From NCBI GenBank assembly GCA_021373255.1, contig JAJFTD010000134.1, forward strand, positions 1 through 40,314: a stretch of DNA of 40,314 nt, read 5' to 3'. This stretch comes from a bacterium. GTDB taxonomy: Bacteria > Armatimonadota > UBA5829. The position numbers were made by a program, and so were the translations under genes. Under the pieces are notes generated by a model, which was not told where the DNA came from, did not search any database, and saw only the letters and a program-made list of their open reading frames with translations. Each line of letters opens with the position of its first letter. The stretch's first letter is position 1. Shown here piece by piece: positions 1-40,314 of the stretch.

Positions 1-94
1 ACCTTCTGCGCTTGATCGAATCCCCCGCTTACGGCAAATGTGCCACGTGCTTCCGTTGAGAACATTGGGTGTAGCCCAGAAGGATGGCAATTAA

Positions 95-421
95 ATGGCC
101 AACAAATCACTTTACGTAGGTAATATGTCCTACAGCACTACCGAGAACGATCTTCGCACACTGTTCGAGCCTTACGGCCCGATCGCTGAAGTAAGAGTCA
201 TCGGTGACAAGGGCTTCGCGTTTGTGGAGATCCCTGAAGAGAATATGCAGGCTGCTATCGACGCCACTAATGGCAAAGAGTTCGCTGGCAGAACCCTCAC
301 CGTTAATGAAGCCCGGCCTAAGACCGAGCGGAGTGGTGGCGGCGGCGGACGCGGCGGCTACGGCGGCGGCGGTGGTCGTGGCGGCGGCGGCTTCGGCGGC
401 GGCGGTGGACGACGCTGGTAG
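95..421 (+). CDS. RRM-type glycine-rich RNA-binding protein
   Basis: A 108-residue single-RRM protein of the bacterial Rbp family, small RNA-binding proteins often linked to cold response or RNA chaperoning. The RRM fills about residues 4-74. RNP2 is seen as LYVGNM near the N-terminus and RNP1 as KGFAFVEI around residue 39-46. The tail (about residues 79-108) is almost entirely Gly and Arg (RGG-like repeats), as in cyanobacterial and plant glycine-rich RNA-binding proteins. The ATG follows an AGAAGG ribosome binding site by 9-10 bases. The gene stands alone and is closed by a strong terminator. Family assignment is secure. The RNA target and any cold regulation are inferred from the family only. 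Confidence 0.93.
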   Translation: MANKSLYVGNMSYSTTENDLRTLFEPYGPIAEVRVIGDKGFAFVEIPEENMQAAIDATNGKEFAGRTLTVNEARPKTERSGGGGGRGGYGGGGGRGGGGFGGGGGRRW

Positions 422-461
422 TCAGTTTCCTTAAACTGATAATAAGTTCTTAGGAACTATG

Positions 462-492
462 GGCACCCAATGCAATGCGTTGGGTGCCTTTT
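462..492 (+). terminator. Intrinsic terminator of the RRM gene
   Basis: A perfect 9-bp stem, GGCACCCAA pairing with TTGGGTGCC, with a 9-base loop is followed by TTTT. It lies 40 bases after the RRM stop codon. The other strand has no T-run after the stem, so it mainly serves the plus-strand gene. Confidence 0.85.
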
Positions 493-506
493 AATTTGTC
501 TATGAG

Positions 507-980
507 CTAATAGACCGGGCTCTTCCCTTGCTCTTGCCAGTATCTCATCATCTCGGCACATTCTTCACGCAAAAGGCCGCCGGTAAGCTCAACGGGGCTG
601 CCGCCTAACCGGCGAAGGTCAGCGTTGGAAACCGTGAGTTCACTAAACCCCACACCCTGCGCGTCCTCTATCTGGGCGCCGTAGAAGATATGGCTAATCC
701 CAGCCCAGTGACACGCGCTGAAACACATCGGGCATGGCTCGCATGTGGAGTAAATCACACACCCTTGAAGATCAACAGTACCCAGCCGGACGCAGGCGTC
801 ACGTATCGCGGCTATCTCCGCGTGAGCGGTAATATCCGTGTTTGCCCACACACTGTTATGCACACAGGTGATCACCTCGCCCCCTCGGGCTATGCATGCC
901 CCAAAGGGAGTCTGGCCCTGCTCTATTCCTTCATAAGCCTTGGTGATAGCCAGGCGCATGAAATCGGCGTCAGTCATCAT
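507..980 (-). CDS. guaD: Guanine deaminase-type nucleobase deaminase
   Basis: A 157-residue zinc deaminase of the cytidine/deoxycytidylate deaminase superfamily. The active site is intact: TAHAE (His53 zinc ligand, Glu55 proton shuttle) and CEPCPMC (Cys83 and Cys86 zinc ligands). The HAEIAAIRDAC context and the C-terminal Tyr after a short basic tail fit the GuaD type (guanine to xanthine) better than the tRNA adenosine deaminase TadA. It would act in cytosolic purine salvage. The first two codons are both ATG. Either start overlaps the end of mrp by about 10 bases, so translation is probably coupled to mrp. Deamination of another purine or pyrimidine base cannot be excluded. Confidence 0.8.
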   Translation of the reverse strand: MMTDADFMRLAITKAYEGIEQGQTPFGACIARGGEVITCVHNSVWANTDITAHAEIAAIRDACVRLGTVDLQGCVIYSTCEPCPMCFSACHWAGISHIFYGAQIEDAQGVGFSELTVSNADLRRLGGSPVELTGGLLREECAEMMRYWQEQGKSPVY

Positions 981-1857
981 TATCTATATCAAGAAGCGGC
1001 TGGATCACTGTCTCAAATGCCTTGGCAGCTTCTGTCTTTGCGTAATGATATATATACGGTGTGCCGGAATCACTGGCTTCGACGATCTTGGGATCAATTG
1101 GGATTTTGCCCAGGAACGGCACTCCCATCTCCTTCGCCATCTTCTCACCACCACCAGACTTGAATATATCCGTCCGCTCACCACAGTGCGGGCAGATGAA
1201 ACCGCTCATGTTCTCGATGACGCCGAGCACGGCAAGGTTCATCTTGTGGCAAAAATTGATCGAGCGCCGGACATCCGCCGTGGAGAGGTCCTGGGGAGTA
1301 GTCACGATCACAGCACCATCGGGATTCTCCAGAAGCTGGATCACCGAAAGCGGCTCATCGCCTGTGCCGGGAGGGCTGTCTACCACTAGATAATCCAGCT
1401 CACCCCAGTCCACATCTGAGATGAACTGTTTGATAACCGAGTATTTCATCGGCCCACGCCAGATTATCGCATCCTCCTGGTCAGGCAAGAGAAATCCTAT
1501 GGACATCACCTTGAGATTCTCACCAACAGTGCTCGGGATGATTTTGAGTCCATCAGACACGACAGTCTCGTTTTCCAAATGCAGCAACCGTGGGATGCTG
1601 GGGCCGTGTATGTCCACATCGAGCAGGCCGACCTTTTTACCTGCAAGGGCAAGAGATACGGCGAGGTTGGCTGAAACGGTGCTCTTCCCCACCCCACCCT
1701 TACCCGATAGGACTATTATCTTGTGCTTGATCTTGCGGAGCTGCTCGTCCATCGCCATCTTTTCGAGGACTTGTTCTATGGTTTCTTCCGACGACGGGCA
1801 GGTGCCGCTGCACGTGCTTTTCGATTCGCAGCCTTCGCAGGCTTTGTTTTCTTCCAT
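970..1857 (-). CDS. mrp: Mrp/NBP35-family Fe-S cluster carrier ATPase
   Basis: A 295-residue P-loop ATPase of the Mrp/ApbC/NBP35 family, which holds and hands over Fe-S clusters in the cytosol. The deviant Walker A motif GKGGVGKST is at residues 52-60, and the C-terminal bridging-cluster motif CPHC is at 222-225. An extra N-terminal cysteine cluster (Cys7, 10, 16, 20) resembles the NBP35-type N-terminal ferredoxin-like site rather than the N-terminal domain of E. coli Mrp. It starts 15 bases after the LolA-like gene, with an AAAGGA site in the gap, and overlaps the deaminase downstream, so the three genes form an operon. Confidence 0.92.
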   Translation of the reverse strand: MEENKACEGCESKSTCSGTCPSSEETIEQVLEKMAMDEQLRKIKHKIIVLSGKGGVGKSTVSANLAVSLALAGKKVGLLDVDIHGPSIPRLLHLENETVVSDGLKIIPSTVGENLKVMSIGFLLPDQEDAIIWRGPMKYSVIKQFISDVDWGELDYLVVDSPPGTGDEPLSVIQLLENPDGAVIVTTPQDLSTADVRRSINFCHKMNLAVLGVIENMSGFICPHCGERTDIFKSGGGEKMAKEMGVPFLGKIPIDPKIVEASDSGTPYIYHYAKTEAAKAFETVIQPLLDIDNDD

Positions 1858-1872
1858 TATTATCCTTTCATA

Positions 1873-2622
1873 CTACCGCTGGTTCATAGAAAACAGCGCA
1901 TTGCTAAGGCCGGTATTGGCCTTTACATTCTTATATTTAATGCTGCCAAGCTCACGACCGCCGCCATCATACAATGTAGCCATGGTCGCGATGGGAAGTT
2001 TGCCGCCAATGGTCTGATAACTGCTATACACAGTCCGCAGCCGCATCTCACCATTACCGCGATACTTCTCGCGCTTTACCAGCTTGAGCGTTTTTGAATC
2101 CACCCACACATAATCGTGCCGCTTGTCCGTACCACCGAACTTGGGATCGAAATTGAGCTTAACCACACCATTTTTGCCGGTGGAGACCACGGTCACATGA
2201 TTGTCTTTCCAAAGATCGCTGTTGAGGAACCCAAGGTCAAGGCTGTCCTGCCGCTTACCGGGAGCGTTCTTCACATTTTCCTTTTGCCTGATCATAGCAG
2301 CGAGAATGAGTTTGTTGTAGCCATTCTGAATATATGCAGCCTTGATGCCCTCGGCATAGCCATCGTATCGAATCAGATTAGGACTCTTATACGATATTAC
2401 CGCCTTCTGCAAGCGGAGAATGTCACCATACCCCTCGCCCATTCCAGAAACGTTCTTCTTGTTGGCCTCAGTAATAACCATATCGGCTCGCAAATCTTTA
2501 ACACTCGACTCGACCGTCTTCACACGGCTGAGAATGCCCGACGATGTAACCTTCGCAAACACAGGCACAGCCGCCGCAATCAAGACCAGCAGCGCAACAG
2601 CAATCAATAATGCTCTTCTCAT
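1873..2622 (-). CDS. LolA/LppX-fold outer-membrane lipoprotein carrier-like protein
   Basis: A 249-residue secreted protein with a signal peptide (residues 1-23, cleavage near VFA-KV). The rest resembles the LolA-like half-barrel (COG2834 type): a helix followed by alternating strands, ending in YxTIGGKLPIATMATLYDGG and a membrane-contact strand. Such proteins bind lipid or lipoprotein acyl chains in the periplasm. A lipobox cysteine is absent, so it is probably soluble. The ATG is 13 bases after AAGGAG. A perfect TATAAT lies on the minus strand at 2685-2690, but no good -35 is spaced from it. It is the first gene of the operon with mrp and the deaminase. No functional link to Fe-S assembly is visible. 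Confidence 0.7.
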   Translation of the reverse strand: MRRALLIAVALLVLIAAAVPVFAKVTSSGILSRVKTVESSVKDLRADMVITEANKKNVSGMGEGYGDILRLQKAVISYKSPNLIRYDGYAEGIKAAYIQNGYNKLILAAMIRQKENVKNAPGKRQDSLDLGFLNSDLWKDNHVTVVSTGKNGVVKLNFDPKFGGTDKRHDYVWVDSKTLKLVKREKYRGNGEMRLRTVYSSYQTIGGKLPIATMATLYDGGGRELGSIKYKNVKANTGLSNALFSMNQR

Positions 2623-2740
2623 AACAATCAGATAGCTCCTTCTAAAATAGCTGACAGGGAGGATCGCATAATAAAACTCTCCCTATTATATACGGACCTA
2701 CGGCGAAGGGCGTTATCAACCGCAAAATACGGAGCTTGCT

Positions 2741-4723
2741 TTATCTCTTGAACATTCTACGGGTGAATATCATCCTGCCAAGCTTGACGGCTCGTTTTGG
2801 GTCGATCTTTTGAAGAATATCTCTTTCGCGACATGCAAGGCTGATCTTCTTCTGATGCAGGTAAATTTTACCTAACGCATAGTGAGAATTGGCATCTGAC
2901 GGATCCAGACGCACTGCAGTATTATAGGAGTTTATCGCATCTGCTTGCCGATGTTGCCACTGATAAACCCAACCGAGGTAACCATATCCGTTGGCATACT
3001 TTGGGTTAATAGAGATGGCTTTCTTTACCGCAACCTCTGCACTCTTGTAATCTTTCAACTCACAATAGCCAACACCGATGTTGATGTATGCTTTGACATA
3101 CTTAGGATCTAGCTGAACTACATGCTTGTATGCATCGATTGATTTCCGGGTATCATGAATATTATTGTAATAGTAGCCAAGATTATCGTATGCCTCAGCC
3201 GACTTCGGCATCAACCGCACCGCCTGTTTGCACGCACGCAGTGCCTGATCGTTAGCATTCAACTTCTCATAGACCGCCGCTAATTCAATAAACGTCTGGC
3301 CATCATGAGGATCCAACTCTGTCGCTCTTTTAAATGCATTCAGAGCCTTTTCATAACGCCGGATGTAGGTATAAGCGTAACCCAGTGAAATGTAAACCTT
3401 AGCACTATCCGGGTTAATGCGTACGGCAGATTCCAGGATTTTCACAGCATCATTATAGCGACCCGTGTCCTCGTATGTGACAGCAAGCCCTTTATAACTA
3501 GCGATATAATTGGGATTGATCTGGATGGCAGTTCGAAAAGTATCTACGGCGGATTGATAGTCCTTCAGATATTCGTAACAGTAACCAAGGCAGCATTGAG
3601 CGAAAACATCGCTGTGATCCAGCGCAACTGCACGCTTTGAAGCTTTGAGTGCTGCCTTATAATTCTTCTGTTTGCCATATACCAGGACTAGCCCCAGATA
3701 TGGCTGGTTATCATGTGGATGTATCTGAATAGCTATTCTTAACTCAGCAATAGCTGCAGAATACCGCTTTTGGCCAAGATAGAGATATCCCAAACCATGA
3801 TGGGCAAGGAAATAACGCGGCCTTAACTGCAAAGCACGTTTATAGCAGATTGCAGCCTTTTTATCTCGGCCCATTTTGTAGAGACAGTGCCCAACCCTGC
3901 ACCAGGCTTCAGGATATCGGGGGTTGAGTTGAATGGCACGCTCAAAATATGGAAGTGCAGGCTTGGGATAACCTCCAAAAAGAAACACGAGACCCTTAGC
4001 ATGAAAACCTTTCGCTGTATCCGGCCACTCCAGTTTGTTTGTCGCAAGATAATCGGTCAGCGCTCGCAGCTTCTCTGGCCTCATCTTGCGCAAGTGCTCA
4101 GAGAAAACAACAAATTGAAGCCGCTGACCATCGAGCTGGCGAGATATAATCAACCCGACTAGTTTCCCTTTGAGGTTCAATACCAGACTGCCGCTGGACG
4201 TCAATGAAGTGTGCTTTTGAAGATGAGCAACTGAGCCAAATCCATCGAACTCTTGTACATAAGTTATCCTGTTCCGAGACACACGGCCGTTTGGCCCCAC
4301 CACAAGCACAGCTTCACCAGACAATGGTCGAGTCTTGCTGATTTCATGAGCATGCACTTTCTTCGGAGCCCGGACACGCAGCTTGATTAAGTCCGCTTGC
4401 GCATTTTCAGCAACCACACCCACCACATCGCACTTATCTCCAGAAGCCATTTCCACAATGATCTGCCTGGCCCCCAGGACTATATGTCGGTTGGCAACCA
4501 GTTGGTCCACTGCTACGAGGAATCCTGCTGCCAGGTGAATAGTGCGGCCGTGAGCATCAATTGCACGTATGGATACCACATTTGGCTTGATGGATCGAGT
4601 CACATCACGAGTGTAAAACCATACAGTCGTTATTATGGCAAGCAGGAGAACGATCAACACAAATATTGGCTGACCAACCCGCCTACTCGCGTGCACGTTA
4701 TTAGTTGTCACTGCATCAGCCAT
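2741..4723 (-). CDS. Membrane-anchored trypsin-like protease domain fused to about 12 TPRs
   Basis: 660 residues from an ATG preceded by AAAGG. An in-frame ATG 72 bases upstream has no ribosome binding site and was not used. Layout: short cytoplasmic tail, one transmembrane segment (about 20-37), a chymotrypsin/HtrA-like domain (about 45-220), then about 12 tandem 34-residue TPRs (about 240-650). The triad can be read as His80 (ANRHIV), Asp111 (QADLIKL) and Ser177 (TSSGSLVLN, where HtrA proteins have GNSGGP). The TPRs keep the usual A/Y/G/P pattern (YPEAWCRVGHCLY, AYINIGVGYCEL). It should face the periplasm or cell exterior as a scaffold with a possibly active protease. The substrate is unknown. 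Confidence 0.8.
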   Translation of the reverse strand: MADAVTTNNVHASRRVGQPIFVLIVLLLAIITTVWFYTRDVTRSIKPNVVSIRAIDAHGRTIHLAAGFLVAVDQLVANRHIVLGARQIIVEMASGDKCDVVGVVAENAQADLIKLRVRAPKKVHAHEISKTRPLSGEAVLVVGPNGRVSRNRITYVQEFDGFGSVAHLQKHTSLTSSGSLVLNLKGKLVGLIISRQLDGQRLQFVVFSEHLRKMRPEKLRALTDYLATNKLEWPDTAKGFHAKGLVFLFGGYPKPALPYFERAIQLNPRYPEAWCRVGHCLYKMGRDKKAAICYKRALQLRPRYFLAHHGLGYLYLGQKRYSAAIAELRIAIQIHPHDNQPYLGLVLVYGKQKNYKAALKASKRAVALDHSDVFAQCCLGYCYEYLKDYQSAVDTFRTAIQINPNYIASYKGLAVTYEDTGRYNDAVKILESAVRINPDSAKVYISLGYAYTYIRRYEKALNAFKRATELDPHDGQTFIELAAVYEKLNANDQALRACKQAVRLMPKSAEAYDNLGYYYNNIHDTRKSIDAYKHVVQLDPKYVKAYINIGVGYCELKDYKSAEVAVKKAISINPKYANGYGYLGWVYQWQHRQADAINSYNTAVRLDPSDANSHYALGKIYLHQKKISLACRERDILQKIDPKRAVKLGRMIFTRRMFKR

Positions 4724-4895
4724 AGTGAGCCTTTCTTTATCCAGCCAGCAAAGGTAATATAATATGCTTCCCCGCCACCTCCCAATTTCCTGCAATTAGC
4801 GGGAATTCACGGAGGAGGATAACTCGCTCTGCGGAACACATACGTGTCTAATGAATACAAGCCTGGAATTCAGGACAGGCAAGGAGTGTAGTAAG

Positions 4896-5906
4896 TTGGC
4901 TAAGTTAAGTGAAGTGAAGTGGGGCATTATCGGGTATGGTGGCGCATTTAACATGGGCAAGCTCCATGGTGAGTCCATTAACGGTTGTAAGGGTATGCGA
5001 GTAACTGCTGTCTGTGATGTCGATCCGGCGAGGACTGCGATTGCTGAGCAAGACTTCCCGGGCATCAAGACCTACAACAATGCCAAGGAGATGTTCAAGA
5101 GTAATGACATAGACTGCGTGGTCATTATTCTTCCGCATAACCTCCATTACCCCGTGGCTATGGCTGCGTTGGAGGCAGGCAAGGGTGTAGTCCTTGAGAA
5201 GCCGATGTGCATTACAACCCAGGAAGCTACTGCCATGATCGAACTGGCTAAGAAAAAGGACGTTCTGCTCACGGTCTTCCACAACCGCCGCCACGATGGC
5301 GATTACAAGGCTATCAGAGAGTTCATAGACAAGGGGATGATCGGCGATGTATTCCGCATTGAGGCGTTCATGGGCGGTTACAATCACCCCGGTACGTGGT
5401 GGCGCAGTATCAAGGAGGTGTCCGGCGGGTGTTTCTACGATTGGGGCGCGCACATTATCGACTGGACTCTGAACCTGCACCACGGTCACAAGATCAAGAA
5501 TGTTACCGGCTTCTTCCACAAACGTGTCTGGCAAGATATCACTAATGAGGACGAGACTCAGGCCATAGTTCGGTTCGATGATGGCTCAGTGGCTGACATC
5601 ACAATCTCATCCATAGCCATGGCCGGCAAGCCCAGGTGGAGAATTCTGGGCACAAAGGGCGCAATTACCGACGACTGGAAAGGCAGCTTCAAGGCATTCA
5701 TAAATGTCGATGGTTATCCTGCGGAGATGGAAGTGAAATATCAGGATGGCACCTGGCAGAACTGGTATCCAAATCTGGCCGCTCACCTGTTGGAAAGCAA
5801 GGATCTGGAAGTTAAGGCAGAGGAAGCTCGCAGGGTAATAATGGTCATCGATTACGCCGAGCGCTCGTCCAAAGAAGGCAAGTCGATAGACACGCCTTTT
5901 GAATAG
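4896..5906 (+). CDS. Gfo/Idh/MocA-family NAD(P)-dependent oxidoreductase
   Basis: 336 residues from a TTG 9 bases after AAGGAG. The ATG at 4851 is in frame but lacks a ribosome binding site and adds 15 residues with no family match. The N-terminal Rossmann fold shows WGIIGYGGAFNMGKLH and the acidic CDVDP end of strand 2. The family signature VVLEKPMCI carries the catalytic-site Lys. The C-terminal alpha/beta domain (about residue 120 on) has GGCFYDWGAHIIDW, where the DxxxH arrangement places the active-site His. These enzymes oxidise or isomerise sugars, inositols or amino-sugar derivatives. The substrate cannot be read from sequence. It stands alone between the TPR protein (divergent) and the YHS gene. 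Confidence 0.88.
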   Translation: MAKLSEVKWGIIGYGGAFNMGKLHGESINGCKGMRVTAVCDVDPARTAIAEQDFPGIKTYNNAKEMFKSNDIDCVVIILPHNLHYPVAMAALEAGKGVVLEKPMCITTQEATAMIELAKKKDVLLTVFHNRRHDGDYKAIREFIDKGMIGDVFRIEAFMGGYNHPGTWWRSIKEVSGGCFYDWGAHIIDWTLNLHHGHKIKNVTGFFHKRVWQDITNEDETQAIVRFDDGSVADITISSIAMAGKPRWRILGTKGAITDDWKGSFKAFINVDGYPAEMEVKYQDGTWQNWYPNLAAHLLESKDLEVKAEEARRVIMVIDYAERSSKEGKSIDTPFE

Positions 5907-5988
5907 TATGCGGAGTGTGGAAATAGCGTTTTGACGGCACGCAGTTTGGGAACCTCCATTACGCACAACGATATAGGAGGTGGCCAAG

Positions 5989-6168
5989 ATGCCTGTCGAT
6001 CCGGTATGCGGTATGGTAGTAGCTGAAGAACACGCCGTCGCTTGCACCGACTATCGTGGAAAGCACTATTGCTTCTGCAGTGAGGAGTGCAAAGAGGAGT
6101 TTGATATAGACCCGGAGATGTACTCTTCCGAATCCGAAATGAGCTACGAAGAGGAAGAAACATTCTAA
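5989..6168 (+). CDS. Small YHS-domain metal-binding protein
   Basis: 59 residues. The start is the ATG 8 bases after a perfect AGGAGG. A GTG nine bases upstream lies inside that site and was rejected. The YHS signature is clear: DPVCGM (Cys7) and HYCFCSEECKEEF (Cys28, Cys30, Cys34). YHS domains bind heavy metals, typically copper, and are found alone or at the ends of metal-transport ATPases. The C-terminal tail is very acidic (EEEET). No metal transporter or metal regulator is nearby, so any metallochaperone role is inferred from the family. Confidence 0.88.
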   Translation: MPVDPVCGMVVAEEHAVACTDYRGKHYCFCSEECKEEFDIDPEMYSSESEMSYEEEETF

Positions 6169-6274
6169 CCCGTATTATTCACCATAGCCGAATACTGCAA
6201 GCAGTAATGCAGTATTCAATATGATTACGAATAATACGGGCTACCCCGTATTATTCACCATAGCCGAATACTGC
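6169..6274 (+). repeat. Nested inverted and direct repeat with mutually exclusive hairpins
   Basis: A 30-base sequence occurs twice without change, at 6169-6198 and 6245-6274. The 12-base block CCCGTATTATTC (6169-6180 and 6245-6256) has one inverted partner, GAATAATACGGG (6229-6240). The partner can pair backward across an inner 9-bp stem (GAATACTGC 6190-6198 with GCAGTATTC 6209-6217), or forward with only CTAC in the loop. It starts right after the YHS stop codon and runs into the terminator at 6271-6301. Confidence 0.85.
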
Positions 6275-6301
6275 CGGCACATAAGTTGCCGGCAGTCTTT
6301 T
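6271..6301 (+). terminator. Intrinsic terminator downstream of the YHS gene
   Basis: CTGCCGGCA (6271-6279) pairs with TGCCGGCAG (6287-6295) around a 7-base loop, followed by TCTTTT. Its left arm overlaps the end of the second copy of the 30-base repeat. Confidence 0.82.
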
Positions 6302-6321
6302 CAACCTCCACAAAAAGTTTC

Positions 6322-6350
6322 TTGATATGTATCCCCTGACATGGTAAAAT
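6322..6350 (+). promoter_or_regulatory. Sigma-70-type promoter of tRNA-Ser
   Basis: TTGATA (6322-6327) and TAAAAT (6345-6350) are separated by exactly 17 bases. The tRNA begins 12 bases after the -10 box, as expected for a short 5' leader. Confidence 0.8.
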
Positions 6351-6362
6351 ATCCACAGATGC

Positions 6363-6454
6363 GGAGAGGTGGCTGAGTGGTCGAAAGCGCTCGCCTGCTA
6401 AGTGAGTACTCGGATTAAACCGGGTCCCGGGTTCGAATCCCGGCCTCTCCGCCA
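6363..6454 (+). tRNA. tRNA-Ser (anticodon GCU)
   Basis: A 92-base type II tRNA. The acceptor stem is GGAGAGG/CCTCTCC with discriminator G and an encoded CCA. The D arm holds GGCTGAGTGGTCGAAAGC. The anticodon stem CTCGC/GTGAG encloses loop CTGCTAA (anticodon GCT, reading AGC/AGU Ser codons). A long variable arm and a T arm with GGTTCGAATCC follow. The serine-type variable arm confirms the identity. T6 follows at once, with a second hairpin downstream. Confidence 0.97.
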
Positions 6455-6482
6455 TTTTTTGTGCGTAAAGATCAGTAATAAA

Positions 6483-6511
6483 GGGCTGAGTGGACACATC
6501 AGCCCTATTTT
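6483..6511. terminator. Bidirectional terminator between tRNA-Ser and the large surface protein gene
   Basis: GGGCTGA (6483-6489) pairs with TCAGCCC (6499-6505) around a 9-base loop. On the plus strand it is followed by TATTTTGATTTT. On the minus strand the same stem is followed by TTTATTA, so it can also end the 5.8-kb gene that stops at 6574. Confidence 0.7.
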
Positions 6512-6573
6512 GATTTTAGTCTTCTAACTTAATATATCCCGCAGATTCTATTGCTTTGCTGCAATTACACCAG

Positions 6574-9500
6574 CTACGGGGCAGACTGCTGTCCAGCAGC
6601 CGTCACCTCAGTCGCACTAATCAGGCGCTCGCCGGATTGTGTAGTCATCGATCCCACCACTGTAACAAGGTTCCCCTCAGCCGGCATTGATCCACCCCAC
6701 AGGACGCCAATTCCACCAGTGCGATCGTCATCCTGGATATAGAACCTGTCAGCAAAAACCGCGCTCACACGACCTCCCGTGATGCCAACAGGGCCGCCAT
6801 CTCGCAGGCTCTTCAGGCTGGAGCACTTCTGGGTTGAGATGCCTGTGCCGGAGAGCCTGAGCTTGGCCGTGGGTTGGTCGGGATCCGACGTGTCGATGAA
6901 TATGTTTGTGGACCGAGGCCCGCCCCAGGTTGGTGCGAAGATCGCGTCAAAGTCAATACTGCCACCTGCAGCGAGCATAAGTGGAAGTGTTGGTAATCTC
7001 TCCAGGCTGAATCCACGCGCCTGTGGAAGCGTCGTGCCCAGAGGTTGTGTGACAACGATATCATCGAATGTGGAAGTATAATCATTAAGTACAGAGAGGC
7101 CAAGCATTCCCGAAGAGAGCGAAGAATCGGTTACCTCAGCTACCTTGATACCATTGATAAAAAACTGTAGCAGGGGGCCTACAGCATTCACTGCTAGCTT
7201 GTAAGTGCCGCCTGTAACACCGTAGCTCCAGCGACCACTTGCCATCATTATTATCTTGCCATTAATCTGCCTGTATATTCCGAAGTCAGGTACGCCACAG
7301 CTCATCGACACTAAGAACAAATATCCTGACCCTACAACAGGATAAATCTGGAAGTCCGGAGTAACGCGAAAAATCAATATTGGCATGTAGCCCGGGTGCA
7401 ATATTCTGGCACTCACTTCCCAGTAGAAGTCGTTAAAGACATCTCCTTCATATATGGAAATCATATCTACGCTTGAACTTGTCGTTGAGGCAACATATTG
7501 GCCATTCACCACATTCCAGTCAGCATCATTGAGTTCGCGCCAATTTTGGGCGAAGCCATCGTTGAAATCCTCTGTATACTCGGTGATTCGGATATCCTTC
7601 ACCAGCAGTTCACATTGCGATGTGTTTCGGAGAGTCACACGCTCGCGGCGGCTTAGGCCGCTATCGATCCGTCCAAAATCCATAGCCTTATCATCTGCCG
7701 GTGCAATTGAATCTTCAAGCACAATATCACCGGGGCAGCACTGCGGATAGGCTGAGAAGTCACTTGTGATGAAATTAGTGGGAGTGCCAGTTCCTGCGGA
7801 AAGACCTGTAATAGCACTTGAATATTGGATTCCAAGGTAAGACAGTGCAATCTTGCCGTCGAAGAACATCTCGATCTGGAAAGTATTCTGCGTGGTGGTT
7901 CCGTAATACGGAACGTTGAGATAAGTGACGGCAACTCTGTCGGCAAGCTGCTTCCAACTTACCGATCCTCCGGCGGCGGGGTTGAGATCGCACATAAGGC
8001 CTGATATTCGCTTGCACGCGAAATGATCTGCAAGATACCTATAGGTAGTACCGGTTGAGCCAAAAGAGACGTAGCCATCGCTCCCAATATAGAAACTACC
8101 AAAAAGATTTCCGTAAATGGAAACCTGTGCATTGTCGGCCAGGGTTACCTGTTGATAGCCATTGTTGGTGAGCGAAAGCGTCGTGCCGTCAACAGGATCT
8201 GTAGGCAGGGTAAGTATCGGTCGTGTGCACGCCGTGTAGAAGTCCGGAGCTCCGTTCGGGGTAAATGTAACACACGTGTTGTTCAGGTCATGCAACCCGT
8301 TCTGCTGCGTAAACCGATCCAGAGTCGCAATCGACTTGAACTGATAAGCACCTTCTGCCGGCATTCGTGTCGTGTTCATGGCACAGGAGCCGTCCTTGGC
8401 AACTATGTAATAGCTGTAGGTATCTCCGATCTTATAACCCCCAGGTATATTGCCGCTGAATGTAGTGCTGCCGCCCATTGCAACAGATGAGTAAGCACTC
8501 CCATTCCTGCTATAGTAGAGGGTAACAGAGTTGATCCATCGATCATCAGTAACACCGGCACTGACCTGGTATGTTGACGCATTCCAGTTGTCTGTATCCT
8601 GCAGTGGAGTGTGGGTCACGACAGGAGGTGTGGTATCCCATTTCAAAATAAAATCATTATCTGATACATCACTGACCAAGCTATCAGCATTAAAGACGAC
8701 TCTAACCCTATAGTGATCTAACTCGGGAAAACCCGATGTATTCCAGTTGTAACTCGCCGTAGGATAAGCCAATGCTTCAGCTCCCGGGATCTGATTCCAC
8801 GTGCCGCCACTGTCATTAGAATACTCGAGTCTAACTGTATCTGATTTCCGCCAGTTGACCCCGTAATAACTCCAAGCCATAAGAACCGCTTTGGGACAAG
8901 ATTCACTTCCCGGTTCGTAGTATCCGCCGCTGTTAAAGCTTGTCAGCGTGATCCCACAAGGTGTCCGGCAACTCGTCAATTCCTGATGAAAAACCGCACT
9001 TCCGGACACGAGGCCATAACCGTAGCTGGAATTGCCAATTGCCGTTGAGATTGGGTGTCCGGTAAGATCATAATAAGCCGTTGCCGTCCCCTGTATATAT
9101 ACGCATATCCGATACTTGTAACCGCTCAGCAGGTTGAAAGATATCGGTCCACTGCTGTACCAGGCGTCACCGGTGCCGGGGTTTTGAACCGTGTAAGATG
9201 CTTTGACAGTATAAGTACCCGACGATGGCACATACTCGTAAATGTAGAATACCAGGGAGCTGGCACTGCTAATATTTAGATGCTGCCGAATTTCCTTGAG
9301 TTCTGAAGTTACGGAACAATTAAAAACATTCCCACACAGATTCTCTGTGTATGTAGCAGATGCTAAACCTGTGCCTAACACATCCACGGCACACGCTACG
9401 GTCGTGAAGCAATGGGGCTGCCCAGGTGCGCCAGCCGGTTCGGTGATTATATTCCCCGCAAGCGAGCCATCAACCACCTGGATATAATAGCAGTAAGTGT

Positions 9501-12360
9501 CCCCAATTTTCCCTGCAGATGGTATGTCCGCGCTATATTCATTCGGGTTGCCGGTAGGAGGCATTGTGACAGCAGTGAAATCGTCGCCATTTCTACGCCA
9601 GTAAAGTGTGACATTCCCCATCTTGTAGTTGTCCGTAACGACTGCGCTGACTTTATAGGATCCATAGAGAACTGCCGTGTCCACAAGCGGTGTGTGGACA
9701 ATCACAGGCGGTGTGCTATCAGTCCTGAGACTGAAGTCAACATCGCAGTTATCGTTAATAGAGCTGTCGCCATTGAAGACGACCCTGACTCTGTAATGAT
9801 CGGACCCTGGATATCCAGTGGTGTCCCATGCATACGATCCTAAATTATAGGGAAGCGATCCCGCACCAGAGATGAGATTCCATGTAGAACCACTATCTGT
9901 AGAGTATTCCAGTTTTACAGTATCAGAAGACTCCCACGCAACACCCAGTGTAGCCCAGGAGATGCCGATCGAATTACCTGGTTCGTAGATGCCTCCCCCG
10001 TTGGGAGCGCTGCACGTAACAGTGCGCAAGATGCGGCAGGATGTCAGGCGCTGGTAAAGGACGTCAGTAGACGTGTAGAAAGAGCCGGAAGTAGTCGCTT
10101 GCGGTGGGCACGACCCGTAATAGGAGCAGTTCCAATAGCCAAATGATGTAGATGGGGGAGTGTCGTAATCATAGTAAGCGTAGGCTGCAGCCGGCCAGGC
10201 GACCCCAATCATGTAGGACCTCCCGCTCAGCAGTCGAACCGATATCGGCCCAGAGCTGTGCCAGACTCGTGTGGCAACGGGCGGGTTAGTGATGGTGTTC
10301 TCATGGATCTTAGTGTAGGGTGCACCTGAGATCGACTCGTATACAACAAATCGAAGCTCACTACCGGACACGATTTCCAGGTATTGTTCGATCTGCGTCA
10401 GGTCACTATCAGCGGTGCATTCGAATACATTAGTTGCAGTGTATGAGGACATCAAACTAGCAATATATCCAGCCCCCACCGTATCAGCCCCACACTGAGT
10501 TATGTTGAAACAATGCAGGTCAATAGGTGCATTGGCCGGCTCATGCGATACATTGCGGGCTTTGGCAACGTCGCTGGCTTCAACGTAATAGCACACCTGA
10601 TCGCCGATGCGCAGCGGCCCTGGTATTGACGCCTTGTACGATTGCCAGCTGCCGGACGGGTCGGAAGTCGTCATAGGTACTGCCGTGAATGGCCCACCAT
10701 TTAAGCTCCAGTACAGTGTCACCGTGTCCGTCCCGACGCTGTCCCACAAGCTTACCAATACATCAAATGGCCACCAGAGTTTGCCTGTGTCTTGTAACGG
10801 CTTATCAAGAGATGAAAAGCTAGGACCCGTAGTATCCCAATTTAATGTGAAATCAGTATCGCATCGGTCTTCGACAGTCGAGTCCGCATTCCAAACCACC
10901 CGGACAAGATAGTCGAGCGAAGTGGGGTATCCAGTGGTATCCCAGTTGAACGATCCGGCTTCGCAGGGCAGGTTTTCAGCCCCGACGATTGGTGCCCAAG
11001 TAGTCCCAGAATTGGTCGAGTATTCCAGACGCACGGTATCTGCCGGTTGCCAGCAACTTCCCGTAGGTTTCCATGTCACTGGAACGACTGTACCAGGCTC
11101 GATCCAGTAATACATGTTGTCAGTAGGGAACTGTATTGCAAGACCACGGCTATCTAAGCAGAATGTTAGGCTCTGATTAAAGCGTGAAAAGTAAAATCCC
11201 GAGTGTTGAGTAATTGATGGCGGAGGATAGACCGTTGAATCAAAGCTATACTTGATCACTCCAAAGTCGGCCGAATCAACACTGGAGTCGTAACCATAAT
11301 AAGCGGTTACTCCACTCAATTGCCACGCCACCGCAATGAGATACGACCGTCCTTGGACCATGTGCACATTTATCGGCCCTGAACTATACATCATAGTGCC
11401 CGATTCCAGGGTGCTAACCGATTTCTCCAATAGCTTGGTGAATGTGCCATCGCCGTATGGGCGCGGAGATTCGTAGACAACGAATCTGAGTTCTGTTGGC
11501 CCGGACAGGTTTGTAGGTAGATTTAAATACTGTGAGAACTCCAGCAGTTCCGAGGATGCCGAGCAGTAAAAAATGTTGCCGCACATCAGCGGACCAGCGA
11601 CGGTGGTGGCGGTGGTGGCGCCGACAACCTGAGTACACTGTGTTGCTACTCCTACTCGATAGGTTTCCGTAGGCGCACCGGCAGGCAGGCGAGTGATGTT
11701 AGGGTTATAAGAAGTATCTGTTGTCTCTATGTAATATCGAAACTCATCACAAGACAGCGCCGGACCAGGGATATCAGCGCTGTAATCGTTCGGATTACCG
11801 CTGGGGCTCATCGACGCTTCTGTGATTGGACCGCCATTCTTGCTCCAGTAAAGTTTTACTGAGGCAATGCCGTGGTCATCAGTTGCTGTCGCGCAGACCC
11901 TGTACGGCCCCGCCCCAGCGGGAATATCATACAGTCTGGTGTGCGTAACCGTCGGAGGTTTTGTGTCAATAAAGAACGTAAAGACGGAGTCCGAGGTATC
12001 ACTGGTATTCTCATGACCAACGCTTGTAGCCTTGACCAGATACTGCGTTGATGCGGTCAGTCCTGTGGTGTTCCATGCGAACGAGCCCACGGTGTAGGAT
12101 AGAGATTGCGCACCGGAGATCTGGTTCCACGTCGTGCCCGTGTTACTGGAGTATTCCAGCCTCACGGTGTCACCTGTCTGCCACCCACCGGAACAGGACC
12201 AGCACACCTGCACAGTCTCTCCAGGCTGGTATACTTCGCCGCCGTTTGGCGTGAGCAGACTCAACCCGCGCGGCGCTGCCGATAGTGGCCCAGCCACAAG
12301 GAGAGCAAACAAGATGATTGCAACAGCATAATGGCACAACCTACATTTGCTGAAAGACAT
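6574..12360 (-). CDS. Giant secreted modular surface protein with four Ig-like repeat modules
   Basis: 1928 residues from an ATG 8 bases after GGAGG; an in-frame ATG 36 bases upstream was rejected. A signal peptide ends near LSA-AP (residue 29). Three full modules and one partial (about 8330-12240) each hold an Ig-like unit (DTVRLEYS..SGTTW, ending DTTPP) and an Fn3-like unit (VTLYWS.NGG, YSADIPG). The first three also hold a Cys-rich sandwich unit (SELRFVVYE, SSGPISV). Then come a beta domain (7740-8300), half of a choice-of-anchor-D domain (FGRIDSG, near 7650), a LamG-like domain (7050-7590), the other anchor half (FAPTWGGPRS, near 6900) and an OB-like end (FYIQDDDRTGGIGV). No LPXTG, PEP-CTERM or other sorting tail is visible. 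It is likely an extracellular binding or matrix protein; the ligand is unknown. Confidence 0.8.
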   Translation of the reverse strand: MSFSKCRLCHYAVAIILFALLVAGPLSAAPRGLSLLTPNGGEVYQPGETVQVCWSCSGGWQTGDTVRLEYSSNTGTTWNQISGAQSLSYTVGSFAWNTTGLTASTQYLVKATSVGHENTSDTSDSVFTFFIDTKPPTVTHTRLYDIPAGAGPYRVCATATDDHGIASVKLYWSKNGGPITEASMSPSGNPNDYSADIPGPALSCDEFRYYIETTDTSYNPNITRLPAGAPTETYRVGVATQCTQVVGATTATTVAGPLMCGNIFYCSASSELLEFSQYLNLPTNLSGPTELRFVVYESPRPYGDGTFTKLLEKSVSTLESGTMMYSSGPINVHMVQGRSYLIAVAWQLSGVTAYYGYDSSVDSADFGVIKYSFDSTVYPPPSITQHSGFYFSRFNQSLTFCLDSRGLAIQFPTDNMYYWIEPGTVVPVTWKPTGSCWQPADTVRLEYSTNSGTTWAPIVGAENLPCEAGSFNWDTTGYPTSLDYLVRVVWNADSTVEDRCDTDFTLNWDTTGPSFSSLDKPLQDTGKLWWPFDVLVSLWDSVGTDTVTLYWSLNGGPFTAVPMTTSDPSGSWQSYKASIPGPLRIGDQVCYYVEASDVAKARNVSHEPANAPIDLHCFNITQCGADTVGAGYIASLMSSYTATNVFECTADSDLTQIEQYLEIVSGSELRFVVYESISGAPYTKIHENTITNPPVATRVWHSSGPISVRLLSGRSYMIGVAWPAAAYAYYDYDTPPSTSFGYWNCSYYGSCPPQATTSGSFYTSTDVLYQRLTSCRILRTVTCSAPNGGGIYEPGNSIGISWATLGVAWESSDTVKLEYSTDSGSTWNLISGAGSLPYNLGSYAWDTTGYPGSDHYRVRVVFNGDSSINDNCDVDFSLRTDSTPPVIVHTPLVDTAVLYGSYKVSAVVTDNYKMGNVTLYWRRNGDDFTAVTMPPTGNPNEYSADIPSAGKIGDTYCYYIQVVDGSLAGNIITEPAGAPGQPHCFTTVACAVDVLGTGLASATYTENLCGNVFNCSVTSELKEIRQHLNISSASSLVFYIYEYVPSSGTYTVKASYTVQNPGTGDAWYSSGPISFNLLSGYKYRICVYIQGTATAYYDLTGHPISTAIGNSSYGYGLVSGSAVFHQELTSCRTPCGITLTSFNSGGYYEPGSESCPKAVLMAWSYYGVNWRKSDTVRLEYSNDSGGTWNQIPGAEALAYPTASYNWNTSGFPELDHYRVRVVFNADSLVSDVSDNDFILKWDTTPPVVTHTPLQDTDNWNASTYQVSAGVTDDRWINSVTLYYSRNGSAYSSVAMGGSTTFSGNIPGGYKIGDTYSYYIVAKDGSCAMNTTRMPAEGAYQFKSIATLDRFTQQNGLHDLNNTCVTFTPNGAPDFYTACTRPILTLPTDPVDGTTLSLTNNGYQQVTLADNAQVSIYGNLFGSFYIGSDGYVSFGSTGTTYRYLADHFACKRISGLMCDLNPAAGGSVSWKQLADRVAVTYLNVPYYGTTTQNTFQIEMFFDGKIALSYLGIQYSSAITGLSAGTGTPTNFITSDFSAYPQCCPGDIVLEDSIAPADDKAMDFGRIDSGLSRRERVTLRNTSQCELLVKDIRITEYTEDFNDGFAQNWRELNDADWNVVNGQYVASTTSSSVDMISIYEGDVFNDFYWEVSARILHPGYMPILIFRVTPDFQIYPVVGSGYLFLVSMSCGVPDFGIYRQINGKIIMMASGRWSYGVTGGTYKLAVNAVGPLLQFFINGIKVAEVTDSSLSSGMLGLSVLNDYTSTFDDIVVTQPLGTTLPQARGFSLERLPTLPLMLAAGGSIDFDAIFAPTWGGPRSTNIFIDTSDPDQPTAKLRLSGTGISTQKCSSLKSLRDGGPVGITGGRVSAVFADRFYIQDDDRTGGIGVLWGGSMPAEGNLVTVVGSMTTQSGERLISATEVTAAGQQSAP
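8330..12240 (-). repeat. Four tandem approximately 1.1-kb repeat modules within the surface protein
   Basis: Approximate bounds: module 1, 11150-12240; module 2, 10030-11150; module 3, 8950-10030; module 4, 8330-8950, which lacks the third subdomain. All carry the recurring words DTVRLEYS or DTVKLEYS, YRVRVV or a variant, and TLYW or TLYY. The first three end with LTSCR or a close variant. The modules have diverged, so this is an old internal amplification. Confidence 0.8.
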
Positions 12361-12465
12361 GCCCGTGTCCTCCCAATCCAGCAGGCATTTGTGCACGTTC
12401 TATATGTGGAGAGCACGAACAACTATTATCTGTGACACATAAGCCTGATCGCTACAGTATACTGG

Positions 12466-12495
12466 AATCTACCACATTAATTAATTAGTTGTCAA
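12466..12495 (-). promoter_or_regulatory. Likely promoter of the surface protein gene
   Basis: On the minus strand TTGACA (12495-12490) is followed after 18 bases by TAGATT (12471-12466). The -35 box is perfect and the -10 box matches at 4 of 6. This predicts a leader of about 100 bases, in an AT-rich stretch with TTAATTAATTA. Confidence 0.55.
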
Positions 12496-12588
12496 GTCTG
12501 TAGAGTAGTTCTCGCATTTGTGAGTTAGGAGTATACAACATCTAATATCATTTCAACGAGATCTTCCCTTTAACCACTATTCAGCCTA

Positions 12589-12830
12589 ATCCAGCCGCGC
12601 GTAAATATCATGGGTTACCTGACATGCATGCGAGAAGCCATCAAGATGATACGTAACAAGGGCAGTGGGCAAATTGTGAATGTCGGGGCACTCTCTGCAA
12701 AAGTCAGGGAGGTCGGTAGTAATGTTTACGTCGCCACCAAGGCCGCGATCGAGGCGGATGAGTGAAAGCCTGTGCAAGCAGCATGCTGAAGATTCAGCCC
12801 GAAGCTCCAGAAAGAACCTCGGGCCTCACC
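12589..12830 (+). pseudogene. Remnant of a short-chain dehydrogenase/reductase
   Basis: This 500-base gap between genes is not empty. From about 12601 one plus-strand frame reads VNIMGYLTCMREAIKMIR and then GSNVYVATKAAIE. These are the SDR segments N-x-x-G, the Ser-bearing strand (IVNVGALSA) and the catalytic YxxxK (YVATK). The frame stops at TGA 12763-12765. Dropping into another frame just before it continues with MSESLCKQHAED, which fits the helix that follows the active site in SDRs. The N-terminal nucleotide-binding half is missing. It is a truncated, frameshifted gene with no start or ribosome binding site. The 3' limit is approximate. Confidence 0.65.
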
Positions 12831-12869
12831 TGTGATTGTCACAACATTATAAGGATGAATTCGTATTCC

Positions 12870-14186
12870 TCACCCTTTGATTCCCGTCAGCGTCACTCCC
12901 TCAATGAAGTACCTCTGCGTGAAGAAGAACAGGAGGAGCACTGGGATCATTACCATGGTCGACGCGGCCATAACCATTCCGAACTCCGCGGAGTGTTCGC
13001 CCTGGAAGAGCTGGAGAGCGTAGGCCAAGGTCATTTTTTCTGGAGAGTTCAGGTAAATCAACGGCCCCATGAAGTTGTTCCATGAGCCCATGAAGGTCAT
13101 GATTGCCACCGCTGCAAGGGCGGGTTTTACTTGTTGGATCATGATCTTCCAAAAGGTTGTCCAGTATCCGGCGCCATCGATCCTTGCTGCTTCTTCAAGC
13201 TCTTGAGGTATAGTCATGAAGAACTGTCTGAGCAGGAAGACGCTGAATGCGCCACCGAAGAACGTGGGGACCCAGAGTGGACGCAGTGTATCCACCCATC
13301 CAAGAGACCGGAAGATCAAGAACACAGGCATCATAGTAACCGCGCCGGGCAGCATCATTGTCGCCAGCAGCAGTGCGAAGAACAGTTCTTTCCCAGGCCA
13401 CTTCAACCGAGCGAATGAATATGCCACCATCGAGCTGGAAATAAGGGTGCCCAGGACGCTGAGGATTGTCACATACAGCGTATTCCAAAGGTAAAGCAGG
13501 CCCTTATGTGTACCTTTCGGCACGAAGTCCAGGGCGTCGGTATAGTTCTCCCATCTCAGACCGAATTTCCTGATTTTGGAAAGTTTCTCCATATTAACGG
13601 TCATGATCTCACCGGCATGCGGCTGCCCGGCGAGTACCTTAACCTTTTTACTTCCGTCGTCTAAATCAAGGATTTCAGCTACTTTCACATTCTTCCCGTC
13701 GATAACCACCCGGGAGAGCCCGCATTTCTTGCCATCCAGCTTTACCTGCACCTGCCGTGTCGGCACCCACACCGGGGGATACTTGAAAATCTGATCCTCT
13801 TCTTTGAATGAGGTCGATACAAGCCAGATAAAGGGGCAGATGAATATTATTGCGCCAGTCAGCAAAACCAGGTGCGTAGCAACTGTTTTCGCCATCTGTT
13901 GTCTCCACCCCACACCATGTGACTTTGCCACTTTGGTGGACGTGGCAGCATACCGGATAGCATATCCACCAGCCAGAAGTGCGACCGTGATAAAGTACAT
14001 AACCGGTGAAGCGGCATGAATAAGGCTCCCAACGCCTATTACCACTGCTGCATAGCCAATATACTGGAGAATCGCCAGGTAGCTGCGATTCTTAACGCAT
14101 TCCCATATCAACACCGAGCACAGGCCTATAGCCATGTATAAAATGATCGTGCCCAGTATCCAGAACAACGGATAAAGAGATTGCAT
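12870..14186 (-). CDS. Enlarged MalG-type sugar ABC transporter permease
   Basis: 438 residues, against about 280 for typical MalG/UgpE permeases. The core is clear: the EAA loop EEAARIDGAGYWTTFWKIMIQQVKP (331-355, where it docks the ATPase), the FMGSWNNFMGPLIY segment, and a C-terminal TM ending in QRYFIEGVTLTGIKG. Two additions stand out. An N-terminal block of about 110 residues carries three extra hydrophobic segments. A charged insertion of about 75 residues (QVQVKLDGKKCGL to KIRKFG) sits after the first core TM, on the outer face where MalG meets the binding protein. The ATG directly follows the stop codon of the upstream fusion gene (TAGATG), so the two are co-translated. Confidence 0.88.
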   Translation of the reverse strand: MQSLYPLFWILGTIILYMAIGLCSVLIWECVKNRSYLAILQYIGYAAVVIGVGSLIHAASPVMYFITVALLAGGYAIRYAATSTKVAKSHGVGWRQQMAKTVATHLVLLTGAIIFICPFIWLVSTSFKEEDQIFKYPPVWVPTRQVQVKLDGKKCGLSRVVIDGKNVKVAEILDLDDGSKKVKVLAGQPHAGEIMTVNMEKLSKIRKFGLRWENYTDALDFVPKGTHKGLLYLWNTLYVTILSVLGTLISSSMVAYSFARLKWPGKELFFALLLATMMLPGAVTMMPVFLIFRSLGWVDTLRPLWVPTFFGGAFSVFLLRQFFMTIPQELEEAARIDGAGYWTTFWKIMIQQVKPALAAVAIMTFMGSWNNFMGPLIYLNSPEKMTLAYALQLFQGEHSAEFGMVMAASTMVMIPVLLLFFFTQRYFIEGVTLTGIKG

Positions 14187-16586
14187 CTAGCCACCCTTCT
14201 CATTTTCGTAGTAGACCCATTTTTTCGCCATCTTGAGGTTAAACAAGGTGAGCAAAAGGATCACTACAAACAAAATCCACGCGATTGCGGAGGCATAACC
14301 CATCTTGAAGTAGTTGAACGCATTGCTGAACAGATAGAGCACAGGCACCATGGTCGAGTCCACCGGGCCTCCACCTGTCATAATATACTGCGTTTCAAAA
14401 CTCTGCAGCACCCCTATTGTGCCCATAACCAAATTGAAGAATATATACGGTGTGAGCATAGGCAGGGTCACATTCCAGAGCCTGGACCACCATCCTGCGC
14501 CATCTATGTCTGCGGCTTCGTATAGCGCTCTGGATATCCCCTGCAGACCTGCAAGCCACAATATGATTCCACCACCAGCCGCCCAGAGTCCCATTACTAT
14601 GAGAGCGGGTTTTGATGTGTACTCGCTTGCCAGCCACAGTGGGGGAGCAATGTGGAACCACGATGTGAACGTTGCGCGCCATGCGGTGTTGATCAAACCA
14701 TATTCCGGGTTTAATACCCATATCCAAAGCACTGCGCTGGCGACTGACGGCACAATGGATGGCAGATAATACACCGTCCTGTACCAATTCATTCCGCGTA
14801 CTTTGGTATTCAGAAGCATAGCTGCGGAAAGACTCACTATCATTCCGAGCGGAAGTCCCCAGAGAGCGAGGTAACCGACATTGTACATCGCCTTTGACAT
14901 AAAACACCGGTCATCAGTCAGCAGATTGACGTAGTTATTAAGCCCAACCCACTTTGCCGGGTGCAGCACATCGTAATCGCAGAAGCTGAATACTAACGAC
15001 GCGATTATGGGTCCCAGCGTGAATACGAGGAAACCGAACAGCCATGGGCAAGCGAATAAATACCCAGCGACAGCCTCTTTTTTAGATAGTCTGCTAAGCG
15101 GGCCTCTTCTCCGGTGTATCGCTGCCACGACAAGGCAGCCAATAATTGCAAACAAGCCCACAATACCAATAGGATACGCCCAGTTAAGATCATGATAAGT
15201 AGCTTTGTTCCGAACCTTATCGAGTTCTTTCTGCACTACCCGTTGACCAAAACTAAGCGCTGCCTTAGGCGATTTTTTGTGGTTAATCGCACTATCCGTG
15301 GCCCTTACCTGCTCATCCCACAGACGCAGCCCAATAAAGGTGACAGGCCTGTACAGCGAATCCGGCAAAAGGCTCAACGTAGTCTGCTGTGCATCTCTGA
15401 GGCGGCGAATTTTGGGAGAAAACTCGCGGATCAAGATGTCATTGACGCGAGAGTTGGCAGTTAACCAGGGCACATAAGTGCGGCCTTTACTGATATTGTA
15501 TTCGCGCTGAGCCTTATGGATAAGCCTGGTACCTTCTTCAGACTTCAGCCATTTTATAAGAGCCCAAGATTCTTCTACATGCCTGGCCCCACGAGGGATC
15601 GCCCAGGAAAACCCTCCGCTCCAGGTGATATACTGCGGCTTTCCCTTGAAACCAGCTTTGCCTTCGTATCGGTCCACAGGCACCGGCGCAGGGGCGACGG
15701 CAAAATCAAGGCCGGGGTTGTATCTGGCGATTGAGTTAATGAATATTCCGCAGTCGACCTTCATGGCCACCTGTCCGGTCAAGAAGGGATCAAGCTCACC
15801 ACCCTTAAAACCCGACGCAAACGAATTGAGTGCCTGCACTCCTTTGAACTGGTCATAATATTTGACCAGGAAATCAAGAGCTTCGACAGTCTTGGGGTTG
15901 TCTAGGGTGCAAGTCCGGCAGTCCGGGCTCATAAACTCTCCACCATTCTGCCAACTGAATAGATAGAGCCAACTATTGCCATACAGCGGAATAAAGCCTA
16001 TTCGATCAAAACCACCATCTGCGCGATATTTTGTCAGCCGCTTTGAATAACTGATAAGTTCATCCCATGTGCGCGGGGGACGGTTCGGGTCCAGGCCGAC
16101 TTCTCTAAAGAGCTGCCGATTGTAATAAAGCACTCTGTCGTCTATGTCGTCTGGAATAGCATAGACTTTGCCCTCATAAACCGCCTCGTTCCAAGCTGCT
16201 TTATAATATTCTTCGGGCCTTACTCCATCGTGTTTTTTGCGATCACGTTCGATCAACTCGTTGAGTGGTGTGAATGTAGCACGAGCTGCCCAGTCTCCAA
16301 CAGTAAACCTGTCCTGCAGCACTACATCAGGCGGTACCTTGCCGACAATGGCTGTCATCAGCTTTTGGGAGTTCATATTACCCGCACCCATACCAAGCAT
16401 CTCTACTTCGATATTGGGGTGGCGGCGCTCAAACTCGGCGTAGGCAGCTTCCCAACCCTTCATGCGTTCCGGAACCATCGGTCCCCATACTACAAGTTTG
16501 ATTTTCTCGGGTTGATTGCTTTTACAGCCGCCTATAGCGAATAAGGAAATTACAAGCAGTAAAGCGGAGACAATTCTTCGAAACAA
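14187..16586 (-). CDS. Sugar-binding lipoprotein fused to MalF-type ABC permease
   Basis: 799 residues from a TTG about 7 bases after GGGGA. A lipoprotein signal ends at IGGC (Cys21). Residues 30-460 form an extracellular sugar-binding domain (family 1): LVVWGPMVPERMKGWEAAYAEF, GKVYAIPDDIDDRVLYYNRQLF and a WSGGFSWAIPRGARH stretch. One TM (about 472-491) leads into a MalF permease (about 505-795) with the EAA loop EAADIDGAGWWSRLWNVTLPMLTP near 690-713. No stop or frameshift separates the halves. Each importer would thus carry a tethered binding protein. No ATPase gene is adjacent, so a shared MsmK/UgpC-type ATPase is presumably coded elsewhere. The sugar is unknown. Confidence 0.92.
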   Translation of the reverse strand: MFRRIVSALLLVISLFAIGGCKSNQPEKIKLVVWGPMVPERMKGWEAAYAEFERRHPNIEVEMLGMGAGNMNSQKLMTAIVGKVPPDVVLQDRFTVGDWAARATFTPLNELIERDRKKHDGVRPEEYYKAAWNEAVYEGKVYAIPDDIDDRVLYYNRQLFREVGLDPNRPPRTWDELISYSKRLTKYRADGGFDRIGFIPLYGNSWLYLFSWQNGGEFMSPDCRTCTLDNPKTVEALDFLVKYYDQFKGVQALNSFASGFKGGELDPFLTGQVAMKVDCGIFINSIARYNPGLDFAVAPAPVPVDRYEGKAGFKGKPQYITWSGGFSWAIPRGARHVEESWALIKWLKSEEGTRLIHKAQREYNISKGRTYVPWLTANSRVNDILIREFSPKIRRLRDAQQTTLSLLPDSLYRPVTFIGLRLWDEQVRATDSAINHKKSPKAALSFGQRVVQKELDKVRNKATYHDLNWAYPIGIVGLFAIIGCLVVAAIHRRRGPLSRLSKKEAVAGYLFACPWLFGFLVFTLGPIIASLVFSFCDYDVLHPAKWVGLNNYVNLLTDDRCFMSKAMYNVGYLALWGLPLGMIVSLSAAMLLNTKVRGMNWYRTVYYLPSIVPSVASAVLWIWVLNPEYGLINTAWRATFTSWFHIAPPLWLASEYTSKPALIVMGLWAAGGGIILWLAGLQGISRALYEAADIDGAGWWSRLWNVTLPMLTPYIFFNLVMGTIGVLQSFETQYIMTGGGPVDSTMVPVLYLFSNAFNYFKMGYASAIAWILFVVILLLTLFNLKMAKKWVYYENEKGG

Positions 16587-16616
16587 TGGCGTTTCCCCAG
16601 TTACTCATTACAAGGA

Positions 16617-16924
16617 CTAACGCTTCGGGGCGTAGAACGAGCTCCGAAGCCTGTTGACTTTCGGACGATAAGTTAACGTAAAGACATATTGTCTAGTGGA
16701 AATCACTGCCGTGGGTTGCGGGATGATTATAGCTAAAATCAGACAGTCCGACGATTGCATTAAATACACCCAGTGCCAGGTGTCTCCCGGATGCAAATCC
16801 CAATCTTTGAAGTGCTGATCAAGTGCCCGGAAGAAGTCTCCTGAAACGTCTCATCAAGCCCAACCTTGGCTCTTATTTTAGCAGAATCCCACATAAATGC
16901 AAAGTAGTCATAACCAGAGATCAT
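16617..16924 (-). pseudogene. Possible frameshifted remnant of an unrecognised gene
   Basis: The 438-base gap upstream of the transporter holds two minus-strand frames that read like one protein broken by a shift. One frame, from ATG 16924, gives MISGYDYFAFMWDSAKIR up to VGLDETFQ, then stops at about 16760. The next frame gives FFRALDQHFKDWDLHPGD, then WHWVYLMQSSDCLILAII, and ends at TAG 16619-16617. The composition (Asp, Phe, Trp, His) looks coding. No ribosome binding site is visible and the family is not recognised. The alternatives are a sequencing frameshift in a live gene, or chance. Confidence 0.35.
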
Positions 16925-16950
16925 TGCGATAAACGTGAGGTCTGGCGCAT

Positions 16951-16981
16951 AAAAAACAGCGTCATCAAAAAATGACGCTGT
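16951..16981 (-). terminator. Intrinsic terminator of the PEP-CTERM gene
   Basis: ACAGCGTCAT (16956-16965) pairs with ATGACGCTGT (16972-16981) around a 6-base loop. Read on the minus strand, a T-run follows the stem. It lies about 45 bases after the stop codon at 17025. Confidence 0.88.
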
Positions 16982-17024
16982 GTCACGTGCAAGCTACCAG
17001 GAATAGAGGCTTGTGCCTGCCGAG

Positions 17025-17648
17025 CTACTTCTTCCTGCGTATCCTAAGGCCACAAAGAGCGGTAGTACCGCTGAGTAATGCAAGTAAACTCGATGGTTCC
17101 GGCACATACTTCGGGATGACGTTGCCTGTGGCTCCACCACCAAGAAATGGAGATGGTAATCCAGCAGGAATATCAACCGTCAGGTGCAAGCCAAAGACTG
17201 GGGCACTACCACTAAATGAAAAATCAGTGAAGTTGAATGCCTTTGTGATACTTCCGGATTCAGGAGTTATCATCGCCACATTCTTAGGCGCATTCAGCCA
17301 GCCGGCAACCTCTACCGAATTGCCTTTATTGGGATGCTGATCCCAAATCCAATCGCCATAATCAGGCCCATTGGCTGTAAAGCTATCACCTGTCTTGCTA
17401 ACCGCGAAGAAGCCCCATATATCAGTGACCGAGTATTTATTTCCACCAGATAAAAGGTATGCATCTGACTGGAGTGTGATTGTATACATGAATTGGTTTG
17501 AGGTAAAAAGCGCCGGTGTCAGCGTGATTCCATGTATATCAAAATAATTAAATGCCGACGGCGCAGGTGCGGGGTTTGCATGGGCAATAGTTCCACATCC
17601 CAGGATGAACATAGTTAATAGCAAAAATAAAATCGACTTACTCTTCAT
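17025..17648 (-). CDS. PEP-CTERM-sorted secreted protein
   Basis: 207 residues from an ATG 8 bases after GGAGG; a longer reading upstream has no ribosome binding site. A signal peptide (about 1-24) is followed by a beta-rich body with no recognised catalytic domain. The C-terminus is a textbook exosortase-sorting signal: VPEPSSL, a hydrophobic helix (LLALLSGTTALCGL), then RIRRKK. Exosortase would cleave at the PEP motif and place the protein at the cell surface or in the matrix. No exosortase gene is in the window. It is single, divergent from the prepilin-like gene, and has its own promoter and terminator. Confidence 0.88.
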   Translation of the reverse strand: MKSKSILFLLLTMFILGCGTIAHANPAPAPSAFNYFDIHGITLTPALFTSNQFMYTITLQSDAYLLSGGNKYSVTDIWGFFAVSKTGDSFTANGPDYGDWIWDQHPNKGNSVEVAGWLNAPKNVAMITPESGSITKAFNFTDFSFSGSAPVFGLHLTVDIPAGLPSPFLGGGATGNVIPKYVPEPSSLLALLSGTTALCGLRIRRKK

Positions 17649-17694
17649 TACTATTCCTCCACAAGTTAAGAGGTGTCTTGCCGCGTGCCCATCC

Positions 17695-17712
17695 TGTGAC
17701 AGTGACATCACA
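17695..17712. promoter_or_regulatory. Operator-like dyad in the leader of the PEP-CTERM gene
   Basis: TGTGACAGTGACATCACA has arms TGTGA and TCACA spaced by 8 bases, and lies just downstream of the predicted start of transcription. The arms match the CRP/FNR-family half-site, but that family's usual spacing is 6. It could be a repressor site. Confidence 0.35.
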
Positions 17713-17726
17713 ACCATACCAACCAT

Positions 17727-17755
17727 ACTTTAACTCATATTGCTAGATATGTCAA
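17727..17755 (-). promoter_or_regulatory. Promoter of the PEP-CTERM gene
   Basis: On the minus strand a perfect TTGACA (17755-17750) is followed after 17 bases by TAAAGT (17732-17727). This gives a leader of about 70 bases before the ATG at 17648. Confidence 0.7.
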
Positions 17756-17865
17756 GTATCATGAATAACAGTGAAGCCATAATGGTTTCCAGTGTCAACT
17801 TGTTCATTATATACGCAATTGGCCTCCAGATAAGACACATTCGCTGTAGATAGAAAAAAGGTTAC

Positions 17866-17927
17866 TGACAAGAATTGACAGTGATTGGCTGGCTGACATA
17901 TACTGACACAGCAGTAAAATCCTGACA
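17866..17927 (+). promoter_or_regulatory. Promoter with five TGACA repeats upstream of the prepilin-like gene
   Basis: TTGACA (17875-17880) and TATACT (17899-17904) are 18 bases apart, a strong sigma-70-type promoter with a start near 17911. TGACA occurs five times, beginning at 17866, 17876, 17894, 17904 and 17923. The steps of 10, 18, 10 and 19 bases place most copies on one face of the helix. They overlap both promoter boxes, so a regulator bound there would control the promoter directly. Confidence 0.6.
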
Positions 17928-17944
17928 ATCTGGAGACCGGTATT

Positions 17945-18760
17945 TTGCTGTTGCGCGCGCGAAAGAAACTCAAGGAAGGGTTCACTATTACCGAGCTTTT
18001 GCTCGTGATGGCATTGATCGCGATCCTCGCGGCGATCATCCTGCCGATAATCACGCGTGCAAAAGGCATGTCCTACCAGGCTAAATGTGCAAGCAACCTC
18101 AGGCAGTTTGGAATGGCATTCAGTATGTACTCCCACGATTGGGACGAATACTTGCCGGGCCCAGGCGGCCTCAGCGGTGATCGAACCTACTGGTCTCAAA
18201 GCGGGTCAGGCGGCCTGCAGGGTTATGTAAAACAGCGCGGGGTCGGGTCTATATGGACATGTCCCCTCCTCACCGAATGGGACGGCCAATTCCCCGCACG
18301 CAGCTATTCGATGAACAGTTATCTCAGAACCGTTATCGGATATAACTACGCGAAAGATATTGAATACCCCACGTGCGTGGAATACCCCACCTGCTTGAGC
18401 TGCCAGCAGGGAATCAGAACCGACAGAATCCAAATGCCCGGAAAGACCATCCTGCTCTTCGAAGGCATACCGCTAACAGGCGGCTTTGAAGACAAGCTGG
18501 ATTATCTTTATCGCTGCGCAAACTGGTCGAGAGTCCGTGGCTATATCGATAAGATTGTAAACACAATCCAACCCGGCAAGCCCTGGCACGGGCGAAACAA
18601 CAACTACCTCTACTGCGACGGTCACGTGATCGCAAGACCACCCGGCCGCAAGACAACCGGCGTGCTATCCACACAGTCAGAGATGTTCGAGTGGTACGTG
18701 GACAAAGCCCGTTATCAAGCACGGTGCAACACGATCTGGGTAGGCGTTCCGTTTAAATAG
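17945..18760 (+). CDS. Prepilin-like secreted protein with H-X9-DG C-terminus
   Basis: 271 residues from a TTG 9 bases after GGAG. The N-terminus is a type IV prepilin/pseudopilin signal: a basic leader (RARKKLKEG), then FTITELLLVMALIAILAAIILP with Glu at +5, which should be cut by a prepilin peptidase after the Gly. The C-terminal H-X9-DG motif is present as WHGRNNNYLYCDGH, the mark of a family greatly expanded in Planctomycetota and Armatimonadota (DUF1559 type). The body carries several cysteines. Its role is probably in a surface pseudopilus or envelope assembly, not established. No pilus machinery genes are adjacent. Confidence 0.88.
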   Translation: MLLRARKKLKEGFTITELLLVMALIAILAAIILPIITRAKGMSYQAKCASNLRQFGMAFSMYSHDWDEYLPGPGGLSGDRTYWSQSGSGGLQGYVKQRGVGSIWTCPLLTEWDGQFPARSYSMNSYLRTVIGYNYAKDIEYPTCVEYPTCLSCQQGIRTDRIQMPGKTILLFEGIPLTGGFEDKLDYLYRCANWSRVRGYIDKIVNTIQPGKPWHGRNNNYLYCDGHVIARPPGRKTTGVLSTQSEMFEWYVDKARYQARCNTIWVGVPFK

Positions 18761-18770
18761 CTCCATCGGT

Positions 18771-19580
18771 CTATTTACCAAATGGCAGGCGAGTAGGACC
18801 CAGGCCAAGAGAGCGCTTATTGGTTGCATTCAGATCAACTTTCCACTTTCCATCTTCTAAAAATAAGACGTAGTAGTAGTCGCTGTTGAATGAATCTATC
18901 ACCCGAGCAATTGGGTTACTCTTGATCTTGGTATCCAGGTTCGCATGCACAATGCGGGTGTATTTATCCGCATCCTTGTCCTGCACCAGATCTGCCTTTA
19001 TTGTAGAATTTGCAATTTGGTCGGCTGTAGGCGGTATGCCAAAAAGGAGCATTTTCTGAAATTCTCTCGGCGTAATACCGGCTGACTTGAATTGGCGATC
19101 ATTGGCAGGCCTCTCAAGTGCCTTTATACTGGCTTTAGTAAGGTAGGGTTTGACATACTCCACACTGCCAACTCGTTTCGCCTGAAGAAAACTCTCCACG
19201 ACCTTAGTCGCCGGAACCTTGGGCTCAACGAACTTCCTGGGCCAAAATGCAATGGCGATACCTGCCAGAATGATAATCCCCAACACCAGGTAACCGAACC
19301 CGAACCCCTGCTTCACCTCCACCGGCGCTGATACATAAGGCTTGGGCCCCATCGAGGTCGGCGCTATATCGGCTAGAGTGGGCTCGGGAGCAGGGGGCGT
19401 CGCAGTTACCTCCATCGTGGCGGTTGCAACCGCCGCAGGCTGTGCCACAGTGGCTTCCGGCGCATCAGCCTTGGTACTAACCGAAAGCGTGACAGTCGCA
19501 AGAGATGCGTGACATTCTGAGCACACAGTCCTGCTTCGCTGGTTTTCGATACCGCAATTTGGACAAACTCTTACCTGCAT
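18771..19580 (-). CDS. Zinc-ribbon membrane protein with extracytoplasmic NTF2-like domain
   Basis: 269 residues from an ATG preceded by AGGAAAGGGGAG. A longer in-frame reading to 19886 runs antisense through the RsbW-type gene and was rejected. A zinc ribbon (CPNC at 6-9, CSEC at 20-23) is followed by an Ala/Pro/Thr-rich linker, one TM (about 95-113) and a domain of about 150 residues outside the membrane. The ending YYYVLFLEDGKWKVDLN resembles NTF2/SnoaL-like folds. The zinc ribbon would be cytosolic. This design occurs in many bacterial envelope proteins of unknown role. It converges on the prepilin-like gene, 10 bases away. Confidence 0.7.
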   Translation of the reverse strand: MQVRVCPNCGIENQRSRTVCSECHASLATVTLSVSTKADAPEATVAQPAAVATATMEVTATPPAPEPTLADIAPTSMGPKPYVSAPVEVKQGFGFGYLVLGIIILAGIAIAFWPRKFVEPKVPATKVVESFLQAKRVGSVEYVKPYLTKASIKALERPANDRQFKSAGITPREFQKMLLFGIPPTADQIANSTIKADLVQDKDADKYTRIVHANLDTKIKSNPIARVIDSFNSDYYYVLFLEDGKWKVDLNATNKRSLGLGPTRLPFGK

Positions 19581-19645
19581 ATTACTCCCCTTTCCTTCAA
19601 TTATGTATTCATCAATTCTCCAACTAGCACAACAACTCCTCTTTT

Positions 19646-19667
19646 GGGTTTGATCATGACCAAACCC
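19646..19667. promoter_or_regulatory. 22-bp near-perfect dyad between divergent genes
   Basis: GGGTTTG (19646-19652) and CAAACCC (19661-19667) flank ATCATGAC. Twenty of 22 positions are symmetric. It sits between the zinc-ribbon gene (-) and the RsbW-type gene (+), 41 bases before the TTG start of the latter. There is no T-run, so an operator is more likely than a terminator. Confidence 0.5.
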
Positions 19668-19707
19668 GGATAGAACTTCTAAGAAAGACACTAAAGAGGG
19701 TACACAA

Positions 19708-20148
19708 TTGGGAAGTTTACCAGGTCTTGCTAACGATCCAGCAGTCACAGGCAAGATAATAATAAAGCCCGAGTCCAGGGGACTTTCCGATGCCCGCAGA
19801 CAAGTGCGATTATTGGCCGATGATCTCGAACTGGGTGAAGATGACGCATCCGACCTCCTTATGGCAGTCGGTGAAGCGATCACCAACGCCTACGTACATG
19901 GAGCCAGGAACCAGGACGGTGACCTGATCTACCTGGGTTGGCACTTCGATGGAAGCACCCTGACAATCACCGTTAAAGACGATGGACCTGGATTTGTGAG
20001 GTCAGATGATTCCACCGATCATTGGACACTACCCCTGCTCGGGCAAGGCATAGAATTAATGCGGACTGCCATGGATGAAGTGCAACTCCAGACCAATAAT
20101 GGTGGAGTTGTGACATTGATTAAACATGCGCAAAAACGCGCCGCGTAA
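19708..20148 (+). CDS. RsbW-type anti-sigma/serine kinase (HATPase_c_2)
   Basis: 146 residues from a TTG 7 bases after AGAGGG. This is a stand-alone GHKL ATPase domain of the RsbW/SpoIIAB family: N box GEAITNAYVHG, G1 box DDGPGF and G2 box GQGIELMR all present, so ATP binding looks intact. Such proteins bind a sigma factor or phosphorylate an STAS anti-anti-sigma partner. No STAS protein, PP2C phosphatase or cognate sigma factor gene is adjacent. A second family member lies at 28198. Confidence 0.88.
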   Translation: MGSLPGLANDPAVTGKIIIKPESRGLSDARRQVRLLADDLELGEDDASDLLMAVGEAITNAYVHGARNQDGDLIYLGWHFDGSTLTITVKDDGPGFVRSDDSTDHWTLPLLGQGIELMRTAMDEVQLQTNNGGVVTLIKHAQKRAA

Positions 20149-20152
20149 CACC

Positions 20153-20170
20153 AACGCGCTGTCGCGCTTA
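20153..20170 (+). repeat. Short intergenic repeat, copy 1
   Basis: AACGCGCTGTCGCGCTTA matches the sequence at 24086-24103 in 17 of 18 positions. Both contain a GCGC-4-GCGC dyad and lie just before a plus-strand gene. Here it follows the RsbW-type stop codon. Confidence 0.55.
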
Positions 20171-20171
20171 G

Positions 20172-20200
20172 TTGTCGTGCTGATCAGCTCGTGATATCAT
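20172..20200 (+). promoter_or_regulatory. Promoter placed for leaderless transcription of the DUF2142 gene
   Basis: TTGTCG (20172-20177) and TATCAT (20195-20200) are 17 bases apart. The ATG of the next gene is at 20207, the expected transcription start, and no ribosome binding site is visible before it. Confidence 0.5.
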
Positions 20201-20206
20201 TCTGGT

Positions 20207-21490
20207 ATGAAGTCCGCGCAATCACCTACAAGCCGCTGGTTGGTGGCTATTATTGCTGTGTTCACGCTGCTGTCGCTCGGGTATTCGTTCGCAACGAAAC
20301 TCCGCTACGGCCCGGATGAGCCCGCTCACTTCATTTATGTGAAGTCATTGGCCACGAAACTCTCGCCGCCGCCGATTTCAACCACCGAGACCCATTCCGA
20401 GGATTCCGCATCAAGCCATGAAGGGCATCAGCCGCCGCTGTATTACGCGTTGATGGCGATACCATTCGCACTGCTCAAAGCCTTGGGAGCATCGGTTGAT
20501 ACAATATGGCGAGTTATGCGGCTGCTTAATATACCCATAGGAATTGCGTGGATATGGTGCGTATACTCATTAGGACGCGTGTTCTTTGACGACGATAAGA
20601 AAAAGGCTCTTGCTGCGACCGCATTTGTAGCCCTGCTTCCTACGGGAGTCTATCAAGCGGGTGTGATCAGCAATGATGTTCTTACCGCACTGCTCTTCAC
20701 GTGGGCAATTATCCCGATACTGAGCTTCTTCAAGACGGAGAATATGTCCATAAAGTCCGCAGCTTTGGCCGGGCTGTTGATCGGGCTTGCAATTCTCACC
20801 AAGGCGCAGGGATTGGTCTTGGTACCAGCGTTTCTTGCCGCTGCACTGCTGGTGTGGAGGCGCAGGAACTATGCTGGCACTGGTGAGATCGCACGCATCA
20901 CAACGGTGGCGATGGGCACTGCGGTTTTAGTGAGCGGATGGTGGTTTGCGTGGTGCTGGTCCACGTATGGTGCTCTGATACCCCACTCGCTATATAATCC
21001 AGTTCTCCCCAACGGCCTAACGCCGCTTCTCTTCGCTCCGGCAGCAACTGCGAAACTGATGTGGTTTATAACATCACAGACCTACGGGCATTTCTTCATC
21101 CCATATTGGCTGGTTGAGCAGCATATAGGCGACTGGGCTAACTATTTCTATCCACTGTGCGTACTCACGGCACTAATCCTCGCAGGTTTGGTAATCAGTT
21201 ATAAGCGCAGAGACAATGTGGACTGGCGCGCGCTGTGGTTTATGCTATTTGTAGTCGCCGTTATGTTCGCCGTTTATGTCCGCTATATCTTAGTAGTCGA
21301 CTTCATGGCCAAGCAGCAGGGAAGGCTTTTCCTGCCTGCAGCGAGCGTGGTGGGCATGGTGTGGGTGCTGGGAATCGGCGGCTGGCTGCGAAGCGCACGT
21401 ATAAAAATAGCCGGCCTTACGGCCGGCCTTGTATTGATGCTTCTCTGTAACCTCGTAATAATCAGCTCTGCTATTGCGATGTATCACTAG
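20207..21490 (+). CDS. DUF2142/GT-C-type polytopic membrane protein
   Basis: 427 residues with about ten transmembrane segments. The first extracytoplasmic loop carries YGPDEPAHFIYVKSLA and then HEGHQPPLYYAL, matching the DUF2142 family and the acidic loop motif of GT-C glycosyltransferases, which use polyprenyl-phosphate sugars outside the membrane. Basic stretches (WRRRNY, YKRRDN) fit cytoplasmic loops. It is probably a sugar transferase for surface polysaccharide or glycoprotein; the substrate is unknown. The start has no Shine-Dalgarno sequence and may be leaderless. The 3' end overlaps the convergent gene by 4 bases. Confidence 0.8.
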   Translation: MKSAQSPTSRWLVAIIAVFTLLSLGYSFATKLRYGPDEPAHFIYVKSLATKLSPPPISTTETHSEDSASSHEGHQPPLYYALMAIPFALLKALGASVDTIWRVMRLLNIPIGIAWIWCVYSLGRVFFDDDKKKALAATAFVALLPTGVYQAGVISNDVLTALLFTWAIIPILSFFKTENMSIKSAALAGLLIGLAILTKAQGLVLVPAFLAAALLVWRRRNYAGTGEIARITTVAMGTAVLVSGWWFAWCWSTYGALIPHSLYNPVLPNGLTPLLFAPAATAKLMWFITSQTYGHFFIPYWLVEQHIGDWANYFYPLCVLTALILAGLVISYKRRDNVDWRALWFMLFVVAVMFAVYVRYILVVDFMAKQQGRLFLPAASVVGMVWVLGIGGWLRSARIKIAGLTAGLVLMLLCNLVIISSAIAMYH

Positions 21491-21930
21491 ATTCTAATGT
21501 CAATAATCGCGCTCACGCCTACGCCGTAGATGCGCTTGATGTTGCTGGTCGTCCTGCTGCCGACTGGAACCAGCGCCTTGACCCGGATGTTGCGGCCGAA
21601 TGTCGCGTTGGACTCGACCTGCACCACCGCCTTGGTCTTTTCAACATTCGCCTTGGTCCCAATAACCTGAACCGCGCCAATATAGCCACCGCCGCCAAGG
21701 CTGATTATCGGCACAACCGCTGTAGCCTCATCGGTACCCAGGTTCTTGTTAGCGGTAATTGTATTGACGAATTTATTGATCTGATCGCCAAACTTATCGA
21801 CAACGAAAGCCACGCCGCCGACCTTCACTATATCACCCAGGCTGATCGCCTGAGAATTCATCGCAGTCGTTGAGATAAAAGTGACTGCGATAACAGCAGC
21901 CAGTATGAGAGTTTTAATCCTAGAACTCAT
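21487..21930 (-). CDS. Small secreted protein of unknown function
   Basis: 147 residues from an ATG 8 bases after AGGAGG; an in-frame ATG 45 bases upstream was rejected. The signal peptide ends near SQA-IS (about residue 28). The mature part opens with GDIVKVGGVAFVVDKFGDQI, has a glycine-rich ISLGGGGYIGAV turn, and ends in strands rich in Val, Ile and Arg. No enzyme motif and no cysteines are visible. The family is not recognised. The gene is single, and its stop overlaps that of the DUF2142 gene. Confidence 0.75.
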   Translation of the reverse strand: MSSRIKTLILAAVIAVTFISTTAMNSQAISLGDIVKVGGVAFVVDKFGDQINKFVNTITANKNLGTDEATAVVPIISLGGGGYIGAVQVIGTKANVEKTKAVVQVESNATFGRNIRVKALVPVGSRTTSNIKRIYGVGVSAIIDIRI

Positions 21931-22130
21931 CGTAAATCCCTCCTGAAAGAGCGGAGCACCCAGTGCTTTCCACATAACATGAAGACGTTGTTTTCAAAGC
22001 ATAGTTCCTGATAGTTATGGATAAAAAGCTCATTATTTGCTATTTGAGCCTGCCAGATGGAGTTTGCAGTCACAAGCCCATGATAATGTTACACATGGTG
22101 TCGCATTTACATCTGACTGCCTAAGAAATC

Positions 22131-22160
22131 TTGACCGGCCTCACCCACCGATGTTATACT
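22131..22160 (+). promoter_or_regulatory. Promoter of the cdaA-cdaR-glmM cluster
   Basis: TTGACC (22131-22136) and TATACT (22155-22160) are 18 bases apart, about 65 bases before the cdaA start. The rest of the 295-base gap (21931-22225) holds no gene that could be supported. Confidence 0.65.
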
Positions 22161-22225
22161 TATGGATGTAACGAAACTGGTATCCCGGGCAGGCGTCTCT
22201 TCCACCGCCCGTTGGACGAGATAAA

Positions 22226-23107
22226 TTGAACATCTTTCATCTCCTTTCAGCATGTCAGAAGTACCTTGCAAGCGCAGGGTGGACCACGATTTTTTCGACA
22301 TTTCTTGACATCTTCCTCGTAACGGCACTAGTCTACTGGCTCATCATGCTGTCTAAGAGGACGCGTGCCTGGCACATTATCTGGGGCTTGCTGATCTTTA
22401 TTTTTCTCGTCCCCGTCACCGATTGGCTGCACCTGCAAACTCTCAATTATATCCTGCACTCATTCCTGCCGTTGGGCCCGGTAGCGATTGTCATCTTGTT
22501 CTTCCCTGAGATCAGGCACTGGCTGGAAAACATGGGCCGGTTCGCAGGGTTGGGCGTGGGACTTGCATCGATGGACACAGAGGACAGGTCATCGCTAATC
22601 CAGGTGGTGGTAAGGGCGGCGTGCAGGATGTCGGAGAAGCAGATCGGCGCACTTATAGTAATTGAACGCGAAGGCGCACTGGACGATATCGCCGCGACCG
22701 GCACCCGTCTGGACTCGCACGTCAGTGAAGAACTCATAGGAACAATATTTAATCCCGGAAGCCCACTGCACGATGGTGCAATCATTATTAGGGGTAACAG
22801 GATCATCGCCGCGGGATGCACACTGCCCTTGAGCGAAAGCGCACATGTCGGCACGATGATACATACACGCCACAAAGCAGCGCTGGGAGTGGCCGAGGAA
22901 AGTGACGCGGCGGTGGTGGTAGTCTCCGAGGAAACCGGCACTATATCGCTGGCCCTGGAGGGTAAGCTGCATCGCGGACTTAACGAAGAGTCTCTCACTC
23001 GCAGGCTCAAGAACCTCTCAGGGATGCCCGATGAGCGCGGCGAACACAAGTCGCAGTTTGCGCGACTAAATGGCACTATTAGAAAGGCAAGGTCCCGGCT
23101 GAAATGA
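22226..23107 (+). CDS. cdaA: Diadenylate cyclase CdaA (c-di-AMP synthase)
   Basis: 293 residues from a TTG preceded by GGACGAG, a weak site. Three N-terminal TM segments (about 25-42, 50-65, 75-93) precede the cytosolic DAC domain (about 110-260). Catalytic motifs: PLHDGAII (DGA at 183-185), and RHKAALG (215-217) where most DAC domains have RHR. The enzyme makes c-di-AMP from two ATP. The order cdaA-cdaR-glmM is the classical arrangement, in which CdaR and GlmM modulate the cyclase. The stop overlaps the cdaR start by 4 bases (ATGA). Lys217 is a conservative change and activity is expected. Confidence 0.95.
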   Translation: MNIFHLLSACQKYLASAGWTTIFSTFLDIFLVTALVYWLIMLSKRTRAWHIIWGLLIFIFLVPVTDWLHLQTLNYILHSFLPLGPVAIVILFFPEIRHWLENMGRFAGLGVGLASMDTEDRSSLIQVVVRAACRMSEKQIGALIVIEREGALDDIAATGTRLDSHVSEELIGTIFNPGSPLHDGAIIIRGNRIIAAGCTLPLSESAHVGTMIHTRHKAALGVAEESDAAVVVVSEETGTISLALEGKLHRGLNEESLTRRLKNLSGMPDERGEHKSQFARLNGTIRKARSRLK

Positions 23108-24042
23108 TCAGGCATAACTTGTTCTACAAGCTGCTGGCGTTTGGTGTTGCTATGGGCCTGTGGTTCTATGTGAATGCCGAGCGCAACCCGCACTCCCGCA
23201 GGGTGTTCACCGTGCCACTGGTCGTAACCAACTCCACCAGGGGTTATGTCACCGAACTCGGGCAAGATGAAGCCACAATCACTGTTGAGGGACTCAAAGC
23301 GGCTGTCGACTCAGTGCAGAGAGTGAGCGCGGTAGTTGACCTGAACGGGTTCAACTCGCGCAGGCTTTCAGCGGAAAAGCTGTTCAATGTTCGCGCGAGT
23401 GTCTCAGGAGTGCCCCAGGACGAGCTTAACGACCTTAGCGTGACAGTTAACCCTGGGAAGGTCAGGGTGAAGATAGAAGCAATGACCGGCAAGCGGCTGC
23501 CTGTGGAGGTGAAGTTTCCATCGGCTCCACCCCTTGGATATGCATACGGAAACCCCGGGCTCAATCCGGGCAGTATAAGTATATCGGGCAAGAGCACGAA
23601 CGTGTCCCAAGTGAGGCGCATAATACTTACTCTCCCCGACCGGATTCAAGGCGGCTCACTTGATGACTATTTTGATGTGAAAGCGCTGGACGGCACTGGC
23701 AATCATGTAAGCGGAGTAGAGCTGTCGCCGATGAAGGTGAGGGTGAAGCTGGATCTTGTTGAGGTGCCCGCAACTAAAACGGTCATCGTGAGCCCGAATG
23801 TATCCGGTGAGCCTAGATATCCGGCTAGGGTCACTAAAGTGTTGGTTGCACCATCCTCGGTGACACTCGAAGGCAGGCCCAGTTCGTTGGCAAACCTGAG
23901 TACCGTGACCACTGATCCGATAGTGGTGGCTGAAGAATCAGGTAATATCACAAAAGATGTAAACCTGCACGTGCCGACGGGAGTTAAAATTTCAGGAGAT
24001 GGTAAGGTACGGGTAACAGTTTACGTATCTGTGCCTGATTAA
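23104..24042 (+). CDS. cdaR: YbbR-domain protein CdaR, regulator of CdaA
   Basis: 312 residues, starting at an ATG that overlaps the cdaA stop. One N-terminal TM (NLFYKLLAFGVAMGLWFYVNAE) anchors about three YbbR repeats outside the membrane. Each has the strand pattern with G.V.L.G and a KVRVKI/KVRVKLD-type ending (about residues 120, 215 and 305). In Gram-positive bacteria CdaR tunes c-di-AMP synthesis by CdaA. That role is carried over here from family and gene order. Confidence 0.9.
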   Translation: MIRHNLFYKLLAFGVAMGLWFYVNAERNPHSRRVFTVPLVVTNSTRGYVTELGQDEATITVEGLKAAVDSVQRVSAVVDLNGFNSRRLSAEKLFNVRASVSGVPQDELNDLSVTVNPGKVRVKIEAMTGKRLPVEVKFPSAPPLGYAYGNPGLNPGSISISGKSTNVSQVRRIILTLPDRIQGGSLDDYFDVKALDGTGNHVSGVELSPMKVRVKLDLVEVPATKTVIVSPNVSGEPRYPARVTKVLVAPSSVTLEGRPSSLANLSTVTTDPIVVAEESGNITKDVNLHVPTGVKISGDGKVRVTVYVSVPD

Positions 24043-24056
24043 TGTGGGAAGTAGGG

Positions 24057-24082
24057 TGTTTCGGGAACTTGTTCCCGAAACA
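24057..24082 (+). other. Strong hairpin between cdaR and glmM
   Basis: TGTTTCGGGAA (24057-24067) and TTCCCGAAACA (24072-24082) form a perfect 11-bp stem with a 4-base loop CTTG. No T-run follows, so it is not a standard terminator. It may mark an RNA-processing or stability site that separates glmM expression from the cyclase genes. Confidence 0.65.
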
Positions 24083-24085
24083 GGG

Positions 24086-24103
24086 AACGCGCTATCGCGC
24101 TTA
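24086..24103 (+). repeat. Short intergenic repeat, copy 2
   Basis: AACGCGCTATCGCGCTTA, differing at one base from 20153-20170. It sits between the 24057 hairpin and the glmM ribosome binding site. Confidence 0.55.
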
Positions 24104-24117
24104 TCGGAGGACCGGTT

Positions 24118-25455
24118 TTGGGAAGATACTTTGGAACTGACGGCGTGCGGGGGTTGGCTAACGTAGAACTCTCGCCGCTTCTGGCTTTGAAACTTGGAAC
24201 GACTGCGGCGCACGCGCTCATCGAGCGCAAGCAGGGAAAAAAGATACTAGTTGGGCGCGACCCTCGCATATCGGGCGATATTCTTGAAAGCGCACTGGTA
24301 GCCGGTATCTGCTCGCAGGGAGTGGACGCGGTGCTGATAGGTGTTATCCCAACACCCGGCGTAGCGTTTTTGACGGCATCCAGCGACACGTCGGCTGGTG
24401 TGGTAATATCGGCATCACATAACCCCGTTCGGGACAACGGAATCAAGTTCTTTGGCGAGGACGGCTACAAACTGGACGATGCTGTTGAGGCTTCTATAGA
24501 GGACCAGATAGACAATTTTGACAACTTCCCCAGACCGCAGGGCGGAGAAGTGGGCAATATCTTCCGCAGGCACGAGATGGTCTGGAAATATGCCAAGCAC
24601 GTCAAGAGTACTACTAACGTGCCACTGGACGGGCTCAAGCTGGTCATCGATGGCGCCAACGGTGCCGCGAGTGAACTTGCACCTGCAATATTCCACGAAC
24701 TCGGCGCCAAAACGATGTGCCTCAACTGCACCCCAAACGGCACCAACATCAACGACGGCAACGGCTCTCAGCATCCCCAACAGATGTCAGTGCTGGTGAA
24801 GCAAGTCGGAGCTGATGTGGGGATGTCATTCGATGGTGACGCTGACCGTGTGATACTCTCTGATGAGAATGGCAACATAGTTGATGGCGACCGCGTAATG
24901 GCTATATACGCCCTGCACTGCGCCCGCAACGGTGGGTTGCCTATAAACACGGTCGTGGGCACGGTGATGAGCAATATCGGCCTTGAGATCGCGCTCAAGA
25001 AAGAAAAATTGAAGCTGGTGCGGACGGCCGTGGGCGACCGCTACGTCAGTGACGAGATGCGGCGATCGGGGGCAATTGTGGGTGGAGAGAAATCCGGCCA
25101 CATTATCCTGTCACGCCATACCACAACCGGCGACGGAATGATCACCGCGCTGCAAATTCTCACAATTATGATCCAGACCGGCAAGAGGCTCTCTGAACTA
25201 GCCGGTGAGATGACCGACTTCCCGCAGTTGCTGGTCAATGTGAAAGTAGCCGAGCGCGACGGTTGGGATGAGAAGCCGGAGATCATGGCTGCAATCGCGG
25301 ACGCGGAGCAAAAGCTCGGGGACCGCGGCCGGGTGGTCGTGCGCCCATCTGGAACCGAAAAACTCATAAGAGTTATGGCTGAAGGCCAGGACCAGAGCGA
25401 GGTCGAATGCCTGGTGCACGGAATCTGCGACGTTGTGAAGAAGGTCATGGGTTAA
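24118..25455 (+). CDS. glmM: Phosphoglucosamine mutase GlmM
   Basis: 445 residues from a TTG 7 bases after CGGAGG. It converts glucosamine-6-phosphate to glucosamine-1-phosphate for UDP-GlcNAc and hence peptidoglycan. All four sites are present: N-terminal FGTDGVRG, phosphoserine loop ISASHNP (Ser100), metal loop DGDADR, sugar loop GGEKSGH and phosphate loop RPSGTEKLIRV. The length is standard. It lies 75 bases after cdaR. GlmM is known to inhibit CdaA in other bacteria, so the operon joins c-di-AMP control to wall precursor supply. Confidence 0.97.
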   Translation: MGRYFGTDGVRGLANVELSPLLALKLGTTAAHALIERKQGKKILVGRDPRISGDILESALVAGICSQGVDAVLIGVIPTPGVAFLTASSDTSAGVVISASHNPVRDNGIKFFGEDGYKLDDAVEASIEDQIDNFDNFPRPQGGEVGNIFRRHEMVWKYAKHVKSTTNVPLDGLKLVIDGANGAASELAPAIFHELGAKTMCLNCTPNGTNINDGNGSQHPQQMSVLVKQVGADVGMSFDGDADRVILSDENGNIVDGDRVMAIYALHCARNGGLPINTVVGTVMSNIGLEIALKKEKLKLVRTAVGDRYVSDEMRRSGAIVGGEKSGHIILSRHTTTGDGMITALQILTIMIQTGKRLSELAGEMTDFPQLLVNVKVAERDGWDEKPEIMAAIADAEQKLGDRGRVVVRPSGTEKLIRVMAEGQDQSEVECLVHGICDVVKKVMG

Positions 25456-25458
25456 TAC

Positions 25459-25959
25459 GTGGACGCAAAAGCCGTTATAGAAAAACTTGGACTAGAGCCG
25501 CTTCCTATGGAGGGCGGCTTTTTCTTTGAAACCTATCGCAGCACACAGGTCATCCCAGTCAGTGCGCTGCCTGAGGGCTATTCCGGCGACAGGGCACACT
25601 CCACTGCTATCTACTTTCTGATCACGCCGGATTCGTGCTCGGTAATGCACCGGTTGATATCAGATGAGATATTCCACTTCTATGCGGGCGACCCCGTTGA
25701 GATGCTGCAGCTTCACCCCGACGGCTCGCATTCTCTTATCATCATCGGCAACAACTTAGAGGCAGGACACGCCCCGCAGGTGATTGCGCCAATGGGAGTA
25801 TGGCAAGGCTGCAGGCTTGCGCCCGAAGGCAAGTGGGCACTTATGGGCACCACCGTCGCCCCCGGTTTCGACTATGCCGACTACGAGAACGGCGACAGGC
25901 AAAAACTTATAGCCAAATATCCCGACTGTGTGGAAATGATCACTGCATTAACGCGTTAA
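25459..25959 (+). CDS. DUF985/cupin_5-family protein
   Basis: 166 residues from a GTG only 3 bases after the glmM stop, so translation is probably coupled. The DUF985 cupin pattern is clear: LxPLPxEGGFFFETYRS near the N-terminus, THE-type strand STAIYFLITPDSCSVMHRL, DEIFHFYAGDPVEMLQL, and the closing WALMGTTVAPGFDYADYE. Members are small beta-barrel cupins of uncertain chemistry, often with sugar-like ligands. Its place behind glmM suggests a link to amino-sugar or wall metabolism, but that is inference. Confidence 0.9.
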   Translation: MDAKAVIEKLGLEPLPMEGGFFFETYRSTQVIPVSALPEGYSGDRAHSTAIYFLITPDSCSVMHRLISDEIFHFYAGDPVEMLQLHPDGSHSLIIIGNNLEAGHAPQVIAPMGVWQGCRLAPEGKWALMGTTVAPGFDYADYENGDRQKLIAKYPDCVEMITALTR

Positions 25960-25970
25960 TCGAAATATTC

Positions 25971-28040
25971 CTACTCCCGTATATTGACCCCTATATACTT
26001 GACCTCCAGCCCTTCTAATTCGATCTCTGGAGCTTTATCAATGGTGGCGGAGTCAATGCGAGTGCCGTGATCAAGGCTGCTCCAGTCGGTAAGCTCGTGT
26101 TTTTTAGCCGCGGAGAGTTCCAGTTCGGGCGCATCCAGGGGGATACGGACTATAAGCGTATCTTCGGTGGGGTTCACCAGCACTATGAAGCCGGAATCAT
26201 CAATCACATGCCCTGCGCCGTCTATGCTCTTGCCATCGGGGAACCCGAGCACGTGCTGATAGGTGTCGAAGTACTTCTCAAATCGCTTCCTGAATGCGAA
26301 GAGTTTCTTGAGAAACTCAACAAACTCAGGCCGCGCAGTGTTGAAATCGACGCTGCCGCCAGCTTGGGCAAGCCCGTTGCCGATCATACTCATCTCGGCG
26401 TGGAACAGCTCGTGCAGCGGCCGCTTGGTGAGGTTGTCCTGTCCCGCTTCGTGCCAACCCACCCCATACCAGCTTCCACGAATGGCACGATACGGGTGCT
26501 CCCAGGTCATCTGGTAAAGCTGCTGGCGCTGGATAAGCTCTGCCTGAATCGTGGGGAACTTGTGCGTGTCCGATATCTGCTCCTGATCCAACGCGCACAG
26601 GCGGTGATTGTTCAACGGCAGGCTAAACGCTGATATAACAAGATCCTCACGCGCCTCATGTGCCTCACGGCATATCTCCGCAAGCCGTTTCCACGCCTTT
26701 ATCCGCAACTCGTCTACGTTTTTATGATCGTGATCTTGCAATTCGCACTCGGGGATGTTCCAATCGTTGCCGTCCCAATAGATAGACCGCGCGTTCATTT
26801 CGGTCACCAGGTCCAGGAAGCGCTTTTTCACATATTCGAAGTAATCCGACATCACACACATCGCCAGCGCACCTGAACGGCCGGAGGTCTTGCCCGGCAC
26901 AGTCCACTCCGGGTGCTCATCCTCCACACTTGAACGCCAATAACTGCAGCTAAACGGGTTGATCCAATAGGACATATCCAACCCCGCGGCGTCCTTAGCC
27001 TTGCGGACTACCTCAGCGATGCCATTGGGAAACTTGGAGGAATCTATTCTAAGCGGCCAACCAGACTCCCAGCCCAGGTCCAGATGCAGCGCATCGAAAA
27101 AGCCCGCATCCCTTAACCGTTCTATTGTGTCAAACAACAGATTGCGGTCGAAGTTTGAGAGGATCGGTTGGTTGCCCTCACGCGTGACAAACCACGTGTT
27201 CCACTCGACAGGCAAGTTCTTACCGTTAATGACGCACCAGTGATTCATCAGATGCTCGTTGTAACGCCTGAAACCAACCTCCGGCGCGCCCGAGTATGCG
27301 CCAATTATTGCAGCACCCGTGGTAAGGCCCTCAGTAAGTGGGACAAAGTCCCTGTGCTTCATTATGAGACCGGTGGGGCGATGGAAGTCCTCCTCACCAG
27401 TGAGCGATTCGGTAAAAAAGAATAATCCCTCGTTATAGCCCCAGTAGGTAACTATAGCCCGGCTAGTATCACCAAAAGAGAACCGTCTCTCAGGCTCGGT
27501 GACGTTGGCTTTATCGGGGTCTATGTGGACGTTATCTTCGTTATTGGAGTGAGTTTTGGTGTAGCGCGGCATTGGGATAACGCCCTCGACCATCTCCTTC
27601 ATACGAATGCTCTCGATGGTCACGCTGGTGATCGCCCAACCCAGCAGGTCACATGGCTCGATCTTGATCCACTTGCGCATGAAGCTGTCTCCAGCGCGCA
27701 CCTGGTAGAACACAGACAGCCGCAGCAGCTCATCATTCACTTCAGACTCGAGCTTTACCTCAATAGTCTTTATCTCATCATTCCAATCAGGGGTCTCGTA
27801 ACCGGCGATATTGAAGTCTTTGAAGTCGAGGACAACTTTCTGGCCTTCTCCAGATACTGTGATCTCAAACTCAGCATTAGTCTGATCCAGATACTCCTCA
27901 CCGTTCAGCGCGTTCACCAGGCTGGTGGTGCCGATTCTGCCGGATATACTATGTATCCTGCGGTGAATCCAACTGTTACCTAACTCAAAAACATATCCGC
28001 CCGGTATCTCCTGAGCAAACCCAATCGCTGCGTCATCCAT
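25971..28040 (-). CDS. GH36-like (alpha-galactosidase clan) glycosidase
   Basis: 689 residues from an ATG 7 bases after GGAGG. There is no signal peptide, so it is cytosolic. An N-terminal beta-sandwich (about 1-280) precedes a TIM barrel (about 285-600) and a small C-terminal beta domain. Barrel landmarks of clan GH-D are HLDLGWE (Asp321, where GH36 has DDGW) and SIYWDGNDW (Asp423, candidate nucleophile, where GH36 has KWD). MSYWINPFS stands where GH36 has the WxEPE-type strand. This supports retaining alpha-galactosidase-type activity, but divergence leaves the substrate open. It is single and convergent with the DUF985 gene (11-base gap). Confidence 0.65.
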   Translation of the reverse strand: MDDAAIGFAQEIPGGYVFELGNSWIHRRIHSISGRIGTTSLVNALNGEEYLDQTNAEFEITVSGEGQKVVLDFKDFNIAGYETPDWNDEIKTIEVKLESEVNDELLRLSVFYQVRAGDSFMRKWIKIEPCDLLGWAITSVTIESIRMKEMVEGVIPMPRYTKTHSNNEDNVHIDPDKANVTEPERRFSFGDTSRAIVTYWGYNEGLFFFTESLTGEEDFHRPTGLIMKHRDFVPLTEGLTTGAAIIGAYSGAPEVGFRRYNEHLMNHWCVINGKNLPVEWNTWFVTREGNQPILSNFDRNLLFDTIERLRDAGFFDALHLDLGWESGWPLRIDSSKFPNGIAEVVRKAKDAAGLDMSYWINPFSCSYWRSSVEDEHPEWTVPGKTSGRSGALAMCVMSDYFEYVKKRFLDLVTEMNARSIYWDGNDWNIPECELQDHDHKNVDELRIKAWKRLAEICREAHEAREDLVISAFSLPLNNHRLCALDQEQISDTHKFPTIQAELIQRQQLYQMTWEHPYRAIRGSWYGVGWHEAGQDNLTKRPLHELFHAEMSMIGNGLAQAGGSVDFNTARPEFVEFLKKLFAFRKRFEKYFDTYQHVLGFPDGKSIDGAGHVIDDSGFIVLVNPTEDTLIVRIPLDAPELELSAAKKHELTDWSSLDHGTRIDSATIDKAPEIELEGLEVKYIGVNIRE

Positions 28041-28122
28041 TCACGAACCTCCAAAGACCTGTTCTTTATCGCCTGATTAAGAGTTGACGGAAAACTATGC
28101 AATATCCTTCCTGGTCGGCAGT

Positions 28123-28150
28123 TTGATATGCCCTCCGCATGGGGTATTAT
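28123..28150 (+). promoter_or_regulatory. Promoter of the second RsbW-type gene
   Basis: TTGATA (28123-28128) and TATTAT (28145-28150) are 16 bases apart, about 40 bases before the expected ribosome-binding region of the gene at 28198. Confidence 0.55.
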
Positions 28151-28197
28151 CTGGTGTTGATAGCTTGCTTGCCACAGCTTGTTAGCAGGTTGATAAA

Positions 28198-28611
28198 ATG
28201 GAAGCGCAGCTCTCGAAATCATTAGAGATCCGTATACCAGCAGATACCCGATATGTGGCCGTTGTTAGACGCGGCGTGCGAAGTCTTGCTGAATCCGTGG
28301 GTTTCACGGGTGAAGACTTGACCGATATGGAGGTGGCCGTCTCAGAAGCCGTCACCAATTCGGTCACTCACGGCAGCCCCAACACCGATGCAGCCGTGCT
28401 GGTAAAATGCCAGGCCTCTGGAGAGCGTGTGGTAGTGGAGGTCGAAGACCAGGGTGCAGCAGAAGACCTGCCTCTTGAGCCCATACATGACAGAATTGAG
28501 GAGCATGGCAGAGGCGTCCTGATGATGCGCACGCTTATGGACGAACTCGAAGGCAGCCGCACCAACAGCGGTATGAAAGTGAGAATGGCAAAGCAGAAAG
28601 GGCAACGATAA
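28198..28611 (+). CDS. Second RsbW-type ATPase with degenerate G1 box
   Basis: 137 residues from an ATG 8 bases after AGCAGG. It is a stand-alone HATPase_c_2 domain like the protein at 19708. The N box is good (SEAVTNSVTHG) and the G2 box is good (HGRGVLMMRTLMDEL). The G1 box reads EDQGAAED instead of DxGxG, so ATP affinity may be changed. It would be an anti-sigma factor or switch kinase in a partner-switching pathway. No STAS antagonist is nearby. The two paralogues are only about 30% alike by eye, so they probably have different partners. Confidence 0.85.
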   Translation: MEAQLSKSLEIRIPADTRYVAVVRRGVRSLAESVGFTGEDLTDMEVAVSEAVTNSVTHGSPNTDAAVLVKCQASGERVVVEVEDQGAAEDLPLEPIHDRIEEHGRGVLMMRTLMDELEGSRTNSGMKVRMAKQKGQR

Positions 28612-28862
28612 GGTCGGAAGGTCATAAAGTCAGAAGGTTAAAAGGTTGGGGAAGAAAAAAGTTTATAGTTCGGACAGATCTCTGATCTGGCCCGCATTGA
28701 CCAGATGGCATCTCTGATGCCACAACGTATGCTCATGAGTAAAACATGGTGGGATCGGAGATCCCATTTTGTCCTTTCCGGCGCAGATCAGAGATCTGCC
28801 CGAACCTTAGGTTGGTACGCCGCCCATTTCCCAACCATCAAGCCATCCAACCATCAGACCTG
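28610..28862. repeat. Octamer arrays in opposite orientation flanking an inverted-repeat element
   Basis: Five tandem octamers (28610-28649) follow the consensus AAGGTYRG. On the far side, from 28831, CCAACCAT, CAAGCCAT, CCAACCAT and CAGACCTG run as the reverse complement of nearly the same octamer (ATGGTTGG). The left array begins inside the stop codon of the RsbW-type gene. The right array contains the stop codon of the glycyl radical enzyme gene. Confidence 0.75.
28668..28805. repeat. 138-bp element with 22-bp terminal inverted repeats and four triloop hairpins
   Basis: The ends 28668-28689 and 28784-28805 are inverted copies matching in 21 of 22 positions. Inside are four hairpins with 3-base loops: CAGATC/GATCTG at each end, TGGCATC/GATGCCA (28706-28722) and TGGGATC/GATCCCA (28750-28766, followed by TTTT). 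No open frame is present and no target duplication is obvious. It resembles a MITE or REP-type element. Confidence 0.7.
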
Positions 28863-30998
28863 CTGGGTGCGGTTGATGATCATATTCTGCCAGTCCTGGT
28901 TCAGTGTGACAAACCTGGCTGACCAACCTGACACGCGCACAGCTAAATTGAGGTATTTCTCTGGATGCTGCTGGGCGTCCAGCAGCGTATCGTTGGATAC
29001 TACGTCCACTTGTGTGTAAAAACCACCAAGCCTCTCAAAACCACGAAGTAGGCCGACCAGCGCATCAAGCCCGGCTTCTCCCTCCCCCGTCCGTGGGTCA
29101 AGTTTCAGTTCAAGAGCTGCACCGCTTGGAAGCCTGACCAGATTCATCGAGCAATATGACTTTATCACTGCAGTGGGGCCATTTCTGTCGGTGCCAGGGG
29201 TTGGTGAGAAGTTACAGGCCAGGTAATCATCTGCAAGAGTGCCCAGAGCTGTGGCTCCACGGTCCACGCGCCATCCGATCTCTCGTCCAAACGTGCTCAC
29301 CCCCGCCGGGCGCATCACACCATTACGCTCAGGGATGCGCTCAACAGCAGCCACAAAATCATCCAGCACCCGCCTGGTCATCGCGTCTGCACATGGTGAA
29401 TCATTGCCATAACATTCAACACTGCTGATTATGTGATGCCGCAGCGGTTCATGTCCAGCCCAGTTGTGCTTTAGGCAGTCAACTAGATCAGGCAGAGAAA
29501 TGAGTTGCTCTTCGTATACCATCTTCTTGATAGCTAATAGAATGTTGGCTGCATCCTGAGGCCCGGAGGCGTGAGGGGCGCAGAAGTGATAGCGGGCTCC
29601 CTTGTTGTGATAACCGAGCCCCTTTTCTATACAATCATTAGTCAGCAGATCAATAAGCCCGGAAGGAAGCGGCTTTCCACGCTCTGCTATATAGTTTCTA
29701 GGAAAGTCATCAGCATAGGTGTGGAACGAACTAACTGCAGAGTTGAGCCTTTCTCGGAAAGCTGCGTAAAGGCTCTCGAAATCTGAGAAGTCTGCGGGCT
29801 GATCATCGCCGGTTACTCCAAGCGTCTGCTGGAGCAGCATTACAATGTCTATGCAAGTATATATAAAACAGGTTTCGCCGGGAATCTGCGCCTCCCAACA
29901 ACCGTCGTTTGTGAACCTGCGTGCGGTTTCAACAGGAAAACCCAGCCCAACCAGACCGGCAATCACCGTATCCTCGCAGTAAATCGATACGACTCCGCCG
30001 CCATAACGCTGCACTTCGGCTATACGCCTCAGAAGCTGCTCGGGAGTGTTTTTGTTGATACGCACGGCTATGGGGAAGTCGCTGATATGCAATTCCTCGA
30101 TAATGTCCAACACCAGATACGTGACCTCGTTGGTCACTTCATGTCCATCAACATCCACACCGCCGAGTATGATGTTTTGATAGAACTGCCCATCCCCGGT
30201 CCCGTTGAACGGGTCTGGAGCGCCGATCCACTCACAGCCATTGATCCAAAAGTGAGCGAGTATCTCGCGCGCTTCATCCAGAGTGATCAGGCCGGATTCC
30301 AGGTCATGCCGGAGATACGAGCCAAGCATTTCGTCGATACGCCCGATCCCCGGCCAGTTGCCGCACAACCTTTGAAACGCCCACATAAACCACAGGCTCT
30401 GCACCGCCTCATGAAAACTGCTGGGCGGATTTTCGGGTACATTAGCAAGGGCATTGCGCACCTGCCGGTAACCGGCTTTCTCTTCGCCATCAGAAGATGC
30501 TATCAGGTCGTCCAACAGGTCAAGATAACGCTGATGCCAAATATTCGCTGCATCCAAACAAAGCATGAGCGAGTTCAGATAATCCACTGTTTCAGAAGTC
30601 ACATCAGGGCGCGACAGCCTCTCGCGTATTTGCTCTCTCAGCGCCCTGTAGCCTGTATGCAAGACTCTATCAAAGCCAAGTGTAATATGGCTGGTACTGC
30701 TCCATGGCAGCTTCCCCGATAGATACACCGGCACTGTATGCCGCGTGGCTTGAGCAAGTGTGGCTGAACCGACTATAAGTTGACCGGGCAGCACGCGCAA
30801 AGGTGCCTTATTACAGACCATCTCCACGCCGCGGGCATAAAGCATTTCCTCAGATAGATTCTCAAAGCCATCGATAAAGCTGAGATCCAGCTTCATATCC
30901 ACTAATGCTCTGCCCCATTCGCCGGACTGCGCGCGATGCGCGAGCATGTGCGTAGTGTCAGATAAATGCCGGTCCACACCTGATAGCCGTACTGCCAT
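28854..30998 (-). CDS. Glycyl radical enzyme (pyruvate formate-lyase-like family)
   Basis: 714 residues from an ATG 8 bases after AGAGG. The C-terminus carries the glycyl radical motif RVSGWSARFV (radical on Gly691), 24 residues from the end. The thiyl-radical Cys367 is in NDGCWEAQ. The PFL domain also shows NPPSSFHEAVQSLWFMWAF. Both key residues are present, so it should be active after installation of the radical by a radical-SAM activase, which is not in the window. It is shorter than PFL or diol dehydratases and lacks their substrate motifs. The reaction is unknown. It is third in an operon with a glycosidase-like gene and a DUF6785 gene, which hints at anaerobic breakdown of a carbohydrate-derived compound. 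Confidence 0.9.
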   Translation of the reverse strand: MAVRLSGVDRHLSDTTHMLAHRAQSGEWGRALVDMKLDLSFIDGFENLSEEMLYARGVEMVCNKAPLRVLPGQLIVGSATLAQATRHTVPVYLSGKLPWSSTSHITLGFDRVLHTGYRALREQIRERLSRPDVTSETVDYLNSLMLCLDAANIWHQRYLDLLDDLIASSDGEEKAGYRQVRNALANVPENPPSSFHEAVQSLWFMWAFQRLCGNWPGIGRIDEMLGSYLRHDLESGLITLDEAREILAHFWINGCEWIGAPDPFNGTGDGQFYQNIILGGVDVDGHEVTNEVTYLVLDIIEELHISDFPIAVRINKNTPEQLLRRIAEVQRYGGGVVSIYCEDTVIAGLVGLGFPVETARRFTNDGCWEAQIPGETCFIYTCIDIVMLLQQTLGVTGDDQPADFSDFESLYAAFRERLNSAVSSFHTYADDFPRNYIAERGKPLPSGLIDLLTNDCIEKGLGYHNKGARYHFCAPHASGPQDAANILLAIKKMVYEEQLISLPDLVDCLKHNWAGHEPLRHHIISSVECYGNDSPCADAMTRRVLDDFVAAVERIPERNGVMRPAGVSTFGREIGWRVDRGATALGTLADDYLACNFSPTPGTDRNGPTAVIKSYCSMNLVRLPSGAALELKLDPRTGEGEAGLDALVGLLRGFERLGGFYTQVDVVSNDTLLDAQQHPEKYLNLAVRVSGWSARFVTLNQDWQNMIINRTQQV

Positions 30999-31024
30999 TT
31001 AGGAGCCTCTTTATCACTACAAGG

Positions 31025-32674
31025 TTATTGACCCTTGTTGAAGGTTAAAACGGTAAAGCTGATCGGTGGGCAAGGCATGTTTGTTATGGTCACTTTGCCC
31101 CCCTCACTCCTGCACGCCACCGAGTTTACAGGCGTCAGGCATTTTTTACTTACGGCATCACTATCGGGATAACCTTCAAATTTTGCACTACCATTATGTC
31201 CAGGTTCCCTACCCATGCAGGATGCCACGCGGGTTCTATCATAGAGATACCTGGTAGCGGTCCAGTGCCCGGACTTCATGCCGGAGATTGAGATATCTGC
31301 AGCTTGTTGGTCGCTTGATTTGTTAACGACTATCACTCGCAGGTCGTCCGGTCCACCGGTTGCGAAAGCCTCGACCATCGGCGCTCCGCCACCCTTAGCT
31401 GCCGCTGATACCACTTGTCGGCCTTTTATCAGCCCACCCTGATCCTGCAGCAATTTGAAAGCAAACCATATAGGATATCTATATGCCTTATTATCTCCAG
31501 TCATATCCTGCATTCCGTAGTAGTTGCGCCCGTTAAACTTAAAGGCATCTGCGCCCTTTCCTGTCGAGGCTATGTTGCTTAGAACAGACGCCCACCACAC
31601 GCCGCCGAAATAGTTGCAGTTCAGCCAACAGTCAGTATCAGCTCGATACTTGGGCCAGTCGTTGTTCACAGGGTTCCGCTGATAATAAGACGTCGCATCA
31701 ATATCTATTTCGGTAAATGTTATCCCTATCTTCTTACCTGATGGATTGAGGGTCTTGTCACTAAGCAGCACAGACAGGCTACTGGTCGCATCCCTGAACA
31801 TAGTCGTCTTTTCCATCAGGTATTTAGTAGCGGCAGTGTCGGCCATTGTGAGGATGTCATCGTTATTGTTCTTCATCAACTCTACGTAACCGTGATCATT
31901 GGTGCCGTACCAGTGCATGCTCACCATATCCAGCAAATCTGCTCCATATTTCTTGAGATACGGCTTTACGAACCTTTCCTCCACCGACCACTGTGGCCAT
32001 GTAGCCGGGCCAATCAATATGGCAGCCGGGTCAGCCTCGCGCACGCCTTTTGCCACGGCATAATGAATCTCTACAAGCGGCATATCGACACCCATCTCGT
32101 AGATGGTCTCATAGCTCTGTCCCACAAATCCTTTGGAGACTAGATAGGCCGTTATATCCCGCGTGATTTGTGTCATTGCATCGAGCTGATTACCATAACC
32201 ATCACTAACTTTCGAGCCGTCGGTGTTATACCTGCACCATGAGTTCTGCTTGTGGTCGTTGGCATCGCCATGGAACCACTTCGGCATCGCACCTCCGCCA
32301 CCGTGAATAGTGAACGCAAGCAATGGGGTCCAGCCATTGGTTATGATCGTCTTGATATTATCTACCAGAGTCATATTGACGTCGGCAGGCCCGGTAGCAT
32401 CCCAATGATAATCTCCGGGCTTATCTCCGCAGAGCCCTGTCAAGTTGACATTCAACCGGCAGTATTTGGTATTGATGTCATTGAAGTTCGTGATCATGCC
32501 GGTGTTGATAATATCCCCCCAGCCGTTGTAGCCGAAGCTATAGAGATCACCAATCGGGCCAAGCGGCTTACCGGCATCAACCGTAATTTCAGTCAGAGAT
32601 GGCTCTATAGCAGCCACCGCAGAGTTAGCAAGTATAAACGTGCAGATCAACATTGGGACAATCAATCTCAGCAT
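31025..32674 (-). CDS. Secreted GH39/GH30-like glycoside hydrolase-type protein
   Basis: 549 residues with a signal peptide (1-21, AVA-AI). The ATG lies 11 bases after GGAG. A TIM-barrel domain (about 40-420) precedes a C-terminal beta domain (about 430-549) whose DLRVIVVNKSS.QQAADISISG strand pattern is typical of clan GH-A accessory domains. The likely nucleophile strand is GITFTEIDID (Glu322). The acid/base strand reads YEMGVDMP (192-199) where GH39 proteins have W-E-x-W-N-E-P, so Asp197 stands in place of Glu. It may be a divergent glycosidase or a binding protein. It lies 26 bases upstream of the glycyl radical enzyme gene in the same operon. Confidence 0.65.
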   Translation of the reverse strand: MLRLIVPMLICTFILANSAVAAIEPSLTEITVDAGKPLGPIGDLYSFGYNGWGDIINTGMITNFNDINTKYCRLNVNLTGLCGDKPGDYHWDATGPADVNMTLVDNIKTIITNGWTPLLAFTIHGGGGAMPKWFHGDANDHKQNSWCRYNTDGSKVSDGYGNQLDAMTQITRDITAYLVSKGFVGQSYETIYEMGVDMPLVEIHYAVAKGVREADPAAILIGPATWPQWSVEERFVKPYLKKYGADLLDMVSMHWYGTNDHGYVELMKNNNDDILTMADTAATKYLMEKTTMFRDATSSLSVLLSDKTLNPSGKKIGITFTEIDIDATSYYQRNPVNNDWPKYRADTDCWLNCNYFGGVWWASVLSNIASTGKGADAFKFNGRNYYGMQDMTGDNKAYRYPIWFAFKLLQDQGGLIKGRQVVSAAAKGGGAPMVEAFATGGPDDLRVIVVNKSSDQQAADISISGMKSGHWTATRYLYDRTRVASCMGREPGHNGSAKFEGYPDSDAVSKKCLTPVNSVACRSEGGKVTITNMPCPPISFTVLTFNKGQ

Positions 32675-32708
32675 GTGTAAATCATCTCCAAATCAAATAT
32701 AGTGGATA

Positions 32709-34697
32709 CTACCAATTTACAGGATACACCGACAAGTTAGTAAAGCAACCGACCAACATAAACAGCGCTCCGTGGAGCACATCACCCACAAACAATCCGA
32801 AGAAAAATGGCAGCGCGCGCTTGTAAAGTTTTAGGCCGCCAAACTTGATGAGCACCACCTTAATCAACCACGCCACAAAGAACGGACACCATGTAAAGTT
32901 CATATAATGAGTATTGGCCATAGCATAGCCGACAGGGTGGAACGGCCACCAAATGTAACGCATTCGGAAAAGGCCGAGCAGGCCCGTAATGATAGCCCCA
33001 GCGCTGACACCCTTTATGCTGTTCCAATCAATTGGCTTAGGCATTTTAAGCTGCTGCTCAAGGCTGCTGAACACTGTATTGCCTATCAAGCTACGCCAGG
33101 GTTCGGTCTTGGCAAGAGCACCGAAGTGAGTCCATATAGCAAGCGCAATAATGAATGATATCGTAACCCCGACCGCCACCGCAACCATCATCGGGACAAT
33201 CAGCTTTCGATAATCAAGTTTAGCGGAGTCTGCCATCTTCAAAGCATCGAGTTGGTGCGGCATGCACGATCCACGCATATCTGTGCCTACAGCCTGCTTG
33301 ACATAAGTCAATACCGTAAGATCGGCAGCACTAAAAAACCGGGTGCCCAACATGCTCTGCATCAGCGACAGTCCATCAACATCCGGCCCCACAGGCCAAA
33401 CATTACCGGTCTCTGCCCGGATACGGGTCGCAGCTATGAGATAGCAGAGTACAACCAACAGCAGCAAAAATGCTACACTGCCCCTGGCGCCCGCAGCCAC
33501 CGCGAAACTTATCATCACCAGCATACACACCGCAAGCCCTATAAACGCCCACCGGTAGGTCCCGGCGTCCGGATCATTAGATGTATCGCCTGTATGCGGA
33601 AATGCCTGCTTGAATATCTGTTTGAGGTGGCCTCGCGCCTGCCACAGCACCAGGACAGCCAGTCCCAGAAATGCGCCAGCGCCCTGGTAGCCTATATACG
33701 GAAATACAGATGTTGAACCGTAGCCACCGCCCGAAGTGGAACGCATAGCAGCGCCAAACACCAGTTCAGCCTTAGTGAACAGATAGAAAAACCAGCAGCT
33801 AAAGGCGACTTCGGTGGAAAGCAAATAACCAATTGCTATCGCGAATGGGAAGAACGATATTGGTGTCCAACCTATGGCGTTCCACGGCGGAACCTGTGCA
33901 TATAATCCGATGTCGACGCATCTCACATTAATACCCGGAAAGCTGGGGATGTTCAAGTGAAGCGTGTTCACTACTCCCAGAAAGAACGCCACAGCTGATC
34001 CCATCCAGAACAGTCGATCCCTGAACAACGGAACGCCATCTTTAATCAGTTCTAGAGGCAGGGCAACCGTCGGGAACGGCAGCTTCTCGTTTTCTATCCA
34101 CTGTTTCCTGAGCAGGATTGATATGCACAAGGTAGCGCCAGAAAAGACGAACAAGAAACCTACCCACACCGCAATCTGGGTGGTCCATTGATCAAGAATA
34201 AATGGCGAGTTGCCGGCATAGAACGCATGCAGCGCATCTGGGTTCGTCTGCGCCATCCACGTCGGTATATACTGTTGAAACAACCCTCCCCACCCATTAA
34301 CACTATTGGCGAAGTAATGAGCTGCAGTAAGCGTGGGAATAAGCAGGTGAAGGCCACCGGATGACGAGATGACAGTCGATATGGTTGTCATTACGTAGAC
34401 AACCAGTATCTCTCCCTTAGAAAATGCTAACCCGGGCAGTATCCAGCGCACGAGCATGTTGACCGACACAAGGGCGAGCAAAATCGTGAATGCACCAAAC
34501 GGAATGGAGGTGTTAGCAAAGGCCATGTGTCCCTTAGTCCCGACCACAAGTTCTGAGTAATGCATCCAAAAACAAATTACAGCGCTGCACACCAGCCCAG
34601 TAATGAGTGTGCGAAACGTCAATACTCTAACTTGCGACTTTGGATCTTCAGGCAGCTTCTCGATAGATTTACTGCTCCGCCCTACCTTGATCACCAA
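32709..34697 (-). CDS. DUF6785-type polytopic membrane protein
   Basis: 662 residues with about 14 hydrophobic segments, from a TTG 9 bases after GGAGG. A GTG one codon later is possible. Signature stretches such as ISSSGGLHLLIPTLTAAHYFA and NEKLPFPTVALPLELI match the large, uncharacterised membrane family (DUF6785/6784) common in Armatimonadota and Planctomycetota and thought to be related to oligopeptide-type transporters. It is the first gene of the operon, 34 bases before the secreted glycosidase-like gene. A transport role for a product of that enzyme is reasonable but unproven. Confidence 0.8.
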   Translation of the reverse strand: MVIKVGRSSKSIEKLPEDPKSQVRVLTFRTLITGLVCSAVICFWMHYSELVVGTKGHMAFANTSIPFGAFTILLALVSVNMLVRWILPGLAFSKGEILVVYVMTTISTVISSSGGLHLLIPTLTAAHYFANSVNGWGGLFQQYIPTWMAQTNPDALHAFYAGNSPFILDQWTTQIAVWVGFLFVFSGATLCISILLRKQWIENEKLPFPTVALPLELIKDGVPLFRDRLFWMGSAVAFFLGVVNTLHLNIPSFPGINVRCVDIGLYAQVPPWNAIGWTPISFFPFAIAIGYLLSTEVAFSCWFFYLFTKAELVFGAAMRSTSGGGYGSTSVFPYIGYQGAGAFLGLAVLVLWQARGHLKQIFKQAFPHTGDTSNDPDAGTYRWAFIGLAVCMLVMISFAVAAGARGSVAFLLLLVVLCYLIAATRIRAETGNVWPVGPDVDGLSLMQSMLGTRFFSAADLTVLTYVKQAVGTDMRGSCMPHQLDALKMADSAKLDYRKLIVPMMVAVAVGVTISFIIALAIWTHFGALAKTEPWRSLIGNTVFSSLEQQLKMPKPIDWNSIKGVSAGAIITGLLGLFRMRYIWWPFHPVGYAMANTHYMNFTWCPFFVAWLIKVVLIKFGGLKLYKRALPFFFGLFVGDVLHGALFMLVGCFTNLSVYPVNW

Positions 34698-34722
34698 TGC
34701 CTGGCGCCTCCGATACCTTGAT

Positions 34723-34741
34723 TCTCATACACTATATGAGA
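34723..34741. promoter_or_regulatory. Perfect inverted repeat upstream of the DUF6785 operon
   Basis: TCTCATA (34723-34729) and TATGAGA (34735-34741) around CACTA, 26 bases before the TTG start of the operon. It could be an operator or a leader hairpin near the ribosome binding site. Confidence 0.45.
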
Positions 34742-34749
34742 CCGGGACA

Positions 34750-34846
34750 ATGACATCATAATGCAGGCAATACATATTGTCATTCAAGCTGGATCACATG
34801 AATTCCTTCTATATTTCACTTGACGTTATGACATCATGACATAATG
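34750..34846. promoter_or_regulatory. Repeated ATGACAT motifs between divergent DUF6785 and DUF378 genes
   Basis: ATGACATCAT occurs at 34750-34759 and 34828-34837, and ATGACATAATG follows in tandem at 34836-34846. The second cluster overlaps a TTGACG (34820-34825). The motif is likely a regulator site controlling one or both divergent genes. Apart from these repeats and the inverted repeats, the 289-base gap holds nothing coding. Confidence 0.45.
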
Positions 34847-34940
34847 TCTCCAATAAAACAGCAAGTATTAGATTTAATTGAGCGGCCCGAATTTGGCCTG
34901 GTGTTTCACTTTTGCGCTTGTGTTGGAAAATATTAATGCG

Positions 34941-34968
34941 TTACTGTTTCTCAGTAACAGATCTGTTA
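34941..34968 (+). promoter_or_regulatory. Overlapping leader hairpins before the DUF378 ribosome binding site
   Basis: TTACTG (34941-34946) can pair with CAGTAA (34952-34957). The perfect 14-bp palindrome TAACAGATCTGTTA (34955-34968) shares bases with that right arm, so the two cannot form together. The palindrome ends 3 bases before AAGGAG. Confidence 0.5.
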
Positions 34969-34986
34969 TTTAAGGAGCATCAGGCA

Positions 34987-35238
34987 ATGAGAGCCTTAAC
35001 AATAACAGCACTAGTGCTGATGGTTATAGGTGCAATTAACTGGGGGCTGATTGGATTCTTCAGCTTCAACCTGGTTACAGCGATATTCGGCACCAGCACC
35101 GCTGGAGTGGTAGTTTCCCGAATCATCTACGCTCTCGTAGGCTTGGCAGGCATATACGGAATATCTATGCTACTGAGACTTTCCGAGAGTCGCGACGATA
35201 TTTGTGTTCCAGGTCATGTAAGAGGATTGGCCGCTTAA
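34987..35238 (+). CDS. DUF378-family small membrane protein
   Basis: 83 residues from an ATG 9 bases after AAGGAG. A longer in-frame reading from 34912 lacks a ribosome binding site. Two TM segments carry the family signature INWGLIGFFSFNLV and ...RIIYALVGLAGIYGISML. DUF378 (YuzA-like) proteins are small inner-membrane proteins of unknown role, sometimes stress induced. The C-terminal 20 residues (ESRDDICVPGHVRGLAA) extend beyond the usual family end. It is monocistronic, with a structured leader and a strong terminator. Confidence 0.88.
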   Translation: MRALTITALVLMVIGAINWGLIGFFSFNLVTAIFGTSTAGVVVSRIIYALVGLAGIYGISMLLRLSESRDDICVPGHVRGLAA

Positions 35239-35244
35239 TCAATG

Positions 35245-35280
35245 AAAAAGGCAGAGTAGTTCGAAAGAACGCTCTGCCTT
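35245..35280. terminator. Bidirectional terminator with GAAA tetraloop
   Basis: AAGGCAGAG (35248-35256) pairs with CTCTGCCTT (35272-35280), and inside it GTTC/GAAC closes a GAAA tetraloop. On the minus strand the stem runs into TTTTT, ending the peptidyl-prolyl isomerase-like gene. On the plus strand it follows the DUF378 gene. Confidence 0.82.
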
Positions 35281-35306
35281 AATATTCAAATGAGTTGGTC
35301 CGCAAG

Positions 35307-36311
35307 CTACTTCGCAGGCATAGCTGCGGGCTTGGCACCGTTAAGCTGGCCTGTGAGGTTCTGAGCGGCCTGCTTCTTGATGTTGTCCGCCACACCCTTA
35401 TAGCGCGGCACATTAATTACTATGTTCGCCTTCTGAGTAAACTTCTGCAAGTCTCCACGGAAGTTATTCTTCTTGGCGCCATCATTAACTTCAAGCTGCT
35501 CGCGGATCATGTCCTTTACGTCATTATAGTTCTGAGTCTTAGCCTCTCGCTTCTGATCGGCGCGGAGAATTATCCACTGACTGCCCACCTTGAACGGCGA
35601 GCTATACTTGCCCACCGGCAGTGTAAATGCAGTGTCTCTGACGGGCTTCGGAACCTGCTGCATATTTTGGGAGACCCAGCTCAGACGGCCTCGGCTAGCC
35701 TTGGCTGTGGGATCCTCGGAAAGCTGCATTGCAACGGTACCAAAATCAGTTGTCTTCAACAAGCCATAAGCCTTATCCGACTTGTCCTTGGTGGTAGACA
35801 CGATCACGCTGACCATAACCTGCTCAGGACGCTTGAACGGTGAATTGGGAGCGTTCAAAGCCTGATCATAGGCAGCTTTAACCTTTGAATCAGGAACTTT
35901 AACTCCCTTGGAGACAACATTCACCAGAGCCTGCTGTACCATGAGCTGCTGATTGAAATCCTCCATGGTCAGTCCGCGCTGCTGGAGCACCTTGTTGATA
36001 TCCCCGCCGTTCTCTTTCTTGATCATAGCGATTTTCTTGTCGATTTGCTCCTTGGTCGGGGTCACGCCCTGTTCCTTGGCAAGCTGCTCGACCAGTTTCT
36101 CAGCGATGATCTGCTCAATTACATACTGGCCCGCCATCTTGGCGCCCTGCTGAGTCTGCACCGGCACCATTTCAAGTCTCTTATAAAATTCGTCCTTGGA
36201 GACTTTTTCACCGTTGACCTTGACAATGCCGCCTCTGCCGCATCCGCTAAGGACTGTAGCCAAAGCCGCCAGTGCCATAAGGACAATCAGGCTGAATCGT
36301 GTTCTGTGCAT
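35307..36311 (-). CDS. SurA/PrsA-like parvulin-fold lipoprotein, probably chaperone only
   Basis: 334 residues from an ATG 8 bases after AGAGGAG; the TTG one codon earlier was not used. A lipoprotein signal ends at LSGC. A SurA_N-type helical region (about 30-165) with VNGEKVSKDEFYKRLE precedes a parvulin-like domain (about 170-265) showing FGTVAMQLSEDPTAKASRGRLSWV and LPVGKYSSPFKVGSQWIIL. It should assist folding of secreted or outer-membrane proteins. The two histidines usual in parvulin active sites (xHIL and GxHII) are absent: the strands read VMVSVIV and GSQWIIL. A C-terminal helix-rich tail follows. The gene is 65 bases downstream of the sigma factor gene. Confidence 0.82.
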   Translation of the reverse strand: MHRTRFSLIVLMALAALATVLSGCGRGGIVKVNGEKVSKDEFYKRLEMVPVQTQQGAKMAGQYVIEQIIAEKLVEQLAKEQGVTPTKEQIDKKIAMIKKENGGDINKVLQQRGLTMEDFNQQLMVQQALVNVVSKGVKVPDSKVKAAYDQALNAPNSPFKRPEQVMVSVIVSTTKDKSDKAYGLLKTTDFGTVAMQLSEDPTAKASRGRLSWVSQNMQQVPKPVRDTAFTLPVGKYSSPFKVGSQWIILRADQKREAKTQNYNDVKDMIREQLEVNDGAKKNNFRGDLQKFTQKANIVINVPRYKGVADNIKKQAAQNLTGQLNGAKPAAMPAK

Positions 36312-36327
36312 CAAATGCGCTCCTCTC

Positions 36328-36339
36328 GATACATGTATC
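36328..36339. promoter_or_regulatory. 12-bp palindrome upstream of the parvulin-like gene
   Basis: GATACATGTATC is perfectly symmetric and lies between the sigma factor stop and the AGAGGAG site. A small operator is possible, and chance cannot be excluded at this length. Confidence 0.25.
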
Positions 36340-36375
36340 TAATTTCAAACGTCCTAATAATCTAAAATAGTGCGA

Positions 36376-37146
36376 TTAATGGAACAGTGCCAAGTCGCGT
36401 TGGAGATAACCGCGAAGGCGCAGGACTGCTTGGGTGTGAAGCTGGTAGACTCTCGATTCAGAAACCTCAAGTATTTTGCCGATTTCTTTGAAAGTCAAAC
36501 CCTCATAATAATACAAAGCGATAACCAGCTTTTCCCTATCAGGAAGCCTGTCGATGCCCTCACCCAGGCACTCTCGCATGGCTTCTGATTCCACATCACC
36601 TGATGTGTCCGCCGATTCGTCGTGGACCACATCCGCTAAATGAATCTTCTCGTTGCCTTCACTGGAGAGAACCACATCATCCAGACTCAGCAGCGATGCG
36701 CGGCCAGTGTCGGCGAGCAGGGTGTGGAATGCATCGATCTCCATCCCCATCGCCTCCGCCACCTCTTCTTCGGTGGCAGGCCTGCCAAAATGACTCTCAA
36801 GATCGAGGTAAGTCCGTTCAAGGGCCTTAACCCTTTCCCTGATCGACCTCGGCACCCAGTCTTCTTCTCGAAGCATCTCTAGGATGGCGCCGCGTATGAG
36901 AGCTATTGCGTAGGTTTCGAACTTGACCTCACGCTTCGTATCGAATTGATCAATAGCCTTGATCAAACCGATAATTCCCGCGCTTATCAGATCGTCACGC
37001 TCGACATTTGGTGGCAGACTAGTAACAACACGGCCAGCAGTGATCTTCACGAGATACGCGTAATGCTGTATCAGCATATCACGCGCTTTCGTATCACCGA
37101 CGACTTTGTATTTGTGCCAGGCCGCCTGGAGATCCGGTATGCCCAT
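36376..37146 (-). CDS. FliA/WhiG-family (sigma-28-type) RNA polymerase sigma factor
   Basis: 256 residues. Region 2 (about 20-95) holds the core-binding and -10 reading stretch DDLISAGIIGLIKAIDQFD and FETYAIALIRGAILEMLRE. Region 3 (about 98-150) begins DWVPRSIRERVKALE, the mark of the FliA/WhiG group. Region 4 (about 195-250) has LPDREKLVIALYYYEGLTFKEIGKILEVSESRVYQLHTQAVLRLR. This group drives motility or developmental genes and is commonly held by an anti-sigma such as FlgM or an RsbW-type kinase. No flagellar or FlgM-like gene is here. Two RsbW-type kinases are within 20 kb, but a link is speculative. Confidence 0.93.
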   Translation of the reverse strand: MGIPDLQAAWHKYKVVGDTKARDMLIQHYAYLVKITAGRVVTSLPPNVERDDLISAGIIGLIKAIDQFDTKREVKFETYAIALIRGAILEMLREEDWVPRSIRERVKALERTYLDLESHFGRPATEEEVAEAMGMEIDAFHTLLADTGRASLLSLDDVVLSSEGNEKIHLADVVHDESADTSGDVESEAMRECLGEGIDRLPDREKLVIALYYYEGLTFKEIGKILEVSESRVYQLHTQAVLRLRGYLQRDLALFH

Positions 37147-37306
37147 TAACCAACTTCCCGCCCGATATAGTTGTGCTTTTGTGCCTCATTGTACAAGACA
37201 CCATCGCGCGTGTCAACAGAGCCGGTTATCAAGCGAGCCAACCACATCTTATACGTGCGCCTCCTGCACCAAGATTCCCGGATGAGAACAAGTTCTTCTA
37301 TATTTT

Positions 37307-37338
37307 AGCCCGCATCATCAATATTAATAATGCGGGCT
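37307..37338 (-). terminator. Hairpin downstream of glgA
   Basis: AGCCCGCAT (37307-37315) pairs with ATGCGGGCT (37330-37338) around a 14-base loop. The minus-strand 3' side is AAAATATAG with no T-run, so it is at best a weak or factor-assisted terminator. Confidence 0.45.
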
Positions 37339-37353
37339 GATTTCATCATCCAA

Positions 37354-38832
37354 CTACGCCGCCAAAGCCTGTGTATTGCGGCGGTCCATAGCCGTTTTAT
37401 AGAGTGATTCGTATTGCGCGGCGCATCTCTTTGTGGAGTAGTCACTGCGCATTGCATTGCCGACAATCTTCAGCCATGAAGCAGGATCGGCATAAGCAGC
37501 CAACGCACGGTCGATAGCCGACGTCAGTTCCTTGGAATCGTATTTATCAAATACAAAACCGTTGCCATTGCCCTTTGCAGGGTTGAACTCGAAAATAGTG
37601 TCACCTAAACCGCCGGTGCGCCGCACGATAGGAATCGAGCCATATCTGAGTGCGATCATCTGGCCGAGTCCGCAGGGCTCGAACCGGGACGGCATCAGGA
37701 AGAAATCGCTTCCGGCATAAATTCTCTGCGCAAGGGCAGCATTGAAGCCAATAGTAACGCTGATCTTCTCAGGATACTTCTTCGACTGCTGCGTGAAATA
37801 TTTTTCGTAAACCGGGTCCCCAGTGCCGAGGATAACTAATTGAAGGTTCTCCTTCATCAGCTTCGGCATAGCTTTCTTGATCAAGTCCAAGCCCTTCTGG
37901 TCGGTCAGGCGGGTAACCATTCCGATTACAGGCACGCTCTTCTTGGTAGGCAAGCCCATCTCTTTCTGGAGCGCCGACTTGCATTTGGCCTTGCCTGCGG
38001 TGTCGGTGCGCCTGTAAGCAGCCTTGATGGCGCTGTCGTTGGCAGGATCGAAGATAGTGTAGTCTATGCCGTTAATGATGCCTCGGAGCTTGTCCTGATA
38101 GGCAATGTGCCTGAGAAGGCCGTCAAGCCTGCAGCCATACTCATCCGTCTGGATCTCGCAGGCATAGGTCTCACTTACGGTGTTGACCATGTCCGAGAAC
38201 ACCAAGCCAGCTTTGAGGAAATTAACCCTGCCGTAGCACTCCAGCTTGTCCATAGCAAACAAGTCTGAGGGAAGCCCGGCGGCTGCAAGGATATCAAAAT
38301 CGAACTCGCCCTGATAAGCCAGGTTATGAATCGTCGATACTGTGGCGATGTGGCCGAGTTCGGGATCATCTGAGTAGTTAACTTTGAGATACACAGGAAG
38401 GAAGCCGGTATGCCAATCGTTCACGTGGATCACGTCAGGAATCCACTTCGGCTCAATGTTCTTCAGCATCTCGATTGTAGCCTTGGCAAAGAACGCATAA
38501 GGCTCCCAGCCGGATGAGTAAATCTTCTTAGACTCAATAGCCTCGCGGAAATACTCATCACTGCCAACCAGATAAACCGGGACCTTGTCCAGGGTGGTAG
38601 TCTTCACAAATGCATGCTTGGTGGACCCATCACCCCAGCAGATTGAGATATCATCAACGATCGGCCGGACATTATACCGGGCATCGTTTTCTATCATAGG
38701 ATATGATGGCATTGCCACGCGGACATCGTGTCCGAGCTTGGTGAGTTCTTTCGGTAACGCGCCGGCAACGTCAGCCAGACCACCAACCTTGGCAAACGGT
38801 GAGACTTCGGCGCTCACAATAAGTATCTTCAA
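37354..38832 (-). CDS. glgA: Glycogen synthase (GT5, ADP-glucose type)
   Basis: 492 residues from a TTG 7 bases after AGGAGAGG. The N-terminal ADP-glucose signature SPFAKVGGLADVAGALPKEL (Lys15, KxGG) is intact. The GT5 core continues with DVIHVNDWHTGFLPVYL, STIHNLAYQG and VSETYACEI. The C-terminal donor loop GSDFFLMPSRFEPCGLGQMIALRYGSIPIVRRTGGLGDTI has the catalytic glutamate context. It extends alpha-1,4-glucan with ADP-glucose in the cytosol. The length is normal. No other glg gene is in the window. The metallophosphoesterase gene is 97 bases upstream on the same strand. Confidence 0.96.
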   Translation of the reverse strand: MKILIVSAEVSPFAKVGGLADVAGALPKELTKLGHDVRVAMPSYPMIENDARYNVRPIVDDISICWGDGSTKHAFVKTTTLDKVPVYLVGSDEYFREAIESKKIYSSGWEPYAFFAKATIEMLKNIEPKWIPDVIHVNDWHTGFLPVYLKVNYSDDPELGHIATVSTIHNLAYQGEFDFDILAAAGLPSDLFAMDKLECYGRVNFLKAGLVFSDMVNTVSETYACEIQTDEYGCRLDGLLRHIAYQDKLRGIINGIDYTIFDPANDSAIKAAYRRTDTAGKAKCKSALQKEMGLPTKKSVPVIGMVTRLTDQKGLDLIKKAMPKLMKENLQLVILGTGDPVYEKYFTQQSKKYPEKISVTIGFNAALAQRIYAGSDFFLMPSRFEPCGLGQMIALRYGSIPIVRRTGGLGDTIFEFNPAKGNGNGFVFDKYDSKELTSAIDRALAAYADPASWLKIVGNAMRSDYSTKRCAAQYESLYKTAMDRRNTQALAA

Positions 38833-38929
38833 GATTATTCCTCTCCTTTGGCGAGATTCAGGTTCTTGAAGAATTATCGGCCAAAGCAGACAGAATGTTG
38901 AGGGGAGAAGTAATCCGCAACTTTAGGGT

Positions 38930-39781
38930 CTATTTTCTCCGTAAAGTAATGTACACTATCTCGGGCGGACAGAACAGGCGGATATGGACACGACTAGTCC
39001 CGACTCCTCGATGCACAAAGAGAATGCTCTCACCTGCATCTGTCTTGAGGATGCGGTTGAGCCTCTCGGCAGTGTATACGCCATCGTTGAGTTTTTTATT
39101 GTTTCGCATGTGGGTCCAGAACAGGCTCACACCGGGAACGCGCACCTGACCGCCGTGGGTGTGACCGGCAAGTATAAGGTCAGCGCCCTTTTCAATGCCC
39201 TGTGGCGTCGTGGAAGGGCAGTGGGTGAGAAATATAATAAACTCTTGGGGATCAACTCCCATGAACGCTGCGTTCACATCGGCAAACCCGGAATAGGCGT
39301 CATCTACACCGACCAGCGTGATGCTCTGGTCCCCGCGAATGATCTTTGTGGAGGCGTTAATAAGCATCTTCACGCCATCGAATGTGAGCGCGGACTGCAG
39401 CATGTTGCTATCCAGCCAGGGCTTATGCTCTGAATTACCGAGAACGGTGTAGATGAGATCGTGATGCGGCACAACCGAACACACGCGGCGAAAGATGTCC
39501 GATGCTCTTGGCTCCTTTGTTACATCGCCGGTGACTATGCAGGCATCTACCTCGCGCGCGCTTACTATCTCCATCACGCGCCTCTCCAGCAGGCCGAGCT
39601 TGGTGAAGTGAAGATCGCTCAGGTGCAGAATAGTATAGCCGTCGAAAGCGGGCGGAAGATTTGAGAATGTGAACTCTAGCTCCCGGGTTTTTATATTGAA
39701 CTGCTCGATGAGGGTCATATAGCCGAATAACCCGGCAGCAACGACACCTCCAGCGGCAGCAGTTATAGCACCAGTATCCAA
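38930..39781 (-). CDS. Membrane-anchored calcineurin-like metallophosphoesterase (YaeI type)
   Basis: 283 residues from a TTG 13 bases after AAGGAG. An N-terminal hydrophobic segment (about 5-25) anchors the enzyme. The dimetal motifs are complete and in order: LSDLHF, VTGDVT, GNSEH (where most members have GNHD/E), LTHCP and AGHTHGGQ. Members hydrolyse phosphodiesters, in some cases lipid A precursors or nucleotides. The substrate here is unknown. The gene is divergent from the ECF sigma factor gene. Confidence 0.9.
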   Translation of the reverse strand: MDTGAITAAAGGVVAAGLFGYMTLIEQFNIKTRELEFTFSNLPPAFDGYTILHLSDLHFTKLGLLERRVMEIVSAREVDACIVTGDVTKEPRASDIFRRVCSVVPHHDLIYTVLGNSEHKPWLDSNMLQSALTFDGVKMLINASTKIIRGDQSITLVGVDDAYSGFADVNAAFMGVDPQEFIIFLTHCPSTTPQGIEKGADLILAGHTHGGQVRVPGVSLFWTHMRNNKKLNDGVYTAERLNRILKTDAGESILFVHRGVGTSRVHIRLFCPPEIVYITLRRK

Positions 39782-39810
39782 TGATTCAGAGAAACTCCTT
39801 CAGAATAGCT

Positions 39811-39838
39811 GAGAGCGGAGAGTCGAGAGCAGAGAGCC
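39811..39838. repeat. Four tandem heptamers
   Basis: GAGAGCG, GAGAGTC, GAGAGCA and GAGAGCC follow one another directly upstream of the metallophosphoesterase gene. Confidence 0.7.
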
Positions 39839-39914
39839 CGGAAGGGACTACCATCACTCATATGATATATACTACCATTATTTGCAGGAGTTGAGTACAC
39901 CTTCGCGCCGGGGG

Positions 39915-39942
39915 TGAAACCTGTGGGCGTATCGGCCGTCTA
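39915..39942 (+). promoter_or_regulatory. ECF-type (SigW/RpoE-like) promoter
   Basis: TGAAAC (39915-39920), 16 bases, then CGTCTA (39937-39942). This is the arrangement known for extracytoplasmic-function sigma factors such as SigW, and it lies 17 bases before the ECF gene, so autoregulation is likely. An overlapping TATAAT (39941-39946) lacks a fitting -35. Confidence 0.65.
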
Positions 39943-39958
39943 TAATTATTGAAAGGAC

Positions 39959-40314
39959 ATGCGGTGGTTGTTATTGAACAGTGCCGTTGAGTATGATTTT
40001 GGTCAGAGCAACGAAGAGCTTCTGGATGCGTGCAAGCGCCAGGATCAGGAAGCCTTGCGCGTGCTTTTCCGCCGGCACGAGCGCCCCGTGTATAACCTGC
40101 TTTTACGGATGCTGAGTAAGCACGAGGACGCTGAAGATGCGCTGGCGGAAGTGTTCGTGAAAGTCTGGCGATCAGCCGCTGGGTTCAAGGGAGACTCAAA
40201 ATTTACAACGTGGCTGTATAGAATAGCGTCCAACACGGCACGTGACCATCTCAGGTCCAGGCAGGTTCGGCCGGAGGTGTCTATAGAAGACGTCATCGTA
40301 AATGAGGCCGGGCT
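39959..40314 (+). CDS. ECF sigma factor, 3' end beyond the window
   Basis: About 118 codons are visible, open to the window edge. Region 2 is unmistakable: EELLDACKRQDQEALRVLF, then RPVYNLLLRMLSKHEDAED, FVKVWRSAAGFKGDSKFTTWLYRIASNTARDHLR. This matches sigma-70 family region 2 of the RpoE/SigW group. Region 4 is not in the window. The ATG at 39959 is close to its AAAGGA site. TTG codons at 39968 or 39974 are alternatives, so the start is uncertain by up to 5 codons. A membrane anti-sigma gene usually follows such a gene but would be outside the window. Confidence 0.9.
   Translation, partial: MRWLLLNSAVEYDFGQSNEELLDACKRQDQEALRVLFRRHERPVYNLLLRMLSKHEDAEDALAEVFVKVWRSAAGFKGDSKFTTWLYRIASNTARDHLRSRQVRPEVSIEDVIVNEAG

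Follow-up and report, generated by a model that had tools for sequence, protein, structure and literature searches.

A three-gene operon in an Armatimonadota genome encodes a glycyl radical enzyme from a clade with no characterized member among the references tested, one branch of which carries predicted Tat signals

We analyzed a 40,314-nucleotide stretch of an Armatimonadota genome (contig JAJFTD010000134.1; hereafter the window). As a sequence-only reading of the same DNA had proposed, three minus-strand ORFs, running from 34697 to 28854 with gaps of 34 and 26 bases, lie one behind the other and encode a membrane protein, an exported protein and a glycyl radical enzyme (GRE). The features are listed below in window coordinates.

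34755..34783, minus strand: promoter-like ATGACA-17-TATGAT upstream of gene 1, from a scan in which such matches are not above chance
32709..34697, minus strand: gene 1, DUF6785/DUF6784 polytopic membrane protein, 662 aa, TTG or GTG start (Pfam, hydrophobic segments)
32675..32708, minus strand: 34-base gap before gene 2, with a GGAG ribosome-binding-like sequence
31025..32674, minus strand: gene 2, Sec-exported protein, 549 aa, putative clan GH-A glycosidase (sequence comparison)
30999..31024, minus strand: 26-base gap before gene 3, with an AGAGG ribosome-binding-like sequence
28854..30998, minus strand: gene 3, GRE, 714 aa, cytosolic, without a signal (Pfam, tree)
30687..30689, minus strand: His104 codon, equivalent of GDH His164 and HypD His160 (alignment)
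29898..29900, minus strand: Cys367 codon, thiyl radical site, in NDGCWE (alignment)
29892..29894, minus strand: Glu369 codon, general base of the CxE motif (alignment)
29283..29285, minus strand: Arg572 codon, clade-specific, in the STFGR loop, which is carboxylate-binding in HypD (alignment)
28926..28928, minus strand: Gly691 codon, glycyl radical site, in RVSGWSARF (alignment)

Both downstream genes are preceded by a purine-rich ribosome-binding-like sequence. The next ORF downstream of the GRE gene is HATPase-like and lies on the opposite strand (about 28199-28612), and the next gene upstream of gene 1 is 609 bases away; the operon is thus delimited to these three genes, which are probably co-transcribed. 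Promoter-like matches in the operon region showed no excess over shuffled sequence. Elsewhere in the window, positions 25971-28040 encode a GH36/melibiase-like protein (23.7 bits against a Pfam cut-off of 27) on the same strand and outside the operon, and inspection by eye of positions 14187-16586 revealed a 799-aa frame in which a sugar-binding lipoprotein and an ABC permease are seemingly fused, followed by a second permease.

The product of gene 3 matched the Pfam families PF02901 (PFL-like; 311 bits, cut-off 24.3) and PF01228 (Gly_radical; 80 bits, cut-off 22.2), and its C-terminal Gly-radical domain, RVxG loop and mid-protein radical Cys place it in the GRE superfamily. Cys367 and Gly691, the catalytic pair named in the sequence-only reading, do align with the radical Cys and Gly of reference GREs. 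Cys367, Glu369, His104 and Tyr273 are invariant in all 45 clade members checked and the radical Gly in 44 of 44; the Cys-x-Glu motif with its partner His, present in 45 of 45, is that of the GRE eliminase subgroup. Trp215, Asp269, Gln271, Asn364, Asp365, Phe378, Asp384, Ser568 and Arg572 are also invariant and nearly clade-specific, and Arg580, likewise nearly clade-specific, is kept in 44 of 45 members. The invariance of Arg572, Asp269 and Gln271 suggests a polar, possibly anionic, polyhydroxylated substrate, on which the enzyme would act as an eliminase.

Profile comparison did not assign the enzyme to a named family. Its top profile matches were diol and glycerol dehydratases, and its best NCBIfam score was to the TIGR01774 subfamily (347 bits against a cut-off of 678). 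It scored 311 bits against the HypD equivalog, whose cut-off is 1100, and reached less than one third of the cut-off for every full-length NCBIfam equivalog. The named GRE equivalogs (HypD, CutC, HpsG/HpfG, PFL, IAD and HPAD) were therefore rejected, all scores lying under the curated cut-offs.

Subsequently, we searched 84,980 GTDB species genomes with a pattern scan and tblastn and identified 452 relatives of the window GRE, of which the best 80 were fetched and examined at the locus level. These 80 originate from Armatimonadota, Hydrogenedentota, Planctomycetota, Chloroflexota, Lentisphaerota, Kiritimatiellota, Verrucomicrobiota, Poribacteria, Firestonebacteria, Bacteroidota and Bacillota (many of the last two from the gut), with one Lokiarchaeia MAG. 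Among 81 related genomes, nine, including the source genome itself, contain a close match (44-100% identity), and the other GREs of these genomes share approximately 25-36% identity with it. In a tree of 75 sequences, the 45 family rows formed one clade with an SH-aLRT of 100 and a long stem. The eight references in this tree, from which IslA, HpsG, HplG, HPAD and BSS were left out, were GDH, PD, HypD, CutC, YbiW, PflD, PflB and AfPFL2, five of them transcribed from HMMER alignments. None fell inside the clade, in support of the sequence-only reading; the window GRE belongs to a clade without a characterized member among the eight references tested.

Some clade members are unusual in structure. 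At the site matching residue 134 of the window GRE, members from Hydrogenedentota (L081, L109, L111 and L113, as well as the long ORFs of L102, L114, L118 and L124) carry an insert of approximately 215-225 aa. One member on G037:C140 (L043, L060) contains one TGA and one TAG, reflecting either a broken gene or a sequencing error.

We then surveyed the neighbors of clade members at 89 family loci, a few of them sampling the same place twice. Just two neighbor families were frequent: a GRE activase, a co-location that the sequence-only reading had proposed to look for and that was found at 40 of the 89 loci, and an AraC-type regulator (17 loci, usually divergent). The same reading had made conserved co-location of the three operon families a test of its proposal, and this was not observed. 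Among the 88 other loci, only L064 has a DUF6785 gene in the vicinity, approximately 4 kb off, outside the operon and separated from it by a gene on the opposite strand, and none has the secreted protein nearby, so the exact trio is private to the source genome. DUF6785 is present in 66 of the 81 related genomes, with copy numbers reaching at least 17, whether the GRE is present or absent, and was not found in G012, a genome with a window-type GRE. The secreted protein belongs to a rare family, encoded in 6 of 291 genomes of the phylum. In one of these six, G253, its gene follows a DUF6785 gene after 86 bases, in the same order as in the window and without a GRE. As this pair recurs once without the GRE, the latter looks like a local addition.

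Genes for sugar-active proteins recur beside clade members in different forms. GH116 genes lie beside members in different phyla (L066, from Poribacteria, and L107), GH123-type genes at L058 (Armatimonadota) and L110 (Firestonebacteria), a GH78 gene at L101, divergent GH106 genes at L062 and L070, and GH42-like genes at L091 and L093. Directly downstream of the GRE at L095, one frame (12170-15046) combines a GRE activase with DUF2961 (GH172), which may reflect either a fusion or an error in the assembly of two neighboring genes. Beta-helix proteins are neighbors at L044 and L046, an enolase-superfamily protein at L113 and L118, and an MFS sugar transporter together with an amidohydrolase at L104. 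Because differing glycosidase families recur beside members, a sugar role for the clade is plausible. The recurrence is a raw count at family loci, at many of which the GRE is not flanked by any sugar gene; non-sugar neighbors occur elsewhere, and the glycosidase neighbors are accordingly support rather than proof.

These neighborhoods bear on an alternative to which we assign a lesser but appreciable probability, namely that the GRE works independently of its neighbors in anaerobic catabolism, acting for example on an amino-acid- or amide-derived hydroxy compound, and came to lie downstream of the DUF6785-glycosidase pair by chance. Its operon partners would then be uninformative about its substrate. 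The restriction of the trio to the source genome, the occurrence of the pair without a GRE in G253 and the absence of this GRE from the four other genomes of the genus all fit this explanation. So do loci in Chloroflexota, where a class III aminotransferase, an SDR and an M20 peptidase accompany the GRE, and a further locus, where its neighbors are a CN-hydrolase and an AMP-binding enzyme. Against it stand the glycosidase genes that recur beside the GRE in several phyla and the two operon-like gaps in the window.

The partner proteins were examined individually. The gene 2 product has a single hydrophobic segment, which spans residues 5-23 and stops close to an AVAA site; this fits a Sec signal and the export predicted earlier. 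It had no Pfam match over the cut-off; at an E-value limit of 10, only GH44 was returned (0.03-0.05), and comparison with the GH30, GH79 and GH44 profiles gave weak matches (E about 0.01-0.05). Glu193 and Glu322 are invariant in six homologs, making them candidates for the acid/base and the nucleophile, respectively, in the style of clan GH-A, and the protein is a putative clan GH-A glycosidase. Its predicted structure was unusable (pLDDT 33, with one sequence in the alignment). A paralog with 53% identity is encoded on contig C33 of the source genome (L146:7684-9312), in a stretch with apparent ABC sugar-transporter genes.

The gene 1 product matched DUF6785 (PF20581) at 455 bits against a cut-off of 25 and DUF6784 at 103 bits, and has at least eight strongly hydrophobic segments. 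A profile built from six members had no match among PDB sequences up to E 5, and the predicted structure was again unusable (pLDDT 33, two sequences in the alignment). The term transporter-like, which the topology suggests, thus rests on the hydrophobic segments. The literature searched contained no mention of DUF6785 by name.

Taken together, these features allow the operon to be read, with a probability we place a little short of even, as a small carbohydrate-use unit in which a glycosidase acts outside the cell, DUF6785 imports and a GRE eliminase works inside. The exported GH-A-like protein would liberate an extracellular sugar or sugar derivative, which the DUF6785 protein would probably carry in and from which the cytosolic GRE would remove a leaving group, most likely water, by radical chemistry. 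In this mechanism, an activase encoded on contig C149 would install the radical on Gly691, from which it would pass to Cys367; Cys367 would take a hydrogen from an OH-bearing carbon, Glu369, tuned by His104, would take the hydroxyl proton, and the resulting ketyl radical would expel the neighboring group to leave a deoxy-carbonyl product. The short gaps, the opposite-strand boundary, the invariant catalytic residues and their essential HypD equivalents, the dehydratase profile matches, the activase in the genome, the DUF6785-secreted pair recurring in G253 and the recurrent glycosidase neighbors argue for the carbohydrate-unit reading, and the non-conserved trio, the weak GH matches, the unusable models, the DUF6785 profile without a PDB match, the many family loci with no adjacent sugar gene and an activase from another clade argue against it. 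The three-step path of cutting outside, import and a radical step is possible. The suggestion of an undescribed anaerobic sugar pathway gains from the glycosidase neighbors and from a clade without a characterized member among those tested, and loses from a trio private to one genome.

The sequence-only reading had stated that no activase is present, which is correct for the window and incorrect for the genome. The source genome (4.19 Mb, 201 contigs, 100% complete) encodes a radical-SAM activase (TIGR02494, 353 bits) on contig C149 at 33212-34060, beside a URO-D-like gene, and a search with this activase as query found no second one there. The genome contains three GREs; pieces at the contig ends C24:4 and C121:28 overlap in sequence and look like one gene. 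The GRE on contig C24 (L051:9572-15675) is accompanied by a GntR-like ORF, a 2-hydroxyacid dehydrogenase, an aldehyde dehydrogenase and an FAA hydrolase, neighbors that resemble a sugar-acid pathway.

In an activase tree, the C149 protein groups with activases that are unlinked or beside other GREs (from G037, G015 and G017, then G008, G014 and G012). It lies outside the clade of activases adjoining family members, and this tree does not support it as the dedicated partner of the GRE clade. The window GRE might then be silent for want of a cognate activase, as the window has none and the sole genomic activase belongs to another activase clade. This explanation is very unlikely, given that the catalytic residues are all intact and that several GREs per single activase are common in Armatimonadota. 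The ratio of GREs to activases is 3:1 in the source genome, 11:1 in G012, 6:1 in G028 and 3:1 in both G020 and G022, and G037 has eight GREs (one broken) to one activase. With such ratios, one activase serving several GREs seems ordinary in the phylum, which bears on the activase specificity required.

The most interesting result lies at the level of the clade rather than the trio. Many members carry an in-frame twin-arginine signal upstream of the GRE core, among them SRREFLKAGAAAVGGGMLVMNGVGAAEAK (L045), NRRDFLRTGAAALGGGLLYLS (L044) and SRRDFVRASGASAVTGATFLIG (L078). The TIGR01409 Tat model matched 21 of 83 sampled N-termini at E<=0.1, with a best E of 1.2e-5. A motif-plus-hydrophobicity scan gave a background of 7 of 700 (1%) among other ORFs of the same loci and was positive for none of 22 other GREs. 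The Tat-bearing GREs are found at 23 loci:

L044, L045, L046, L061, L068, L069, L071, L072, L075, L077, L078, L081
L098, L099, L102, L109, L111, L113, L114, L116, L118, L124, L126

A further 14 members, from Bacteroidota, have a degenerate twin-arginine form (RK, RE, RS or RA). Mapped on the tree, signal presence, intact or degenerate, requires only two changes, a pattern that fits a single gain and a single loss, and the Tat signal was apparently gained once in the clade. None of the 12 Tat-bearing members on the tree has lost a catalytic residue, and an activase gene adjoins 12 of the 23 Tat-bearing loci and 12 of the 14 degenerate-signal loci. Of the 16 genomes that encode a Tat-bearing GRE, 14 contain TatC; it was not found in G008, G012, G014 or one genome from Clostridia, where the GREs are free of a signal. 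With a model match, a hydrophobic stretch and TatC in most genomes, these sister GREs have a predicted export signal. The window GRE, starting MAVRLSGVDRHLSD, has no SRRxFLK-type motif plus hydrophobic stretch.

Because Tat substrates cross the membrane already folded, activation of a GRE inside the cell could precede its export. We regard it as an even prospect that, with the window GRE remaining cytosolic, one branch of the clade folds and is activated in the cytoplasm before Tat exports it, giving the first extracytoplasmic GREs, which would act on sugars beside secreted glycosidases. The window operon would then represent the cytosolic version, hence its importer-like gene. To our knowledge, no GRE with an export signal is known and an exported GRE is undescribed; the literature searched, whose coverage was incomplete, contained no description of one. 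If the Tat-bearing branch is truly exported, radical enzymology would take place outside the cytoplasm, contrary to the current understanding of GREs. These oxygen-sensitive enzymes are among the main tools of anaerobes for breaking hard bonds, and new GRE clades have often meant new substrates. The present clade is widespread, occurring in gut Bacteroidales and Clostridia, Lentisphaerota, Planctomycetota, Hydrogenedentota, Armatimonadota and others, and we found no reaction assigned to it.

Comparison with known systems makes a pyruvate formate-lyase type C-C lyase of fermentation, suggested by the PFL-like Pfam domain, the least probable explanation of all, as the window GRE has no adjacent Cys pair, its GCWE motif places a Glu at Cys+2 that PflB does not have, TIGR01255 scores 69 bits against a cut-off of 994, and PflB is the most distant reference in the tree. 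With the B12-independent glycerol and 1,2-propanediol dehydratases (1r9d, 5i2a), it has in common the CxE motif, the His164 and Tyr339 equivalents and the glycine loop, but it lies outside their clade and has a shorter N-terminus. Relative to GDH, the clade has Gly217 in place of Ser282 and Ser568 in place of Tyr640, and Asp447 is not kept. The earlier statement that diol-dehydratase motifs are missing thus applies to the substrate pocket, which differs, and not to the catalytic core, which is kept.

HypD variants at His160, Glu436, Cys434 and Gly765 lose activity (PMC7077986). The window GRE keeps the equivalents of these four residues of HypD (6vxc) and has a polar residue in the carboxylate-binding loop, where HypD Thr645 binds the substrate carboxylate (PMC7077986) and the window enzyme has Arg572. 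In contrast, Asp278 is not kept and the two fall in separate clades; a true HypD-clade member is found in genome G005. The isethionate sulfite-lyase IseG/IslA is likewise of the eliminase type and, like the window GRE, has an Arg in the C-terminal substrate loop. IseG Arg676 helps bind the sulfonate (PMC6453916), and the sulfonate triad Arg187/Gln191/Arg676 (PMC6453916) was not identified at the same sites of the window GRE. E. coli YbiW and PflD are also CxE GREs with a neighboring activase gene, but both branch outside the clade. Finally, the aminoacyl radical enzymes (PMC11528403) are, like this clade, uncharacterized GRE homologs, mostly from MAGs and related to eliminases. They carry Ala, Ser or Thr at the radical position (PMC11528403), whereas the window enzyme has Gly691, and membership in that group was rejected on this residue.
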